64,000 bases of DNA from Bacteroidales bacterium. GTDB lineage: Bacteria > Bacteroidota > Bacteroidia > Bacteroidales > Tenuifilaceae. This document shows, piece after piece, positions 1 to 64,000 of this stretch. The translations under genes and the position numbers were made by a program. Numbering within the stretch: the stretch's first letter is position 1; every line of letters starts with the position of its first letter. The notes beneath the pieces were generated by a model. It did no database searches. It was not told the DNA's origin and was given only the letters and a program-made list of their open reading frames with translations. The DNA is taken from contig JAFGDZ010000077.1 in assembly GCA_016931855.1 (NCBI GenBank), positions 1-64,000 on the forward strand, in the 5' to 3' direction.

Positions 1-2
1 CA

Positions 3-44
3 GCCAACGGTAAGCGTACCGTTAAAAAGGTTGTGAAGGAGTAG
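3..44 (+). CDS. C-terminal end of an unidentified gene (partial)
   Basis: The window opens inside a plus-strand reading frame that ends with TAG at 42-44. Only 13 residues are visible, and they are Lys/Val-rich (ending KKVVKE), so the product cannot be named. A good intrinsic terminator follows 25 bases later, which supports a real gene end here. Confidence 0.5.
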   Translation, partial: ANGKRTVKKVVKE

Positions 45-68
45 TTAACCGCTACATTCTGCTAACGA

Positions 69-98
69 AAGGGGCTGCCAGAAATGGAAGCCCCTTTT
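69..98 (+). terminator. Intrinsic terminator after the partial gene
   Basis: The arms AAGGGGCT (69-76) and AGCCCCTT (89-96) pair, with an inner CCA/TGG extension, and a T run follows. It ends the transcript entering from the left. The next gene is convergent. Confidence 0.75.
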
Positions 99-129
99 TA
101 TGGTCTATGGTCAATCTATTTCAAAAGTC

Positions 130-1779
130 TTAATACTTCATTAGAAAGGAGATAAGGTCGGTAGAGGAGTCTTCTATTTGTAATTTTTTCCTAAGTCTTT
201 TTCTTGCAACCTCTATGGTGTTTTGTGGTTGGTGGGTTAGCGATGCTATGTCTTTAGTATTCATATTCATTTTTAAAAAGGCGCAAAGTTTTAAGTCATT
301 TGCTGTTAAATTTGGGTATTCGTGGCTTAGATTTTTAGTGAAATCGGAGTGGACCTCTTTAAATCGCTGCTCAAATTCTTTAATAATGTGTTCGTTCATC
401 TTGTTTCTGAGTTCAAATACAATTTGTTCAATTGCCTTAATATTTTCTTGTTTTACATTTGGTATAAGTTGCTCCAACTTCTTTATAGTGTTTTTTATTA
501 GTTCGTTACGCTCGTAAAGATTCATGGTTATAATTACGGTCTCCTTATTTTTAAACTCAAGTTGTTCCTGTAATACCCTTGCCTCAAGTAGGGTCTTTTC
601 TTTAAGTACTGCTGCGTGTTTATTTCTTGTTTTGTTGAGTGCTATTGTTACAGTTAGCACAAAGATTAGTGCAATAGCAGTAAATAGGAGTATAATTAGT
701 TTAATGCGTGCAATTCTATTAATTTCATTTTTCTCGAAATTGTTACGCTGGCTGGCTTTATCTAAAAGGTACTGATATTCTAAATAGTTTATTTTGCTGG
801 CATCGCTAATGTTTTGCAAGCTGTCTTTTATTGTAATATGCTGTTTAAGATAGAGTAAGGACTTATCTGCGTTTCCCTTCATTTCTTCCATGTAACTAAG
901 AGATTCTGTTAGGTTTCTTATATCGTATGATAGGTTATTACGAACGGCAAGTTCATGACCCATTTCAAGAAAAAACTTGGCTTTAGCATGGTTGCCTTGC
1001 CAAAGCAAGAAATTCCCATAATTGGTATAAACTAAGCATCGGGTATTATCATCGTGGGCATTTGCAATAAAATCTAACGCTTTTATAAATGATTTTTTTG
1101 CCAGTGTGCTATCGTTGAAATGCTTATAGTATAGGTTGCCTAAATTATTGTATGCTATGGCTAAGTCAATTGTGTCTTTATTTTCTAGGGTGAGCATAAT
1201 GCTGTAGTTATAGTATGCCTCTGCTTTTGTTGGATCATTAGTGGTTTCGTACAGATTTGCTAAATTGTTGTATATGTGACTAGTTCCTTCGTTGTTTTTT
1301 ATGTTGATATAAATTGTTAAGCTACTATTGTAGCTGTTTAATGCTCGGGTGTAGTCGCCAACCATATAGTAAATATTCCCCATATAGTTATAAACCCAAG
1401 CAATGGAAAGTGAATCGTTAAGGGTTTCATCAAGGGGAAGCTTCTTTAAAAGGCTAATCATAGACTCTTTATATCTATGATTTAAGTAGTGGTTATAAGC
1501 CATTTTTCCGTATAGGTACGCTTCTTGCTGAATATCTTTATTTCTGTTTGCAATGGTAATGGCCTGTTCTAAGTAATTATTTGGTTTTTTGCTTTGCTGC
1601 AATTCGGTTTCGTTCCATTGTTTTGTAAGCCAGTTTATGCTGTCGGTATATGTTTGATGCTCTTTAGTTTGACCGTTTGCGGTATAGTTTACCTGACTTA
1701 GCAGAAGGAAAAGAATGTATATAATTGTATTTTGAGGAAAGAAAAGAAATAAACTCTGTTTTGTGAGTTTTCGTTTCAT
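130..1779 (-). CDS. TPR-repeat membrane regulator with C-terminal LuxR-like HTH
   Basis: A 549-residue protein of the common Bacteroidota 'TPR + transmembrane + coiled coil + HTH' design. Visible parts: a hydrophobic N-terminal signal/anchor (about residues 12-33), tetratricopeptide repeats (about 60-320; recurring A-x-x-Y-x-N-x-G-N-x-Y patterns), one strong transmembrane segment (about 355-378), a Lys/Glu-rich coiled coil, and a C-terminal helix-turn-helix (about 490-545) with the pattern T-x-x-D-L-K-L-C-A-x-L-x-x-x-x-x-T-K-D-I-A. The TPR part is probably periplasmic and the HTH cytoplasmic, giving a one-component sensor-regulator. Target and ligand cannot be read from sequence. It stands alone, divergent from the aromatic operon and convergent with the gene to its left, so it could in principle act on the aromatic operon, but nothing shows this. 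Confidence 0.85.
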   Translation of the reverse strand: MKRKLTKQSLFLFFPQNTIIYILFLLLSQVNYTANGQTKEHQTYTDSINWLTKQWNETELQQSKKPNNYLEQAITIANRNKDIQQEAYLYGKMAYNHYLNHRYKESMISLLKKLPLDETLNDSLSIAWVYNYMGNIYYMVGDYTRALNSYNSSLTIYINIKNNEGTSHIYNNLANLYETTNDPTKAEAYYNYSIMLTLENKDTIDLAIAYNNLGNLYYKHFNDSTLAKKSFIKALDFIANAHDDNTRCLVYTNYGNFLLWQGNHAKAKFFLEMGHELAVRNNLSYDIRNLTESLSYMEEMKGNADKSLLYLKQHITIKDSLQNISDASKINYLEYQYLLDKASQRNNFEKNEINRIARIKLIILLFTAIALIFVLTVTIALNKTRNKHAAVLKEKTLLEARVLQEQLEFKNKETVIITMNLYERNELIKNTIKKLEQLIPNVKQENIKAIEQIVFELRNKMNEHIIKEFEQRFKEVHSDFTKNLSHEYPNLTANDLKLCAFLKMNMNTKDIASLTHQPQNTIEVARKRLRKKLQIEDSSTDLISFLMKY

Positions 1780-1902
1780 GGGGGTAGGTTTTAGTCTATT
1801 TGGGTTGCTCTAAAATAAAGTATGCAAAGGATTATCATCCTGATAAATATCATGTGCTTATTTCCCAAAAGTTTGTATTATTGCACTCAAATACTGCACA
1901 AA

Positions 1903-1980
1903 ATGATTTTGACCCGTTCATATTACGCCTATTACTTTTACTTCTTTAGCAATAAAGGGGCTGGCAATAGTATGGACTAA
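1903..1980 (+). CDS. Leader peptide 1, Tyr/Phe-rich (attenuation)
   Basis: A 25-residue open frame whose centre reads SYYAYYFYFFS: five Tyr and three Phe codons within nine consecutive codons (1921-1947). It stops at 1978-1980, 30 bases before a strong terminator (2011-2037), and lies upstream of the Phe/Tyr biosynthesis genes. This is the layout of a ribosome-stalling leader peptide: scarcity of charged tRNA-Tyr or tRNA-Phe would hold the ribosome at these codons. No strong Shine-Dalgarno is visible, as is usual in this phylum. The peptide itself is probably not functional. Confidence 0.85.
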   Translation: MILTRSYYAYYFYFFSNKGAGNSMD

Positions 1981-2037
1981 AGTGATGTAACTTACAAACC
2001 ATAATATTAAAGGCCCCGCACTGCGGGGCCTTTTTTT
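1941..2037 (+). promoter_or_regulatory. Attenuator 1: alternative hairpins and terminator
   Basis: Three mutually exclusive pairings can be drawn. Pause hairpin: CTTCTTT (1941-1947) with AAAGGGG (1954-1960). Antiterminator: GGGGCT (1957-1962) with GGCCCC (2012-2017), one end pair being G-U. Terminator: AGGCCCCGC (2011-2019) with GCGGGGCCT (2023-2031), followed by seven T from 2031. A ribosome stalled in the Tyr/Phe run would mask 1941-1947 and favour the antiterminator. A ribosome reaching the stop codon would cover 1957-1962 and let the terminator form. The pairings come from reading the sequence, not from a folding program. Confidence 0.75.
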
Positions 2038-2057
2038 GTTAATACCATATTAGAACT

Positions 2058-2141
2058 ATGCACACAGCAAGTGCTTTATTTTTTGGCTTTTACTACTACT
2101 ATTTCTTCCAAGAGTACTCGGGAGCCAATACTGCTGTGTGA
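2058..2141 (+). CDS. Leader peptide 2, Phe/Tyr-rich (attenuation)
   Basis: A second short frame, 27 residues, with the core LFFGFYYYYFF plus one more Tyr: five Phe and five Tyr codons within 2079-2117. It begins 27 bases after the stem of the first terminator and ends 25 bases before a second terminator in front of pheA. Its sequence is not a duplicate of leader 1, but the design is the same. A role as an attenuation sensor for the aromatic operon is inferred from position and codon content. Confidence 0.88.
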   Translation: MHTASALFFGFYYYYFFQEYSGANTAV

Positions 2142-2194
2142 AAACCAAAACCAGAAGTTTAACAGAAGGGCTCCCAAATCGGGGGCCTTTTTCA
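2083..2194 (+). promoter_or_regulatory. Attenuator 2: 1:2 / 2:3 / 3:4 hairpin set before pheA
   Basis: Segment 1:2 is TTGGCT (2083-2088) with AGCCAA (2123-2128). Segment 2:3, the antiterminator, is GGGAGCC (2120-2126) with GGCTCCC (2169-2175), seven perfect pairs. Segment 3:4, the terminator, is GGCTCCC (2169-2175) with GGGGGCC (2181-2187), containing one G-U pair, followed by a T run. Region 2 lies in the last codons of the leader peptide and region 1 in its Phe/Tyr run, as in classical enterobacterial phe and trp attenuators. Confidence 0.8.
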
Positions 2195-2207
2195 TTTTAA
2201 GGAGGTT

Positions 2208-3086
2208 ATGAAAAAACGTATTGCAATTCAGGGTTACCAAGGAGCCTTCCATCAGGAGGCCGTTGAGTCGTACTGGCCGCAAGGTGTCGAACTTGTTGAG
2301 TGCGCCACCTTTGAGCAGTTGGTGCAGTCGGTAGTAAAGGGCAAGGCGCACTATGGCGTTATGGCCGTAGAGAACTCGCTGGTGGGCTGTATCCTTCCCA
2401 ATTTTCTGCTAATCCGCGAGTCGGGGCTAAGCGTAATAGGCGAGGTTTACCTGCGCATTACTCAAAACCTAATGGCGCTTCCGGGCGAAACGCTCAGCAG
2501 CCTAAGGCGGGTAGAGTCGCACTACATGGCAGTGGCGCAGTGCAAGGATTTTTTGGGAAGCAATCAGCATCTGTCTGTGGTGGAGAGCACTGATACTGCG
2601 CTTAGCGCCCGCAATATTGCTCAGCATTCGCTAAGGGGCGTAGGGGCAATAGGCAGTATGGCGGCGGCAAACCTTTACGGCTTGGATGTTATTGCGCCAT
2701 CCATTGAGACCAACAAGGAGAACTTTACCCGATTCCTTGTGCTTAGCCCCATAAATCAGCCAATTGCCTCCGATGTTGCCGTAAAGGCCACCATCGCCTT
2801 TGCCCTAAAGCACCAGCCGGGCAGCCTTGCCGGTATCCTTAACCAGATTGCCGATTCTGGTGCCAACCTAACCATGCTGCAATCGCTACCCATGGTGGGG
2901 CACGCGTGGGAGTATATTTTCCATGCCGATATCTGCTTTGACTCAATGGAACAGGCACAGCGCATGCTCTCTTGCCTCTCGCTCGGCCTGCCTTCGCTTT
3001 GGGTTATGGGCGTTTACCCTCAGGCAGAAATGGCAATGCAGGGCTCATCTGTAGAATCATCAAAAACACAAAATTATGAATGTTGA
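2208..3086 (+). CDS. pheA: Prephenate dehydratase with ACT domain
   Basis: Converts prephenate to phenylpyruvate, the committed Phe step. A two-lobed PDT domain (residues 1-180) carries the E-N-S motif at 55-57 and T-R-F at 174-176, the catalytic threonine motif. An ACT domain (about 195-270) contains the Phe-binding-type H-Q-P-G-S-L-A stretch. The second ACT motif, usually E-S-R-P, reads Q-S-L-P here, so classical Phe feedback may be altered. The start is set by a good AAGGAGG upstream of ATG 2208 and by the attenuator ending just before it. There is no fused chorismate mutase; that activity sits three genes downstream. It overlaps the next gene by 11 bases. Confidence 0.96.
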   Translation: MKKRIAIQGYQGAFHQEAVESYWPQGVELVECATFEQLVQSVVKGKAHYGVMAVENSLVGCILPNFLLIRESGLSVIGEVYLRITQNLMALPGETLSSLRRVESHYMAVAQCKDFLGSNQHLSVVESTDTALSARNIAQHSLRGVGAIGSMAAANLYGLDVIAPSIETNKENFTRFLVLSPINQPIASDVAVKATIAFALKHQPGSLAGILNQIADSGANLTMLQSLPMVGHAWEYIFHADICFDSMEQAQRMLSCLSLGLPSLWVMGVYPQAEMAMQGSSVESSKTQNYEC

Positions 3087-4245
3087 TATCGCAAAGCGAT
3101 TACAGGGTACTACCGAGTACTTTTTTGCGCAAAAAATGGAGGAGCTCAGCTGGCTTAGGGAGCAGGGCGTTGATGTTATCAACCTTGGCATAGGTAACCC
3201 CGATTTACCCCCACCAGCACCAATGCAGCATGAGCTAACCGCTGCTGCGGCACAACCCAATGTGCATGGATATCAGGCATCAAGGGGAAATAGGATTTTG
3301 GTTGATTCCATTGCTAGGTGGTATAAGCAGCACTTTGGTGTTGATTTAAATACCCCTTCCGAGGTGCTACCGCTTATGGGTTCAAAGGAGGGAATACTGC
3401 ACCTCTCCATGGCTTTGCTTGGCGATGGCGATGTGGTTTTGGTTCCCAATCCGGGTTATCCCGTTTATGCCATTGCTGCACGATTGGCTGGTGCCCAGAT
3501 TGTTGAGTACGATATGACCGATGAGCAGGGCTTTTGCCCTAACCTAAAGGCGCTGGATCCAAATCTGCTAAAGCGGGTTAAGGTTATTTGGGTAAACTAT
3601 CCGCACATGCCAACGGGTGCAGTGGGCTCTGTTGAGCTGTTTAGGGAGCTGGTTGCCTTTGCCAGTGAGCATAGCATCGTTATTTGTAGCGATAATGCGT
3701 ACAGCTTCATCCTAAACCCGAATCCCATTAGTATTCTTAGCGTTGAGGGGGCAAAGGAGGTTGCCGTGGAGCTAAACTCGCTTAGCAAATCGTACAACAT
3801 GGCCGGTTGGCGTGTGGGGATGCTGGTGGGCAACCCGCAGATTATTGGGCTGGTAGAGCGGTTTAGGTCTAACATGGAATCGGGGATGCCGTTGCCAGTT
3901 CAGCTGGCGGCTGCGGCGGCCTTGGGCATGGGGAATGAGTGGTTTGTATCGCTTAACCAGCAGTACAAGGAGCGTAAGCAGCTGGCCATTAGGCTTGCCC
4001 GCGAGCTGGATTGTGAGGTGGTGGCCTCGCATGCTGGATTGTTTGTTTGGTGCCGTATTCCGCCCTATGTAGCCGATTCCGATTCCTTCTCGGCCGAGAT
4101 ACTGCGGCAAACGGGAATCTTTTTAGCGCCGGGTAGCGTGTTTGGCTCAAATGGTGAGCGATTCCTACGCATATCGCTTTGCGCCCCTGTTGAAACATTT
4201 GCCAGTGCCATTAGGCGTTCATGGGCTTTTGAAATAATTCGCTAA
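3076..4245 (+). CDS. PLP-dependent aminotransferase (class I/II), probably aromatic
   Basis: A fold-type I aminotransferase of 389 residues. The PLP lysine is K238 in S-L-S-K-S-Y-N-M-A-G-W-R, D206-x-x-Y209 matches the cofactor-binding Asp/Tyr pair, and an Arg in R-I-S-L near the C terminus matches the substrate carboxylate clamp. The usual N-P-x-N-P-T-G loop reads N-Y-P-H-M-P-T-G, with Met in place of the second Asn. Placement between pheA and tyrA suggests transamination of phenylpyruvate and 4-hydroxyphenylpyruvate, or of prephenate. Annotation pipelines may call it an aspartate or LL-diaminopimelate aminotransferase homologue. It overlaps pheA by 11 bases, so coupled translation is likely. 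Confidence 0.9.
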   Translation: MNVDIAKRLQGTTEYFFAQKMEELSWLREQGVDVINLGIGNPDLPPPAPMQHELTAAAAQPNVHGYQASRGNRILVDSIARWYKQHFGVDLNTPSEVLPLMGSKEGILHLSMALLGDGDVVLVPNPGYPVYAIAARLAGAQIVEYDMTDEQGFCPNLKALDPNLLKRVKVIWVNYPHMPTGAVGSVELFRELVAFASEHSIVICSDNAYSFILNPNPISILSVEGAKEVAVELNSLSKSYNMAGWRVGMLVGNPQIIGLVERFRSNMESGMPLPVQLAAAAALGMGNEWFVSLNQQYKERKQLAIRLARELDCEVVASHAGLFVWCRIPPYVADSDSFSAEILRQTGIFLAPGSVFGSNGERFLRISLCAPVETFASAIRRSWAFEIIR

Positions 4246-4257
4246 ACCAGTACAGCT

Positions 4258-5115
4258 ATGAATGTAACAGTAATTGGTGCCGGATTAATGGGCTCATCAA
4301 TGGGATTAGCACTGCGCCGCAAAGGGCACTGGGTTTTTGGTTCCGATTTGCAGCAGGCAAACGCTCAGCAGGCGCTCAGCATTGGGGCTTTTGATGCAGT
4401 GTCAACACTCTCCGATGCGGTGTCCCGCTCAAAGCTAGTGGTGGTTGCAACTCCCGTTGATGCGGCCATTGCGCTGCTACCACAGCTGCTGAGCACTATC
4501 CCAGCCGATTGCACCGTAATGGACCTAGGCTCAACAAAGGCGGCCATTTGTAGCGCTGTGGCCACGCATAGCAATAGGGGTGCATTTGTTGCTGCACACC
4601 CCATGGCTGGGAAGGAGAGCGGCGGCGCTTTGGGTGCCGATGCCCTGCTATTCCACGGAAAACCCTTTGCCATTTGCAATCAGGAGCAAAGCGCAAAGGA
4701 GGCGTTGCAACTGGTGTGTACCACTATTGCCGAGATTGGCGCACGCCCCTTTTTCTGCACTGCCCAGCAGCACGATTCTAGTGTTGCTCTGGTATCGCAT
4801 TTCCCTCAGCTGCTGGCCTATGCCTACGCTTCATTGCACGGCTTTAGTCAGGATGGCTGGCAAAACCTAGCTGCTTCTGGATTTGGCTCTGCAACTCGCT
4901 TGGCCTGTAGCCCTTCCGATGTGTGGATTCCCATCTTTGAGCAGAATAATCACAATATCAAGGAGCTGGTTGCCGAGATGCAGTCTGTGCTCCAGCTAAT
5001 TGCCGATGCATTGGCCGTTAACGATGCGAATGCCCTTAAATCTTTAATAAACAGCGCACACGCAACACGTAGAGCCTTTGATAGGCGCGTAATGGGTGAG
5101 CATCAAAATGTATAA
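4258..5115 (+). CDS. tyrA: Prephenate dehydrogenase
   Basis: Oxidatively decarboxylates prephenate to 4-hydroxyphenylpyruvate for Tyr. A Rossmann motif G-A-G-L-M-G-S-S starts at residue 7. D-L-G-S-T-K and H-P-M-A-G-K-E-S-G-G (about residues 113-122) are the conserved dehydrogenase motifs, and H-D-x-x-V-A-L-V-S-H-x-P-Q is present in the helical C-terminal domain. At 285 residues it is a stand-alone enzyme with no ACT or chorismate mutase domain. It sits 12 bases after the aminotransferase and 18 before the DAHP synthase fusion. Confidence 0.95.
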   Translation: MNVTVIGAGLMGSSMGLALRRKGHWVFGSDLQQANAQQALSIGAFDAVSTLSDAVSRSKLVVVATPVDAAIALLPQLLSTIPADCTVMDLGSTKAAICSAVATHSNRGAFVAAHPMAGKESGGALGADALLFHGKPFAICNQEQSAKEALQLVCTTIAEIGARPFFCTAQQHDSSVALVSHFPQLLAYAYASLHGFSQDGWQNLAASGFGSATRLACSPSDVWIPIFEQNNHNIKELVAEMQSVLQLIADALAVNDANALKSLINSAHATRRAFDRRVMGEHQNV

Positions 5116-5133
5116 CAGAATAACATTATAGTG

Positions 5134-6258
5134 ATGATAGTAAATGGTTTAACTAAGAGTCTTACGGAGCGGGTATCCACCGGGAATCCGTTAATAATAG
5201 CAGGGCCATGCAGCGCCGAATCGCCCGAGCAGCTGCTGGATGTGGCAAAAGCCTTACGCGCCGATGGCAGAACGCACTATTTCCGTGCTGGGGTATGGAA
5301 GCCGCGCACATCGCCAGGAACGTTTCAGGGTGTTGGTGTTGAGGCGCTAAAGTGGATGGCCATGGTTAAGCGGGAAACGGGGCTTCCCGTGGCAACGGAG
5401 GTTGCCAATGAGCGTCACGTTTACGAGGCGCTTAAGCATGGGGTAGATTTGCTTTGGATTGGCGCTCGTACCGTTAGCAATCCATTTACGGTTCAGGAGA
5501 TTGCCGAGGCCATTCGTGGGGTGGATATCCCCGTGCTGGTTAAGAATCCGCTTAGCCCCGATGTTGACCTTTGGGAGGGTGCCATAAATCGCTTTGCGAG
5601 GGTGGGCATAACGCAGCTGGGCGCAATACATAGGGGCTTCTCGTGGTGGGGAAAGTCCATCTTTAGGAATCAGCCTTACTGGAGCATTCCATCGAGCTTA
5701 AAGGAGCGCATGCCCAACCTGCCCATAATTTGCGACCCAAGCCATATCGCCGGGAGGCGCAACCTTGTGCCAATAATTGCACAGCGCGGGTTGGAGCAGG
5801 GGCTAAATGGCCTTATGGTTGAGGTGCACCCATCGCCAGAGCATGCGCTTAGCGACTCCCAGCAGCAGCTTACTCCCGATAGCTTTGTTGCGCTGCTTAG
5901 CGCTTTGCAGGATTTGCAGCGCTCCTTTGCCCTGCCCGAGGAGCTGCTTGCCGAGCTGCGCACAGAGGTTGACTCAATAGATGACTTGCTGCTCTGGGCT
6001 TTAACCAACAGAATGGAGCTCTCGGAGCAAATTGCCAACATAAAGAGTGCTAATAGTTTGCCCGTTTTTCAGCAGGCACGGTGGGGACAGGTACTAGATA
6101 GGGTGGTGCAGCTAGGAGGAGGAAAGGGGCTGCGACCAGCCTTTGTAAAGCGCTTATTCTCCAGTATTCACAAAGAATCGTGCTTTGTGCAGCAAGCTCT
6201 TGTTGAGAAGAAACCTGCAAAATCGGAAAAACAGGTTAACTTTATATCTTCAAAATGA
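5134..6258 (+). CDS. DAHP synthase - chorismate mutase fusion
   Basis: A bifunctional protein. The N-terminal part (about 1-255) is a type I-beta/KDO8P-like DAHP synthase, with A-G-P-C-S-A-E-S near residue 22, W-K-P-R-T-S-P-x-x-F-Q-G-x-G, and I-C-D-P-S-H-x-x-G-R-R. It condenses PEP and erythrose-4-phosphate. The C-terminal part (about 265-345) is an AroQ-type chorismate mutase helix bundle (R-x-x-x-D-S-I-D, R-M-E-L-S-E-Q-I-A-x-I-K). The fusion puts the first pathway enzyme and the Phe/Tyr branch enzyme on one chain, so feedback could act on both. ATG 5134 is chosen; a GTG three bases earlier is equally in frame. The next gene starts 7 bases after its stop. Confidence 0.94.
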   Translation: MIVNGLTKSLTERVSTGNPLIIAGPCSAESPEQLLDVAKALRADGRTHYFRAGVWKPRTSPGTFQGVGVEALKWMAMVKRETGLPVATEVANERHVYEALKHGVDLLWIGARTVSNPFTVQEIAEAIRGVDIPVLVKNPLSPDVDLWEGAINRFARVGITQLGAIHRGFSWWGKSIFRNQPYWSIPSSLKERMPNLPIICDPSHIAGRRNLVPIIAQRGLEQGLNGLMVEVHPSPEHALSDSQQQLTPDSFVALLSALQDLQRSFALPEELLAELRTEVDSIDDLLLWALTNRMELSEQIANIKSANSLPVFQQARWGQVLDRVVQLGGGKGLRPAFVKRLFSSIHKESCFVQQALVEKKPAKSEKQVNFISSK

Positions 6259-6265
6259 TACCTCC

Positions 6266-7297
6266 ATGGAACAAGTTGTAATTAACGGATTATCTGGAAA
6301 TTCAACCATTTATATTGGTGAATCAATTGATAGTTTAAGTAAGTACATCCCATCCGAAAACGTATTTATTATTACCGATAAAAACGTTGAGGCGCTGTAT
6401 GGTAACCGATTCCCCGATTTTCCTGTTTATGCCATAGAGCCAGGAGAGGGCTCTAAGAGCTTTATCTCTGCAACCAACGTGTTTAGGTGGCTGCTTGATA
6501 AGGGTGCCGACCGTAGCTCCTTTATTGTGGGAATAGGCGGCGGTGTTGTTTCCGATTTGGCTGGCTTTGTGGCCTCTACCTTTATGCGTGGCGTTAGGTT
6601 TGGCTTTGTTGCCACTACGCTACTCTCTCAGGTTGATGCTAGTGTGGGCGGCAAGAATGGCGTTAACCTCGATGGTTTTAAAAACATTGTGGGAACCTTT
6701 AATCAGCCTCAATTTGTTATTTGCGATATAAGCACACTGGGTACGCTGCACAGGGATGAGTATAGCAACGGCCTTGCCGAGGTGGTTAAGCATGCCCTTA
6801 TATACGATGCCGATAAGTTCAGCTTTCTGGAGAAGAATAAGGCGGGAATAATGGCTTTTAATCAAACCATAATGACCTTTTTGGTGAACCGCTCGGTAAA
6901 TATTAAGGCCGATATTGTTACTGCCGATGAGCGAGAGACAGGTATCCGGCGTAAGCTAAATCTGGGGCACACATGGGGCCATGCAGTTGAGAAGGTTACT
7001 GGTATGCCCCACGGACAGGCGGTTAGCATTGGTATGGCGTTTTCGGCGGGTTTCTCCCTAAAAAAAGGATACCTGAGCAAGGTTGAGCACGACAGGATTA
7101 TTGCGCTGCTCACCGACCTTGGCTTGCCCATTACAACAACCGCCAATCCTATGGTTATTTTTGAAACCTTGCTGCGCGATAAGAAGAAGGAGCAGGATGG
7201 AATCCACTTTGTTCTTATGGAAGGTATTGGTAGCGTAAAGGTTGAACTGCTTAAAACTGATGAAATTAAAGCATTTGCCAATGAGTTTGCCCAGTAA
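6266..7297 (+). CDS. aroB: 3-dehydroquinate synthase
   Basis: Second shikimate-pathway step (DAHP to 3-dehydroquinate; NAD and metal dependent). Typical motifs: G-G-G-V-V-S-D-L-A-G-F-V-A-S-T, L-L-S-Q-V-D-A-S-V-G-G-K-N-G-V-N, and the metal ligands in the H-T-W-G-H-A-V-E stretch. The frame is open further upstream (to 6185), but the homologous protein starts at ATG 6266, clear of the preceding gene, giving 343 residues, the normal family length. The C terminus overlaps aroD by 17 bases. Confidence 0.96.
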   Translation: MEQVVINGLSGNSTIYIGESIDSLSKYIPSENVFIITDKNVEALYGNRFPDFPVYAIEPGEGSKSFISATNVFRWLLDKGADRSSFIVGIGGGVVSDLAGFVASTFMRGVRFGFVATTLLSQVDASVGGKNGVNLDGFKNIVGTFNQPQFVICDISTLGTLHRDEYSNGLAEVVKHALIYDADKFSFLEKNKAGIMAFNQTIMTFLVNRSVNIKADIVTADERETGIRRKLNLGHTWGHAVEKVTGMPHGQAVSIGMAFSAGFSLKKGYLSKVEHDRIIALLTDLGLPITTTANPMVIFETLLRDKKKEQDGIHFVLMEGIGSVKVELLKTDEIKAFANEFAQ

Positions 7298-7934
7298 TAT
7301 TTGCGTTAGCCTTGCTAGTATGCCGTTTAGCGAGCTTATGGATGCTTTGCAAAAGTACCCTTTGGCCGAGGTTAGGATGGATTTGCTAAACCTAACCAAC
7401 CAGCAGTACAAGGAGGTGTTTGCCAGCCACGGTGCGCTTATTGCAACGCATAGGGCAGGCGCAATACCGGAGCAGGAGAGGGAGCAGCAGCTAATACACG
7501 CCCTGAATTGGGGTGCTGCTTTTGTTGATTTGGAGATGGAAACCACTCCAGAGTGGCGACTACCAATTGTAAACAGGGCTAAGGAGCTAAACAGAAGGGT
7601 GATACTCTCGTACCACAACTATTCTAGCACTCCAACCTGTAAGGAACTGTATGATATTGCCGATTCTCTTTTCGATTCGGGTGCCGATATAGCCAAAATA
7701 GCCTGCATGGTAAACCTCCCATCCGATAATGCCAAAATCCTATCGCTATACGCCAAGTATGCTAACATTGTGGCAATTGGGATGGGGCAGGGTGGCCAAA
7801 TATCGCGAATTGCTGCGCCAATACTTGGTGCGCCATTTACCTTTGCTGCCATTGCTGGCAAGGAGACTGCACCTGGGCAGCTAACACAGGAGCAGCTTCA
7901 GGAGCTGTTTCATTTGGTAGGATATAAGGAGTGA
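7281..7934 (+). CDS. aroD: 3-dehydroquinate dehydratase, type I
   Basis: Third shikimate step through a Schiff base. Seen: E-V-R-M-D-L-L (substrate-binding E-x-R-x-D), I-A-T-H-R-A, the catalytic histidine in S-Y-H-N-Y, the Schiff-base lysine in A-K-I-A-C-M-V, and G-M-G-Q-G-G-Q-x-S-R at the C-terminal end of the barrel. ATG 7281 gives 217 residues, a normal type I length; the frame extends upstream to 7242, but that part has no homology-like features. The start lies inside aroB (17-base overlap), indicating translational coupling. Confidence 0.95.
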   Translation: MSLPSNICVSLASMPFSELMDALQKYPLAEVRMDLLNLTNQQYKEVFASHGALIATHRAGAIPEQEREQQLIHALNWGAAFVDLEMETTPEWRLPIVNRAKELNRRVILSYHNYSSTPTCKELYDIADSLFDSGADIAKIACMVNLPSDNAKILSLYAKYANIVAIGMGQGGQISRIAAPILGAPFTFAAIAGKETAPGQLTQEQLQELFHLVGYKE

Positions 7935-8272
7935 AAACGTGAGACGTGAATCGTTAAACGTTAAAGAGCTTGTCTCGCCCCTAGGCGAGATTAAACGTTA
8001 AAGGATTTGGTAGTTGCTGGAATCTAAAGCGTTGATATTTAACCTCTAAAATTCATGTGTTGTGTTAAGAAAAAGTGCTTTGTCATTAGTGTTTTTGTCT
8101 AGAATCTAACGTCTAAAATCTAACGTCTTTTTTTATAACCTTAAAACTTCATAAGTTGCCCCGCTGGGGCTTGTTAGGAAAAGGTGCTTTACCATTAGTG
8201 TTTTTGTCTAAAATCTAACATCTTTCTCCTTTAACTTTTAACTTTTAACCTTTAACCTTTAGTCTTAAATCC
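7935..8272. repeat. Non-coding repeat-rich spacer between aroD and aroE
   Basis: This 338-bp gap in an otherwise tight operon contains no gene. It holds (a) a block at 7966-8025, with a self-complementary TCTCGCC-CCTA-GGCGAGA core, that recurs inverted at 47003-47062 with only a few differences; (b) a unit with TGCTTTGTCATTAGTG at about 8062-8113, repeated with small changes at 8170-8226; (c) a GCCCC-GCT-GGGGC hairpin at 8159-8170; and (d) a run of short TTAACTTTTAAC-type direct repeats at 8230-8262. A third version of unit (b) occurs at 63541-63602. Whether it contains an internal promoter or terminator for aroE is not clear. Confidence 0.8.
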
Positions 8273-9202
8273 ATGTCATCTCTTTTTGCCGTTTTTGGCA
8301 ACCCCATACTTCACAGCAAAAGTCCGCAGCTATTCCGTTCCGTATTCAAGGGAATGGGGATTGATGCGTTCTACACCAGAATTCGTCCCCAGTCGGCCTC
8401 CGATATTTTGGAGGTGATTAGTGATTTAAATATCTCTGGGGCTAACGTTACCGCCCCTTTTAAGGAGGAGCTAATTGGTTTGCTTGGTTCCCTATCGCCC
8501 GAGGCTAAAGCCATTGGTGCCGTTAACACTATTGTAAATTCCCATGGCGTTCTCACGGGTTACAATACCGATTGGATTGGCGTGGTGCAATCGCTAACAG
8601 AGGCTGGCGTTACGGTAGAGGGCTCCCGCTGCCTTGTGCTTGGTGCTGGAGGTGCTGCCCGTGCTGCGACTTACGGCTTGGTACGTACAGGAGCTAAGGT
8701 TTTTGTGGCCAATCGCACCTTTGAAAAGGCGCAGCGAATTGCCCTTGAGTTTGGCTGCGAGGCCATATCGCTAGATGATATTGGCGCGCAGGGTAACTTC
8801 GATTTTGCCGTATCAACCCTTCTGCCCGAGGTTGAGCTGCCATTCCCCAACGGAATCCCCTTTCCAATTCTGCTCGATGCCAGCTATAAGCCCTCGGCGC
8901 TTTCTCGCTTGGCGCAAGGGCAGGGTGTAAAGTTAATTGGTGGCGAGCGGTGGCTTGTGCATCAGGCTGTTGGGGCGTTTGCGTACTACTTTGGCGAGCA
9001 GGCAAATCAGGAACTTTTTGCAATGGGGTTGAGTAATGCTCTTGCCCAGTCCGATGTATCGTACCAATTTTCTGCTGATATTGCTGATGCAAGCCAAGTT
9101 ATAGCGCAGCAAACAGAGCTAATCATATCAAGTAAAGGTTTAACAAAGAATCAACTAAACGATATTCTTAATGAGGAGTATAGTAAAGCCTTCAAGCGTT
9201 AA
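8273..9202 (+). CDS. aroE: Shikimate dehydrogenase with C-terminal extension
   Basis: Reduces 3-dehydroshikimate to shikimate with NADPH. Motifs: S-K-S-P (15-18, shikimate binding), N-V-T-A-P-F-K-E (catalytic Lys), G-A-V-N-T-I, Y-N-T-D-W-I-G, and the nucleotide motif G-A-G-G-A-A-R-A, followed by N-R-T (NADP preference). The normal domain ends near residue 255. About 50 further residues (255-309) are polar, helical-looking and end in basic residues; this extension is not part of a usual AroE and resembles no domain I recognise. Its last 32 bases overlap the start of aroA. Confidence 0.93.
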   Translation: MSSLFAVFGNPILHSKSPQLFRSVFKGMGIDAFYTRIRPQSASDILEVISDLNISGANVTAPFKEELIGLLGSLSPEAKAIGAVNTIVNSHGVLTGYNTDWIGVVQSLTEAGVTVEGSRCLVLGAGGAARAATYGLVRTGAKVFVANRTFEKAQRIALEFGCEAISLDDIGAQGNFDFAVSTLLPEVELPFPNGIPFPILLDASYKPSALSRLAQGQGVKLIGGERWLVHQAVGAFAYYFGEQANQELFAMGLSNALAQSDVSYQFSADIADASQVIAQQTELIISSKGLTKNQLNDILNEEYSKAFKR

Positions 9203-10415
9203 CGGAACCGTTGTTGCACCCGCTTCAAAAAGCGTTGCCCAAAGGGCCATTGCAATAGCTAGCGTTTCAAAGGGAAAATCGGTAATTACCAATATTGGCG
9301 ATTGCGACGATGTGCTTGCTGCCATTAATGTATGCCGTCAGCTGGGTGCCACCATCCATCGGGAAGGGCGTACCCTAACAGTAGAAGGGGGAATTCGCCC
9401 ACCAGCCGAGCCTCTGCTTTGCGGCGAGTCTGGCTTGGGTATTCGCATGTTTACTGGTATCGCCTCATCGCTAAAGGAGCCAGTGGTTCTAACCGGTAGC
9501 GGCTCGCTCACCAAACGCCCCATGAGCGTAATAGAGCAGGCCTATACTCAGCTAGGCGTTAGCGCCCAAACCACAAATGGGCTGCTGCCTATAAGTGTGA
9601 ATGGACCAATTGTGGGCGGTGTTGCTAATATCGATGGTTCTCTAGGGTCGCAGGTTCTTTCGGGGATGCTTATTGCCTCCGTTTTTGCGCAGAATGAAAC
9701 CACTATTCATGTTGATAATCTGCAAAGCAAGCACTACATCGATATTACCATTGATGTAATGAAACAGTTTGGTGTTGATGTGAATAACGACGATTACCAG
9801 CGGTTTATGATTCCTGCAGGACAAACCTATAAACCCGCCACAGTAAACGTTGAGGGCGATTGGAGCGGTGCTGCCTTTATGCTGGCTGCGGGCGCAATTG
9901 CTGGCAAAGTTGCGGTTGAGAATGTTTCGCCGCGCTCAAAGCAGCCCGATATGGCCATAATAAATGCCCTTATGTGGATTGGCGCCAATGTATCCATTAG
10001 GGAAAGCTCTGTTGAGGTTTCGCATAACGAGTTGCAGTCCTTCCATTTTGATGCTACTCATTGCCCCGATTTGTTCCCACCCCTTGTGGCACTTGCTGCG
10101 CATTGCGAGGGCGAGTCGCGCATTTTGGGTGTTAGTAGGTTAAGGGCAAAGGAGAGCGATAGGGCAAAAACCCTTCAGGATGAGTTTGCAAAGTTGGGCA
10201 TCGATATCAAAATTCATGGAGAGCTGATGTTGGTCACAGGCGGAAAGGTGAAGTCGGCAACCGTAAATTCCCACTCCGATCATCGCATTGCTATGGCCTG
10301 CGCCATTGCAGCACTAAAGGCTGAGGGTGAGGTGATTATTGAGGGTGCCGAGTGCGTTGCCAAATCATACCCCGAGTTCTTTGCCAATCTAGCCAGTTTA
10401 TCTGTTGGTGTCTAG
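9171..10415 (+). CDS. aroA: 3-phosphoshikimate 1-carboxyvinyltransferase (EPSP synthase)
   Basis: Makes EPSP from shikimate-3-phosphate and PEP. The N terminus V-x-A-P-A-S-K-S-V-A-Q-R carries the conserved Lys/Ser/Arg. K-E-S-D-R and S-D-H-R-I-A-M-A are the C-terminal PEP/S3P motifs. The loop normally G-N-[AS]-G-T-[AT]-x-R reads G-E-S-G-L-G-I-R here, so the usual Thr is Leu. The start at 9171 lies inside aroE (32-base overlap), and no better start exists for the conserved N terminus. At 414 residues the length is slightly below average for the family. Confidence 0.94.
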   Translation: MRSIVKPSSVNGTVVAPASKSVAQRAIAIASVSKGKSVITNIGDCDDVLAAINVCRQLGATIHREGRTLTVEGGIRPPAEPLLCGESGLGIRMFTGIASSLKEPVVLTGSGSLTKRPMSVIEQAYTQLGVSAQTTNGLLPISVNGPIVGGVANIDGSLGSQVLSGMLIASVFAQNETTIHVDNLQSKHYIDITIDVMKQFGVDVNNDDYQRFMIPAGQTYKPATVNVEGDWSGAAFMLAAGAIAGKVAVENVSPRSKQPDMAIINALMWIGANVSIRESSVEVSHNELQSFHFDATHCPDLFPPLVALAAHCEGESRILGVSRLRAKESDRAKTLQDEFAKLGIDIKIHGELMLVTGGKVKSATVNSHSDHRIAMACAIAALKAEGEVIIEGAECVAKSYPEFFANLASLSVGV

Positions 10416-10488
10416 TGTCTAGTTTTAAGTGTTTGGTGTTTTGTCTTTTATCCTTTAACTTTTAACTTTTAACTTTTCTTCTTTAAGA
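10416..10488. repeat. Short spacer with TTAACTTTTAAC-type direct repeats
   Basis: The aroA-aroC gap contains phrases TCTAGTGTCTAG and a tandem run of CTTTTAA units (about 10446-10475). The same vocabulary appears in the larger spacer before aroE and in the spacers near 46.9 kb and 63.6 kb. No gene fits here. Confidence 0.6.
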
Positions 10489-11466
10489 ATGAACTCTTTC
10501 GGTCGTATATTCCGCATAAGCATTTTTGGCGAATCGCATGGCGATGCGCTAGGAATCATCATAGATGGTGTTCCCTCTGGTATTCCCATAGCTGTTTCCG
10601 ATTTTATGGCTGATATTGAGCGCCGCCGTTCGGGCAAGGTTGGTACAACCCCACGCATTGAGGCCGATGAGCCAGAGCTTATTTCGGGTTGTTTCAACGG
10701 GTTTACCACTGGTGCCCCGCTAACCATTCTGTTTAGGAACACCAATACCCAATCGGGCGATTACGCTAATCTGGCTAAAACGCCACGCCCTGGTCATGCC
10801 GATTTTGTTGCTCACAAACGTTTTGGCGGTTATAACGACTATAGGGGTGGTGGTCACTTTTCTGGTCGCCTAACCCTAGCCCTTGTAGCCGCTGGTGTGG
10901 TAGCCAAAAAAATTGTAAAGCCCATTTCCATTGAGGCAAAGGTGATACTGGTTGGAGGGAAAAGTAATGTTGATGAGGTTGTTGCGCAAGCCCTTGAACG
11001 TGGCGATTCTGTAGGTGGGCTGGTGGAGTGCCGTGCAACGGGTATTCCCATTGGCTTGGGCGAGCCCTTTTTCGATTCCATAGAATCAGTTATTAGCCAC
11101 CTTGCCTTTGCTATCCCCGCAATAAAGGGCATTGAGTTTGGCTCTGGCTTTGCCGCTGCCACCATGCATGGTTCAACTCACAACGATTCAATTCTTGATG
11201 ATGAAGGGCATACTGCCACCAACAATGCAGGCGGTATTACAGGCGGGCTTACCAATGGTAATGAGCTGGTTTTTAGGGTAGCCGTTAAGCCAACATCAAG
11301 CATAAGCATCAAGCAAAAAACCTATAGCATAGCAACCGAGCAGATGGAGGAGCTTGAGGTAAAGGGCAGGCACGATGCCTGTATTGCTCTTCGTGTTCCT
11401 GTTGTGCTGGAGGCCATAACAGCCATTGCTCTAGCCGATTTCACTGCTATTGCGCAGGTTTATTAA
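10489..11466 (+). CDS. aroC: Chorismate synthase
   Basis: Last common step, EPSP to chorismate, dependent on reduced FMN. The three family signatures are visible: F-G-E-S-H-G near the N terminus, G-G-G-H-F-S-G-R-L-T in the first half, and G-R-H-D-A-C near the C terminus, plus R-P-G-H-A-D. At 325 residues it is somewhat shorter than the usual 350-360, mainly at the C terminus, but no key motif is missing. It ends the aromatic gene run. The next gene starts six bases after its stop and may be co-transcribed. Confidence 0.95.
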   Translation: MNSFGRIFRISIFGESHGDALGIIIDGVPSGIPIAVSDFMADIERRRSGKVGTTPRIEADEPELISGCFNGFTTGAPLTILFRNTNTQSGDYANLAKTPRPGHADFVAHKRFGGYNDYRGGGHFSGRLTLALVAAGVVAKKIVKPISIEAKVILVGGKSNVDEVVAQALERGDSVGGLVECRATGIPIGLGEPFFDSIESVISHLAFAIPAIKGIEFGSGFAAATMHGSTHNDSILDDEGHTATNNAGGITGGLTNGNELVFRVAVKPTSSISIKQKTYSIATEQMEELEVKGRHDACIALRVPVVLEAITAIALADFTAIAQVY

Positions 11467-11472
11467 TAGCCC

Positions 11473-12225
11473 ATGCACACAAACGTATTCATACTTCTAT
11501 TTTTTGTTGGACTGATGACATCATCCCAATCCTCTAGTTTTTTAGATGAGCAGAAGAAATTTCCCCGCGTTAGAACTGCTCTGGAGCAAAAAGGGGAGGT
11601 TGTAAGCGGTATCCTTAGCAAGAACGGATTAGCAGTTGCCGATTTGAACGTGCTATTTGTGGCCTACAAGGACGAAGGGCTGTTGGAACTTTACGGAAAG
11701 CGCAAAAGCGATACCCAGTATAAGCTAATTGCATCGTACGCAGTATGTGCTAAATCGGGTGTGCTGGGACCCAAAAGGCGGCAGGGCGATATGCAGGTAC
11801 CCGAAGGGTTTTACCACATAGATAGGTTTAACCCCAACAGTAACTTCTACCTCTCCTTGGGAATTAGCTATCCCAATCAGTCCGATAAAAAGCTGAGTGA
11901 GCACCCAAACCTTGGTGGCGATATCTTTATTCATGGTTCCTGCGTAACCATTGGGTGTTTACCTATGACCGACGATAAGATTAAGGAGATTTACCTTTTT
12001 GCCGTTTACGCGCGCAGCTGCGGGCAGCAAAACATTCCAGTTTATATTTTCCCTTTCCAAATGAGTAGCAGTAAGTATGCTATGTTTAAGCAGACCTCTG
12101 CTAATAATCCCTCTTTACTATCGTTTTGGGATAATTTACTTGAAGGATATAACCTTTTCCTAAACCAAAAGGAGGAGCTAGTTGTTCTGGTATCGGCATC
12201 GGGAAGCTATAGCTTTTCCAAATAA
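11473..12225 (+). CDS. L,D-transpeptidase family protein (YkuD/YafK-like), secreted
   Basis: The N terminus (1-20) is a hydrophobic signal sequence. The catalytic domain shows H154-G-S-C-V-T-I-G-C162, the YkuD-type His/Cys motif, with C162 the likely nucleophile, and a YafK-type G-x-x-x-x-P-E-G-F-Y segment upstream. Family members form or remodel peptidoglycan cross-links, or attach or release wall-linked lipoproteins, in the periplasm; which of these this one does cannot be told. It follows aroC by six bases with no terminator between them, so it probably rides on the aromatic operon, although its role is unrelated. Confidence 0.88.
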   Translation: MHTNVFILLFFVGLMTSSQSSSFLDEQKKFPRVRTALEQKGEVVSGILSKNGLAVADLNVLFVAYKDEGLLELYGKRKSDTQYKLIASYAVCAKSGVLGPKRRQGDMQVPEGFYHIDRFNPNSNFYLSLGISYPNQSDKKLSEHPNLGGDIFIHGSCVTIGCLPMTDDKIKEIYLFAVYARSCGQQNIPVYIFPFQMSSSKYAMFKQTSANNPSLLSFWDNLLEGYNLFLNQKEELVVLVSASGSYSFSK

Positions 12226-12246
12226 TGCAAATTTAAATCACTAATT

Positions 12247-13632
12247 ATGGATAAGCTTTTGTTGGATAGTGCGTTTAATAGCAAACGTGAGTTTTTTGAC
12301 TCGGGTGCAACGCGACAATATAGTTACAGAATAGAGCAGCTTAAGAAGCTAAAGGCAGCCATAGAGCAGCACGAACAGGAAATTCTCGATGCACTTTATG
12401 CCGATATGCATAAACCTGCTTTTGAGGCGTTTACCAGCGAGGTTGGGATTATGTATGAGGAGATTAGCTACGCAATTAAGCATCTTAAAAAATGGATGAA
12501 ACCCAAACGTGTAAGCACTCCATTGGTTTTACATCCATCCCGCTCTAAAATAGTGGCGGAACCTCTTGGTGTTGTCCTTATTATTGGGCCTTGGAACTAC
12601 CCCTTTCAGCTGCTATTGGCGCCATTGGTAGGTGCTATTGCCGCAGGAAACTGTGCCATTATTAAGCCAAGCGATAATACGCCCAATACGGCTAGGGTAG
12701 TGGAGAAAATTGTTAGTGCTACCTTGGATAACCGATTGGTGAGCGTTGTGCAGGGCCCAGGCTCTGAGGTTGGCCCCATGCTAATAGAACGATATCGGTT
12801 CAATCACATTTTCTTTACTGGCAGCCCTAATGTGGGTAAACAAATTATGTCAATGGCATCGCAGCACCTAACGCCTGTGACCCTTGAACTAGGAGGTAAA
12901 AGTCCTGCCATAATCCATTCTGATGCCGATTTAGATGTAGCCGTTAAGCGTTTAGTTTGGGCCAAGTTCTTTAATGCAGGGCAAACCTGCGTGGCTCCCG
13001 ATTACCTGTTGGTACACAAGCATGTTAAGGGTAGGGTGGTGGAACTGGCAAAACGCTATATTGTTGATTTTTATGGTAAAACCCCAGCAACTAGCGAATC
13101 GTTAACCCATATTGTTAACCAGAGGCGTTTCAATGCTTTGCTACAGTACCTCTCCAATGGAACGGTTATTCATGGCGGCGGTAGCGATGCGGAGAAAAGG
13201 TTTATTGAGCCAACGCTGCTGGATAATGTTTCGCTAGATAGTAGCGTTATGCGGGAAGAAATTTTTGGCCCTATACTGCCTATTGTTGAGTATTCGCATA
13301 TAGAAGAGGTTGTTCCCATCATTAGGCGTAACAGGTATCCTCTTGCACTTTACCTTTTCACAAAGAGTAGTAAGGTGGAACGGTTTATTATTGAGCGTGT
13401 AGAGTTTGGCGGAGGCGCAATAAATAATGCACTTATGCATTTGGTTAATCCTAAGCTTCCCTTTGGTGGTGTTGGGTTTAGCGGAATGGGCAGCTACCAT
13501 GGTCGCAAAAGCTTTGAGGCAATGTCGCATTTTAAGAGCATACTAAAAACATCAACAATAATAGATCCTCAGTTTAGGTATGCGCCCTACACAGAGCGCA
13601 AATTATCCCTAGCCAGGCTGTTTTTTAGGTAG
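12247..13632 (+). CDS. NAD(P)-dependent aldehyde dehydrogenase (ALDH3-like)
   Basis: A 461-residue aldehyde dehydrogenase. The catalytic cysteine is C248 in F-N-A-G-Q-T-C, the general-base glutamate E214 in L-E-L-G-G-K-S-P, and the cofactor motif F-T-G-S-P-N-V-G-K is present. The short length and the I-G-P-W-N-Y-P-F-Q segment are typical of class 3-like enzymes acting on medium or long aliphatic or aromatic aldehydes. No membrane anchor is seen. It is the last gene before a strong bidirectional terminator. Confidence 0.92.
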   Translation: MDKLLLDSAFNSKREFFDSGATRQYSYRIEQLKKLKAAIEQHEQEILDALYADMHKPAFEAFTSEVGIMYEEISYAIKHLKKWMKPKRVSTPLVLHPSRSKIVAEPLGVVLIIGPWNYPFQLLLAPLVGAIAAGNCAIIKPSDNTPNTARVVEKIVSATLDNRLVSVVQGPGSEVGPMLIERYRFNHIFFTGSPNVGKQIMSMASQHLTPVTLELGGKSPAIIHSDADLDVAVKRLVWAKFFNAGQTCVAPDYLLVHKHVKGRVVELAKRYIVDFYGKTPATSESLTHIVNQRRFNALLQYLSNGTVIHGGGSDAEKRFIEPTLLDNVSLDSSVMREEIFGPILPIVEYSHIEEVVPIIRRNRYPLALYLFTKSSKVERFIIERVEFGGGAINNALMHLVNPKLPFGGVGFSGMGSYHGRKSFEAMSHFKSILKTSTIIDPQFRYAPYTERKLSLARLFFR

Positions 13633-13647
13633 ATTACCATTGATATA

Positions 13648-13693
13648 AAAGCAGAATGAGGTTACTTTTTGGGTAACCTCATTCTGCTTTTTA
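13648..13693. terminator. Strong bidirectional terminator
   Basis: An 18-bp perfect stem: 13648-13665 pairs with 13673-13690, loop of seven, T run on both strands. It separates the convergent aldehyde dehydrogenase and lipoprotein genes. Confidence 0.9.
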
Positions 13694-13704
13694 ATGGTAG
13701 GGTG

Positions 13705-14226
13705 TTACTCTAAACCAGCCCAATCGCTCCATGTAAAAACATCTATTCTGTTAGAATCGTTGTTGTACTTAATGGTACATGATACAGATCTTTCGTCGGA
13801 ACCCCAATGCGTTATGGTTGGTAGGCTTAGCAAATCCGTTCCAGCTTGTTGGTGAAGCATTATTTCAGTGCCATTACCATCATCAACACCCAATCGGTAA
13901 ATGGCAAAGTGCCCGTTTGGTATCTCTAGCGTAAAGAACTTGTGTGCTCCTGGAGCAATGCTTTCACCATCCTTTAGCAAATCCGAACTCCACTTTGTAT
14001 CGTCAATTGTTTCGTAGGGCTCTGTAACTGGGCCTCGGTGCAGAATCTGTATTGTGGTTATTGTGTAAGTTGATGCGGTTTCGTTCATAAACTTTACATA
14101 GAGGGTTTCAACCTTTTCGTCGTCCTCGTCATCATCATCATCAATTCCTAAACTTTCGCAGCTGCTAAATAGTCCTACAGGTAACGCAATTAGCAGCAAT
14201 AGGGTGATTTTTTTAATTGATTTCAT
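13705..14226 (-). CDS. Putative lipoprotein of unknown function
   Basis: 173 residues from the ATG at 14226. A hydrophobic signal (about 7-20) ends in a lipobox-like F-S-S-C with the Cys near residue 23, followed by a run of about ten Asp/Glu residues. Acidic residues after the Cys are typical of surface-directed lipoproteins in Bacteroidota (inference). The rest looks like a beta-rich domain (Y-V-K-F-M-N-E-T, Y-T-I-T-T-I-Q-I-L) with no recognised family. The frame opens 16 codons further upstream, but the signal peptide fixes the start. It is a single gene, convergent with the aldehyde dehydrogenase. Confidence 0.8.
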   Translation of the reverse strand: MKSIKKITLLLLIALPVGLFSSCESLGIDDDDDEDDEKVETLYVKFMNETASTYTITTIQILHRGPVTEPYETIDDTKWSSDLLKDGESIAPGAHKFFTLEIPNGHFAIYRLGVDDGNGTEIMLHQQAGTDLLSLPTITHWGSDERSVSCTIKYNNDSNRIDVFTWSDWAGLE

Positions 14227-14406
14227 GCTAATTAAATTTGGTTGAACGTATTTGCTAAGTTGGGCTTTTCGCATGTTTATTTCAAGGATAGGCCAAAATG
14301 TTTACATACGGCAACTGGTGTTTCATGGAATTTTCTTTACCCTTAGCTGGGGAGCAATGTAAATAGTCAGCATAAAAGGATTTACTTTGTGCTACAAACT
14401 AATTGC

Positions 14407-15477
14407 ATGAGCCTTTTTTCGTTAAAAAAGAGAGCCAAATCAACCGATTTGGCTTCAATAAAAGAACCTAAAATTGTAATCTGCGAGAATTGCGGTTCTC
14501 ATATACACAGTAAGTTTTGCCCAGAATGTGGGCAAAAGGCCATAAGCTACAACAAGCCAATGCGGGAGGCCGTTTCTTTACTGTTGGACTCATGGCTCTC
14601 TTTCGACAATAGGGTTGTACATACCATTGGCCCCTTGTTTGTGAAGCCAGGCTACCTGTCGCGGGAGTTTATTGTTGGGCGCAGGGCTAAGTACATGTCG
14701 CCGCTAAAGCTATTCCTTTTCTCCTCGGTGATGTTTTTTACTCTTGGGCACTTTTCTAGCTACGATGGCATGCTCTCAATAGACGATGATAAGCCAGTAA
14801 AAACCGAAGAAGCCACTAAAAAGGATAGCCTAATGGCAGCCAAAATGGTTGCATATCTTAACTTGGACAATGAGGTTACAGAGCATAAAACGCTAAAAGA
14901 TAGCATTAATCGCCTTGTGGCAGGGCGCTTATCAGAGGCTGATAGTTTGAGGAAGCTTACTGTTGATAGCGCATTAAATGTTAGCAAGATTTCCCAAAAG
15001 AGCGGAAAGCTAAATATAGAGCTAAGTGATGATACAACATCGGTTTGGCACCACATTGAGAAGCGCGTTAACCGGTTTCAGAATAATAAAGGAGAGCTAA
15101 ACCACCGTGTAAGCAAAGCCTCATCGTACATGTTTTTTGTGCTGATGCCCATATTTGCGTTTCTGCTTATGCTCCTATTCTTGCGAAAGCGGAAGTATTA
15201 CATCGAGCATCTGGTGCTATCCATTCATATTCATGCATTTGGATTTCTTTTCCTTGGAATGCTTTTCCTTTTCGAACTAGTATCGGGCAGGGAAACGCCA
15301 TACATGGCAACCATAATATTTTTAGGGTTTTCCATATACGTTTACAAATCCTTTAGAAACTATTACGGTGGCGGGCGCTTCTCCTGCCTCTCAAAAACAA
15401 TGGCTCTCTGGATTCTCTATTCCGTTGTTTTCCTTATCGTTTTTGTAGTTAGCGTACTTATAGCAATGCTTTTGTAA
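14407..15477 (+). CDS. DUF3667-like zinc-ribbon membrane protein
   Basis: 356 residues from ATG 14407 (a GTG start six codons earlier is possible). A zinc ribbon C-E-N-C-G-x(8)-C-P-E-C-G lies at about residues 25-45. A conserved-looking segment L-S-F-D-N-R-V-V-H-T and F-V-K-P-G-Y-L-S-R-E-F follows, then a hydrophobic segment near residue 100, a soluble middle region rich in Lys/Asp/Ser, and three to four transmembrane helices at the C terminus. This matches the DUF3667 type, function unknown. Its stop codon shares a base with the next gene's start. Confidence 0.82.
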   Translation: MSLFSLKKRAKSTDLASIKEPKIVICENCGSHIHSKFCPECGQKAISYNKPMREAVSLLLDSWLSFDNRVVHTIGPLFVKPGYLSREFIVGRRAKYMSPLKLFLFSSVMFFTLGHFSSYDGMLSIDDDKPVKTEEATKKDSLMAAKMVAYLNLDNEVTEHKTLKDSINRLVAGRLSEADSLRKLTVDSALNVSKISQKSGKLNIELSDDTTSVWHHIEKRVNRFQNNKGELNHRVSKASSYMFFVLMPIFAFLLMLLFLRKRKYYIEHLVLSIHIHAFGFLFLGMLFLFELVSGRETPYMATIIFLGFSIYVYKSFRNYYGGGRFSCLSKTMALWILYSVVFLIVFVVSVLIAMLL

Positions 15478-16373
15478 TGAGTACCCCTACCCAAAATATT
15501 CGGGAGCAGCTGGAGCATAATGCTGGCGAAAATTTGTTCTGTAGCTGGGAGAGCTCCAACTTTAGCTTTACACCAGGAACGCAATCCGTAATAGCGGCTA
15601 TTAGAGATGGCAGTCAGGTTATAACCAATGCGCTACTTAAGGCAACCGTTCAAAATGTACTAGAGTGCTTATATCGGGTTAATCAGTACTATTCTTTCTC
15701 TGCAACCGATAAGCAACGCCTGGAGGCTATTTACACAACCCTTGTTGATGAGATAGTTGCCATGCCTTATTCCGATATAAATGATATTGCTCGCAACCAT
15801 TTTCTTCGGATTCAGCAGTGGCTAAGGGCAACAAATGGTTATGCAAAGCAGCTATTTACCCCATTACAGCGCAATGTTACGGGAGTAGTGCCATGCAGCG
15901 AGTACTCTGCACAGGTGCAGCTTAAGGTATTGGGGGTAAGCATATCGGAGCTACAGGAGCCAATTCTCGATATTGGCTGTGGGGAGCATGCTCACTTGGT
16001 AACCTACCTCCGTTTATGCGGATTGCAGGCCTTTGGAATGGATCGGTTTAGCACTAAGCAAGAGCATATACTTGTTGCCGATTGGATGGATTACTCCTTT
16101 GAGCGCCAACGCTGGGGAACCATTATAAGTAACCTGAGCTTTGCAAATCACTTTGTGCACCACCACTCACGAAACAACGGGAACTTTATTGGCTATGCTA
16201 AAAAGTACATGGAGATACTGGAATCGCTAGTTGTTGGTGGAACCTTTTACTATGCGCCAAGTTTGCCTTTTATCGAACCCTTTTTAAGCGCCAGCAAGTT
16301 TAGCGTTTCTACCATTAAGGTAGAGGGTACTACCCAAATGGCTACTCGCTTAGTGCGTATTGGTGTTCAGTAG
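15477..16373 (+). CDS. SAM-dependent methyltransferase, class I
   Basis: 298 residues. Residues 1-150 form an N-terminal helical region. The SAM-binding motif I-L-D-I-G-C-G-E-H-A lies at about 161-170, followed by F-G-M-D-R and V-A-D-W-M-D, consistent with a class I methyltransferase fold; the substrate is unknown. The ATG overlaps the stop of the DUF3667 gene by one base, so the two are translationally coupled and may act together at the membrane (inference). Confidence 0.8.
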   Translation: MSTPTQNIREQLEHNAGENLFCSWESSNFSFTPGTQSVIAAIRDGSQVITNALLKATVQNVLECLYRVNQYYSFSATDKQRLEAIYTTLVDEIVAMPYSDINDIARNHFLRIQQWLRATNGYAKQLFTPLQRNVTGVVPCSEYSAQVQLKVLGVSISELQEPILDIGCGEHAHLVTYLRLCGLQAFGMDRFSTKQEHILVADWMDYSFERQRWGTIISNLSFANHFVHHHSRNNGNFIGYAKKYMEILESLVVGGTFYYAPSLPFIEPFLSASKFSVSTIKVEGTTQMATRLVRIGVQ

Positions 16374-16488
16374 CAGCATGTTTTGTGCTTTGCGTTGCAC
16401 TTTTGGCACATTTGTAATGTGATTTGGAATAGTTATTGCTCCTGCCCAGCCTTTTATCGTTATAAAAGTTAAACTAAAAAGTTAAGCC

Positions 16489-17184
16489 ATGAAAAGATTA
16501 CTATTAGCCCTGTTCCTAGTTCCTTTTACCCTTTTTGCGCAGCAAGGCGAAAAGAACTTTATAGACCAAAACTACATTGACGTTATGGGAAAGGCCGAAA
16601 TGGAGGTTAGCCCCGATTTAATATACCTTGCAATTACTATAAACGAAAAGGATACGCGTAACAAGGTCTCGGTTTCGCAGCTTGAGGAGAAGATGATTAA
16701 TAAGCTAAGGGAAATAGGTGTTGATGTGCCTAAGGATTTGTTTATTAAAGATTTAACTAGCGATTTTAAATCGTACCTCTTGCTTAAAAGCGATATTATG
16801 CTAAGCAAGGAGTACCAGCTGCTGGTTCACAATGGCAAAATGGCCGGACAGGTATATATTGAGTTGGAAAAGCTGGGAATATCCAATATTGCGGTAGATA
16901 GGGTTGACCATAGCAAAATGGAGCAGTTTAGGCGCGAGGTAAAGGTTAAGGCCATTAAAGCAGCTAAGGAAAAGGCTAATGAGCTTACTCAGGCTATTGG
17001 GCAAACCGCAGGACGCGCATTGTTTATTAGAGAAGTTGAGATGCCAAGCTATAGATCCGCAACTGCCAATGTGATGATTAGGGGCTACAGCTCTGGTGGC
17101 TCTGGAAAAGCGGCTGCACCCGAGATGGATTTTGAGAAGATTAAGATAGAGTATTCCGTTCAATGCTACTTTGAGCTTAAATAG
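16489..17184 (+). CDS. SIMPL-domain (DUF541) secreted protein
   Basis: 231 residues with a cleavable signal peptide (MKRLLLALFLVPFTLFAQ). The remainder matches the SIMPL/DUF541 pattern: I-D-V-M-G-K-A-E-M-E-V-x-P-D early on, a central A-A-K-E-K-A-N-E-L-T-Q-A-I-G-Q, and a C-terminal I-x-Y-S-V-Q-C-Y-F-E-L. The family is periplasmic with poorly defined roles, sometimes linked to oxidative stress. It is followed by a terminator and probably monocistronic. Confidence 0.85.
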   Translation: MKRLLLALFLVPFTLFAQQGEKNFIDQNYIDVMGKAEMEVSPDLIYLAITINEKDTRNKVSVSQLEEKMINKLREIGVDVPKDLFIKDLTSDFKSYLLLKSDIMLSKEYQLLVHNGKMAGQVYIELEKLGISNIAVDRVDHSKMEQFRREVKVKAIKAAKEKANELTQAIGQTAGRALFIREVEMPSYRSATANVMIRGYSSGGSGKAAAPEMDFEKIKIEYSVQCYFELK

Positions 17185-17207
17185 CCCAAGCGTAAAATGT
17201 ATTATGC

Positions 17208-17242
17208 AAAGGAGATAGCCCAAAAGGCATATCTCCTTTTTT
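17208..17242 (+). terminator. Intrinsic terminator after the SIMPL gene
   Basis: AAAGGAGATA-GCC (17208-17220) pairs with GGC-(bulge A)-TATCTCCTTT (17226-17239), and T residues follow. Confidence 0.85.
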
Positions 17243-17375
17243 GCCTAAAAATAAGCGACCCAAAACCAAACTACAGGTAGCCACACTTGCCATTTCAATC
17301 GGTTGCACCTTACTGCAGCTTCCTTAAAACCATTTCAAATTGCTGTAAAACATATAAGTGTTCGTTTATTTCTTT

Positions 17376-17383
17376 TAAATTTG
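17376..17383 (+). promoter_or_regulatory. Candidate -7 element for nifJ
   Basis: TAAATTTG matches the Bacteroidota -7 consensus TAnnTTTG about 55 bases before the nifJ start. No TTG lies at the expected -33 spacing, so this is a partial match only. Confidence 0.4.
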
Positions 17384-17438
17384 CTCAGTTTTTCGATTAT
17401 AAGCAAGTGATTCTATACCAATAAAATCCGTTTTTGAG

Positions 17439-20400
17439 ATGGCAAAAAACAAGAAGTTTGTGACCTGTGATGGGAACTATGCCGCTGCGCATATCGCTTA
17501 CATGTTTAGCGAGGTAGCTGCAATTTATCCTATTACCCCTTCTTCCACAATGGCTGAGTATATTGATGAGTGGGCAGCCTTTGGAAGGAAAAACATTTTT
17601 GGAGAAACCGTAAGGGTGGCCGAAATGCAAAGTGAGGCAGGTGCTGCAGGTGCTGTACACGGCTCGCTTCAGGCTGGTGCTCTTACTTCAACCTTTACTG
17701 CATCGCAGGGTTTACTGCTGATGATTCCTAATATGTATAAAATTGCCGGAGAGCTACTCCCTGGCGTTTTCCACGTATCGGCACGTAGCTTAGCTGCACA
17801 GGCACTATCTATTTTTGGTGACCATAGCGACGTTATGAGCACCCGCCAAACTGGCTTTGCAATGCTTGCCACTGGCAGCGTTCAGGAGGTTATGGATTTA
17901 GCGGCTGTTGCTCACCTTGCTTCTATTAAGACAAGGGTTCCATTCCTTCACTTCTTCGACGGATTCCGTACCTCACACGAGATTCAGAAGGTTGAAGTTC
18001 TTGAGACCGAAGAGCTAGCAGGACTTGTTGATCGTGATGCCCTACAGGGATTCCGCGATCGCGCGCTTAACCCAGAGCACCCTGTAACCCGCGGTACTGC
18101 TCAAAACCCTGATATCTACTTCCAGTCTCGCGAGGCTGCTAACCAGTACTACGATGCAATCCCTGAGGTTGTTGAGCAGTACATGGCTGAGCTGTCTAAG
18201 CTTACTGGCCGTAAGTACGACCTATTCGACTACTATGGCGATCCTAATGCCGAGAACATCATAGTGGCAATGGGTTCTATTACCGATACCATTAAGGAAG
18301 TTGTTGATCACCTAGTTGCTAAAGGCGAAAAGGTTGGTCTTATTGCAGTACACCTGTACCGTCCGTTCTCTGCGAAGCATTTCTTTAGGGCGTTCCCAAA
18401 GAGCGTTAAGCGTATTGCTGTTCTTGACCGTACCAAAGAGCCAGGTGCTAACGGAGATCCTCTATACCTAGATATTAAAGACCTGTTCTACGGAAGAGAG
18501 AATGCCCCAGTTATTGTTGGTGGCCGTTACGGTTTAAGCTCTAAGGATACTACTCCTGCTCAAATGCTTGCTGTATTTGAGAATCTTAAGATGAAAGAGC
18601 CTAAAAACCAATTCCTTGTTGGTATTGTTGACGATGTTACCTTTAAGTCGCTACCTGTTGGTGAGGAGATTAGCCTTGCCGATAAGGGTACCTTCCAAGG
18701 TAAATTCTACGGACTAGGTTCAGATGGTACCGTTGGTGCTAACAAGAACTCTATCAAAATTATTGGTGAAAACACCGATAAGTACTGCCAAGCATACTTT
18801 GCATACGACTCTAAAAAGTCGGGTGGTGTTACCACTTCGCACCTTCGCTTTGGCGACAAGCCAATTCGTTCACCATACCTAGTTGGTACTCCTGACTTTG
18901 TTGCTTGCCACGTTCCATCTTACCTAGGTAAGTACGATATGCTTCGTGGTATTCGCAAAGGCGGCACTTTCCTTCTAAACAGCATCTGGGATTTAGAGGA
19001 AACCAAAGCTAAGCTTCCAAACTCTGTAAAAAGAGTACTTGCTAAGAGAGAGGTTAACTTCTATATTATTAATGCAACCGCTATTGCAGAGGAGATTGGT
19101 CTTGGTAACCGCACCAACACCATCATGCAGAGCTCATTCTTCAAAATCTCTGAGGTAATTCCTTACGATCTTGCAGTTAAGTCGATGAAGAAAGCTATCG
19201 ACAAGAGCTTTGGCCGTAAAGGTGAAGATGTAGTTCGCATGAACTATGCTGCCGTAGAGCGCGGTGGCGATGTTATTAAAGTTGAGGTTCCTGCAGAATG
19301 GGCTAACCTTGAGGCAGAGCAAGCTCACGTTAATCCAAACGCTCCAGATTTCATCAACAACGTTGTTACTCCTATTAACAACCTAGGTGGCGACGATCTT
19401 CCTGTAAGCGCATTCCTTGGTCGTGAGGATGGTACTTTCCCTGCTGGTACAACCCAGTACGAGAAACGTGGTATTGCTGTTAACGTTCCTGAGTGGGAGC
19501 CTGAGAGCTGTATCCAGTGTAACCAGTGTGCTTACGTTTGCCCTCACGCAGCAATCCGTCCATTCCTTTTAACCGATGCTGAGCTTGCCGCTGCGCCTGC
19601 AGGAACTGCAACCGTTAAGGGTAAGGGTGGTATTAAGGAGTACAACTTCCGCATTCAGGTTAGCGCATTAGACTGTACTGGTTGCGGTAACTGTGCCGAT
19701 ATTTGCCCTGCTCCAAACAAAGCCCTATTCATGAAGCCACTTGAAACCCAGATGGCAGAAGCAGAGCGCTTTGACTATATGCACGAAAAGGTTGGCTACA
19801 AAGATGTTCTTGGTAAGGAGAAGAGCGTTAAGAATAGCCAGTTTGCTCAACCACTATTCGAGTTCTCTGGAGCTTGTGCTGGTTGCGGCGAAACTCCATA
19901 CATCAAAACCATTACCCAGCTATTTGGCGACCGTATGATGGTTGCTAACGCTACCGGATGTTCTTCTATCTACGGTGGTTCTGCTCCATCTACCCCATAC
20001 TGCGCAAACAAAGAGGGGCAGGGGCCTGCTTGGGCTAACTCACTATTTGAGGATAACGCCGAGTACGGATTTGGTATGGCTACTGGTGTTAACAAAATGC
20101 GTACACGCATTACCGAGCGCCTACAAGCTGCTCTTGAAGGAAGTTATAGCGACGAGGCTAAGGCTGCTATGAAGGAGTGGATTGAGAGCCGCGACAATGC
20201 TGAAGGATCTAAGGTTGCATCAGCAAAGCTTATTACCGTTCTTGAAAAGCTTAACGATAACCTATCTAAAGAGCTACTTGCTCTTAAGCAGTACTTTGTT
20301 AAAAAGTCCCAGTGGATCTTTGGTGGCGACGGTTGGGCTTACGATATCGGATTTGGTGGATTAGACCACGTTCTTGCTTCTGGCGAAGATGTTAACATCC

Positions 20401-20966
20401 TAGTTATGGACACCGAGGTTTACTCTAACACCGGTGGACAGGCTTCAAAATCAACCCCAGTTGCTGCGGTTGCTAAATTTGCTGCCTCTGGTAAGCGCGT
20501 TCGCAAGAAAGATCTTGGCATGATGGCCATGACCTATGGTTACGTTTACGTAGCGCAGGTTTGTATGGGTGCCGATCATAACCAGTACTTCAAAGCCCTT
20601 AAAGAGGCTGAGGCTTACCCAGGACCATCTCTAATTATAGCTTACTCTCCATGTATTAACCACGGTTTAAAACATGGTATGGGTGCATCGCAAAGCGAAG
20701 CTAAAGAAGCGGTTAAGTCTGGTTACTGGAGCATGTTCCGTTTTAACCCAATGCTTGAGACCGAAGGAAAGAACCCATTCCAAATTGACTCTAAGGAGCC
20801 AGATTGGAGCAAGTTCCAAGATTTCTTGAAGGGTGAGGTTCGTTACACTGCACTTCAGAAATCGTTCCCTGCTGAGGCTGAAGAGCTATTTAAAGCTGCC
20901 GAGGATAATGCTCGTTGGAGGTATAACTCTTACCTTCGCATGGCTTCTTTAGATTACTCAAAGTAA
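17439..20966 (+). CDS. nifJ: Pyruvate:ferredoxin (flavodoxin) oxidoreductase
   Basis: A single-chain 1175-residue PFOR that oxidises pyruvate to acetyl-CoA and CO2 and reduces ferredoxin. Order: N-terminal TPP-pyrimidine and transketolase-like domains (Y-P-I-T-P-S-S near residue 28), a gamma domain, a two-cluster ferredoxin insert (C-I-Q-C-N-Q-C-x-x-x-C-P and C-T-G-C-G-N-C-x-x-x-C-P, about 685-765), and a C-terminal TPP domain with the extra cluster motif C-A-G-C-G-E-T-P and G-D-G-W-A-x-D-I-G. It uses T-ending codons more uniformly than its neighbours, as expected for a highly expressed gene. Flanking terminators make it monocistronic. It is a central catabolic enzyme of anaerobes. Confidence 0.97.
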   Translation: MAKNKKFVTCDGNYAAAHIAYMFSEVAAIYPITPSSTMAEYIDEWAAFGRKNIFGETVRVAEMQSEAGAAGAVHGSLQAGALTSTFTASQGLLLMIPNMYKIAGELLPGVFHVSARSLAAQALSIFGDHSDVMSTRQTGFAMLATGSVQEVMDLAAVAHLASIKTRVPFLHFFDGFRTSHEIQKVEVLETEELAGLVDRDALQGFRDRALNPEHPVTRGTAQNPDIYFQSREAANQYYDAIPEVVEQYMAELSKLTGRKYDLFDYYGDPNAENIIVAMGSITDTIKEVVDHLVAKGEKVGLIAVHLYRPFSAKHFFRAFPKSVKRIAVLDRTKEPGANGDPLYLDIKDLFYGRENAPVIVGGRYGLSSKDTTPAQMLAVFENLKMKEPKNQFLVGIVDDVTFKSLPVGEEISLADKGTFQGKFYGLGSDGTVGANKNSIKIIGENTDKYCQAYFAYDSKKSGGVTTSHLRFGDKPIRSPYLVGTPDFVACHVPSYLGKYDMLRGIRKGGTFLLNSIWDLEETKAKLPNSVKRVLAKREVNFYIINATAIAEEIGLGNRTNTIMQSSFFKISEVIPYDLAVKSMKKAIDKSFGRKGEDVVRMNYAAVERGGDVIKVEVPAEWANLEAEQAHVNPNAPDFINNVVTPINNLGGDDLPVSAFLGREDGTFPAGTTQYEKRGIAVNVPEWEPESCIQCNQCAYVCPHAAIRPFLLTDAELAAAPAGTATVKGKGGIKEYNFRIQVSALDCTGCGNCADICPAPNKALFMKPLETQMAEAERFDYMHEKVGYKDVLGKEKSVKNSQFAQPLFEFSGACAGCGETPYIKTITQLFGDRMMVANATGCSSIYGGSAPSTPYCANKEGQGPAWANSLFEDNAEYGFGMATGVNKMRTRITERLQAALEGSYSDEAKAAMKEWIESRDNAEGSKVASAKLITVLEKLNDNLSKELLALKQYFVKKSQWIFGGDGWAYDIGFGGLDHVLASGEDVNILVMDTEVYSNTGGQASKSTPVAAVAKFAASGKRVRKKDLGMMAMTYGYVYVAQVCMGADHNQYFKALKEAEAYPGPSLIIAYSPCINHGLKHGMGASQSEAKEAVKSGYWSMFRFNPMLETEGKNPFQIDSKEPDWSKFQDFLKGEVRYTALQKSFPAEAEELFKAAEDNARWRYNSYLRMASLDYSK

Positions 20967-20989
20967 TTTGTAGCAAAAGCGTTATATCG

Positions 20990-21019
20990 AGAGGGGCACT
21001 TGTTGCCCCTCTTTTTTTT
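20990..21019 (+). terminator. Intrinsic terminator after nifJ
   Basis: AGAGGGGCA (20990-20998) pairs with TGCCCCTCT (21004-21012), with a five-base loop and eight T. Confidence 0.9.
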
Positions 21020-21028
21020 ACAGGTTAC

Positions 21029-21058
21029 TTGGTATTGCTTCGCTTTTGTCTAATTTTG
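21029..21058 (+). promoter_or_regulatory. Promoter for the sensor kinase gene
   Basis: TTG (21029-21031), a 19-base spacer, then TAATTTTG (21051-21058) matches the Bacteroidota sigma-ABfr consensus. The start codon lies 35 bases after the -7 box. Confidence 0.75.
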
Positions 21059-21093
21059 GAGATATCCCGTAAAATGAACCAACTAGTTGTAAT

Positions 21094-24090
21094 ATGCCTA
21101 GCAAACGCATAAAATACCTGCACGCTACTGTTCTGCTAACGGTATTAGTTGCCATTGCTACGCCTGCCGTTAAAGCACAAAATCCATCGCCTGTATTTCA
21201 TAGCTACACTGTTGACGAGGGGCTTCCATCGTCGGATGTTTACCACGTAATTCAGGATTCTCTTGGTTATATATGGCTGGCCACAGGTAATGGCGTTAGC
21301 CGTTTTGACGGTTACCAGTTTACCAACTTCTCGCTTGAGGATGGTTTAGTTGATAATACAGTATTCGAAATCTACGACGACAAGCGTGGACGCCTCTGGT
21401 TTGTAAGCCACTCTGGCAAGCTGTGTTACTTTAGTAAGGGGCGTATAGTGAACTTCCCGTTCAACAGTAAAATACAGTCGCACTTACCATCTAGCCGAGG
21501 CCCACTAAAAAAGGCATTCTACGTTAGCGCTGCCGACGAGATATTTATGGGGCTACGTAAGTTTGGGCTAATATCTATAACAAGTGAGGGCTTTTACCAG
21601 CGGCAGAATCAGCTGTTTTCCGAAGGGGAGCTTGTTGCCGAGGGGCTTCCTAATGGGCACGTGCTTATCTCAAATCCCCAAAACGCTCCTACTTACGATA
21701 TTATTTACGTTGATGAAAACCAGCAATTCCGACAGTCGCTGCACGATATAATTGGATACCCTTCTATTAATATTAGCCATGCCTTTTTTGAGCCAATGCC
21801 AGACTCAAGCGTGGTATTCTCCTTTAACCGGTACCTGTTTCGTATTAAAAAGGGGAAGATTATTGAACGTAAAACCTACGTTAACGATATTATTTGGCTG
21901 GGGCTCGATAGGCAAAATCAACTTTGGGTTTCCAACTTAGGTGGAGGGCTAGAGTGCTTTCCCTACAAATCATTTACGCAGAAACCCTTGTTGTCCATCC
22001 TTTCAAACGTACAGGTAACCTCTGTACTCTGCGATAAGGAGAATGCTTATTGGTTCTCAACCCTATCCGACGGATTACTATACAGTCCCGATATTAACGT
22101 GCTAACCTATACCAAGGGAAATGGGTTGCACGACAACAGAGTTGTTGAGGTAATGGCCAACACCGATGGGGTGTATGTTGGCTACGACAAGGGCTTTGTT
22201 AGCCTTATTTCTAATGATAGTATAGCGCATTTTGCCGTTCCGTCATCTCAGGCCATTGGCTCGGCCGTTCGGTTTATTATATCAGGCGAAGGTGGTGCTG
22301 GGGCGTACGTGGGAACTGGGTCTAGCGTTTATTTTATCGATAATAATAAAGTTTGTACCAATTCTACAGCATTACGTTTAGATAAAATGCTGTACATGAG
22401 GCAAATGATTAAATCAAACGAGGGGGGGTACTGGTTTGCCACCGTTCGTGGAATATCCCACTACTCTGCCGATAAGCTAATTTACGCCTCAAATGAGCAG
22501 AACGACTTCTCTGCGCTGGTTTTCTCCATTGCCCAACAAAAGGATGGCTCAGTTCTGTTTGGCACCCTAAACGGGCTTTGGCGGTATCGTAATAAAAAGT
22601 ATGAGTACTTAGGAGCCAACAATCCACTGCTTACCAATCAGGTTAATAGCATTGTGCAGGAGCCCAACACCAACACCTTTTGGTTAGCAACGGCTGGGCA
22701 CGGTGTTGTAATTTTTAATGGCGATTCAACGCGCCAAATAACCTCGCGCGACGGGTTGGCCTCTAACTCAGTACAGCAGCTATTTTACCACTCATCGGGC
22801 GTTTGGGCCTCAACAAACGAGGGGTTATCTCGTATCGTTCCCGTGTCCAATGGCGGATACTCAATTAAAAACTACTCATCGTCAAGCGGTTTGCCTTCAA
22901 ACGATATTAAGTCGGTTTACATTTTTGCCGATAAGGTTTACGTGGGAACAACAAAGGGCCTTGCCATTTTCTCTCTCCAGGTGGGGTGCAGCGTATCGCC
23001 ACCTCCTGTTGTGCTTATCACTAGCCTTATGGTTAATAATCAGGAAGTTAATTTTACTGATATTGATAGGCGATTTTCGTATAACCAGAATAATCTCAGC
23101 TTCGAGTATGTAGGCTTGTCGTATAAGCACAGAGGAAAGGTCCCGTATCGTTTTAGAATGGGCGGATCCGATAGCACTTGGGTTTACACCTATAATAATA
23201 GCTGCCGTTACAGCGCGCTTCGTCCGGGAACCTACACCTTTGAGGTTCAGGCTATGAACGTAGATGGGCAGTGGAGCTCTCAGTCGGGGGGAGTAAGCTT
23301 TACCATAATGCCGCCCATTTGGCAAAGAATATGGTTCCTATTTGCGTTGGGCGGCATACTTACAGCCTTTTTCATTGTGGTTTACCGCGCACGGTTGCGC
23401 TCCATATACAAGCGCAACCAGCTGCTTAGTAACATTGCGCTTTACAAGCAGCAATCGTTGCGGCAGCAAATGAACCCCCACTTTATTTTTAACACGCTCA
23501 ACTCAATTCAGCTCTACATCCTAGAGAAGGACACCATTAGCTCGCATCGATACCTTACAAAGTTTGCGCGGCTAATGCGCATGACCCTCGATAATTCCCA
23601 AAGTCCCACCATTAAGCTCCGCGATGAAATTGACGCCCTAAGGCTTTACCTAGAGCTTGAAGCGCTTAGGCTAGAGGGCAAGTTTGCTTTTGATATCAAC
23701 GTTGCCAGCGAGATTTTGCTCAACTACGAGGTGCCAACGCTTCTTATTCAACCATTTGTAGAGAACGCCATTTGGCATGGCATTATGCTTAAGGAGAATC
23801 AAACGGGCACTGTAGGCATTACCATTACCGAGAATAAGCGCTACATCTTTTGCTCAATACACGATGATGGCATTGGCCGTAAGGCAGCCGAGGAAATTCG
23901 CAAGGCAAAAATGGCTGAGCATAGGTCGCATGGGTTGCAAATAACTGCTCAGCGTATCGATTTACTTAACAGCCTTTACCCCGAGCGGTTCGAAATTAAG
24001 TACGAAGACCTTTGCGATGGCTTTGGAAAACCTACAGGCACAAGGGTAACTATTAGTATCCCTAAGCATAGCGTTCTAAAGGGCGAGTAG
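21094..24090 (+). CDS. Reg_prop beta-propeller sensor with LytS-type histidine kinase
   Basis: A 998-residue membrane sensor. After a signal sequence (about 1-29) come repeated two-component propeller blades (patterns such as L-P-S-S-D-V-Y-x-V-x-Q-D-S-L-G-Y-I-W-L-A-T), a Y_Y_Y domain (about 640-735), one transmembrane helix (about 750-772), and a LytS-type kinase. The phospho-acceptor is H796 in N-P-H-F-I-F-N-T-L-N-S, and an ATPase domain follows with P-F-V-E-N-A-I-W-H-G and D-D-G-I-G. There is no fused receiver or AraC domain, so it is not a one-piece hybrid. Its partner is probably the LytTR regulator at 26711-27472. The periplasmic signal sensed is unknown. Confidence 0.92.
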   Translation: MPSKRIKYLHATVLLTVLVAIATPAVKAQNPSPVFHSYTVDEGLPSSDVYHVIQDSLGYIWLATGNGVSRFDGYQFTNFSLEDGLVDNTVFEIYDDKRGRLWFVSHSGKLCYFSKGRIVNFPFNSKIQSHLPSSRGPLKKAFYVSAADEIFMGLRKFGLISITSEGFYQRQNQLFSEGELVAEGLPNGHVLISNPQNAPTYDIIYVDENQQFRQSLHDIIGYPSINISHAFFEPMPDSSVVFSFNRYLFRIKKGKIIERKTYVNDIIWLGLDRQNQLWVSNLGGGLECFPYKSFTQKPLLSILSNVQVTSVLCDKENAYWFSTLSDGLLYSPDINVLTYTKGNGLHDNRVVEVMANTDGVYVGYDKGFVSLISNDSIAHFAVPSSQAIGSAVRFIISGEGGAGAYVGTGSSVYFIDNNKVCTNSTALRLDKMLYMRQMIKSNEGGYWFATVRGISHYSADKLIYASNEQNDFSALVFSIAQQKDGSVLFGTLNGLWRYRNKKYEYLGANNPLLTNQVNSIVQEPNTNTFWLATAGHGVVIFNGDSTRQITSRDGLASNSVQQLFYHSSGVWASTNEGLSRIVPVSNGGYSIKNYSSSSGLPSNDIKSVYIFADKVYVGTTKGLAIFSLQVGCSVSPPPVVLITSLMVNNQEVNFTDIDRRFSYNQNNLSFEYVGLSYKHRGKVPYRFRMGGSDSTWVYTYNNSCRYSALRPGTYTFEVQAMNVDGQWSSQSGGVSFTIMPPIWQRIWFLFALGGILTAFFIVVYRARLRSIYKRNQLLSNIALYKQQSLRQQMNPHFIFNTLNSIQLYILEKDTISSHRYLTKFARLMRMTLDNSQSPTIKLRDEIDALRLYLELEALRLEGKFAFDINVASEILLNYEVPTLLIQPFVENAIWHGIMLKENQTGTVGITITENKRYIFCSIHDDGIGRKAAEEIRKAKMAEHRSHGLQITAQRIDLLNSLYPERFEIKYEDLCDGFGKPTGTRVTISIPKHSVLKGE

Positions 24091-24173
24091 CGTATTGCCA
24101 CACTAAAACCATTAACTTGGTAACCTAGCACTCAATAGTATTTCATATTACATTTACCTTAAATCATTTTGTT

Positions 24174-24863
24174 ATGAAACACTTATGGATACTGCTTGTT
24201 CTTGGGTGTAGCCCAGCGCTCTCTTTTCCGCAACCAGACTATTCCTTTAAGCCTCCCTTGGTTTATGTTAAGGGGGGAACGTACTCAATCCCTTACTTCT
24301 CGGAAAGCGGTACCCCCCAAGCTCAGATAGACTCCATTGCCAGCTTCTATATAGGGATGTATGAGGTTAGCGTGGCCGAGTTTAATCAATTCTGCAAGGC
24401 CACTGGCTACATTAGCATAACGAACGGAGAAAGCAACATGCCCATTACTAATATAACGGCAACCGATGCTGAGGCATACTGCAATTGGTTAAGTAGAGAG
24501 TATGGAGGTACTTGGCGTTTGCCCACCAGTAGGGAATGGGATTACGCAGCAGGATTATGCGCAAATATCACAGAAACGGCATGGTATGATAGTAATTCCG
24601 GCGGAGTGGCTCATGAGGGGGGAAAAAAGCAGGCATCAGAAAACGGGGCATTCGATATGTATGGTAATGTATGGGAGTGGAGTGGAACAGGTATTATTTC
24701 TTTTTCCGATGATGGTTACCAGCAGATTTGTAGCCGCGAGCTACTTGGGGGGTATTGGGGAACCGAAATTGATTTGCTGTGTGCAAAATCAATATTAAGA
24801 GAGGATATAGCAAGTCCCAGAATAGGATTTAGAGTTCTTTTGGAAATTAGCGTGGCAAAATGA
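24174..24863 (+). CDS. Formylglycine-generating-enzyme-like (SUMF1) domain protein, secreted
   Basis: 229 residues with a signal sequence (about 1-19) and one FGE-sulfatase-type domain. Visible: G-G-T-Y-S, F-Y-I-G-M-Y-E-V-S-V-A-E-F-N-Q-F, A-Y-C-N-W-L-S, W-R-L-P-T-S-R-E-W-D-Y-A-A-G, N-x-W-E-W-S and R-I-G-F-R-V. The catalytic Cys pair of true formylglycine-generating enzymes is not evident, and related proteins in this phylum act as structural or gliding components (GldK/J-like), so an enzymatic role is doubtful. It lies between the sensor kinase and its presumed regulator. Confidence 0.8.
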   Translation: MKHLWILLVLGCSPALSFPQPDYSFKPPLVYVKGGTYSIPYFSESGTPQAQIDSIASFYIGMYEVSVAEFNQFCKATGYISITNGESNMPITNITATDAEAYCNWLSREYGGTWRLPTSREWDYAAGLCANITETAWYDSNSGGVAHEGGKKQASENGAFDMYGNVWEWSGTGIISFSDDGYQQICSRELLGGYWGTEIDLLCAKSILREDIASPRIGFRVLLEISVAK

Positions 24864-24963
24864 TGCGAATTATTTTATTATTAGATAATTTTAATATTAA
24901 GTAATTTTATACCTATCAGTTACATTTTATTGAAAGGGGATGTTAAATTAAAAAGTGAAAGCC

Positions 24964-25398
24964 ATGAAAAACTTATTCCTATTGATGACTCTATCTTTTC
25001 TCTTTATTGGCGCCACTGCGCAGGATACCTTGAGTAGAAGAGGAGATAGCGAAATAATAATAAAAACCTCCGATAGTTATAGCGATGCCTACAGAAAAAT
25101 GGGGCAATTATTAGTTAGGTACAACTACTTTATAAAATTCGAGAGTAAAGATTTAGGTGTGATTAATACCGAAGAGTATAGGATTAAAGGAACATCAGAT
25201 CCTGCTTGGATGGTGAGGGTCAACGTTATTGTATCTGGGGAGCAAAATGCAACTATCACCCTAACTACCCTTGTGAGCCATACTAATAAAAGTTGGGACA
25301 GGGTGGAGAACCGTTGGGGAATAGCTAAATCTGTTTGGGATGATATGGTTAGTATTGCTAAAGCGTATGATGGAGCAATAGTTGAATTCAACAAATAA
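24964..25398 (+). CDS. Secreted protein of unknown function
   Basis: 144 residues from ATG 24964 (GTG 24955 also possible). A signal peptide MKNLFLLMTLSFLFIGATAQ is clear. The mature part shows D-A-Y-R-K-M-G-Q-L-L-V-R-Y-N-Y-F-I-K-F-E-S-K-D-L-G, a stretch of beta-type residues (M-V-R-V-N-V-I-V-S-G) and a helical C terminus. It resembles small periplasmic DUF4468-like proteins, but I cannot assign it to a family. Confidence 0.65.
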   Translation: MKNLFLLMTLSFLFIGATAQDTLSRRGDSEIIIKTSDSYSDAYRKMGQLLVRYNYFIKFESKDLGVINTEEYRIKGTSDPAWMVRVNVIVSGEQNATITLTTLVSHTNKSWDRVENRWGIAKSVWDDMVSIAKAYDGAIVEFNK

Positions 25399-25720
25399 AA
25401 AGCACTTCCCTTTACAAGTAGTTCACGAACTTACAATTGTTGGGTTCTATTAACTCATTATCAGTGAATGGGAAATGTTAAATTTAACTAACATTTTCTC
25501 TCCTTATAATTAGGCTACCAACGTCTTACGGCTCAAAGTTTAAGTGCTTAGGGAGTTTCGCGAGCAAGAGAATAATTGCACCTATTTTCCTAGCGTTAAT
25601 AGTGGTTAAAGCAGCTTTTTGGGCTGTGAACATTCATTGTATAATGGTGTATTATTAGTAGTTTTATATCGGTTTTACATTAAGGCAACCAACTCTTTAA
25701 ACATAATATTTTTACTTTTT
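25399..25720. other. Gene-free spacer before the M48 protease
   Basis: 322 bases with no convincing gene, hairpin or consensus promoter. The reading frame of the downstream protease is open from 25619, but that part is not protein-like. Confidence 0.5.
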
Positions 25721-26626
25721 ATGGACGACTCATTAGGTTTTTATGAAGTAAGCACAAAGGAGAAAGCATATTTTGCTGTGCGATTGATTGTTAGTGTGGT
25801 GCTGTACGCTTTAATAATTGCTGTTATTGGGGCTATGGTTACAGAGGGTGCCGATGGGGAGCGCGCTAAAGCAACGTTCCTTATTCCTGCTGCACTATTT
25901 TTTTTCCTACTCTATATTCTTCGTAATGGGCTTTTTATTGGGTTAATTAAAAGTTTCTCGGTTAAGCTAGGCGAGAAGCAGCTGCCTGAGGTCTATAAAA
26001 TTGTTAGCGACTGCTCGTACCGCCTGGGAATAAAGCGTACACCCAATGTTTACCTGCTTCAAGCAGGAGGATCATTAAATGCATTCTCAAAAAAGTTTTT
26101 CAACTCCAACTATGTTGTGATTTACTCCGATTTGCTGGAGGCCTATTACCAAGGCGATAAGGATGCCGTAGAGTTTGTAATTGCCCATGAACTGGGGCAT
26201 ATTAAGCGCAACCATTTTATAAAGGAGCTATTCTTAGCCCCCTCTGCAGTGGTGCCATTCCTTGCCGCGGCTTACTACCGGGGATGTGAGCTCACCTGCG
26301 ATAATATAGGCAAGTTCTTTAATCCTAAAGGGGCACTAAGTGGGCTACTTATGCTTGCTGGGGGTAAGGTAATTTACCGCGAGCTTAATCTTGAGGCCTA
26401 TATCAATCAGGAAAAGACCGATGCGAGCTTTTGGCGCTGGTTGGTCGAGAAATTCCTCTCGCATCCCAACCTATACAAGCGCTTGCTAAATGTGTACGAC
26501 CCTACTATGGTGAGCAAATTCAAGGTGAGTGCTTCATCAAAACCCTACAAATACGACACTAGCGAAGTGCTTGAAAAAATAGTTGATGCCGATAAGGCCG
26601 ACTACTCTCGCTATATGCCTAAGTAA
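25721..26626 (+). CDS. M48-family (Ste24/HtpX-like) membrane metalloprotease
   Basis: 301 residues from ATG 25721. Two transmembrane helices (about 15-40 and 50-75) precede the catalytic domain. The zinc motif H-E-L-G-H occurs in V-I-A-H-E-L-G-H-I-K-R-N-H, and a downstream C-E-L-T-C-D segment supplies the third ligand region (E-x-x-x-D). Family members degrade damaged membrane proteins or process peptides. The frame is open 34 codons further upstream, but that extension is not family-like. Confidence 0.85.
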   Translation: MDDSLGFYEVSTKEKAYFAVRLIVSVVLYALIIAVIGAMVTEGADGERAKATFLIPAALFFFLLYILRNGLFIGLIKSFSVKLGEKQLPEVYKIVSDCSYRLGIKRTPNVYLLQAGGSLNAFSKKFFNSNYVVIYSDLLEAYYQGDKDAVEFVIAHELGHIKRNHFIKELFLAPSAVVPFLAAAYYRGCELTCDNIGKFFNPKGALSGLLMLAGGKVIYRELNLEAYINQEKTDASFWRWLVEKFLSHPNLYKRLLNVYDPTMVSKFKVSASSKPYKYDTSEVLEKIVDADKADYSRYMPK

Positions 26627-26710
26627 AACACTATTGGGCCCAGTAGCACAAAACGCGTATTTGTTACCTATTATTAAAATTAGCAGCTAACTTGCATAAA
26701 AAACTAGCCT

Positions 26711-27472
26711 ATGTTGCGTGCAGTTCTTGTTGACGATGAGGTTGCAGCAATCCGATCACTGGAACTGCTACTAAGCCAGGTTTGTTCCGATGTGGAGGTT
26801 GTTGCCGTTGCCCGATCGGGCGAGGAGGCTCTTGATGTGGTTAGGCACTTTAGCCCCGATGTGGTTTTCCTTGATATCGAAATGCCCAAGGGCTCAGGGT
26901 TCGATTTTCTGCAAAGCTATCCCGACAGAACCTTCGATGTAATTTTTATAACAGCCTACAACCAGTACGCAATTAAGGCATTCCGGTTTAGCGCAGTGGA
27001 CTATATCCTAAAACCAATAGATATTGATGACCTTGAGCGTGCTGTTGGCAAGGTGCGTGAGAGTAGAAAATCGCAAATGAGTAGCCGCGCCCGCTACTAT
27101 GCGTTGTTCGAGAACCTTAAATCGGTAATCCCCTTCAAGCTTGCGCTGCCCAACCTTAAGGGTGGGCTTATTTATATTGATATCCGCGAGGTGGTTTGCT
27201 TTGCATCGGTTGCTGATGCAACATCTATTATTACCATTAACGACTCCGAGGTGCGAACCACCAAAACCCTCTCGGAGCTAGAATCGCTTATAGACGATAA
27301 GCACTTTTTTAGAATCTCTCATGACATGCTTATAAACCTCCGTTGTGTTAAGGAGTTCCAAAAAAATAAAGGCGTTGTTCAGCTTGAGGGAAACTACACC
27401 ATCCCCGTTCCGCCCGATAGGCGCGAGATGTTTGTAGAGCTCCTGCTAGTATGCAACAAGCGCCAGGAGTAG
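26711..27472 (+). CDS. LytTR-family response regulator
   Basis: 253 residues. The receiver domain (1-120) has the acidic pocket V-D-D-E and phospho-acceptor D55 in F-L-D-I-E-M-P, and K-P at its end. The LytTR DNA-binding domain (about 145-250) has F-F-R-I-S-H-D-M-L-I-N-L, typical of the family. It is the probable partner of the LytS-type kinase at 21094-24090, with three genes between them; such pairs are usually adjacent. Confidence 0.9.
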   Translation: MLRAVLVDDEVAAIRSLELLLSQVCSDVEVVAVARSGEEALDVVRHFSPDVVFLDIEMPKGSGFDFLQSYPDRTFDVIFITAYNQYAIKAFRFSAVDYILKPIDIDDLERAVGKVRESRKSQMSSRARYYALFENLKSVIPFKLALPNLKGGLIYIDIREVVCFASVADATSIITINDSEVRTTKTLSELESLIDDKHFFRISHDMLINLRCVKEFQKNKGVVQLEGNYTIPVPPDRREMFVELLLVCNKRQE

Positions 27473-27533
27473 CCCTGCTGCCTAATTGCATGCAGCCCAC
27501 TGCTTTTTCATTTTCACTCTCGACTTTCTTTGC

Positions 27534-27541
27534 TACCTTTG
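27534..27541 (+). promoter_or_regulatory. Candidate -7 element for ruvX
   Basis: TACCTTTG is an exact TAnnTTTG match 10-16 bases before the two possible TTG start codons. Transcription from it would begin around 27548, so an upstream start in the open frame (27486) would be untranscribed from this promoter. No clear TTG is visible at -33. Confidence 0.5.
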
Positions 27542-27557
27542 TGCAAAAATTTTGCAC

Positions 27558-27971
27558 TTGGGACGAATTCTAGCACTCGACGTAGGTCGCAAGAGGACTG
27601 GCATTGCCATTTCCGATCCTCTTAAAATGATTGCAAACGGAATTAAAACCGTTGGCACGGCTGAGGTTGAGGCGTTTATTGCCAATTACACTAAAACCGA
27701 AAACCTAGAGGCCTTGGTTATTGGGTACCCTAAGCAGATGAACAATCAGCCCTCAGAAGCTGTTAAGTATATCAATCCGCTTATTAATCGCCTTAAAAAG
27801 GTTTTTCCTGAAATCCCCATTCACCTTGCCGATGAGCGGTTTACTTCTGTTCTGGCGCACCGTGCAATGATAGAGGGAGGCGTTAAAAAGAAGGATAGGC
27901 AAAACAAGGCGCTTGCCGATACAATTAGCGCCGCCATTATTTTACAATCGTTTTTAGATTACCAGAAATAG
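27558..27971 (+). CDS. ruvX: Putative Holliday junction resolvase / pre-16S rRNA nuclease (YqgF)
   Basis: RNase H-like fold, 137 residues from a TTG start. Motifs: I-L-A-L-D-V-G-R-K-R-T-G-I-A (first Asp), V-I-G-Y-P-K, and L-A-D-E-R-F-T-S (Glu/Asp). YqgF is associated with 16S rRNA maturation and possibly junction resolution. No in-frame ATG lies near the conserved N terminus, so TTG at 27558 or 27552 is the likely start. A promoter box immediately upstream suggests a nearly leaderless mRNA. def follows after eight bases. Confidence 0.88.
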   Translation: MGRILALDVGRKRTGIAISDPLKMIANGIKTVGTAEVEAFIANYTKTENLEALVIGYPKQMNNQPSEAVKYINPLINRLKKVFPEIPIHLADERFTSVLAHRAMIEGGVKKKDRQNKALADTISAAIILQSFLDYQK

Positions 27972-27979
27972 GTTTTGTA

Positions 27980-28531
27980 ATGATTAGACCAGTTTACATT
28001 TACGGCTCATCGGTTTTGCGCAAGGTTGCGCAGAACATTTCGCCCGATTATCCAAACATCAAAGAGCTTATAACCGATATGTTCGAGACCATGTACCACT
28101 CCGATGGTGTTGGCCTTGCTGCACCTCAAATTGGGCTCTCCATTCGCCTTTTTGTTATTGATGCAACCCCCTTTGAGGAGGACGATGAGGATGTGAAGGA
28201 TTTTAAAAAGGTTTTTATCAACGCTAAAATTATTGAGCGTTCGGGCGAGCGAAAGCTCTTTAACGAGGGGTGCCTTAGCATTCCCAACATTCGCGAGGAT
28301 GTGGAGCGCGACGACGTTATTCGCATGCAGTATCTTGATGAGAACTTTGAGCCACACGAGGAGGAGTATAGCGGAATCCGCGCCCGTATTATTCAGCATG
28401 AGTACGACCACCTTGAGGGCATGCTTTTTACCGATAAGGTTTCCCCAATTAGGCGTCAGCTGCTTCGGAATAAGCTTGCTGGCATAACTAAGGGCCGATT
28501 CTCTATCGACTATAAGTTTAGGTTGGCATAG
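27980..28531 (+). CDS. def: Peptide deformylase
   Basis: Removes the N-formyl group from nascent proteins. The three motifs are intact: G-V-G-L-A-A-P-Q, E-G-C-L-S-I-P (metal Cys) and Q-H-E-Y-D-H-L (two metal His and the catalytic Glu). 183 residues, normal length, with an acidic insertion E-E-D-D-E-D-V between motifs 1 and 2 that is common in this phylum. It starts eight bases after ruvX and is likely co-transcribed with it. Confidence 0.96.
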   Translation: MIRPVYIYGSSVLRKVAQNISPDYPNIKELITDMFETMYHSDGVGLAAPQIGLSIRLFVIDATPFEEDDEDVKDFKKVFINAKIIERSGERKLFNEGCLSIPNIREDVERDDVIRMQYLDENFEPHEEEYSGIRARIIQHEYDHLEGMLFTDKVSPIRRQLLRNKLAGITKGRFSIDYKFRLA

Positions 28532-28648
28532 TTTTACTTTCCCCTTAATATAATGTTGCCTTACTAGTTGATCCCCTTTAGTGGGCACGCAGGCACTATT
28601 TGGCTCTTAACAAAGCGCTTTAATAAGCAGCATTACAATTTAATGTAT

Positions 28649-28681
28649 AATCTTCCCTTGCATATCAGGGGGAGATTTTTT
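28649..28681 (+). terminator. Probable terminator after def
   Basis: AATCTTCCC (28649-28657) pairs imperfectly with GGGGGAGATT (about 28668-28677), followed by a T run. It lies 120 bases after def. Confidence 0.6.
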
Positions 28682-28782
28682 TTGCCCAAGCGAATAGCTG
28701 CATCTAGCGTATTTGCTTGACTCGTTTTGTATCAATTTGTAAATTGATATTTAACAGCAAGTTAAAATGCTAGTTAGGGTCT

Positions 28783-30909
28783 ATGGGCTATCCATCAAGT
28801 TATAAAGAAATCCCCTTTCTCCGGTTGCTAGTTCCCCTAGTTGCGGGTATTAGCTTGGGTATTATAAGTAGGCCTTTGTTCGATGCTGCAATGGTTCTTT
28901 CCGTTGTTCTGGTATCGTTCTGCGTAGTTCTTATTGCGCTATTTCTTTCCCGAAGGTGGCCGCTGCGCCATATCTATGGTGTTACCCTTAACCTGTTCCT
29001 GATTATTGTAGGCTACTCAGCGGTTACGTTAAAGCCTACTGCCAGCGTGTTAACCGAAGGGAAGCCTCTTTGCGTTGTGGCACAGCTTGTTGAGCCTCCT
29101 ATAGTAAGGGAGCGGAGCGTTCGTATGCAGGTGAAGCTGGAGGGCGAGTGGCGCAATGGCCTGTTCTATAGTATTGATGAGCGTATGCTGTTGTACTTCT
29201 CTCAAACCGATACTAATGCCTTTGACCTGCAATACGGCGACATAATAGGGTTAAGACTTAAACCAAAGTTCCCTGCACCACCCCAAAATCCAGAGGAGTT
29301 TAGCTATAAGAGGTACTTAGCTCGGCGAGGTGTATTTGCCACAGCATTTGTGCGGAACAACGAGTGGCTCCTTGTTGACCATGGCGGAAACCCTTTGTTT
29401 GCTTTTGCTTACCGCTTGCAGGAAAATATGATAGCGTTACTAATCCGCTCTGGGTTAAAGGATCAGGAGCTGGCTGTTGCCTCAGCATTATCAATGGGCT
29501 ACAAAACCCTACTCGACGACGAAACCCGACGAGTTTACTCTGGCTCAGGGGCAATGCACCTACTGGCGGTGTCGGGCTTGCACGTTGGGCTTCTTTTCGT
29601 ACTGCTCTCGTGGCTCCTTGCATCGCTAAAAGGCACAAGGAGCGGGCGACTTATTCGCTTTGTTGCGCTGATGGCATTTCTGTGGTTTTTTGCTGTGCTA
29701 ACGGGATTGTCGCCATCGGTGCAGCGATCGGCATTTATGTTCTCAATGGTGGCGCTGGCCGAGGTTACCACTAAGCGCTCAAGTATTTTTAATACCCTTA
29801 CTGCCTCAGCCTTTGTGCTGCTGGTTATTAATCCCTTTAACTTGGTTGAGATAGGGTTTCAGCTATCCTACCTTGCCGTTTTTTCTATTCTTGTTTTCAG
29901 TCCCATTTTAACGGGGATGGCTAGTCCTAACTATAGAATAACAAAACGGCTATGGGAGCTGCTGATGGTTTCTGTTGCAGCCCAAATTGGGACAACTGCC
30001 ATTAGTGTTTTTTACTTTAATCAGTTTCCAAGCTATTTCTGGGCTACAAATCTTTTTGCCGTTCCCTTGGCAACGTGGTCGTTGTACCTTTTAATTGCGC
30101 TCTACGCCTTTGCTCCGGTACCATTGGTATCGGAGTGGATAGGCTGGCTTTCCAATATTGCCATTGGCTTGCTAAACAAGGGGCTTGCAACCATAGAGGC
30201 AGCACCAGGCGCCACGTTGCAGGGGCTCCACTTAAGCGGTACCCAGTTTATGCTGCTGATGCTTTTGCTGGTGTTTGCCATTTGGTGGATATTTAAGGGT
30301 AGAGTACAGCGTATTCTGGTGTTTCTATTAGTAGTTGCTGCTCTAGCTGGGGAAACGGCACTAAAAAAAATTGGGCAGAGCAAAGCATCGGAGGCATTGG
30401 TGCTAAGCTCCTATGGAAAATCGGCTATTGTTTTTGTTGATGGCAATAGCGCGCTTGCCCTTCTCGATAGCTCGTTGTACAGCAATATTGAGCAGCGTAA
30501 GTTTCTTTTGGGTAAGCTCATGGCAAGTAGAGGGTGTTTCTCATCGGCTCAGTATCTCTCAATTAGCGACTCTACCTCTTGCCAAAAATCATTACGCACC
30601 ACAACCTTTGCAAAGGGAGAGGGGCTGCTTTTTGCCGATTATAAGGGGCAGCGTATTGCCATTCCTATTGGCGATGCGCTGGCGCGTAAGCGAACAAAAA
30701 ATCCTTTAGTAACAGATTATTTGATAGTTACTAAGGATTGCAAACTTCGTCCGCGCGCATTGCCTAAGCTCTTTAACCCAAGGGTTGTTATTGTTGACTC
30801 ATCGGTTCCAGAATGGAACGCTACCCTAATATTCGCTTCGTTCAACCCTTCGCAAACAGAGTATTGGCACACGCTTAGCAATGGTTACTATAGAATAGGG
30901 GACAAGTAG
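28783..30909 (+). CDS. ComEC/Rec2-family DNA-uptake channel protein
   Basis: 708 residues. The N terminus has several membrane helices and a soluble DUF4131-type region (about 100-200; F-Y-S-I-D-E-R, G-D-I-I-G-L-R-L-K). The competence domain follows (about 235-500), containing the highly conserved H-L-L-A-V-S-G-L-H-V-G and many transmembrane helices. The C-terminal part (about 540-708) occupies the metallo-beta-lactamase-like position but lacks any H-x-H-x-D-H motif, so that domain is degenerate. This short ComEC type is usual in Bacteroidota. The protein would conduct single-stranded DNA across the inner membrane, but no other competence gene is nearby. Confidence 0.88.
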   Translation: MGYPSSYKEIPFLRLLVPLVAGISLGIISRPLFDAAMVLSVVLVSFCVVLIALFLSRRWPLRHIYGVTLNLFLIIVGYSAVTLKPTASVLTEGKPLCVVAQLVEPPIVRERSVRMQVKLEGEWRNGLFYSIDERMLLYFSQTDTNAFDLQYGDIIGLRLKPKFPAPPQNPEEFSYKRYLARRGVFATAFVRNNEWLLVDHGGNPLFAFAYRLQENMIALLIRSGLKDQELAVASALSMGYKTLLDDETRRVYSGSGAMHLLAVSGLHVGLLFVLLSWLLASLKGTRSGRLIRFVALMAFLWFFAVLTGLSPSVQRSAFMFSMVALAEVTTKRSSIFNTLTASAFVLLVINPFNLVEIGFQLSYLAVFSILVFSPILTGMASPNYRITKRLWELLMVSVAAQIGTTAISVFYFNQFPSYFWATNLFAVPLATWSLYLLIALYAFAPVPLVSEWIGWLSNIAIGLLNKGLATIEAAPGATLQGLHLSGTQFMLLMLLLVFAIWWIFKGRVQRILVFLLVVAALAGETALKKIGQSKASEALVLSSYGKSAIVFVDGNSALALLDSSLYSNIEQRKFLLGKLMASRGCFSSAQYLSISDSTSCQKSLRTTTFAKGEGLLFADYKGQRIAIPIGDALARKRTKNPLVTDYLIVTKDCKLRPRALPKLFNPRVVIVDSSVPEWNATLIFASFNPSQTEYWHTLSNGYYRIGDK

Positions 30910-31099
30910 AGCATTCCTGCATAACCTTTGTATAAGGATGTGCTACGCTAACCTTTCATTGCCCATTATCTGTCACTTTTAAGTAATAAAAGGCTAAACG
31001 TCTGCTTTTTTAAGCTTAATTTGCAAGTTGTTTTGTGCAGTTTTTTGCAACAGCTATTACTGCTTATCGTATTATAATAGAATTAGTTAACCTACTTAA

Positions 31100-32440
31100 A
31101 TGAATATTATTGTTGCGGGTGCAGGCGAGGTTGGAACCCATTTGGCTAAAATGCTTTCGAACGAGTATCATGAGATTACCGTAATTGATCCCGATGCCGA
31201 TAAGCTGGACGAGATAGCCTCAAGTTCCGATCTGATTACCGTTGTTGGCTCTGCTACCTCTATTGCTGCACTTAAAGAGGCCAATATTAAAAAGGCCGAT
31301 CTGTTTATTGCCGTTGCCCACTCGGAGGAAACAAACATTATATCGGCAACGCTGGCTAAGCGATTGGGAGCAAAAAAGGTTATTGCCCGTATTGATAATA
31401 ACGAGTACCTACTGCCCAATAACAAGGAGATTTTTCTAAATCTGGGTATCGACTCCCTAATTTACCCGGAGAAACTTGCCGCCCGTGAGGTTATTGGCCT
31501 ATTGGGCCAAACCAGCTCTACGGAGTATGTCGATTTTTCTGGAGGAAAGCTCTCCCTTGCCGTGTTCCGATTGGAGGAGGATGCACCCGTTATTGACCAA
31601 ACACTACTGCAGGCCACAAAGGATCATCATACCCTAGAGTACCGCGCTGTGGCCATATCGCGCGAGGGCGAAACCATTATCCCACGGGGCAACGACCAGT
31701 TTAAGGTGAAAGACTTGGTGTATGTTATTGCCAATCAGGGCGGTCTTGGCGATATGCTCAAGTACTCGGGCAAAACCAATATCGATGTACATAATTTAAT
31801 GATTCTAGGGGGAAGCCGCATTGCCGTTCGTATTGCCAGCGACCTGGAGAAGCACGTAAATATAAAGCTCATTGAGGAGGATAAGGAGAAGAGCAGCCGC
31901 CTAGCTAACTACTTTAAGAATACGCTGGTTATTCAGGGCGATGGCCGTAATACCGATTTGCTAATTGAGGAAGGGCTTGAGTACATGGACGCCTTTGTTG
32001 CCGTTACGGGCAACTCCGAGACCAACATCCTTTCCTGCATGGTGGCTAAGCGCTTGGGTGTGAAGAAAACTATTGCCGAGATTGAGAATATTGATTACAT
32101 TAAACTTGCAGAAAGTATTGGTATTGATACCGTTATTAACAAGAAGCTAATTACTGCCAGCCGTATTTTCCGCTACACCATGAGCACCGATGTATCGGCC
32201 ATTAAGTGCCTTACGGGTTCCGATGCCGAGGTTATTGAGTTTATAGTTAAGCCCGGCTCGCCTGCTACCAAAGGGCGCATTAAGGATATTAACTTCCCCA
32301 AGGATGCCATTATTGGTGGCGTTGTACGAGGCGATAAGTCCTTTATTGCCAAGGGCGACACCGTGATTAGCGCTTACGATAGGGTTGTGGTTTTTGCCCT
32401 GCCATCGGCCATTAATAAGGTTGGGCGCTTCTTTAATTAG
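31100..32440 (+). CDS. trkA: Trk-type potassium uptake regulatory subunit
   Basis: 446 residues made of two RCK halves. Each half has a nucleotide-binding motif (G-A-G-E-V-G at 7-12; a second starting L-G-G-S-R-I-A near residue 235), an acidic D-x-D at the end of strand two, and a TrkA_C domain. It gates the TrkH channel in response to nucleotides. trkH is not next to it here and the gene is followed by a terminator, so the channel subunit must lie elsewhere. Confidence 0.94.
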   Translation: MNIIVAGAGEVGTHLAKMLSNEYHEITVIDPDADKLDEIASSSDLITVVGSATSIAALKEANIKKADLFIAVAHSEETNIISATLAKRLGAKKVIARIDNNEYLLPNNKEIFLNLGIDSLIYPEKLAAREVIGLLGQTSSTEYVDFSGGKLSLAVFRLEEDAPVIDQTLLQATKDHHTLEYRAVAISREGETIIPRGNDQFKVKDLVYVIANQGGLGDMLKYSGKTNIDVHNLMILGGSRIAVRIASDLEKHVNIKLIEEDKEKSSRLANYFKNTLVIQGDGRNTDLLIEEGLEYMDAFVAVTGNSETNILSCMVAKRLGVKKTIAEIENIDYIKLAESIGIDTVINKKLITASRIFRYTMSTDVSAIKCLTGSDAEVIEFIVKPGSPATKGRIKDINFPKDAIIGGVVRGDKSFIAKGDTVISAYDRVVVFALPSAINKVGRFFN

Positions 32441-32508
32441 TTGTGTGTTGCATTTATCTGCTTGAATATCCACTATTTAAATCGTATGTTCTTTCTGAAG
32501 TTGATATA

Positions 32509-32548
32509 GCAGAGGGTGATAAACGTTAAGGACACCCTCTGCTTTTTA
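32509..32548 (+). terminator. Intrinsic terminator after trkA
   Basis: AGCAGAGGGTG (32509-32519) pairs with CACCCTCTGCT (32533-32543), with a T run. Confidence 0.88.
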
Positions 32549-32691
32549 TTACCTTGAGTGGATTAGAGGTATTGATGGATAATATACGTTCTAATAGTTT
32601 GTATCTTGTGCTTTAGAAGGTTAGGGAGGGAAAGTCTTTGCATTAAGTTTCTTGCAAGTATTGCAAAACTATTGCTATTCCAGAGGTCTTG

Positions 32692-33441
32692 TTATACTCC
32701 AATAATCGACTTGATAATTAGCGGAGATGCCCCCACCACATTAGCAATAAAATGCACCCAAAATGCAGGTATTATGCTATCTGTTTTCTCCCTATAGTAA
32801 GCTGCCAAAAGTCCAATAATAGTTGTATTAAAAACAATAAACGCTACAAACCACATCCCCATTCCCGCTTTAAGTAAGGATAGGTGCATCGCTCCAAATG
32901 CTAATCCCGAAAGAATTACGGGAAGACTCAGTTTTAGGAATTTTAAATGCTTCCATTGCTGAATAAATCCTTGAAAAAATCCTCGAACAAATACCTCTTC
33001 GCAAAGGCTGGACCATATCCATACAGTAAGTATCATTTCTGGTATCGATCTGTGTTCGGGGAATGCTGTTGAGTTTCCTGTAGGAAATGTATTGTTCAGG
33101 ATACCCATAAATAGAATTCCTCCAAATATCATTGAGGCAAACGTAATTCCAATAACTTTAAGCGTAACTATTGGATATTTAATGTTTTGGGCTCTGTTAA
33201 ATCCATACCCATTCAGGTTTCCTTTATTTACAAGTAGTATGGTAGTAACAGATAGTATAAGCATGTATAGTTTATATATGGCATTTTTTATGTAGAAACT
33301 CATTTCCCAAAACGGTTCTACAGCATCAATGGATATTTTGGATAGGATAGTGCTTACCAATTTTATGGCTAAGCCTATTACTATTGCGCTTATAACTGCC
33401 CGCCAAGGGTTTTTCTTAAGGTATTCAACAAGGGTATTCAT
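32692..33441 (-). CDS. CPBP-family intramembrane protease
   Basis: 249 residues with about six to seven transmembrane helices. The three family motifs are present: S-L-C-E-E-V-F-V-R-G-F (E-E-x-x-x-R), F-G-A-M-H-L-S (F-x-x-x-H), and a final H-F-I-A-N-V (H-x-x-x-N/D). CPBP (Abi) proteases cleave within membranes, and some bacterial members are linked to bacteriocin self-immunity. It starts three bases after the stop of the TrmB-like regulator and is expected to be co-transcribed with it. Confidence 0.88.
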   Translation of the reverse strand: MNTLVEYLKKNPWRAVISAIVIGLAIKLVSTILSKISIDAVEPFWEMSFYIKNAIYKLYMLILSVTTILLVNKGNLNGYGFNRAQNIKYPIVTLKVIGITFASMIFGGILFMGILNNTFPTGNSTAFPEHRSIPEMILTVWIWSSLCEEVFVRGFFQGFIQQWKHLKFLKLSLPVILSGLAFGAMHLSLLKAGMGMWFVAFIVFNTTIIGLLAAYYREKTDSIIPAFWVHFIANVVGASPLIIKSIIGV

Positions 33442-33444
33442 GGG

Positions 33445-34284
33445 TTATAGTTTTTGAAGTTTGTTAAATCCTGGAACATTTGTATTAAAGAAGAAGCGTT
33501 GGTTGTTAAGGATCTGTTTTGCAGCACTCTCAAAATCGGGATTGTTCTCCTCGTTCATAATTCTAAGAACAGTCTGTTCTTTTAGCATGCCCGCGTGTAG
33601 TATGCATGATATGTAGGTGCTGTTGCTCCAAACGGCTTGTTTCACTTTTTTTAGGTCGTTATCCATTAGGGCTATTAGGTGCTCTTCTCCGTCTATTACA
33701 AGGTTTAGCTGCTGGCTTTTCCAGTGGTTTGATGCTTTGCTCCCAATGGACGCACAAATCGTGCTTGCTCCTTTTATCTTAATGGGTTGATAGGCTTCTA
33801 CCTGAATGTCAATTCCTCGTTGTGCTGCTTCTTCAATGTAGGGAACAACCTCATTTAGCGCCTGAGGAAAAGCATCGATTACGGCAACTGTTTTGCAGCG
33901 GCTCATCATGGAGCGGAATCGCTCAAAAACTAGTGGTACCGAGTCTATGGAGTAGGAGGTTTGATCTTCTGCTGCGTTCTCCAAATTGCTAAGTAGCGTC
34001 CTTGCTGTGTTAGATTTATCAATTATCGATTTCTCGTAGAGGTTAAAGAATTCGTTAGGATTAACGGCTTTGCACAGCTTATTCTTATTGTCTTCTACTA
34101 TTACAGCTCCTTTCTGCGCAAGCGATTCTATTGCCTTGTAAACATTTGCTGTGGGCTTATTTAGCTGTTTACCAATTTTATATGCAGTTGAGGGAGGGTG
34201 GGTTAGGAGATGTACGTAAACATCTGCTTCGAGTCTGTTAAACCCAATTTCTAGTAATATCTCTGTGTTTTTTACCATTAGCAT
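33445..34284 (-). CDS. TrmB-like winged-helix transcriptional regulator
   Basis: About 279 residues from ATG 34284 (ATG 34278 or TTG 34299 also possible). The N-terminal winged helix matches the TrmB/sugar-regulator pattern: G-F-N-R-L-E-A-D-V-Y-V-H-L-L, then A-Y-K-I-G-K-Q-L-N-K-P-T-A-N-V-Y-K-A-I-E-S-L. The C-terminal part (about 120-240) resembles a phospholipase-D-like/TrmB effector region. It forms a two-gene unit with the CPBP protease. The ligand is unknown. Confidence 0.82.
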   Translation of the reverse strand: MLMVKNTEILLEIGFNRLEADVYVHLLTHPPSTAYKIGKQLNKPTANVYKAIESLAQKGAVIVEDNKNKLCKAVNPNEFFNLYEKSIIDKSNTARTLLSNLENAAEDQTSYSIDSVPLVFERFRSMMSRCKTVAVIDAFPQALNEVVPYIEEAAQRGIDIQVEAYQPIKIKGASTICASIGSKASNHWKSQQLNLVIDGEEHLIALMDNDLKKVKQAVWSNSTYISCILHAGMLKEQTVLRIMNEENNPDFESAAKQILNNQRFFFNTNVPGFNKLQKL

Positions 34285-34398
34285 TGGTTTTAATGTCAAT
34301 ACAAATATTGCTAATAATATAATAAAAAACTACTACTAAAACATATTTTTAAAAAGGATGAGATTGAGGATGCTATTTCCCATACTCCTCTCCCTCCC

Positions 34399-34434
34399 AA
34401 AATAAAAGCCCCAACGCATTGCTGCATTGGGGCT
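34399..34434 (-). terminator. Terminator for the Mrp/NifX gene block
   Basis: AGCCCCAA (34407-34414) pairs with TTGGGGCT (34427-34434). Read on the minus strand, the stem is followed by TTTTATTTT. Confidence 0.8.
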
Positions 34435-34536
34435 GCTGCTTTTTGAGGGTGTAAAAAGCAGCGTGTACTCTTGTTACATGCTTGCCTGCTAATTGTAAAA
34501 AGGAGCCTGTAGTGCTTGCATAACCAATGGGCAATC

Positions 34537-35340
34537 CTATTTTAGCACGGCTGTTGCAACAAGTTGTTCCGTGATGCTGTCAAACGCATCAACCACAAGT
34601 TTATTGGCTTGGCTGTAAACGCTCATGCCTTTACCTGCGGCTTCGCCAACCTCAGTAACCAATGGAATTTGTCCTAGTAGCTTGGTGTTGTACTCTTTGG
34701 CTAAAGTTTCTCCTCCTCCTTGGCCAAAAATAAAGTACTTCTCATCGGGGTGGGGCTGTGGGGTAAACCACGACATGTTCTCAATTACCCCTACTATGGG
34801 CACGTTAATATCGGGGTTGCGGAACATGGATGCGGCTTTGCGGGCATCGTTTATCGCAATCTCCTGAGGCGTTGTTACTATAAGGGCTCCAGAAATGGCG
34901 TACTTCTGTACGGCAGTTATCTGTATGTCGCTTGTGCCAGGAGGGAAGTCTATAACCATGTAGTCAATATCGCCCCACTGGGTATTCTCTAGCAGTTGCG
35001 ATAGCGCGTTGGCCGCCATTGGTCCACGCCAAATTAGGCTTTGGTTGTTCTTTACAAAGAACCCAATGGACATAATCTTTACGCCGTACTTCTCAATAGG
35101 GAACATCTGCTCCTTCTCGCCCTCGCGTTTAACCTCTGGCTGCTCGTTCTCAATACCAAACATTTTTGGGATTGATGGGCCAAAGATATCAGCATCAACC
35201 AAAGCGGTTTTAAACCCGTTGCGGGTTAGCGCAATGGCTAGGTTCGATGATACGGTTGATTTTCCAACACCTCCTTTCCCCGAGGCCACAACAATGATGT
35301 TCTTTACTCCGGGGAGCTCAATTTTTGCAATGGGATTCAT
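34537..35340 (-). CDS. Mrp/NBP35-family Fe-S cluster carrier ATPase
   Basis: 267 residues. A deviant Walker A G-K-G-G-V-G-K-S-T (about 22-30), D-A-D-I-F-G-P-S-I-P and D-F-P-P-G-T-S-D are the Mrp/ApbC signatures. There is no N-terminal DUF59 domain, and the C-x-x-C at the C-terminal side of many Mrp proteins (E-N-M-S-W-F region) is absent: the segment reads E-N-M-S-W-F-T-P-Q-P. That may reduce classical cluster carrying, or the protein may work with its NifX-like neighbours. It is the last gene of a minus-strand block of nine. Confidence 0.9.
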   Translation of the reverse strand: MNPIAKIELPGVKNIIVVASGKGGVGKSTVSSNLAIALTRNGFKTALVDADIFGPSIPKMFGIENEQPEVKREGEKEQMFPIEKYGVKIMSIGFFVKNNQSLIWRGPMAANALSQLLENTQWGDIDYMVIDFPPGTSDIQITAVQKYAISGALIVTTPQEIAINDARKAASMFRNPDINVPIVGVIENMSWFTPQPHPDEKYFIFGQGGGETLAKEYNTKLLGQIPLVTEVGEAAGKGMSVYSQANKLVVDAFDSITEQLVATAVLK

Positions 35341-35375
35341 ATTCTGAAACAGTATTTTGGTTTTTCTGACTCTAG

Positions 35376-35714
35376 TTATAGCTGCTTTAGGCTGCCATTT
35401 TTGTAGCTGTTGTAGGCCTGCTCTAGCGTTAGGTTATGGGCATCAACAAAAATTTTCATGTTTAAATTTTTGAGTGCTGTTGCTGCGGTATCGCCTGGGC
35501 CATTGCCTGTAATTAGCACATCGGGCTTTAGCTCGTACATTTTTTGAGCGGTTGCTGTACCTGCGCCGTGGGCTTCGTTTTTTACTGCGCTATTGTCAAT
35601 AACCTCAAGTTGTTGGGTTTCCTCGTTAAGGATTACAATGAACTCTGTGCGGCCAAAGCGGGAATCTATTTGTGAGTCCCATGTTGTGCCTACTGCTGTG
35701 AATGCTATTTTCAT
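35376..35714 (-). CDS. NifX/NifB-like (dinitrogenase FeMo-cofactor type) small protein 1
   Basis: 112 residues of the Nitro_FeMo-Co fold. S-R-F-G-R near residue 18, A-H-G-A-G-T-A-T-A in the middle, D-V-L-I-T-G-N-G-P-G-D-T-A and Y-N-S-Y-K-N-G-S-L at the end are family landmarks. Related small proteins bind metal-sulfur clusters (NifX, NafY, the ORP protein). No nitrogenase genes are present, so a role in FeMo-cofactor synthesis is unlikely. It starts eight bases after the stop of the MinD-type ATPase gene. Confidence 0.88.
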   Translation of the reverse strand: MKIAFTAVGTTWDSQIDSRFGRTEFIVILNEETQQLEVIDNSAVKNEAHGAGTATAQKMYELKPDVLITGNGPGDTAATALKNLNMKIFVDAHNLTLEQAYNSYKNGSLKQL

Positions 35715-35721
35715 GTTGATA

Positions 35722-36597
35722 CTAGTTTATGAGTTTCTTGGTTAGCGTTGCCCAAACTTCTTCTATAATGAGTTTTGCGGGCGATTGTGTTTCTACTATG
35801 GTTTTGGCCTCGGCCATGGCTTTGGTAAAGCTGGGGTCGAACGGAATGCTTGCTAGGTAATCAATGCCATTGCTGCTTATAAAATGGCTTATCTGGTTGC
35901 TCATTTCGGGGTTAATATCAAACTTATTAATGATACAGCCCATGGGAATACGGAACTTCTGTATTACTCCGGCTATTCGCTCCAAGTCGTGTAGTCCCGA
36001 TACGGTTGGCTCAGTAACCAGCACTACGTAGCTAGCTCCGGCAAGCGACGATACTACTGGGCACCCAATGCCTGGGGAACCATCAACCACAACTAGCTCT
36101 TTGTGCTTTAGCTTAGCCAGTTCCTGTGCGCTATTTTTAACCTTGGCAACTAGTTTGCCTGAGTTTTCGGCGCCAATATCCAGCTTGGCGTGTACCATGG
36201 TGCTGCCCACTTTGGTGGTTGAAACAAACACCTGTCCCGCTTTACGAGGTACAAGGCTAATTGCACCTTCAGGACAAGTTATTTGGCAGTAGCCACAGCC
36301 CTCGCAGCTTAGAGGGTCAAGTACGTATGTACCATTGCTAAGGCTAAACGCCCCAAAGCGGCACTTGTATGCGCATATGCCGCATTGGGTGCACTTGTTA
36401 GAGTCTATAACGGCTAGCTCGCCGCTGTAGAAATCGCTTTTTTCGGCAAAGTCGGGCGCCAGCAAAAGGTGCATGTTAGCGGCGTCAACATCGCAGTCGG
36501 CAATAATGGCCTGTTGCCCTGCAAGCACAGCAAAGGCTCCGGTTATGGATGTTTTTCCTGTCCCCCCTTTGCCCGATAGTATTACAACCTCTTTCAT
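35722..36597 (-). CDS. MinD-type ATPase with inserted ferredoxin domain (2)
   Basis: 291 residues. The P-loop S-G-K-G-G-T-G-K-T-S is at the N terminus. Two [4Fe-4S] motifs, C-T-Q-C-G-I-C-x-x-x-C and C-E-G-C-G-Y-C-x-x-x-C-P, are inserted at about residues 65-115, and D-G-S-P-G-I-G-C-P-V is the Walker-B-region motif of this subfamily. Such CobQ/MinD ATPases occur in pairs in anaerobe gene sets with NifX-like proteins. Its start overlaps the stop of the sister ATPase by four bases. Confidence 0.9.
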   Translation of the reverse strand: MKEVVILSGKGGTGKTSITGAFAVLAGQQAIIADCDVDAANMHLLLAPDFAEKSDFYSGELAVIDSNKCTQCGICAYKCRFGAFSLSNGTYVLDPLSCEGCGYCQITCPEGAISLVPRKAGQVFVSTTKVGSTMVHAKLDIGAENSGKLVAKVKNSAQELAKLKHKELVVVDGSPGIGCPVVSSLAGASYVVLVTEPTVSGLHDLERIAGVIQKFRIPMGCIINKFDINPEMSNQISHFISSNGIDYLASIPFDPSFTKAMAEAKTIVETQSPAKLIIEEVWATLTKKLIN

Positions 36598-37472
36598 CGC
36601 TTGGCTCCTTTCTCTTTAATTACCAGGGCTATTTGCTCAAGTGCTTGCCTTACTGCGGGTATTGTACTGTAAACCAGTTGTCCGGTGGAGTATAGCTCCG
36701 CAATTTCCCTTTGGAATGGGATGGAGGCAATTACTGGTATTTGCTCGCGTTGGCAGTACTCCTTTACGCTGGAGTTGCCGTGCCCTTCGCGGTTTATTAC
36801 CACGCCAAAATCTTTCCCTAGCTGGCGCATGGTTTCAACCGCAAGTGCTAGGTCGTTTAGGCCAAAGGGTGTGGGTTCGGTTACAAGTATAACGTAGTGC
36901 GTATCTTTTGTTGCTGCAACAACGGGGCACGATGTTCCCGGAGGGCAGTCTAAAAGGTGCGTTTTTATGTGGTTGTACTTTTGCTGCGCTATGCTGTGCG
37001 TTTTATTTATTAGCGGAACGGCTTGCTCTTCGCCAACCACTAAACGGCTCTCAATAAAGCTAAGGTTTCCCTTCTCAAAGAACCTAGTTTCGCCCATCTT
37101 GTGGGTTTGTATGGGTAGCGCGTTGGTGGGACAAAGCTCCGAACAGGCGTAGCAGCTGTGGCATAGCTGGTTAAAAACGCTAATGGTTCGGCCTAGCTGC
37201 ACCACAGCATGGAACTTGCAAACGCGGGCGCACTTGCCGCAGAGTATGCACTCCTGCTCGTTCCAAACGGGAATCATTTTATGCTGATTGGCTGTGCTAA
37301 GCAGCGGCGCGTTAATAAATAGCGCATCGTTGGGCTCTTCCACATCTAAATCAACCAAAAGGGTTGGTTCAAATTGGCTTAGGTAGGCTGCAAGGTTTGT
37401 TGATAGCAGCGTTTTTCCCGTTCCTCCCTTTCCGCTTGCAATGGCTATTTTAAGTGGGGATTTACTAGTCAT
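36594..37472 (-). CDS. MinD-type ATPase with inserted ferredoxin domain (1)
   Basis: 292 residues, paralogous to the next gene. P-loop S-G-K-G-G-T-G-K-T-L; ferredoxin motifs C-I-L-C-G-K-C-x-x-x-C and C-H-S-C-Y-A-C-x-x-x-C-P (about 75-120); and D-C-P-P-G-T-S-C-P-V. The pair probably forms a heterodimeric ATPase that carries or inserts a metal cluster (inference from gene pairing). It overlaps the DUF89 gene by eight bases and the second ATPase by four, indicating tight coupling. Confidence 0.9.
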   Translation of the reverse strand: MTSKSPLKIAIASGKGGTGKTLLSTNLAAYLSQFEPTLLVDLDVEEPNDALFINAPLLSTANQHKMIPVWNEQECILCGKCARVCKFHAVVQLGRTISVFNQLCHSCYACSELCPTNALPIQTHKMGETRFFEKGNLSFIESRLVVGEEQAVPLINKTHSIAQQKYNHIKTHLLDCPPGTSCPVVAATKDTHYVILVTEPTPFGLNDLALAVETMRQLGKDFGVVINREGHGNSSVKEYCQREQIPVIASIPFQREIAELYSTGQLVYSTIPAVRQALEQIALVIKEKGAKR

Positions 37473-38373
37473 TTGGATATGTTGATTCGGTTGTTCTGCC
37501 TAGTTGCTTAACTAGCAACTTATTGGCAACAATAAAGCTCCCTTTCTCAACGCCAAGGGTTTTAGCAATGGCGCTGCACTTAACCATGAGGAGAAAGAAA
37601 ATTCGAGGGTCGTTTTCTGTAAGCAAACCCTCCAAGTTCCCTTGTCCTTTGGCTATAATAAGGTCGGCCAGCTGGTAGACATTTTTAAACTCATCGCTGC
37701 ACTTGTTAAGTAGCGTTGATGGGGCGTTGTAGCCGTTGGTAATAACGGGTACAATGGCGGTAAGTCCAACATCGGTGGCATCGGTAAGCGTAGCATCGTT
37801 TAGGGCGTTACCACCCCTAACCACGTAGGTTATGTTTTGCTGGTTGATAACCTCTATAAGCAGCTTATCAAAAACAATTTCGCCTGCGTTATCGCCAAGG
37901 AATAATATGTTTTTGGCCGATTTAATCCGGCTAAAAAGCTCCTTGCTGTGGTCTATGGCAAAGTTTGCCATTAGCGCTTTGCCAATGCTATCGGTAACGC
38001 TAAAGCTACTATTGGCGCCATAGTCCATAATGTTGCCGGCTATGGATAGCCTAAGGGCTATGTTTAGCGGATTGCGTGCCAATTGAACACGTGGCTTCCA
38101 GTCGGTGTAAAGCTCTGCTGCTAGCGCGTTGCTTTGCTGCTTCTCGGCCTCAAAAAAGTCGCTGATACCAGTAAGAGAGCTGAGCTTTAGGCTCAGCTCT
38201 CGTTGAATTTCTGGACTGGAAATCTCGTTTTTAGCAACCAGATGGTTTAGGTAGCTCCATAGCTCATCCTGAATGTTGACAGGAAGAGCTAGCCTATTGG
38301 CTATGTGCTGATAGGTTTTTATGAAGCACTCCTTGCACTGGCTGCTAAGAATGGGATTAGTGGTTGCAGCCAT
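37465..38373 (-). CDS. DUF89 (ARMT1-like damage-control phosphatase family) protein
   Basis: 302 residues from ATG 38373. The diagnostic L-F-L-G-D-N-A-G-E-I-V-F-D-K-L-L stretch is present, followed by V-V-R-G-G-N-A-L-N-D-A-T and A-K-G-Q-G-N-L-E-G-L, the metal-binding and phosphate-handling motifs of DUF89. An N-terminal C-x-x-C (about residues 14-17) is typical of the prokaryotic subgroup. In this gene block it may act on a cofactor or metabolite used by the ATPases. The frame is open further upstream, but that part overlaps the preceding gene deeply and is not family-like. Confidence 0.87.
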   Translation of the reverse strand: MAATTNPILSSQCKECFIKTYQHIANRLALPVNIQDELWSYLNHLVAKNEISSPEIQRELSLKLSSLTGISDFFEAEKQQSNALAAELYTDWKPRVQLARNPLNIALRLSIAGNIMDYGANSSFSVTDSIGKALMANFAIDHSKELFSRIKSAKNILFLGDNAGEIVFDKLLIEVINQQNITYVVRGGNALNDATLTDATDVGLTAIVPVITNGYNAPSTLLNKCSDEFKNVYQLADLIIAKGQGNLEGLLTENDPRIFFLLMVKCSAIAKTLGVEKGSFIVANKLLVKQLGRTTESTYPND

Positions 38374-38728
38374 GATGCTCTTCGCCCTCTTTATGGTCGC
38401 AGTAGTTTGCGTTAAGGGAAAGCTTGTTGGCAAGAAAATCCTCAACCAGTTCCTTGGGAGTTTTGATTGGTGCACCAACAAAGGCGTTTATGCCATTCTG
38501 GTTAAATAGCTCAATGGCATGTGCGCCCATTCCACCGGCAATAACGTCGGTTGCTCCGTTGGCCGCAACCCAGCGTGGGAATGTGCCTGGCTGATGCTCT
38601 GGAGGATCCATCATGGTGATATTGGTAACGCTGTTGTTTTCAACGTCAACAAAAGCAAATGCTTGGCAGTGGCCAAAGTGTGCCGATAGTGTATCTCCCT
38701 CAACAGGAATTGCAATTCTTTTTTTCAT
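38357..38728 (-). CDS. NifX/NifB-like small protein 2 with His-rich tail
   Basis: 123 residues. F-G-H-C-Q-A-F near residue 18 and I-A-G-G-M-G-A-H-A-I-E-L-F match the Nitro_FeMo-Co fold. The C terminus ends with about fifteen residues rich in His, Glu and Cys (H-K-E-G-E-E-H-H-G-C-N-H), likely metal-binding. It overlaps the DUF89 gene by 17 bases. This type often accompanies MinD ATPases and is the best candidate here for a cluster-holding protein. Confidence 0.88.
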   Translation of the reverse strand: MKKRIAIPVEGDTLSAHFGHCQAFAFVDVENNSVTNITMMDPPEHQPGTFPRWVAANGATDVIAGGMGAHAIELFNQNGINAFVGAPIKTPKELVEDFLANKLSLNANYCDHKEGEEHHGCNH

Positions 38729-38786
38729 GTAAAGTGATGTTTAGTAAAGTATTATGCTTTAAATCAAACTGAAAACAAATGCTAGT

Positions 38787-38975
38787 TTAGGTATTGGGCG
38801 AGTCGTATTTTAAGCGCTTCCCGTGCCCTTCACCGCCACCAGCATGATGCTTCTTACCTAACCCTTTGCCCAGCTTGTCCAGTTTCTCCTTGTCGCTAAG
38901 CTTGCTGCAAGAGCCTAATTCTCTACCCGTTTTGGCACCTTGTCCTTCGGGGCCTGTTCCGTCTAGCTTTGGCAT
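38787..38975 (-). CDS. Small DUF5320-like protein
   Basis: 62 residues. The N terminus M-P-K-L-D-G-T-G-P-E-G-Q-G-A-K-T-G-R-E-L-G-S-C matches the DUF5320 signature of Gly-rich small proteins found beside NifX-like genes in anaerobes. The rest is Lys/Gly/His-rich (K-K-H-H-A-G-G-G-E-G-H-G-K). Probably a small metal- or cluster-associated accessory protein; its function is unknown. Confidence 0.75.
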   Translation of the reverse strand: MPKLDGTGPEGQGAKTGRELGSCSKLSDKEKLDKLGKGLGKKHHAGGGEGHGKRLKYDSPNT

Positions 38976-39015
38976 TGTTTTACGTTGTTAACCTGATATT
39001 TTCAGGTGGTTAGTA

Positions 39016-39333
39016 TTAGTGGTTAATGAGCGCAATTATTTGGCTTATGGTTATGTTGGGCTTTTTAATCACAATCATCTGTATTAAAAGGCTATCTAAA
39101 AGGGGTTTTACCTTTAGGCCAAAATCCCCCGATACAATCTTCTCAACGCCCTTATCCTTAAGGAACTTTACGGCTAGCGTACCAGCCTGTTCCTCACTGC
39201 CCTTGTATGGGTTTGGTATTACCTCAAAGCCACCACTAGTTTTATCGTAGATGGTAAAGAATGCGCAGTGTCCAAACCGAGGGTCAAGCTCCGATTCCAG
39301 CGTGTTTCCCTTTGATGTTATTGCTATTTTCAT
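39016..39333 (-). CDS. NifX/NifB-like small protein 3
   Basis: 105 residues of the same Nitro_FeMo-Co family: D-P-R-F-G-H-C-A-F-F-T near residue 18 and G-D-F-G-L-K-V-K-P-L-L in the second half, lacking the usual G-x-x-G-x-G core. Three divergent paralogues in one block suggest distinct partners. It sits 24 bases after the DUF134 gene and 40 before the DUF5320-like gene. Confidence 0.85.
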   Translation of the reverse strand: MKIAITSKGNTLESELDPRFGHCAFFTIYDKTSGGFEVIPNPYKGSEEQAGTLAVKFLKDKGVEKIVSGDFGLKVKPLLDSLLIQMIVIKKPNITISQIIALINH

Positions 39334-39357
39334 GGGTTTACTCCTTTATCTTAGTGT

Positions 39358-39909
39358 TTATTGGCGCCCACGCCTTTTCATGGGCTTATTGCAGGTAGGG
39401 CATAGCTCCTTGTTGCACCTATTCCCATGCTGATGCCTTTTCTCAAAGCCGCAGGTAGGGCAGTAGCAGGTATCCTCAGTAGCCGTTTCCTCGTTGTTGC
39501 TGGGGTAGCTGCTTACCTCTTTTGAGCCGCATAGCGCACAGCTGGTTACCTTCTCCTGCATGTGTGGGTTGTTAAAGTTGCACCCGCAGCTGCTGCAGCG
39601 GAACCACTCGCTATCAAAGTAAACCTTACCGCCCTCAATCTCAATTTGTCGCCCCTCAACAAAGGCTTTGGAAATTTTTATGCGTGCCGATGCGTAGATA
39701 CGCGTAAATGTTGGTCTGGATACGTTCATTATGGCCGATGCTTGGCTATGGTTGTACATATCGTAGTCGCAAAGCTTAAGCGCTTCGTACTCTTCAAAGT
39801 TGAGCGTTATGGCCTCAAGGTTATCAGCGCCTTGCTCTTTTCCGTAGGGCTTAAATCCCCTCACAATTGGGGGATTCATTACTTTTCTAGGTATCTTTAG
39901 TCTCGCCAT
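39358..39909 (-). CDS. DUF134 helix-turn-helix regulator with zinc-ribbon tail
   Basis: 183 residues from ATG 39909. The N-terminal M-A-R-x-x-x-P-R-x-x-x-x-P-P and the sigma-region-4-like HTH (S-Q-A-S-A-I-M-N-V-S-R-P-T-F-T-R-I) identify DUF134. The C-terminal part carries C-S-S-C-G-C, C-A-L-C-G, C-P-T-C-G and C-P-T-C-N pairs, i.e. two or more zinc ribbons. It is first in the NifX/MinD block and is the likely local regulator. A palindrome in its own promoter is a good operator candidate. Confidence 0.87.
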   Translation of the reverse strand: MARLKIPRKVMNPPIVRGFKPYGKEQGADNLEAITLNFEEYEALKLCDYDMYNHSQASAIMNVSRPTFTRIYASARIKISKAFVEGRQIEIEGGKVYFDSEWFRCSSCGCNFNNPHMQEKVTSCALCGSKEVSSYPSNNEETATEDTCYCPTCGFEKRHQHGNRCNKELCPTCNKPMKRRGRQ

Positions 39910-39928
39910 AGTAAGCAAATGTTCGGTA

Positions 39929-39959
39929 CAAAAATAATGAACAATAGTTCATAAAACAA
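39929..39959 (-). promoter_or_regulatory. Promoter of the DUF134/NifX/MinD operon with internal palindrome
   Basis: On the minus strand: TTG (39959-39957), 20-base spacer, TATTTTTG (39936-39929), a full Bacteroidota consensus promoter 20 bases before the DUF134 start. The palindrome ATGAAC-AATA-GTTCAT (39937-39952) fills most of the spacer, so a bound protein would block RNA polymerase. Autoregulation by DUF134 is inferred. Confidence 0.75.
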
Positions 39960-39969
39960 AAATATGCTG

Positions 39970-39977
39970 TAATTTTG
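39970..39977 (+). promoter_or_regulatory. Candidate -7 element for the thioesterase gene
   Basis: TAATTTTG matches TAnnTTTG 22 bases before the thioesterase ATG. The -33 region would fall on the palindrome shared with the divergent operon, and no TTG is visible there. Confidence 0.5.
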
Positions 39978-39999
39978 TGGTGTATTTATTTTTTTAAAG

Positions 40000-40368
40000 A
40001 TGACAAATAATTCAGCAGTTTCTCATTATAAGGTTGTTTTTCCTAGCGATTTGAATAACAACGATACCCTTTTTGGTGGATTGGCCATGCAGTGGATGGA
40101 TCAAATAGCCTACATAGCTGCCATTCGCTTTGCCCGTAAAAAGATGGTAACCGTTTCGGTTGGTAGTATTAAATTTTCGGAGCCAGTGAAACCCGGTGTA
40201 ATTATCGAAATAAAAGCAAAGGTGGTTACAGTAAAGGCGGCTAGGCTTAACGTATTAGTGGAAATTTTTCAGGAGACCATTGCCTCCGATACTAGCAAGA
40301 AATCGGTTGAAGCGCTCTTTACTTTTGCCGCAGTAGATGAGAGCGGCAAGCCAGTTAGGATATGCTAA
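40000..40368 (+). CDS. Acyl-CoA thioesterase (hotdog fold, YciA-like)
   Basis: 122 residues. The hotdog signature N-N-N-D-T-L-F-G-G-L-A-M-Q-W-M-D (about 19-34) includes the usual N/D-x-x-G-x-x-F-G-G, followed by V-S-V-G-S-I-K-F-S-E-P-V-K-P-G. Such enzymes hydrolyse short or medium acyl-CoAs in the cytosol. It is divergent from the DUF134 operon, with 90 bases between the starts, so the two may share control. Confidence 0.9.
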   Translation: MTNNSAVSHYKVVFPSDLNNNDTLFGGLAMQWMDQIAYIAAIRFARKKMVTVSVGSIKFSEPVKPGVIIEIKAKVVTVKAARLNVLVEIFQETIASDTSKKSVEALFTFAAVDESGKPVRIC

Positions 40369-40404
40369 GATAATTTGTGCGAATGAGTTAAGTTGAGTAT
40401 TAAT

Positions 40405-40456
40405 TTGATTTTTGGATATTTCCCCTTAACTTGCATTATTGTTAAATAAGAATAAT
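40405..40456 (+). promoter_or_regulatory. perR promoter with PerR-box-like palindrome
   Basis: TTG (40405-40407), 19-base spacer, TAACTTG (40427-40433), a weaker -7 variant. TTATT-GTTA-AATAA (40436-40449), nested in a wider ATTATT / AATAAT inverted repeat (40435-40456), covers the predicted transcription start and resembles AT-rich PerR/Fur boxes. Autoregulation is inferred. Confidence 0.55.
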
Positions 40457-40466
40457 TCCTATTCGC

Positions 40467-40904
40467 ATGAACATGTCTGATATGATAGGAGTTCTTTCCG
40501 CAAAGGGGCTAAAGGTAACCCCTCAGCGCTTAGCTGTTCTGGGGGCGTTGGTTGCATTGCCAAATCATCCAACGGCCGACTCAATAAAGGCCTATGTTAA
40601 TGAGCAGTTTCCCAGTTTAGCTCTTGGTACGGTGTACAATATTCTGGATGTTTTTTTTGAAAAGGGGATAGTTACTAAGGTTAAAACCGATAGGGATTTT
40701 GTGCGGTACGATATTGAGGTAAATGGGCATCACCACTTGTACTGCGATGAGTGCGACTATATTGAGAATTACTTTGATGAGGAGCTCGATAATCTTTTGC
40801 AGTCCTACTTCCAGCGTAAAGGAATTCCAAATTTTAACATACGCGATATTAACCTACAAATTGTAGGAAGTTACATAAACCATAACCCCCCAAAAAACTT
40901 ATAG
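40467..40904 (+). CDS. perR: Fur-family regulator, PerR type
   Basis: 145 residues. Winged helix with K-V-T-P-Q-R-L-A-V-L and L-G-T-V-Y-N-I-L. Metal site residues H34, D82, H88-H90, and one C93-x-x-C96. The second C-x-x-C of the structural zinc site is missing, ending instead in I-N-H-N-P-P. The peroxide-response role rests on its position directly before a thioferritin and a peroxiredoxin gene. Starts M1 and M3 are both possible. Confidence 0.85.
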   Translation: MNMSDMIGVLSAKGLKVTPQRLAVLGALVALPNHPTADSIKAYVNEQFPSLALGTVYNILDVFFEKGIVTKVKTDRDFVRYDIEVNGHHHLYCDECDYIENYFDEELDNLLQSYFQRKGIPNFNIRDINLQIVGSYINHNPPKNL

Positions 40905-40906
40905 CT

Positions 40907-41419
40907 ATGGGAAAAGAAGCAAAAAACATTGCATCTGTTGATGTAGATAAACTTTTAGGAATGCTTAACGCCGCCTTGGCCGAGGAGTGGCTAGCTTACT
41001 ACCAGTACTGGATTGGTGCCCGTGTTATGGAGGGGCCAATGCGTAGCGAGGTTGAGCCAGAGCTCCTTTTGCATGCAACCCAGGAGCTGAACCACGCTGT
41101 AATGGTTGCCGACAGGATTATTCAGCTGGGCGGAACGCCTTTGCTGCACCCACAGGACTGGTTTAAGCATAGCGGTTGCGACTACGATGCTCCAACCGAC
41201 TCGTACATTGAGGCAATTCTTGAGCAGAACCTAAAGGGCGAGCGTTGTGCCATTAGGCGATACAACGAAATAGCCGCATTTACTGCTGGTAAAGATTTTA
41301 TGACCCACCAAATGGCTACCCAAATCCTTGCCGAGGAGCTTGAGCACGAGAACGACATTGAGGATTGGATTACTGATATCAACCGAATGAAAGAGGAACT
41401 AAGGAAGATTAGGCTTTAG
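40907..41419 (+). CDS. Dps-like thioferritin (DPSL)
   Basis: 170 residues, four-helix ferritin-like. Ferroxidase-type residues E26/E27, E60-x-x-H63, E121 and E143/E144-x-x-H147 are present. Two cysteines, C91 and C114, match the thioferritin hallmark of a Cys pair near the metal site, which separates DPSL from true Dps and ferritin. It would store iron while consuming peroxide and protect DNA. It starts two bases after perR and is surely co-transcribed. Confidence 0.88.
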   Translation: MGKEAKNIASVDVDKLLGMLNAALAEEWLAYYQYWIGARVMEGPMRSEVEPELLLHATQELNHAVMVADRIIQLGGTPLLHPQDWFKHSGCDYDAPTDSYIEAILEQNLKGERCAIRRYNEIAAFTAGKDFMTHQMATQILAEELEHENDIEDWITDINRMKEELRKIRL

Positions 41420-41512
41420 CGTATTTTCTTGAGCAGCAATAGTTCCTATTTATCTCTGCCTTTGCAATTTATTAGTAACAAACACCAGTTTTAAAACTAA
41501 AAATAGCTAGTT

Positions 41513-42223
41513 ATGGAAGAGAACCAAGTATTTGCAATGCCCCGAATTGGCGAAAAAGCGCCAGAGTTCAAGGCTGTTACCACACAGGGTGACATTAACT
41601 TCCCAGGCGATTATAAGGGGAGCTGGGTTATTCTGTTTAGCCATCCTGCCGATTTTACTCCCGTTTGTACATCGGAGTTTATGACCTTTGCCTCAATGGA
41701 GGAGCGGTTTAACAAGGCTAACTGTAAGCTTGTTGGCCTTTCCGTTGATGGTTTGTATAGCCATATTGCTTGGTTACGCACCATTAAGGAAAAAATTGAG
41801 TACAAGGGGATGAAGAACGTTGAGGTAACCTTCCCTCTTATTGAGGATATTACCATGGACGTGGCCAAAAAGTACGGCATGATGATGCCCGGTGAGAGCA
41901 ATACAAAAGCGGTTAGAGCCGTATTCTTTATTGATCCTAAGGGGATTATTCGTACCATTATTTACTACCCTCTTAGCCTAGGCCGGAACTTTGAGGAGCT
42001 TTACCGCGTAATTATTGCGCTACAAGCCGCCGATGAGTTTGGTATTGCTACTCCTGCCGATTGGCAGCCTGGCGATGAGGTTATTGTTCCTACTGCAGGT
42101 TCTTGTGGTACGGCAAAGGATAGAATGGAATCTAAAGATCCTGATATGAAGTGCTACGACTGGTTCTTCTGTACCAAAAAGTTGGATAAGGAAACCGTTC
42201 TAAGTAAAGTTTTAAAGAAGTAA
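41513..42223 (+). CDS. Peroxiredoxin, Prx6/1-Cys-like
   Basis: 236 residues. The peroxidatic cysteine is C52 in H-P-A-D-F-T-P-V-C-T-S-E-F. The long C-terminal domain with D-W-Q-P-G-D-E-V-I-V-P is typical of the Prx6 subfamily. Extra cysteines lie near the C terminus (G-S-C-G-T and K-C-Y-D-W-F-F-C-T), so it may use a resolving Cys. It reduces peroxides, completes the perR/thioferritin set, and is followed by a bidirectional terminator. Confidence 0.92.
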   Translation: MEENQVFAMPRIGEKAPEFKAVTTQGDINFPGDYKGSWVILFSHPADFTPVCTSEFMTFASMEERFNKANCKLVGLSVDGLYSHIAWLRTIKEKIEYKGMKNVEVTFPLIEDITMDVAKKYGMMMPGESNTKAVRAVFFIDPKGIIRTIIYYPLSLGRNFEELYRVIIALQAADEFGIATPADWQPGDEVIVPTAGSCGTAKDRMESKDPDMKCYDWFFCTKKLDKETVLSKVLKK

Positions 42224-42274
42224 CCACACGCTTCGAAATGCAACTTTCGTTGGTTATGCTTAGGTTGCTTCAAA

Positions 42275-42303
42275 AAAACGCCCAGTGTTATGCTGGGCGT
42301 TTT
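42275..42303. terminator. Bidirectional terminator between peroxiredoxin and formate dehydrogenase
   Basis: AAAACGCCCAG (42275-42285) pairs perfectly with CTGGGCGTTTT (42293-42303), with A and T runs on opposite sides. It serves both convergent units. Confidence 0.9.
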
Positions 42304-42327
42304 GATTTATAGGAGTTGCACGCATTG

Positions 42328-45045
42328 CTAGCTAACCTTCTCCACTTTTACTGCCGATAGCTTAAAGGGGGCAATGCGGCTGTATGGATCCAGCTCATCG
42401 CGGGTAAGGCGGTTTACCTGAGCCTCGGTAAAGTGCCAGGGCATAAAGAGTTCGCCAACTAGCACCTCATCACTAATGCGGATGTGGGTTTCCAGATGTC
42501 CTCGCTGCGAGGTGATTTTAACCCTGTCGTGGTTTTTAAATCCCTGCTTGTGAGCATCCTCTGGGTGCATAAGTACAAAAGCATCGTTAACAAAATCCCT
42601 AAGCACCTTAGTTTTGCGGCTCATGGTAGCGGTGTGGTAGTGGTACAGCAGCCTACCGGAGTTAAGCATAAAGGGGAAATTGGCGCTAACCCGTTCACTT
42701 TGCTGGGCATAGTCAACGGGGAATAGCTTACCCTTGCCATTGGGCGTGTTAAACCCATCGAGGTAAAGGGTAACTGTTCCGGGATGATTAGGCGTTGGAC
42801 ACGGCCATTGTATGCTTTGCTTATCCAGCCTTTTATGCGATATGCCTGCCATTATGGGTGTTACGCTGGCTAGCTCATCAAAAATTTCGGCCTCGTTGGC
42901 ATAGCTGGGCATGGGTTTGCCCATGCGTTTGGCTACTTCGTGTATAATGCGCCAGTCCTCGCGGGCATCGGCAGGGCATTCAACGGCCTTGCGAACGCGC
43001 AGCACGCGCCTGTCGCTGTTTACAAACGTTCCATTCTTTTCGGCCCAAGTGGATGCGGGCAGAATAACATCGGCGAACTTAGTGGTTTCCGTATGGAAAA
43101 TATCCTGAACAACCACAAATTCCATCTTTTTAAGAGCCTCCTCGGTATGGTTTAGGTTGGGGTCGCTAATCATGGGGTTTTCGCCCATAATGTAAATGCC
43201 TTTAATCTTACCCTCGTGGGCAGCCTGCATTATCTCAACAGTTGTTAAGCCTGGCTTTGCCGATAGCTCATGGAATGGTACGTTCCAAATAGCGGCAACC
43301 TTGCGGCGGTTCTCCTCGTTGGTAACGGGAATGTAGCCCGGGTAGTTCGCTGGCGAACAGCCCACATCGGTTGCTCCCTGTACGTTGTTTTGTCCGCGTG
43401 GAGGATTTATACCGCAGCGCTCACGCCCAACGTGCCCCGTTATTAGCATCATGTTAATAAGGCTAAATACGTTGTACGTGCCTGTAACCTGTTGGCTCAT
43501 GCCCATGCCCGTGGCTATCATGGCTGTAGGCGATGTGGCGTAGAGGCTTGCTGCAAGCTTAAGCTTGTTGGCTGGAACACTAGTAATGGACTCAACGTAA
43601 TCGGGCGTATATTTTTGTGTTAGCTCCTTTAGCTGCTCAAAGGCTTCCATTCCGCCCTCAACACGTTGGTTTATAAACTCCTTATCAATCCAGTTATTTT
43701 TTATGATGATGTGGATTAAGCCATTTAGCAGCGCCACATCGGTGCCCAGCTTGGGCTGTAGCCAAACGGTGGCGTAGCGTACCAGCGGTGTCCATCGGGG
43801 GTCAACAACAATTATGCGCTGACCGTTGGCGGCTCCCCGCTTTACGTATGTGGCGGTAATGGGATGGGTCTCAATAATGTTGTTACCCGTTACAAAAAGG
43901 CAATCGGTGGTTTCAAAATCCTCAATGGGGTTGCTGCCCGCGCCATCGCCAATGGATTTAAGCATGGCCGTAACGGTTGATGCGTGGCAAAGCCGCGTAC
44001 AGTAGTCTATGTTGTTTGTGCCAAAAACGGTGCGGATAAACTTTTGGAAAATGTAGTTATCCTCATTGGTACACTTAGCCGATGCGTAGCCTGCAAGAGC
44101 ATCGGAACCGTGTTTCTGTTTGATATCGTTAAACTTGGTGGCGATAAGGTTTAGTGCTTCGTCCCATGTGGCCTCTTCGAATTTGCCGTTACGCTTAATA
44201 AGTGGTGTGGTTAGCCGCTCGGGGCTATGTACAAACTCGTAGCCAAAGCGTCCCTTTACGCATAGGCGCCCATCGTTTGGCGATTCCTTCTCGATGCCAT
44301 TGCTGCGTACAATTTTACCATCCTGTACAAGTAGCTCTATTTGGCAGCCAACGCCGCAGTATGGGCATGTGGTTGCAACCTTTTTCTCAACCTTATCTAG
44401 GTTTATTACTTCACGGTTGGGTTTCTCCACAATGGCACCGGTTGGGCATAGCTGTATGCACTCGCCGCAACCATCGCACTCGCTTTCGCCCCAAACGCCT
44501 TTTCCTGCAATTATATAGGAGTGAATGCCCCTACTAGCAACCGATAGCACATTTTTCCCCTGCACCTCGTCGCATCCTTTTATGCACCTGAAGCACAAAA
44601 TGCATTTGCTTGGGTCGTAGGTTAGCACTGGCGATGAGGTATCGGGAGTAAAGTTTAGCGTATCAAGCACAGGTTTAAAAAAGCGCCTCTCCTTTGCATC
44701 TAGTCCGTAGCGGAACATTAGCTCGCGAAGCTCATCGGGGTAGGAGCCGTCGTAGCTATCGTTGTGCTCGCTAAGTAGGTAATCAACAAGAAATCGGCGG
44801 GTATCCTCCAGCTCCTCGTCAAAAGCGGTAACTGTCATCCCATTGGTAACCTTTACGGTGCATGAGGCAACCAGTCCGCGCATTCCCTCAATCTTAACAA
44901 GGCAAAGTCTGCACGCGCCGGTGGGGGTTAGCTTGCGGTGGTAGCATAGTCCGGGTATATTAAAACCATTATCGCGGGCAACCTGCAGCAGGTTTGCTCC
45001 TGCTGGTGCCGATATACTTTTTCCGTCGATGCTTAGGGTTATCAT
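42328..45045 (-). CDS. Formate dehydrogenase catalytic subunit, Cys type, with NuoG-like N terminus
   Basis: 905 residues. N-terminal [2Fe-2S] ferredoxin (C-x(10)-C-R-L-C at about 34-49), a His-ligated [4Fe-4S] segment (H-x-x-x-C type; L-S-E-H-N-D), and two [4Fe-4S] motifs (C-I-L-C-F-R-C, C-D-G-C-G-E-C). Then the Mo/W-bis-MGD domain with its own cluster C-P-Y-C-G-V-G-C. The metal ligand in Y-C-T-R-L-C-H-A-S-T is Cys (TGC, 43987-43989), not selenocysteine. It oxidises formate or reduces CO2. Downstream of NuoE- and NuoF-like genes it forms an NAD-linked soluble complex. Confidence 0.93.
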   Translation of the reverse strand: MITLSIDGKSISAPAGANLLQVARDNGFNIPGLCYHRKLTPTGACRLCLVKIEGMRGLVASCTVKVTNGMTVTAFDEELEDTRRFLVDYLLSEHNDSYDGSYPDELRELMFRYGLDAKERRFFKPVLDTLNFTPDTSSPVLTYDPSKCILCFRCIKGCDEVQGKNVLSVASRGIHSYIIAGKGVWGESECDGCGECIQLCPTGAIVEKPNREVINLDKVEKKVATTCPYCGVGCQIELLVQDGKIVRSNGIEKESPNDGRLCVKGRFGYEFVHSPERLTTPLIKRNGKFEEATWDEALNLIATKFNDIKQKHGSDALAGYASAKCTNEDNYIFQKFIRTVFGTNNIDYCTRLCHASTVTAMLKSIGDGAGSNPIEDFETTDCLFVTGNNIIETHPITATYVKRGAANGQRIIVVDPRWTPLVRYATVWLQPKLGTDVALLNGLIHIIIKNNWIDKEFINQRVEGGMEAFEQLKELTQKYTPDYVESITSVPANKLKLAASLYATSPTAMIATGMGMSQQVTGTYNVFSLINMMLITGHVGRERCGINPPRGQNNVQGATDVGCSPANYPGYIPVTNEENRRKVAAIWNVPFHELSAKPGLTTVEIMQAAHEGKIKGIYIMGENPMISDPNLNHTEEALKKMEFVVVQDIFHTETTKFADVILPASTWAEKNGTFVNSDRRVLRVRKAVECPADAREDWRIIHEVAKRMGKPMPSYANEAEIFDELASVTPIMAGISHKRLDKQSIQWPCPTPNHPGTVTLYLDGFNTPNGKGKLFPVDYAQQSERVSANFPFMLNSGRLLYHYHTATMSRKTKVLRDFVNDAFVLMHPEDAHKQGFKNHDRVKITSQRGHLETHIRISDEVLVGELFMPWHFTEAQVNRLTRDELDPYSRIAPFKLSAVKVEKVS

Positions 45046-45081
45046 TGCTATTAACCTTTGGTTTATTTTGGGGTTTGGGAA

Positions 45082-46335
45082 TTACTTCTCGTTGGCAATA
45101 TCGTGCTCAAAGTGGCGCTGTAGGCTTTCAAGCGATAGTATTGGCGATTGTCCTAATGGGCACAGGGAGCTTTTGGCAACCATTTTTGCCTGTTTAACCA
45201 TATCGGCAAGAATCTCCTTTCGCTCTATGGGAGTAGCGTTGGTTAGCTTTAGCGATTGCTCGTACAAATAGTTGGTGCCCACTCTGCAAGGTACGCACTT
45301 ACCGCAGCTCTCGTGCTTAAAGAATTTTTGTATGCTTTGTACTATTGGGATTAACGGGGTGTTACTTCCTGCAACAATAATGGCGCCTGAGCCAAGGGTT
45401 GCGCCATTTTCGCGGAGCTTGTCGTAGCCCATTATGGCATCGGAGTAGGAGTAAGGAACAAATGTTCCTGCTGCTCCACCCAAAAGGGCGGCTTTCCATG
45501 GCTTGCCGTCCTTAGTGCCCTGGCCAAGGTCGTTAATCAGCTCACCCAGCTTGCAGCCCATCTCAACCTCGTAAAATCCGGGCTTGTTCACGTATCCGCT
45601 AATGGTAAAGATTTTGGTTCCCGACGATTTCTCGTTCCCCAGTGAGCGGTACCAATCGGCTCCCTTTTCTATTATTACGGGGAAGTTGGCCAGCGTTTCA
45701 ACGTTGTTAATAAGGGTAGGCTTACCCCAAAGCCCTTTTTCGGCGGGGAATGGGGGTTTTATGCGGGGATAGCCCCGCTTGCCTTCAAGCGATTCCAGCA
45801 GCGTAAGCTCCTCGCCGCACAGGTATGAGCCAGCACCAAGGCGTACCTCTATATCAAAAAAGAATCCGCTACCCAAAATGTTGTTGCCCAAAAAGCCATA
45901 TTCTCTAGCCTGCTCAATAGCCTTATTCACTCGTTCAATAGAGGTGTAGTATTCGCCTCTGATGTACACAAAGCCGTAGCCAGCGCCTACGCCTTTGGCA
46001 GCAATAATCATCCCCTCAATAAGCGAGTGAGGATCCGTTTCCATAATAATTCTGTCCTTAAACGTTCCAGGCTCTCCCTCGTCGGCGTTGCACACCACGT
46101 ACTTTTCGCAATCGGTGCAAACAATGGCGGTGCTTTGGTTCTTTGTTCCTGTGGGGAAACCTGCTCCGCCGCGTCCGCGTAGCCCTGCGTTGGTTAGCTC
46201 GTCCACAATGGTTTGTGGGGGTAATTCCAGTGCCTTACGTAGAGAGGAATAGCCACCTCTCGATATGTAGTCGTCGATATTCTCTGGGTTTATTTTCCCC
46301 GAATTTCGTAGGGCAACTCTATGTTCTACAAGCAT
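45082..46335 (-). CDS. NuoF-like NADH/FMN subunit of the formate dehydrogenase complex
   Basis: 417 residues. NADH/FMN motif G-R-G-G-A-G-F-P-T-G-x-K, FMN region C-N-A-D-E-G-E-P-G-T-F-K-D-R, and the N3-type cluster ligands E-S-C-G-K-C-V-P-C-R with a later C (S-L-C-P-L-G). It lacks both an N-terminal thioredoxin-like domain and the C-terminal 2[4Fe-4S] domain of bifurcating HydB proteins. It passes electrons between NAD(H) and the catalytic subunit. It lies 11 bases after the NuoE-like gene and 36 before the catalytic gene. Confidence 0.92.
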   Translation of the reverse strand: MLVEHRVALRNSGKINPENIDDYISRGGYSSLRKALELPPQTIVDELTNAGLRGRGGAGFPTGTKNQSTAIVCTDCEKYVVCNADEGEPGTFKDRIIMETDPHSLIEGMIIAAKGVGAGYGFVYIRGEYYTSIERVNKAIEQAREYGFLGNNILGSGFFFDIEVRLGAGSYLCGEELTLLESLEGKRGYPRIKPPFPAEKGLWGKPTLINNVETLANFPVIIEKGADWYRSLGNEKSSGTKIFTISGYVNKPGFYEVEMGCKLGELINDLGQGTKDGKPWKAALLGGAAGTFVPYSYSDAIMGYDKLRENGATLGSGAIIVAGSNTPLIPIVQSIQKFFKHESCGKCVPCRVGTNYLYEQSLKLTNATPIERKEILADMVKQAKMVAKSSLCPLGQSPILSLESLQRHFEHDIANEK

Positions 46336-46346
46336 GGTATTGGCAA

Positions 46347-46802
46347 TTATGGGTTAGATAGGTTGGAAATAATTCCCTCAAGTACATCCTCGGTTAGGTT
46401 CCCGTAAAAATCGCGATTTATAATCATGGAAGGGGCTTTCCCGCAGCGGCCAAGGCACTCTGCCTCTTCTAGTGTAAAAAGGCCATCGGGAGTGGTTTCG
46501 CCAACGCCTATGCTTAGGCGATTTTTTAGCCACTCAACCAGTGGTGTTGAGCCCATCATACCGCAAACAGGGGAGGTGCAAATCCTAATAATGTACCGTC
46601 CGCGTGGTTTTAGGCTAAACATGCTGTAGTACTCGGCCACCCCGTAAACTGAGGATAATGGTAGGTCTAAATACTTTGCCGTGGCCTTTAGGCAATCTTC
46701 GGAAAGATACTGGTTGGGATGGTTATCCTGAATGTGATGAAGGATTTGGAGCAAGCTATCCTTTCTGGGTGGGAATTTTACAAGGGATGTATCTTTTTCC
46801 AT
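46347..46802 (-). CDS. NuoE-like [2Fe-2S] subunit of the formate dehydrogenase complex
   Basis: 151 residues with a thioredoxin-like [2Fe-2S] fold. Cluster ligands are in C-T-S-P-V-C (about 87-92) and the later E-C-L-G-R-C (about 125-130). The upstream helix L-L-Q-I-L-H-H-I-Q-D and S-S-V-Y-G-V-A-E-Y-Y are typical of the family. First gene of the formate dehydrogenase operon. Confidence 0.92.
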   Translation of the reverse strand: MEKDTSLVKFPPRKDSLLQILHHIQDNHPNQYLSEDCLKATAKYLDLPLSSVYGVAEYYSMFSLKPRGRYIIRICTSPVCGMMGSTPLVEWLKNRLSIGVGETTPDGLFTLEEAECLGRCGKAPSMIINRDFYGNLTEDVLEGIISNLSNP

Positions 46803-46824
46803 AAACCGATCCTTTTAGTTTGCC

Positions 46825-46856
46825 CAAAAGGTACAAAAAGATGCTGTAGAACACAA
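46825..46856 (-). promoter_or_regulatory. Candidate promoter of the formate dehydrogenase operon
   Basis: On the minus strand: TTG (46856-46854), 20-base spacer, TACCTTTTG (46833-46825), a -7 element with one extra T. It lies 22 bases before the NuoE-like start. Confidence 0.5.
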
Positions 46857-47113
46857 GAGGGGAGAGGGTAAGGATTAAGGGTAAAGGTTAAAAGTTAAAG
46901 GAGAAAGATGTTAGACTAACTAAACACCTATCACAAAATACCAGTTTTTAACAAGCCCCAAAGGGCAACTTATGAAAGTTAAAGTTCAAAGTTCAAAATT
47001 CAAGATTCAAGCAACTACCAAATCCTTTAACCTTTAATCTCGCCTAGGGGCGAGACAAGCTCTTTAACCTTTAACGTCTCACGTTTAACGTCTCACGCTT
47101 CACCCTCCACATC
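46857..47113. repeat. Inverted copy of the non-coding repeat found before aroE
   Basis: No gene fits here. Read on the minus strand, the order of blocks matches the 7935-8272 spacer: the TCTCGCC-CCTA-GGCGAGA hairpin block (47003-47062), then a GCCC-TTT-GGGGC-TTGTT phrase (about 46950-46965), then CTAACATCTTTCTCCTTTAAC and short CTTTTAAC repeats (about 46870-46915). Short AAGTTCAAA repeats at 46980-47005 are local to this copy. Confidence 0.75.
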
Positions 47114-48112
47114 TCACTTATAAAAGTTCTTCTCAAACGCCTTGAACTCGGCCGATTTAAAAAGGATACGTTTCCAAAAAGCTTGTATGAATCCCGTTCC
47201 GTAACCCGTTAGCTGTATAAAGCTGGCAGGAATGGAGAGCAGCGCCACCTTAAGGCTTTTGTTTTCCCGCAAGGAATCAATAAAAATAATGGTGCAGAAC
47301 AGAGCCAGAGGCAAAAGCGCCCATTTGCAAACAATGCCACCAAGGAGAAGTACGGTGCTGCCAATGGTGAATAGCGATGGAAACGTGTGAACCAGCTTTA
47401 ATGACTTGGGGTGTAGCAGGTAAAGGTTTATTCGTGCAATACCGGAGTTGTAAACCTGTCGGAAAAATTTTCTAAAATCGGTGCGGCGCTTATGGTAAAC
47501 GTAGGCCTTAGGGAACAGCTTTGTGGAGTAACCTGCCTCAACCAGCCGTAGGCTAAAGTCAACATCCTCGCCAAAGCGCATGGCGGAGTAGCCACCCGTT
47601 GCCTCAAATGCGGCTTTGCTTATGCCCATGTTAAAGCTCCGCGGATGAAACTTATCCATCTTCTCCTTGCCACCCCTTATGCCCCCAGTGGTAAAGAACG
47701 AGGTCATGGAGTAGTTAATGGACTTTTGCAAATTGGTAAACGATGGATGCGCCCTATCGGGACCCCCAAACGCATCAACATATTGGGTTTGCAGCTCAGC
47801 CTCTACTTCGGTAAGGTAGCTCTCGGGGATTATACAGTCGGAATCAAAGAATATAAAGTAGTTGCCATTTGCCCGCTCCGCCCCATAGTTGCGGGTGGTA
47901 CCTGGCCCTGAGTTGGGCTTGGAGAAGTACTTAATATCCAGCTGCTGCGCGTACTTATCTACAATGTGCTTGCAGGGAGATGTGGAACCATCTTCAACAA
48001 TTACCACTTCAAAATTGCTCCTAGTCTGCTTTGATAGGCTTTGTAGCAGCTCATCAACCTCGTAGGGACGGTTGTAAACAGGAATTATCAACGAAAAAAA
48101 GTAGTTCTCCAT
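47114..48112 (-). CDS. Family 2 glycosyltransferase, membrane-anchored
   Basis: 332 residues. GT-A fold N terminus: F-S-L-I-I-P-V-Y-N-R-P, E-D-G-S-T-S, the D-x-D motif F-F-D-S-D-C (about 93-98), and a later F-G-E-D-V-D-F. Two to three hydrophobic segments at about 245-310 would anchor it in the inner membrane. Probably transfers a sugar to a lipid-linked or surface glycan; donor and acceptor are unknown. A single gene, with no polysaccharide cluster around it. Confidence 0.9.
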   Translation of the reverse strand: MENYFFSLIIPVYNRPYEVDELLQSLSKQTRSNFEVVIVEDGSTSPCKHIVDKYAQQLDIKYFSKPNSGPGTTRNYGAERANGNYFIFFDSDCIIPESYLTEVEAELQTQYVDAFGGPDRAHPSFTNLQKSINYSMTSFFTTGGIRGGKEKMDKFHPRSFNMGISKAAFEATGGYSAMRFGEDVDFSLRLVEAGYSTKLFPKAYVYHKRRTDFRKFFRQVYNSGIARINLYLLHPKSLKLVHTFPSLFTIGSTVLLLGGIVCKWALLPLALFCTIIFIDSLRENKSLKVALLSIPASFIQLTGYGTGFIQAFWKRILFKSAEFKAFEKNFYK

Positions 48113-48385
48113 GTGCTGAGGCTTTTGTGCAAAGATGGGAATTTTATGGTGGACTTTTTATTCAATTTACCAATCTTATCACATCATACTTTACGCCTAA
48201 CAGTGCGTAACAATACCCCATCAACTTACAGGGTAAATGATATTAATAATTTATTGACATTGATATAGATAATGAGTAATTTTAGTAAATGTATGCAATG
48301 CAAAAATCTGTTTCTGGATTGTGTAATATGAAGATTGGTAGCGCATTGTATTCTCTTTGTTGTGTAATATTTAAAAGTTTATAAT

Positions 48386-51300
48386 ATGAGAAAACATCTA
48401 CTCACACTAGTTGCCCTACTAGTTTCAGTAACAGTAGGTTTTGGGCAGGATCATTTTGTTCCGGTTTGGTCGGGGAATGGTTTAAGCCAAATGAACATTT
48501 ACGTAACCAAAGCTACTATAAACGATGTATTTATTTCCGTTGGTGATGAGATTGGTGTTTTTGATGGCGATAACTGTGTGGGGTACGCCATACGCCCCAT
48601 CTCCATAACGGGCTTTATTGAGGTTAGGGTATCAATGGACGACCCATTAACAACAGGGGTTATTGATGGTTACACACCTGGCAACCCTATCACTTTTAGG
48701 ATTTGGGATCAGAGTGCAGGGGTAGAGCTTATGCCCCAGGTAAATGTTACATCGGGCAGTAGCACCTTTGTCGAGGGGGGAACGGCAATGGTGGAGCTCA
48801 CCTATGTTCAGAACCGTGTGCCTGTTGCCAATGCTGGAACCGATTTGGTTATTGCCGAGGGGGCTTCGTTTACTGTATCGGGCACCGCATCGTACGATCC
48901 AGAGGGGCTAACGCTCTCGTACTCCTGGCAGTCGGATATGGCTGTTGATGAAACGCAGCTCACTCTGCCATCTTTTACCGTTACAGCCCCAGAGGTTGAT
49001 GCAAACACCACATACTATTTCCGTTTGGTTGTTAACGATGGCGCGATAGACTCTAATCCCGACACTGTACGGGTTGTTGTTAGAAACGAGAACAAGGTTC
49101 CCCAAATTACGGAGCAGCTTACAGCCCTATCTACCAATGAGGATGAGCCCCTTAGCATTTCCCTTTCGGCTGTAGCTGTTATTGATCCCGACCCCAATCA
49201 AACCCTAACGCTACGCGTACTTGCGGGGAATGGCTACACGCTAAGCGATAACACTATTGTTCCCGTTGCAAACTACTGCGGAACGCTTGCCGTTCCTGTA
49301 GTGGTTAGCGATGGCATTGCTAGCAGCAACGTTTTTGTGCTTGACGTTTCGGTTATTCCAGTAAATGACATTCCCCGTTTTGCCTCTAAACCTGTGCTTT
49401 ATGCCTTAGAGGGAAAAACGTACACATACAACATTAAGGTTGTTGATGCCGATTTGGGATGTACTGATAATCCGGTTCCCGATGCGCTAACCATTACAGC
49501 CGAACTCCCCACTTGGCTTACCCTACTAACCGAAGGGCAGAATAATGGCGAAGCAATAGTTGGAGGCATCCCTACTACGGCTAATGTTGGAGAGCACTCC
49601 ATTACAATTAGCGTTACCGATGGGGTTATAAATGAGCTCATAACACAAACATACACCCTTGTTGTACGCAGCGTAGGGGTAGCGCCAGAGTTACTAACTA
49701 CGGCTCTTGGCTCGGCAACGGTAAATGCCGCCTATACCCAATCGCTAGAATTTTACGATGTTGATTCCGACTCTGTTATCGTCCGCTTGAATAATCAGCC
49801 CAGCTGGATTTCGCTTGAGGGGGCTGTTAACGGCGCTGCTCGCCTAAAGGTTGTTGAGCAAACGGCTACGGTTAATCTGCTGGGCACACCGCCCGCATTG
49901 GCCTTAGGCACAGTGGGGCTAAACGTGCTATTTACTGATAAAGCCAACCTCCGATCCAAAATATTTCCACTTAGCGTATTCGCCATTAATACGCCACCTG
50001 TGGCAATGGAGGCAAATCTTACTACCAATGAGGATGAACCTGTGCTTGTTGTGCTGCGTGGAACCGATGCGCAAACACCATCGGGGTTAACCTTTGCCAT
50101 TACCAGTAATCCAAAGCATGGTAGCCTTGAGCAAATTGCTCCACGGTTGTTTATTTACCATCCAACCAGCAACTTCTTTGGGTTAGACTCGCTAACCTTT
50201 ACCGTTACCGAGCCTGGTTCCAATTCGCTTTCCGCATCGGCTAAGGTTTACTTCGCCATTCAGCCAGTAAACGATGAGCCTACAATTACAGCACCCGAAC
50301 GTAGATTTGTTACCGCACAGGGTGCACCGGTTACAATAGAGGGCATAGAAATGACCGATGCCATTGATGTTAACCTAGCATCTAGCCTTGCGCTAAACAC
50401 AGTACTTGGCCCGTTCCACGGAACTTTTGACTCCGAAACTAGAGCCTATACGCCCAACGAGTTCTTCTCTGGCCGCGATGTTCTTTTCCTTGTGGCTACC
50501 GAGACGCAAGCCGAGGGGTTATCGTCGGAGCCGCTAATGATTAAGCTGGTTGTAACCCCAGTTAACCATACGCCGTGGGCAGGTGTTGCTCCGGTAATAA
50601 CCTTTGAGGATACACCCGTTAGGTTTATGCCAGTGGCATACGACCGAGAGGATAGGGCTCTTGATTTAACCGTTATTCTTACCTCCGAACCCAAGAATGG
50701 CACGCTACAAACCAGTGCGCTTAACTTTAGATATACGCCTAATGCAGAGTTTAGCGGCAAGGATAGCGTAATGTTTAAGCTTATGGACTCCAATGGCGAG
50801 CTTACCACTGAGTACAAGGTGGTAATTAACGTAGTGGCAGTTAACGATTATCCTGCTGCGCAAAGTTCAGAGGTTAAGGCTTTTGGTAGTAAAACGGTTC
50901 CTCTTGATTTTAGCACGCTGGTTAGCGATATTGATAACTCCGCATCGGAGCTATCCGTTGAGTTTCTGCTCCTTAACCAGGCAGAGCAGGGTACAGGCCT
51001 ATTCCCAAGTTACATAACTGAGGGGGGCAATAATCTGTCGTACATTTATAACGCGCAGCATAATTTCCCTAACGATGTGGTGTTCTATAGGGTATTCGAT
51101 GGGTTAAACACATCGTCGCCTGCAATGCTAAGCATATCGGGATTGCCTGTAACCAAATCGCTTACATCAACAAAAGCAACGGTTGACACGCTTATTGCCC
51201 GTGGCGATTACTACGACATTAACTGGGGCGATACGCTTAACGTTATATTCACCGTGCTGCTTTCCGATGCATCTAGCGCTACACCTCCAGTTCTGGAAAT

Positions 51301-52996
51301 TACTAATATCGATGCCCTTAGCGGAACCCTTGGCACACCTAAGGTTGTTAGCTTTGCGCAGTATAATCCGTTGGTTGTGTTTACGGCAGAGTACATTGCT
51401 CCTTACAAGTCGCAAACAAAGGCTAGGGGTAACGATACCGAGATGATGCTAGATAAGGTAGGTTTCAAATCCCGCAAGGGAACCAAAAAGGGTAGCGATA
51501 TTCTTAACCAGCTTAAGGCTACTGGCGATGAGTCTAATGTTGATACCATATATATAGGTGGTCTTAACCGTAAAGTTCCCGTTACCATTGCGCCAATAGC
51601 AAACCAAGTGGTTGCAGAGAATCAGTCTGTTGATATAACCATATATTACAGCGATCCCGATACGCCTGCTTCAAGCATTGTGTGGAATGCTGGTACCGTT
51701 GTAGCTGGTGTTCAAACGGTATTTAGTCCTGTTACCAACGGACAGCAGAAGTTAACGGTTACGCCTCCTGCCAGTTTCTTTGGCGATTTAATCCTATCCG
51801 TTTCTGCAACCGACGATACACTTACCGTGCGTAAGGAGTTTAACATAAACGTTACACAGGTAAACCAAGCGCCAGTTATTAACTCCGTTAATAGCATCCA
51901 CTTTATGAAAAATGCTGCACGTATGGTGCTTCTGGGTATTAACGATAGAGAAACGGCTGCCGATAATCTTTTGGTAACCGTTACCGCAACCCCCGAAACC
52001 GCTATGCAGCAGTATATTTATAACGATGGCGATGTTACCATTATCCCCGCAGCCGAACAGGTAACCGATTTTGCTGTTACCGTTTCGGTTAGCGATGGCG
52101 AACATACTACAACCCATCAGTTTAACATGCTTTACAAGGCAACCAACAGCTTACCTATGCTGGAAACCATTAATAGCATTAGGATTCTTGAGGATGCCAC
52201 CGCACAGGTTACCTTTAGCCCATACGATGCCGATGTTGAGGATGAGCTTGCCGTTACCGTTGAAAGCAGCAATGGGACTCTTGTTGCCGAATCCAGCATA
52301 AGCGTTACTCCTGCCACTGGCGTAAGCGGCACATCGCGCGGGTTAACAATTACACCTGTTGCCAACCAGAGCGGCCTTTGCGACATCACCGTTTTTGCCA
52401 ACGATGGGTTCAAGAGCACCGCACAGCAGTTTACCCTTGAGGTGCTTCCAGTTAACGATGCTCCTGTGCTTGATGCTATTGACGCACAAGCAATGGATAA
52501 CAACCAGGAGCTTAACATAGCCCTTGGTGTAGCCGATATAGACTCCTATGTGTTTACCTTTGATGCCGAAAGCACCAATGCTAACCTTGCCTTTGAGGTT
52601 AACGATAACATGCTTACCGTTAGCGTGCTTAACAGCTACTATGGCGAAACATCGTTTAGTGTAAGCGTTGCCGACGACTCATTGGCCACTGCAACCCAAA
52701 CCGTGCAGCTAACCGTTAACAACGCCAGCACGGTGCCAACGGTAGGTGGCTTAAACCTTGATGTTTACCCAAATCCAACAAGCAGCGAGCTGTTTGTAAA
52801 CCTTGGCGATAGGGTAGTGGGCACTGCAACCATATCTATGTACAGCGTAAACGGACAAAAGCTATGGAGCCGCACCCTAACCTCTAGCTCCGCCCAGCTG
52901 CAACGTTTCAATATTAAGGCAATGCCAGCGGGTATTTACGTGGTTGAGCTGCTAAGTGGTGGTAAGGTTTACCGCTCAAAGGTTATGAAGAACTAG
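48386..52996 (+). CDS. Giant secreted multi-domain protein with T9SS sorting domain (1536 aa)
   Basis: Signal peptide 1-20 (ending V-G-F-G-Q). Residues 21-140 form an N-terminal domain with V-G-D-E-I-G-V-F-D-G-D-N-C-V-G-Y. Then about ten beta-sandwich modules: a PKD-like domain (P-V-A-N-A-G-T-D), repeated tandem-95/cadherin-like units (T-N-E-D-E-P; P-V-N-D-x-P recurring), and putative-Ig units. The C terminus (about 1460-1536) is a type A T9SS domain: D-V-Y-P-N-P-T-S, M-P-A-G-I-Y-V-V-E-L, final K-V-M-K-N. No catalytic domain is recognised, so an adhesin or cell-surface scaffold role is inferred. Acidic Asp-rich loops suggest calcium binding. T9SS machinery is not in this window. Confidence 0.9.
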   Translation: MRKHLLTLVALLVSVTVGFGQDHFVPVWSGNGLSQMNIYVTKATINDVFISVGDEIGVFDGDNCVGYAIRPISITGFIEVRVSMDDPLTTGVIDGYTPGNPITFRIWDQSAGVELMPQVNVTSGSSTFVEGGTAMVELTYVQNRVPVANAGTDLVIAEGASFTVSGTASYDPEGLTLSYSWQSDMAVDETQLTLPSFTVTAPEVDANTTYYFRLVVNDGAIDSNPDTVRVVVRNENKVPQITEQLTALSTNEDEPLSISLSAVAVIDPDPNQTLTLRVLAGNGYTLSDNTIVPVANYCGTLAVPVVVSDGIASSNVFVLDVSVIPVNDIPRFASKPVLYALEGKTYTYNIKVVDADLGCTDNPVPDALTITAELPTWLTLLTEGQNNGEAIVGGIPTTANVGEHSITISVTDGVINELITQTYTLVVRSVGVAPELLTTALGSATVNAAYTQSLEFYDVDSDSVIVRLNNQPSWISLEGAVNGAARLKVVEQTATVNLLGTPPALALGTVGLNVLFTDKANLRSKIFPLSVFAINTPPVAMEANLTTNEDEPVLVVLRGTDAQTPSGLTFAITSNPKHGSLEQIAPRLFIYHPTSNFFGLDSLTFTVTEPGSNSLSASAKVYFAIQPVNDEPTITAPERRFVTAQGAPVTIEGIEMTDAIDVNLASSLALNTVLGPFHGTFDSETRAYTPNEFFSGRDVLFLVATETQAEGLSSEPLMIKLVVTPVNHTPWAGVAPVITFEDTPVRFMPVAYDREDRALDLTVILTSEPKNGTLQTSALNFRYTPNAEFSGKDSVMFKLMDSNGELTTEYKVVINVVAVNDYPAAQSSEVKAFGSKTVPLDFSTLVSDIDNSASELSVEFLLLNQAEQGTGLFPSYITEGGNNLSYIYNAQHNFPNDVVFYRVFDGLNTSSPAMLSISGLPVTKSLTSTKATVDTLIARGDYYDINWGDTLNVIFTVLLSDASSATPPVLEITNIDALSGTLGTPKVVSFAQYNPLVVFTAEYIAPYKSQTKARGNDTEMMLDKVGFKSRKGTKKGSDILNQLKATGDESNVDTIYIGGLNRKVPVTIAPIANQVVAENQSVDITIYYSDPDTPASSIVWNAGTVVAGVQTVFSPVTNGQQKLTVTPPASFFGDLILSVSATDDTLTVRKEFNINVTQVNQAPVINSVNSIHFMKNAARMVLLGINDRETAADNLLVTVTATPETAMQQYIYNDGDVTIIPAAEQVTDFAVTVSVSDGEHTTTHQFNMLYKATNSLPMLETINSIRILEDATAQVTFSPYDADVEDELAVTVESSNGTLVAESSISVTPATGVSGTSRGLTITPVANQSGLCDITVFANDGFKSTAQQFTLEVLPVNDAPVLDAIDAQAMDNNQELNIALGVADIDSYVFTFDAESTNANLAFEVNDNMLTVSVLNSYYGETSFSVSVADDSLATATQTVQLTVNNASTVPTVGGLNLDVYPNPTSSELFVNLGDRVVGTATISMYSVNGQKLWSRTLTSSSAQLQRFNIKAMPAGIYVVELLSGGKVYRSKVMKN

Positions 52997-53328
52997 CACA
53001 TACCAACCTGTTATAGCACAGAAGAGGGCGCCATTGGTTGCCCTCTTTTTTTGTTCCATAAAAGCAGAAATCTTCATGTAGCGCTACCCTTGTTGTGGTT
53101 TACATAACCATAATATAATAAGGTATATATTTTTGGGCGCACAGTAGCTAGGTTTGCTTGTAAGTGTCAGATAAACAGACATGTGTTCATAAAGTAAAGA
53201 AGGCTGCTTGCCATTTCAAAAATTAGCTATAACTTAATCACCCTTTTACCCCAATTTTTTTTGGGGGTAATACCTTAGCAAATTCATAAGAACAAACAAA
53301 CCCTAATTGTCTAACTAAATTTAAAGTT
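52997..53328. other. Spacer between the two giant T9SS cargo genes
   Basis: 332 bases with no gene. A terminator lies at 53022-53050. The remainder is AT-rich with runs of T and G (near 53250-53270), and I see no consensus promoter. Confidence 0.6.
53022..53052 (+). terminator. Intrinsic terminator after the 1536-aa gene
   Basis: AAGAGGGC (53022-53029) pairs with GCCCTCTT (53040-53047), with a ten-base loop and a T run. Confidence 0.85.
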
Positions 53329-56300
53329 ATGAGGCTTAAACATTTACTCTTTACATTCGCCCTCACAACGATTTTCCTGATTGCGGGGAAAGTCGGATGG
53401 GGGCAGGGTCTAGAAGACTTCGCAAATAGTAATGCAACGACATCTTATGCAACTAACAGTTTTGTTGGTAACAATGGCATTACATGGTCTTATGTTGCTT
53501 CTAGAGATGATAATAATGATCTTAACTCTTCAGGTATAGTTCGGCCTGCACTAATGTTACGTAGAGTTGCAGATAATAGTGCTATTTCGTCTAGTACTAT
53601 ATCAGGTGGAGTAGGTAATTTTAGTGTAAAATTGTATAAAGGTTTTACAGGTGCAGGTAATCGTCAGGTTGAATTATTCATAAATGGCGTTTCTCAAGGT
53701 ACATCAACCCCTTTTGATGATTTTAACGAACATGTTTTTGAAATTTCAAATATCAATATTTCTGGAGATATTATTATTCAAATCAAAAACATAACAGCTT
53801 ATCAAGTCATTATTGATGATATTAGTTGGACTGCTTATGCGGACAATACCGCTCCTGTTTGGTCAACCACTTACCCTCTAATTGACGGTATAACCAAAAC
53901 CTCTGCTGTTCTTAAGGTAAGTACAGATGAGCCTGGTAAGGCGTTCTATAAAGTTTTGGCTGATGGTGCTGCAGATCCTACTGTTGATGATTTGATAGCA
54001 ACAGGTACTGAGATTGCCATTGCTGCTGGTGCTACCGAGTATACTGCAGATCTAACCGGATTGACAGAAAGTACAGCTTATGATGTTTTTGTTGTTGCTC
54101 AGGATGATGAAACAACACCAAACAAGCAGGCTGCTGTTACTAAAATAGATCTTTTAACTCTTGCAGCCGATGCAAAGGCAATTAATATTACAGCACCAAC
54201 AGCAAGTCAAGAGTTTACTGTACAAACTGTAAATGTTGAATTTACTGTTGATAATTTTGACCTTCCTACCGAAGGAAAAGTAAAATATACTCTAACTCCT
54301 TCGGGAACTGGTAGCATTACAAGTGGGGAGGTTACTGCATCACCAATTAATTTAACCGAATTAACAGAGGATGCATATACTATAGAACTTGAATTGGTTG
54401 ATGAGTACGGGGCTTCTCTAGTTCCTGCTGTAACAGCTTCGATTCAATTCTCAGTTAATCTTGAAGATGTTGCAAATCCTACATTTACACCAGTTGCTGG
54501 TACATACTATTCAACTCAAAATGTTGAGATTACATGTGCTACTGCCGATGCCGAAATTAGATATACAACAAATGGAGACGAGCCTACAGAGGCATCTTCG
54601 TTGTATTCTACTCCAATAGAGGTTAGTGCAACCACAACAATAAAAGCAAAAGCATTTAAGGCAGCAATGACCCCAAGCGCTCTTGCTACAGCTGCTTATA
54701 CTATTGTTACTCCTACTGATGTTGCTGATATTGCTGCTTTACGTGCAAGTGCTGCAGATAATACAACGGTTTATAAACTTACTTCTGCTGCAACAATCAC
54801 TCAAACCGATGGGTTTAATAATCGTAAGTATATTCAGGATGCATCAGGTGCTATACTTATTTACGATCCAAATCCTGCAAAAATAACAGGTACATATAAC
54901 GTTGGAGATGGAATAACTAATGTTATTGGTAAACTTTATGTTTCGAATGAAATGTTAAGATTTACACCTGTTGCCGATGCGGAAACAACGTCTTCAAATC
55001 CAGCAATTGCTCCAGAGGTTAAAGCCCTTGATGCTATTACTGTTGATGATGAGGCTAAACTCGTAAAGGTTGTAAACGTTATATTTAATCCTGCAACAGG
55101 AACTTTTGGAACAGGTAAGAATTATACTCTAGAGGATGGTGCTGCTAATACACTCGTTTTACGTACTGATTTCTTTAGTGCTGATTATATTGGAACCGAT
55201 ATTCCTACTACTTCAGTTACTTTAACCGGAGTTTTAGTTGATTATAACGGGACAATGCAGTTTACTCCTCGTAATCTTGCCGACTTCCAATCTGCCGTTG
55301 CAACCCTAACCGATCTTAAGGTTAATGATGTTACTGTAACTGACTTTGATGCTGCTACTCTTACTTACAGCGTAGAACTTCCTTTTGGTGCAGCTGTACC
55401 AGCTGTTGCTGCTACAGCAACAAGTACCTCAGCTACCCTAGATATCACACAAGCTACTGTTGTTGATGGTGGTATTGCTACAGTACTAGTTACTGCACAG
55501 GATGGTGTAACAACCAAAACCTACACAATCAACTTTACCGAGGCTGCTGCTAAAACCGATGCAACCCTTAGCGCACTTACCGTTAATGGAGTTGATGTTT
55601 TGGCTTACGCAAACCTAGTAGTTGATCCTTCTACCGAGCCTGGTGCAACCATGTGGTTTAACAACTTTACCGATGCTATGGGTATTGTTGCCACCCAGAA
55701 CGATGCCGATGCTACGGTGAGTATTAAGAAGAACGGTGTAGTAGTAGTTGACCCTGCAAACGAGCCATTAGCCGATAACGATGTAATTCTAATTACCGTT
55801 ACCGCTCAGGATGTTGCAGTAGTTAAGTACTACAAAATCACCCTACAGCAAAAGCCAATTATTACTGCAACTGCTGGTGCTAATGGTACTATTGCTCCTG
55901 CTGGTGCTGTTGCTGTTGATTACGATGGTACACAGGCATTTACTGCTACTGCCAATCCTGGTTACCACATTGCCGCGCTTAACGTTAACGGTACACCTGT
56001 TGTCGAAGCTGCAAACCAAACAGCGTACACCTATACCTTTAATAATGTTGTTGCTGATGCAACCATTGCAGCAACCTTTGAACAAAACAGGTACACAGTA
56101 ACCTTTACCGTTAAAGAGGGCACAACGCCACTTGAGGGTGCAACTGTTGCACTATCTGGTGGGTATTCTAACCAGTTGACAAATGCAAGCGGAGTTGCTA
56201 CATTTACCGATGTTCTTCCTAACCAGTTATCTTACACTGTTACTCTTGATGGTTACAACACTGTAGAAGGAAATGTTACCGTTGAAGGGAATAAGAATGT

Positions 56301-59157
56301 TGATATTGCAATGGTATTATCAACAACACCTACATACAGCGTAATCTTTACCGTAAAAGAGGGTGAAGTTGCTGTTGAGGCTGCTACTGTTGCGCTAACT
56401 GGTTATGGCGAGCAGCAAACCGATGCTTCGGGTGTTGCTACATTTACCGGTGTTCCTGCTTCGGCCGATGTTGCCTACACTGTAAACAAAACTGGTTTTG
56501 TTGAGGCTACTGGTGCAGTTACTGTTGTTGACGCAGATGTTAACCAAGCGGTTGCTCTAACCCGTGTTAGCTACACCATTGCTGCAAGCGCAGGCGAGAA
56601 TGGAACCATTACCCCAACTGGCGATGTTTCTGTTGCTCACGGCAATAACCAAGCATTTGTAGTTGAGGCTGCTGCTGGTTACCATATTGCATCGCTTTTG
56701 GTAAATGGTACCGAGGTTGCCGAGGCTGCTGGTGTTGCTTCGTACACCTATACCTTTAGTAATGTTGTTGCTGATGCAACCATTACTGCAACATTTGCAA
56801 TTAATACCTATACCATTACTGTTACTGCTGGCGAGAATGGAACTACAACTCCAGCAACCAACCAAACAGTAAACCACGGTGGCGAAGTGGTATTCACCAT
56901 TGCTGCCAACGAGGGTTACCATATTAAGGATGTGCTTGTTGATGGAGTATCGGTAGGTGCAGTAGCATCGTACACCTTTACTAATGTAACTGCAAATGCC
57001 TCTATCGAAACTCAGTTTGAGATTAATACTTACACCATTTCAACCCTTGTTTCTCCTGTTGATGCTGGTACCGTTACTGGTTCTGGTGATTATACCCACG
57101 GACAAGAGGTTACATTAACAGCAACCGCAAATACAGGGTATGCTTTTGAGAAATGGACAGTAGGAGGAACCACATTGAGCACATCTGCTACTTATGTATT
57201 CACTGCAGCCGAGAATGTTGATGTTACTGCTGTATTTGTTCAGCAAGTAACCGACCTATTCTTTAGCGAGTACATAGAGGGATCTTCAAACAATAAAGCA
57301 ATTGAGATCTACAACCCAACTGGCGCTAGCGTTGATTTGAGCATCTATAGCGTTAAGCTTGCTCCAAACGGAGGTGCATGGAATGCAACACCACAAGCAC
57401 TAACCGGGACGCTTGCTAGTGGTGAAGTATTTGTAATTACCCATGCTGAAGCAGGTGCCGAAATTAAAGCTCAGTCCGATTTAACAAGTACCGTAACCTA
57501 TTTTAATGGCAATGATGCACTTGGTTTATTTAAGGATGATGTGCTAATTGATGTTATTGGCAAACAGGGAGAAGATCCTGGTACAGCTTGGTCTGTTGCA
57601 GGTATAACTAACGCAACAGTTGAGTATACTCTTGTTCGTAAAGGCAGTGTAACCTCTGGTAATACAGATTGGGCTGCATCTGCTGGTACCGATGCTGATA
57701 ATTCGGAGTGGATTGTTTACCCTCAGAATACGTTTACTTACCTTGGTACACACAGCACATCATTAAGTTCTGCTGCAGAGATTACAGCCTTTAGCTTTGC
57801 TGAGCAGGTTGCTGCTGCAACTATTGATGCTACCAGTGGTACCATTACCATAGAGGTTGTTTATGGAACAGATCTTACTGGCCTTGTTTCTACGTTTACT
57901 GTTTCTGCAGGTGCAAAAGCATATGTAGGCGATGTGTTACAGGTATCTGGAACTACCGATAATGACTTTACTGACAATGTAGTTTATAAAGTTGTTGCCG
58001 AGGATGGTACAATTAAGAACTGGACTGTAACTGTTACCATGCCTGCACAACCAAGTACTGCTGCCGAAATTGTAAGCTTTGTACTTGCTGAGCAAACTGG
58101 TGCTGCTACTATTAACTCAGCTGCAGGAACCATTGCTATTGAGGTTAACAGTACAGCCGATTTAACAGCATTAACTCCTACTATCCAAGTTTCTGCTGGT
58201 GCTAGCATTAGCCCTGCCTCAGGTGCTGTTCAAGATTTCACTAACCCTGTTACCTACACAGTTACTGCACAGGACAACAATACAACAAAGGCGTGGACTG
58301 TAACTGTAACTAAGCCACAGGTTAACGTGGTTACCATTGCTCAAATACAACAGCCTACAGGAGCTACTGGCGATTCTCCTTATGCGGATCAAATTGTTGA
58401 AACAACAGGTATTGTTACAGCAATCCAAGCGGGTAAAGGATTCTTTATCCAAGATGGAGAGGGTGCATGGAGCGGTATTCTAGTTTACACCAACACAGCT
58501 ACTGGTTTACCTGCTATTGGCGATGAGGTTAAGGTAAAAGGTTGGCTTAAGGAGTACTACAGCTATACCGAGATCACAAATAACACTAACCCTGCTGTAA
58601 CAGTAGAGACAACTGTACTAAGTACTGGTAATACATTACCTGCAGCAACCGTACTAACTTCGCAAGCAGTTCAAGCAGAGGAGTATGAGGGTGTTCTTGT
58701 TAAAGTGGTAAGTGCAGAGGTTATTAGCGGACCAAGCGACAAACAGGAGTACATTGTTAACGATGGTTCTGGTGATTTAACTGTAGATGATAAACTATTC
58801 TTGGCTACATTCACAGTTGGCTCTCGTTATAGTATTACTGGTGTAATGGATTATAGTTTTGATGTATTTAAACTACTTCCTCGCGATGCTTCTGATATTG
58901 CTACTGGTATTGACGATATTAAGTGGGGTGTTAACCTTGAGGTTTATCCTAACCCATTTACTAACACTATTAGCTTTAGCAATGTTGAGGATGTTGAGCT
59001 TATTACCGTTACCAACCTAATAGGCCAAAGGGTAATGACAGTTAAGCCAGAGTCTAGCAACTCTATTAACACCAACAACCTAATTAAGGGCATTTACCTT
59101 GTATCGTTCCAAAACCGCGATGGTAAGGTAATTGTTAAGAAAATGATTAAGCAGTAA
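53329..59157 (+). CDS. Giant secreted multi-domain protein with T9SS sorting domain (1942 aa)
   Basis: Signal peptide about 1-25. Order of modules (approximate): jelly-roll-like domain (26-170); fibronectin-III-like (175-280); chitobiase C-terminal-like (385-465; R-Y-T-T-N-G-D-E-P-T); OB-fold DUF5689-like (470-660); cadherin-like sandwiches (665-845); repeats of the form A-G-x-N-G-T-I-x-P with G-Y-H-I (845-925, 1080-1310); two carboxypeptidase-regulatory-like units (925-1080; T-V-K-E-G); lamin-tail domain (1310-1480; F-F-S-E-Y-I-E-G-S-S-N-N-K-A-I-E-I-Y-N); two further sandwiches; a second OB-fold (1665-1860); and a type A T9SS domain (V-Y-P-N-P-F-T-N). No enzyme domain is seen. Lamin-tail plus OB-fold often accompany secreted nucleases, but none is present here. 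Confidence 0.9.
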   Translation: MRLKHLLFTFALTTIFLIAGKVGWGQGLEDFANSNATTSYATNSFVGNNGITWSYVASRDDNNDLNSSGIVRPALMLRRVADNSAISSSTISGGVGNFSVKLYKGFTGAGNRQVELFINGVSQGTSTPFDDFNEHVFEISNINISGDIIIQIKNITAYQVIIDDISWTAYADNTAPVWSTTYPLIDGITKTSAVLKVSTDEPGKAFYKVLADGAADPTVDDLIATGTEIAIAAGATEYTADLTGLTESTAYDVFVVAQDDETTPNKQAAVTKIDLLTLAADAKAINITAPTASQEFTVQTVNVEFTVDNFDLPTEGKVKYTLTPSGTGSITSGEVTASPINLTELTEDAYTIELELVDEYGASLVPAVTASIQFSVNLEDVANPTFTPVAGTYYSTQNVEITCATADAEIRYTTNGDEPTEASSLYSTPIEVSATTTIKAKAFKAAMTPSALATAAYTIVTPTDVADIAALRASAADNTTVYKLTSAATITQTDGFNNRKYIQDASGAILIYDPNPAKITGTYNVGDGITNVIGKLYVSNEMLRFTPVADAETTSSNPAIAPEVKALDAITVDDEAKLVKVVNVIFNPATGTFGTGKNYTLEDGAANTLVLRTDFFSADYIGTDIPTTSVTLTGVLVDYNGTMQFTPRNLADFQSAVATLTDLKVNDVTVTDFDAATLTYSVELPFGAAVPAVAATATSTSATLDITQATVVDGGIATVLVTAQDGVTTKTYTINFTEAAAKTDATLSALTVNGVDVLAYANLVVDPSTEPGATMWFNNFTDAMGIVATQNDADATVSIKKNGVVVVDPANEPLADNDVILITVTAQDVAVVKYYKITLQQKPIITATAGANGTIAPAGAVAVDYDGTQAFTATANPGYHIAALNVNGTPVVEAANQTAYTYTFNNVVADATIAATFEQNRYTVTFTVKEGTTPLEGATVALSGGYSNQLTNASGVATFTDVLPNQLSYTVTLDGYNTVEGNVTVEGNKNVDIAMVLSTTPTYSVIFTVKEGEVAVEAATVALTGYGEQQTDASGVATFTGVPASADVAYTVNKTGFVEATGAVTVVDADVNQAVALTRVSYTIAASAGENGTITPTGDVSVAHGNNQAFVVEAAAGYHIASLLVNGTEVAEAAGVASYTYTFSNVVADATITATFAINTYTITVTAGENGTTTPATNQTVNHGGEVVFTIAANEGYHIKDVLVDGVSVGAVASYTFTNVTANASIETQFEINTYTISTLVSPVDAGTVTGSGDYTHGQEVTLTATANTGYAFEKWTVGGTTLSTSATYVFTAAENVDVTAVFVQQVTDLFFSEYIEGSSNNKAIEIYNPTGASVDLSIYSVKLAPNGGAWNATPQALTGTLASGEVFVITHAEAGAEIKAQSDLTSTVTYFNGNDALGLFKDDVLIDVIGKQGEDPGTAWSVAGITNATVEYTLVRKGSVTSGNTDWAASAGTDADNSEWIVYPQNTFTYLGTHSTSLSSAAEITAFSFAEQVAAATIDATSGTITIEVVYGTDLTGLVSTFTVSAGAKAYVGDVLQVSGTTDNDFTDNVVYKVVAEDGTIKNWTVTVTMPAQPSTAAEIVSFVLAEQTGAATINSAAGTIAIEVNSTADLTALTPTIQVSAGASISPASGAVQDFTNPVTYTVTAQDNNTTKAWTVTVTKPQVNVVTIAQIQQPTGATGDSPYADQIVETTGIVTAIQAGKGFFIQDGEGAWSGILVYTNTATGLPAIGDEVKVKGWLKEYYSYTEITNNTNPAVTVETTVLSTGNTLPAATVLTSQAVQAEEYEGVLVKVVSAEVISGPSDKQEYIVNDGSGDLTVDDKLFLATFTVGSRYSITGVMDYSFDVFKLLPRDASDIATGIDDIKWGVNLEVYPNPFTNTISFSNVEDVELITVTNLIGQRVMTVKPESSNSINTNNLIKGIYLVSFQNRDGKVIVKKMIKQ
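55850..57240. repeat. Internal repeats within the 1942-aa gene
   Basis: Tandem protein modules are also similar at DNA level. For example, AATGTTGTTGCTGATGCAAC followed by CATT is identical at 56044 and 56761, and the T-V-K-E-G units begin near 56108 and 56353. This suggests recent module duplication and possible recombination or length variation between strains. Confidence 0.7.
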
Positions 59158-59509
59158 GTTTTTTTCATAAGAGCAAGAAAGGGTGAGGTTTTCCTCACCC
59201 TTTTTTATGGTGTGCACAGCAGCCTTATGCTTATAAAGCTGCGCTGTATTGTAGTATTTCCCCGCACAAGCCAATGGCAGAGTGTTTTATGTTGATTCTG
59301 TTGAATGTTGCTACTACTGTAAACCTTTGGTTAAGTTGTGCGTCAAAAGATTTTGCAATTATTCTGTTAAATTTTGATGTTTGCGATGATCTAAATCAAC
59401 ATAGAGGTAACGCAAATTCCTGTTTAAAATTTTAACTTGCGAAAGTTTTTATACTCAGTATTTGTTGCTAGTTTTATAAGTAGTTGAACCATTTCAGTGC
59501 CGTTTTGTT
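59158..59509. other. Spacer after the 1942-aa gene
   Basis: 352 bases. Apart from the terminator at 59179-59206 I see no gene, hairpin or consensus promoter. Confidence 0.5.
59179..59206 (+). terminator. Intrinsic terminator after the 1942-aa gene
   Basis: AAGGGTGAGG (59179-59188) pairs with CCTCACCCTT (59193-59202), with a TTTT loop and T run. Confidence 0.9.
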
Positions 59510-59641
59510 ATGAAAAAGAAGAGGTTAGTTTTTTCGGTTGTTGGAGTAGTGTTGGCATCAGTATTGCTAACAGCGTGTCATAATAACATTCCGTGCCCTG
59601 TTTACGCTGAGGTAACCCAAGAAACAGCAAACAATAGTTAA
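59510..59641 (+). CDS. Tiny lipoprotein 1 (43 aa)
   Basis: Starts M-K-K-K-R with a hydrophobic stretch to residue 20 and a lipobox L-L-T-A-C, lipid-modified Cys at residue 23. The mature part is only about 20 residues and contains C29-P-V-Y. It shares length, Cys29-Pro and the final Tyr of that motif with the neighbouring small gene, so the two are probably paralogues. Function unknown. Confidence 0.7.
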   Translation: MKKKRLVFSVVGVVLASVLLTACHNNIPCPVYAEVTQETANNS

Positions 59642-59703
59642 TTATAATTTGACGCTAAGCCAATTTTTCATAACTTGGTGCGGTGCTTTAAACAAGAAAC
59701 CCA

Positions 59704-59835
59704 ATGAAAGTTGCAAAGAAAATTTTAGTTGTTGCAGTATTGATAGTAGCTGTTGCTGCAATCTTTAGTTCCTGCACAAAGAAAACCTGTCCGGCGTACA
59801 GCAAAGCCCCACAGTCTATAGAGGCAAGAGGCTAA
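59704..59835 (+). CDS. Tiny lipoprotein 2 (43 aa)
   Basis: M-K-V-A-K-K, then a hydrophobic segment to residue 20 and a lipobox I-F-S-S-C, Cys at 24. The mature part has C29-P-A-Y-S-K. Exactly as long as the upstream tiny lipoprotein, with the same C-x(4,5)-C-P-x-Y arrangement but different flanking residues. It ends just before a bidirectional terminator. Function unknown. Confidence 0.7.
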   Translation: MKVAKKILVVAVLIVAVAAIFSSCTKKTCPAYSKAPQSIEARG

Positions 59836-59854
59836 GGTTTTTACAAATCATTAC

Positions 59855-59897
59855 AAAGCTTTTTTTCATGTTCTGCATGAGGAAAAGCTTTTTTATT
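59855..59897. terminator. Bidirectional terminator between the small lipoprotein and dinB
   Basis: A 16-base arm at 59855-59870 pairs with 59876-59891 (two G-U pairs), loop of five, T run on the right and A run on the left. Confidence 0.8.
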
Positions 59898-61054
59898 TAG
59901 GTATTCTCCATGCCGCCACCCTTTTGGACCGATTTTAATCCGTACCTTTTCCTTATCCAATCTAGCTCCTTGTAAAGGTTTGCCATACCTGCAGCGCTAT
60001 CAAAAAGATCGAGCTGCTGCTCCCCGTTTATTAGCCCACCAACCTTTATTCCAATAAGTCTTACGGGCGTACCTTTTCGGTACAGCTGCTCAAAAAGACT
60101 ATTTGCAATGGGGGTAATATGATGATCCAGAGATGTGTACTCAACCTGCCTCTGTAGCGAGTGGGTATCAAAATTAGAGTACCTTATTTTAACTGCCACA
60201 ACCGATGCCAGCTTTTGCTTGGTTCTAAGCTCAAAGCAAAGCTTCTCGGCCATTCTGCTCAGCATGGTTTTTAAATAGGTTACATCAGTTTTATCCTCAT
60301 TAAACGTGCGCTCTGTGCTTATGCTCTTGGCCTCATGGAAGGGATTAACCTGACTATTATCTATTCCCTGTGCCTTTTGCCAAATAATATACCCCATCTT
60401 ACCAAAGCTCTTTTCTAGTACATCTAGCGAAAGGGTTCGTAGCTCGCCAATGGTTTTTATGCCCATGGCATGTAGCTTTTGTTGGGTTTTATCGCCAACC
60501 ATAGGTATTTTCCCAATTGGCAGTGGCTGCATAAAGTTTGCAACCTCGGCGCCTGAAACATACTTTTCTCCGTTGGGCTTTGCAAATCCCGTAGCAATTT
60601 TAGCCACCGTTTTGTTTACGCTTAGCCCAAAGGAGATGGGTAACCCCGTTTCCCTTGTAATGGTGTGCCTTAGCCTTTGCATTAGCTCAAGGCTGCTGTA
60701 ATAGGTGTCAACTCCCGTTAGGTCTATGTAGTGCTCGTCTATCGATACCTTTTCGCACAGCGGAACGCTGCTCTCAATAATTGCGGTTACCTGCTTTGAG
60801 AAACGGCTGTACTGCTCCATGCTGCCGCTTACAACAATGGCCTGCGGGCAAAGTCTTAGCGCCGCCTTGATAGGCATTGCCGAGTGCACCCCAAATGTTC
60901 TTGCTTCATAGCTGCAGCTGGCAACCACGCCTCTATCCAACTTGCCCCCAACTAGAACCGGTTTCCCAATTAGCTTGCTGTTGAATAGCCTTTCTACCGA
61001 CACAAAGAAGGTGTCTAAGTCCATATGCGCTATGCTTCTAACAGTTGAGGTCAT
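59897..61054 (-). CDS. dinB: DNA polymerase IV (Y-family translesion polymerase)
   Basis: 385 residues from ATG 61054. Catalytic motifs H-M-D-L-D-T-F-F-V-S-V-E near the N terminus and S-I-D-E-H-Y-I-D-L-T (about 100-110), Y-E-A-R-T-F-G-V, and the helix-hairpin-helix I-G-K-I-P-M-V-G-D-K-T. The frame is open to 61102, but the promoter -7 box lies right at that position and AGGAG sits before 61054, so 61054 is the likely start. The last residues lack an obvious beta-clamp box. Confidence 0.93.
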   Translation of the reverse strand: MTSTVRSIAHMDLDTFFVSVERLFNSKLIGKPVLVGGKLDRGVVASCSYEARTFGVHSAMPIKAALRLCPQAIVVSGSMEQYSRFSKQVTAIIESSVPLCEKVSIDEHYIDLTGVDTYYSSLELMQRLRHTITRETGLPISFGLSVNKTVAKIATGFAKPNGEKYVSGAEVANFMQPLPIGKIPMVGDKTQQKLHAMGIKTIGELRTLSLDVLEKSFGKMGYIIWQKAQGIDNSQVNPFHEAKSISTERTFNEDKTDVTYLKTMLSRMAEKLCFELRTKQKLASVVAVKIRYSNFDTHSLQRQVEYTSLDHHITPIANSLFEQLYRKGTPVRLIGIKVGGLINGEQQLDLFDSAAGMANLYKELDWIRKRYGLKSVQKGGGMENT

Positions 61055-61104
61055 TGATTTTACTCCTGCTTGATTTATAGGATAATAAGTGATAAATTGC
61101 ATTG

Positions 61105-61135
61105 CAAAGATACCTATAGATTAAAAAATAATCAA
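61105..61135 (-). promoter_or_regulatory. dinB promoter
   Basis: On the minus strand: TTG (61135-61133), 20-base spacer, TATCTTTG (61112-61105), a complete Bacteroidota consensus. Transcription would start near 61098, downstream of the ATG at 61102, which decides for the ATG at 61054. Confidence 0.75.
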
Positions 61136-61389
61136 TGTAATGACAATAAAATAAACTGTGGTTGTATATTTGCAGAACGATAGCGAGCTAAAATTTCTGC
61201 AGATCTTTTGTGTATTACCTTTTGTCTGCAAAATCGGCGTTTAGCTCTTTTGTTTTAAATGGTGAACAACGATTGTTTTTGGCTGTTCCTATAAATGTTA
61301 GATTCGCTTAAAGCCATTCGGGGTTTAATTGTATTTAACATGCAGCTTTTGTTCATTATTTTTAACTTTACCATTAAAACCAGAAAATC

Positions 61390-61854
61390 ATGACTCACTT
61401 AAAGCCAGGCGATAACGCTCCCGATTTTGTTGCAAAGGATCAGAATGGTGCTGAAATTAAGCTATCGGATTACGCTGGTAAAAAGCTAATTCTATACTTT
61501 TACCCCAAGGATAATACCTCGGGCTGCACCGCGGAGGCTTGTAACCTTCGCGATGGATACGAGGATTTAGCCCAGTTAGGCTTTGATGTTGTGGGTGTTA
61601 GTCCCGATAGTGAAGCCTCGCACCAAAAATTTATTAAGAAATTTGGCTTACAATTCCCATTAGTGTCGGATGTTGACAAAAATGTTGCGCAACTTTACGG
61701 CGTGTGGGGAGAGAAAAAGATGTACGGGAAGTCGTACATGGGAATTAATCGCACAACCTTCCTAATTGATGAGGGAAAAATAGTAGAGGTATTTACTAAG
61801 GTGCAAACCAACGATCATGTTAAACAGATACTCAGCACGCTGAGCAAAAAATAA
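61390..61854 (+). CDS. bcp: Thiol peroxidase, BCP/PrxQ type
   Basis: 154 residues. Peroxidatic C46 and resolving C51 in [13 protein letters not shown], the atypical 2-Cys PrxQ arrangement, with the conserved G-D-N-A-P-D-F N terminus. It reduces peroxides using thioredoxin. It lies 14 bases before recA and is probably co-transcribed with it, which would join peroxide defence and DNA repair in one unit. Confidence 0.94.
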
Positions 61855-61868
61855 ACATCGTAATCCGA

Positions 61869-62897
61869 ATGGAAAAAGAAGAAAAAGCAAAGGATCGCAA
61901 AGAGATTAGCGCCGATAAGCTAAAGGCGTTACAGCTAACCCTTGATAAAATTGAGAAGGATTTTGGAAAGGGCTCCATAATGAAAATGGGCGATAAGGCA
62001 ATAGCCGAGGTGCCTATAATCTCCTCAGGTTCAATTCAGTTAGACTACGCTTTGGGCGTAGGCGGCTTCCCTAAGGGAAGGGTTGTAGAGATCTATGGCC
62101 CTGAGTCGTCGGGTAAAACCACCCTTGCTATTCACGCCATTGCGCAAGCACAAAAGCAGGGCGGTATTGCTGCTATTATTGATGCTGAGCATGCTTTTGA
62201 TCGTACTTATGCTGAGAAGCTTGGGGTTGACGTTCAAACGCTGCTAATTTCACAGCCCGATAACGGAGAGCAGGCGCTAGAAATTGCCGATCACCTAATT
62301 CGCTCTGGTGCTATTGATATTATTGTTATCGACTCCGTTGCTGCGCTTACCCCAAAGGCTGAAATTGAGGGCGAAATGGGCGAGAACAAGCTAGGTCTTC
62401 AAGCCCGATTAATGTCGCAAGCCTTACGTAAGCTAACGGCTAATATCAGCAAAACCAATACCTGTTGCATTTTTATTAACCAGCTGCGCGAGAAGATTGG
62501 CGTTATGTTTGGTAACCCCGAAACCACTACTGGTGGTAATGCCCTTAAGTTCTACGCTTCGGTTAGGGTTGATATTCGCAAGATATCGCAGCTTAAGGAT
62601 GGTGATGAGGCCAGTGGCAACCGCGTTCGCGTTAAGATTGTTAAGAACAAGCTTGCGCCCCCATTCCGTAAAGCTGAGTTTGATATTGTGTTTGGCGAGG
62701 GTATCTCCAAAACAGGTGAGATTATTGATATGGGCGTTGATATGAATATTATTAAGAAGAGCGGCTCGTGGTTTAGCTACGGCGAAACCCGTTTGGGGCA
62801 AGGTCGCGATGCCGTTCGTCAGCTGCTTATTGATAATGTGGAACTTGCCGATGAGCTAGAGGCAAAAATCCGCGAAGCGCTTGTGCAAAAGGCATAG
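61869..62897 (+). CDS. recA: Recombinase A
   Basis: 342 residues. Walker [20 protein letters not shown], Walker [12 protein letters not shown], loop L2 with [15 protein letters not shown], and the M-A-W-like interface. It catalyses strand exchange and SOS signalling. No recX or lexA is adjacent. An intrinsic terminator follows. Confidence 0.97.
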
Positions 62898-62922
62898 CAG
62901 CTAAGCTAAATACGTTATAAGA

Positions 62923-62960
62923 GCCATGGTAATTCCTTTTTAAGGGTACCATGGTTTTTT
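62923..62960 (+). terminator. Intrinsic terminator after recA
   Basis: CCATGGTA (62924-62931) pairs with TACCATGG (62947-62954), with further partial pairs inside and a T run. Confidence 0.85.
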
Positions 62961-63741
62961 GTATAGCCTGAGCGAAGATATGTATATGGTTTTATAGCTA
63001 CATGTAACGAGTTACTCGTTACGCTGGAAGAATATTGTTAGTATTTAGGGGTTTGCTTTGCCCCTCTTGAATCTTGAATCAATGGCGTTTGGTTAGTCTT
63101 CATTTTCTAGTACCGGTTTAAATGTCTAATTGTCTGGTTAGTAGGTTGTGTCTAATTAATGCAAAAGGTAGCGCATCCTCAAAGCCTTGGCACAAATGTA
63201 GCACCCCTTCGGGGCGCATCTAGTCATGCTTTCTTACCCCTCGGCTTTACCGAGGGTTACTGATATTTAAGCCTTTCAGGCTTTGTGTGTCCACTAACAT
63301 TTAGCCACAAAGTGGCGCTATATCAATAACCGAGGGTAATGATATCGCGCGAATTGCCCACGGCATACTGCACCAGCAAACCTCCTGCCCTGAATTGGTA
63401 GATTAACAAAGGGTACTGGATTGTCGGAGTTGAGAGTAGCACTATGAAAAAACTAAGAGTAGCTATAAGGGAACCTAAAATTTAACTAAACAACCTTGAA
63501 TATTAATTCTTTAACCTTAAGAATCAGATGCCTTCCCGTTTGGGCTTGTTAAAAGAAGGTGTTTTGTCATTAGTGTTTTTTGGCTAAAATCTAATGTCTT
63601 TCTCCTTCTTTCGTTACCCTTTACCCTCTACCGTCCCAAAGGTTTAATCCACAATAGATGTTATACATCACCAAAAGTAATTGATGTTAATACAATAACA
63701 GTTTTATTTTTGCACATGTGAAACTATATACATTTGACCAA
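62961..63741. repeat. Gene-free, hairpin-rich stretch after recA
   Basis: No coding frame is convincing. Small palindromes recur: GTAACGAGT/ACTCGTTAC near 63004-63022, CACCCC-TTC-GGGGCG at 63202-63216, CCCTCGG-(5)-CCGAGGG at 63238-63256, AAGCC-(5)-GGCTT at 63269-63283, and GCCAC-AAA-GTGGC at 63304-63316. From about 63541 to 63610 the sequence matches the repeat unit found before aroE (GGGCTTGTT, then TTTTGTCATTAGTGTTTTT, then TAATGTCTTTCTCCTT). Confidence 0.7.
63681..63712 (+). promoter_or_regulatory. Promoter of the AbgT-type transporter gene
   Basis: TTG (63681-63683), 21-base spacer, TATTTTTG (63705-63712), about 30 bases before the start codon. Full Bacteroidota consensus. Confidence 0.7.
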
Positions 63742-64000
63742 ATGAAGAAAGTAATTAAAAAAGCTCGTGGAGCATCATCAAAGGTGTTCAATAAAGTGCT
63801 CAATTACATTGAGATGGTGGGGAATAAGCTTCCTCATCCTGCAACTTTATTTCTCATTTTGGCCGTTTTAGTTATGATTGCATCGTGGGTTGCTACGGTG
63901 TTCGACTATTCTGCCGTTCACCCAGTTGACAATACCATAATAAAGGCAAAGAACCTGATTAGTGGCGATGGTATTCGATGGATTTTTACCAACCTCGAAA
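63742..64000 (+). CDS. AbgT-family transporter (partial, N-terminal part)
   Basis: The window ends inside this gene; 86 residues are visible. The segment Y-I-E-M-V-G-N-K-L-P-H-P-A-T-L-F-L-I-L-A is the N-terminal signature of the AbgT family (p-aminobenzoyl-glutamate transporters, some of which export sulfonamide antimetabolites). It is followed by a transmembrane helix and a loop with G-D-G-I-R-W. Substrate specificity cannot be told from this part. Confidence 0.88.
   Translation, partial: MKKVIKKARGASSKVFNKVLNYIEMVGNKLPHPATLFLILAVLVMIASWVATVFDYSAVHPVDNTIIKAKNLISGDGIRWIFTNLE

Follow-up and report, generated by a model that had tools for sequence, protein, structure and literature searches.

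Leader-peptide attenuation is a textbook mechanism that has been studied mainly in Proteobacteria. In enterobacterial pheL-pheA, as in the locus described here, a short Phe-rich leader frame, a terminator and a competing antiterminator are found before pheA, and pheL codes for Phe runs only. With other sensors, repeated attenuators for one and the same signal are known from the PyrR sites of the Bacillus pyr operon, from tandem T-boxes and from riboswitches, so that there are precedents for same-signal attenuation in series. Among leader peptides, our locus is like the Salmonella mgtCBR leader, where a single leader RNA has two short ORFs in series, each of them belonging to a separate attenuator (PMC3641672), a tandem that was called singular in the same paper. 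The available portion of a 2010 survey describes two tandem attenuator-like terminators before one gene, rimP, in some Gammaproteobacteria, an arrangement which our locus also resembles, and gives no leader-peptide systems outside Proteobacteria and Actinobacteria save its own Firmicutes case (PMC2965389). For the Bacteroidota, the accessible part of a study on Flavobacterium psychrophilum reports a transcript-supported structured 5' element of pheA and a structured 5' element of hisG, together with clues to leader-peptide attenuation before amino-acid operons (PMC9723704).

Leader frames and terminators before pheA

We analysed a stretch of DNA of 64 kb (the window), in which the following features were located.

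130-1779, minus strand: gene upstream of the leaders, on the divergent strand
1876..1883, plus strand: putative promoter -7 element TATTATTG, Bacteroidota TAnnTTTG type with one mismatch
1903..1980, plus strand: leader peptide 1, MILTRSYYAYYFYFFSNKGAGNSMD, 25 codons and stop
1957..2017, plus strand: predicted antiterminator 1, GGGGCU (1957-1962) with GGCCCC (2012-2017)
2009..2037, plus strand: intrinsic terminator 1, 11 bp stem at 2009-2033, then U tract
2058..2141, plus strand: leader peptide 2, MHTASALFFGFYYYYFFQEYSGANTAV, 27 codons and stop
2120..2175, plus strand: predicted antiterminator 2, GGGAGCC (2120-2126) with GGCUCCC (2169-2175)
2164..2193, plus strand: intrinsic terminator 2, stem of 2164-2175 with 2181-2192, and U tract
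2208..3086, plus strand: pheA, prephenate dehydratase, the first structural gene (Pfam PF00800, E 1e-50)
3076..4245, plus strand: class I/II aminotransferase (PF00155)
4258..5115, plus strand: tyrA, prephenate dehydrogenase (PF02153/PF20463)
5131..6258, plus strand: aroF-type DAHP synthase fused to chorismate mutase (PF00793 and PF01817)
6263..7297, plus strand: aroB, 3-dehydroquinate synthase (TIGR01357, above cut-off)
7281..7934, plus strand: aroD, type I 3-dehydroquinate dehydratase (PF01487)
8273, 9171 and 10489 (starts): aroE-, aroA- and aroC-like frames, assigned by inspection with no profile search

Since the upstream gene is on the opposite strand, the leaders lie in a divergent intergenic region. 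The operon supplies both Phe and Tyr, and the mixed Phe/Tyr codons of the leaders match these products. Right before the pheA ATG stands a strong Shine-Dalgarno-like AAGGAGG (window 2197-2208); such motifs were seen at only 2 of the 81 pheA loci compared, and that of the window is unusual for Bacteroidota. The gap between aroD and aroE (window 8060-8225) holds an imperfect direct repeat of about 50 bp containing GTGCTTTGTCATTAGTGTTTTTGTCT.

The initial annotation had described two short Tyr/Phe-rich frames of 25 and 27 codons, terminators 25-30 bases past each of them, and an antiterminator arm at the end of each leader. The frames were found as described, 8 of 9 codons being Tyr/Phe at 1921-1947 in the first and 10 Phe/Tyr codons lying at 2079-2117 in the second. 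Both terminators are also present, but the spacing held for unit 1 alone, with 28 nt between stop codon and terminator stem as against 22 nt in unit 2. In both units, the 5' arm of the antiterminator is the end of the unit's own leader frame, in agreement with the annotation. The double arrangement of leader and terminator before pheA is therefore confirmed. An in-frame ATG at 1822 would lengthen leader 1 to 52 aa, and the start at 1903 is favoured over it because of its conservation and the position of the putative promoter; in the nearest relative (L011), the homologue of leader 1 reads MNNTRSYYSYYFYFFSNKGA.

A division of labour, with one unit for Tyr and the other for Phe, was considered and rejected because of the approximately 1:1 mix in both. 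Within the family, Tyr accounts for 0.51 of the Phe/Tyr codons in distal and 0.50 in proximal leaders. When codons of the run have changed, 71% (distal) and 79% (proximal) of them stay Phe/Tyr, versus 22% for random single changes. As the two codon types are mixed about 50:50 in both leaders, a shortage of either amino acid should relax each unit, and the second unit would repeat the sensor of the first. Single attenuators for other amino acids were also seen in the genome of the window. At L096 (G000 C59:8500-12500, minus strand), a His leader, MLHHHHHSHRCEWWKALLV, stands before hisG and is followed by a very strong terminator. At L098 (G000 C78:156500-161500), a Trp leader with terminator (2411-2550, plus strand; MACNIITNSSWWWRSDTYPVLSAIAIY, SSWWWR) precedes a chorismate-binding, trpE-like gene. 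The homoserine dehydrogenase locus of this genome showed no leader with terminator, and the genome lacks ilvD.

Predicted pairing and proposed mechanism

The folding check suggested in the initial annotation came out in its favour: each leader region folds better than all of 200 dinucleotide shuffles (z -3.4 and -3.3). In the free RNA, the predicted folds of both units contain a 1:2 protector hairpin, formed by leader run and leader end, and the terminator. When a ribosome was placed at 1921-1939 and the terminator 3' arm was left untranscribed, antiterminator 1, whose upper stem joins 1966-1975 with 1999-2008, folded with -21.2 kcal/mol, and antiterminator 2 reached about -18.2 kcal/mol with stalls at 2079-2100 under the same setting. 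If the stall was set at 1945, where run 1 has its last Phe codon, the 5' arm was masked and only a weak fold of -12.2 was left. Compared with shuffles, the antiterminators of the window gave p 0.01 (unit 1) and p 0.02 (unit 2), and across units the mean energy was -17.6 versus -9.1 in shuffles, with p<=0.05 in 77 of 91 units. In the full-length RNA at equilibrium, the terminator wins over the antiterminator in every stalled state folded, so the antiterminators would have to work kinetically, during transcription, as is usual among attenuators.

Pairing of each leader end with its own terminator is preferred in the window (-20.6 and -18.3) over cross pairing (-12.6 and -13.6). The same preference was seen at most tandem loci, the exceptions being L003, L010 and L065, which indicates that the two switches are largely orthogonal. 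Compensatory, two-sided changes were found at 4 pairs in both antiterminator helices, and the covariation score of both antiterminators, calculated on few related sequences (10 and 8) with hand-anchored arms, exceeded 500 of 500 shuffles and every slid register. The arms were anchored by hand because automatic alignment misplaced the terminators of proximal units. In both units, a leader ORF rich in codons for the end products is followed by an intrinsic terminator before the structural gene, and the predicted antiterminator excludes the terminator, its 5' arm being maskable by a ribosome at the leader end but open to pairing during a stall in the run. As modelled, each unit is of the classical four-region attenuator design.

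We consider it probable (roughly 0.85) that one transcript passes two serial ribosome-mediated attenuators, both reading charged tRNA-Phe and tRNA-Tyr, before it reaches pheA. One promoter just upstream of 1903 would start a transcript running through both units to the aromatic genes, and in each unit a ribosome would trail RNA polymerase through the Tyr/Phe-codon-rich leader frame. With both charged tRNAs plentiful, the ribosome at the leader end would cover the 5' arm of the antiterminator, the terminator would form, and transcription would stop at about 2037 (unit 1) or about 2193 (unit 2). With Phe or Tyr short, the ribosome would stall in the run, the leader end could pair with the 5' arm of the terminator, and the polymerase would continue. 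As both units would read the same two amino acids, full expression would require relief twice. If the units are assumed to be independent, the output would be the product of two read-through fractions, and such a product rule would give lower basal expression, tighter shut-off and a steeper response. The computations show the frames, the terminators, the alternative pairings and their covariation, the conservation of the two units and the absence of promoter motifs between them; leader translation, stalling, termination and multiplicative output are what we infer from the sequence, a multiplicative gate being reasonable given the serial geometry.

Distribution of the tandem and alternative readings

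Regions upstream of pheA were gathered from named genomes and from the order, the family and the phylum. Perlabentimonas gracilis (L011), a cultivated relative, has the tandem as well. Its upstream region and that of family member G151/L056 do not differ, and if the label of P. gracilis is followed, the family of the window is Tenuifilaceae. Two complete units, at a threshold of 6 Phe/Tyr in 12 codons, were found in 21 of 81 regions. Outside the family, tandems occur at L003, L017, L028/L031, L029, L066 and L067, and in the wider class at L118/L126 and L128, with weaker calls at L010, L058, L065 and L086. On a quick PheA tree, on which gains and losses of the tandem are not distinguishable, 9 changes are required to explain the tandem label, of which well-supported branches force no fewer than 6. 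Judging from these sequences, the doubled version seems to have arisen several times. No prephenate dehydratase match was obtained in 15 of the 27 family genomes, which suggests frequent loss of Phe synthesis in this family.

The initial annotation had argued that the pair is not a simple recent duplication, and this was borne out. In a comparison of 12 family genomes and L017, 24 of 26 units were most similar to a unit of their own position class, and same-position units scored 105 (distal) and 71 (proximal). Scores between distal and proximal units averaged 41 both within one genome and between genomes. Since distal units resemble distal and proximal units resemble proximal ones across genomes, a recent duplication of one unit was rejected.

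The best surviving alternative is that a single unit regulates, the other being either a copy that is redundant or in decay, or a partial terminator that acts constitutively. In its favour, most relatives outside the family have one unit, and L002 and L004, nested among tandem lineages, keep a single leader. Against it, all 12 pheA-bearing members of the family keep the pair, even at PheA identities of about 50% (the count includes L050, where the second leader is reached only by searching further upstream), and each unit possesses a Phe/Tyr run and a covarying antiterminator of its own; we therefore regard regulation by one unit as unlikely. The leader remaining in L002 and L004 (FASYFYFYFYF) resembles by eye the distal unit of L051, which suggests that the proximal unit was lost there.

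It is still less probable that the units act in parallel, each behind an alternative promoter of its own. Second leaders do retain a full, self-contained unit, and in L051, L052 and L055 leader 2 is preceded by a gap of 80-112 nt that would leave room for a promoter. Terminator 1 and ATG 2 are, however, separated by 25 nt in the window and by 10-61 nt in most tandem loci, and a TAnnTTTG-like element was absent 20-109 nt before all of 23 second leaders; a promoter between the two units was rejected because no motif was found. Before first leaders, such elements cluster at 20-39 nt (about half of n=116). In the window, the putative -7 element lies 27 nt before leader 1, and no clear -33 element was found near it. 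Promoter motifs before first leaders and their lack before second ones indicate a single transcript that carries the units in series.

With regard to chance, bare runs of 5 Phe/Tyr codons are not rare (62 genome-wide versus 86 for the reversed pattern), so the significance rests on the whole architecture; the 64-kb window contains no Phe/Tyr units besides these two. Of 81 pheA upstream regions, mostly from Bacteroidales, 66 contain a leader (7 or more Phe/Tyr in 12 codons) with a terminator behind it, versus one of the 81 reverse complements and none of 405 dinucleotide shuffles. The idea that the leaders are chance T-rich, low-complexity frames, and that the terminators serve to stop transcription from upstream or in antisense, or to produce small RNAs, can draw on the frequency of bare runs, but it is dismissed in view of this count, of the upstream gene being on the other strand and of codon changes that keep Phe/Tyr.

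A wider sample gave leader and terminator (threshold of 6 Phe/Tyr in 12 codons) in 48 of 49 loci with more similar PheA, most of them of the class Bacteroidia, and in 0 of 20 with more distant PheA. These loci of the wider class mostly carry a single unit. Together, the two counts make the single-unit attenuator near-constant at pheA of the class Bacteroidia. The comparison proposed in the initial annotation thus supports its reading of ribosome-mediated attenuation: Phe/Tyr runs and terminators are both kept in related pheA upstream regions, the antiterminator stems covary, and a pattern of terminators kept without the runs was absent. Phe/Tyr leaders were also seen at L102, L106, L133, L136 and L138, loci with close PheA that are listed as of the same phylum only; there, pheA could have been transferred together with its attenuator.

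Comparison with known systems

The Rfam model of the Phe leader (RF01859, Phe_leader) aligns end to end over each unit, with scores of 37.3 bits (unit 2) and 27.0 bits (unit 1), both below its gathering cut-off of 55 bits. In 12 related loci, no Rfam match reached gathering level. A T-box or other Rfam element was rejected, since the window gave weak matches only and the 12 related loci none at that level.

Nearly all genomes of the class Bacteroidia that were examined have Phe/Tyr leaders before pheA, and in one family these are doubled and conserved. We lean towards the view that same-amino-acid leader-peptide attenuators in series are a recurrent Bacteroidia design, selected as a two-stage gate with orthogonal RNA pairing that would make the entire aromatic pathway respond more sharply to Phe/Tyr. 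Such serial units offer a natural test of whether stacked identical sensors tighten shut-off and steepen the response, and the tandem Phe/Tyr attenuator could be a ready-made part for engineering Bacteroidota.

In the literature searched, whose coverage was partial, no description of serial leader-peptide attenuators for the same amino acids was found, and as far as that literature goes, the pair seems to be a novel form of an established mechanism. Unlike pheL-pheA, the leaders of the window have Phe and Tyr at about 1:1 and form two units in series, and the structural genes behind them span the Phe and Tyr branches as well as shikimate genes. For the pheA and hisG elements of Flavobacterium psychrophilum, the accessible part of the study mentions no tandem (PMC9723704), whereas the window has one. 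For rimP, the available portion of the survey describes neither a pair of leader peptides nor amino-acid codon runs (PMC2965389), and the window has both. The two units of mgtCBR respond to different signals, ATP and proline, and work without intrinsic terminators (PMC3641672), whereas those of the window, both mixing Phe and Tyr about equally, would respond to the same amino acids and end in intrinsic terminators.
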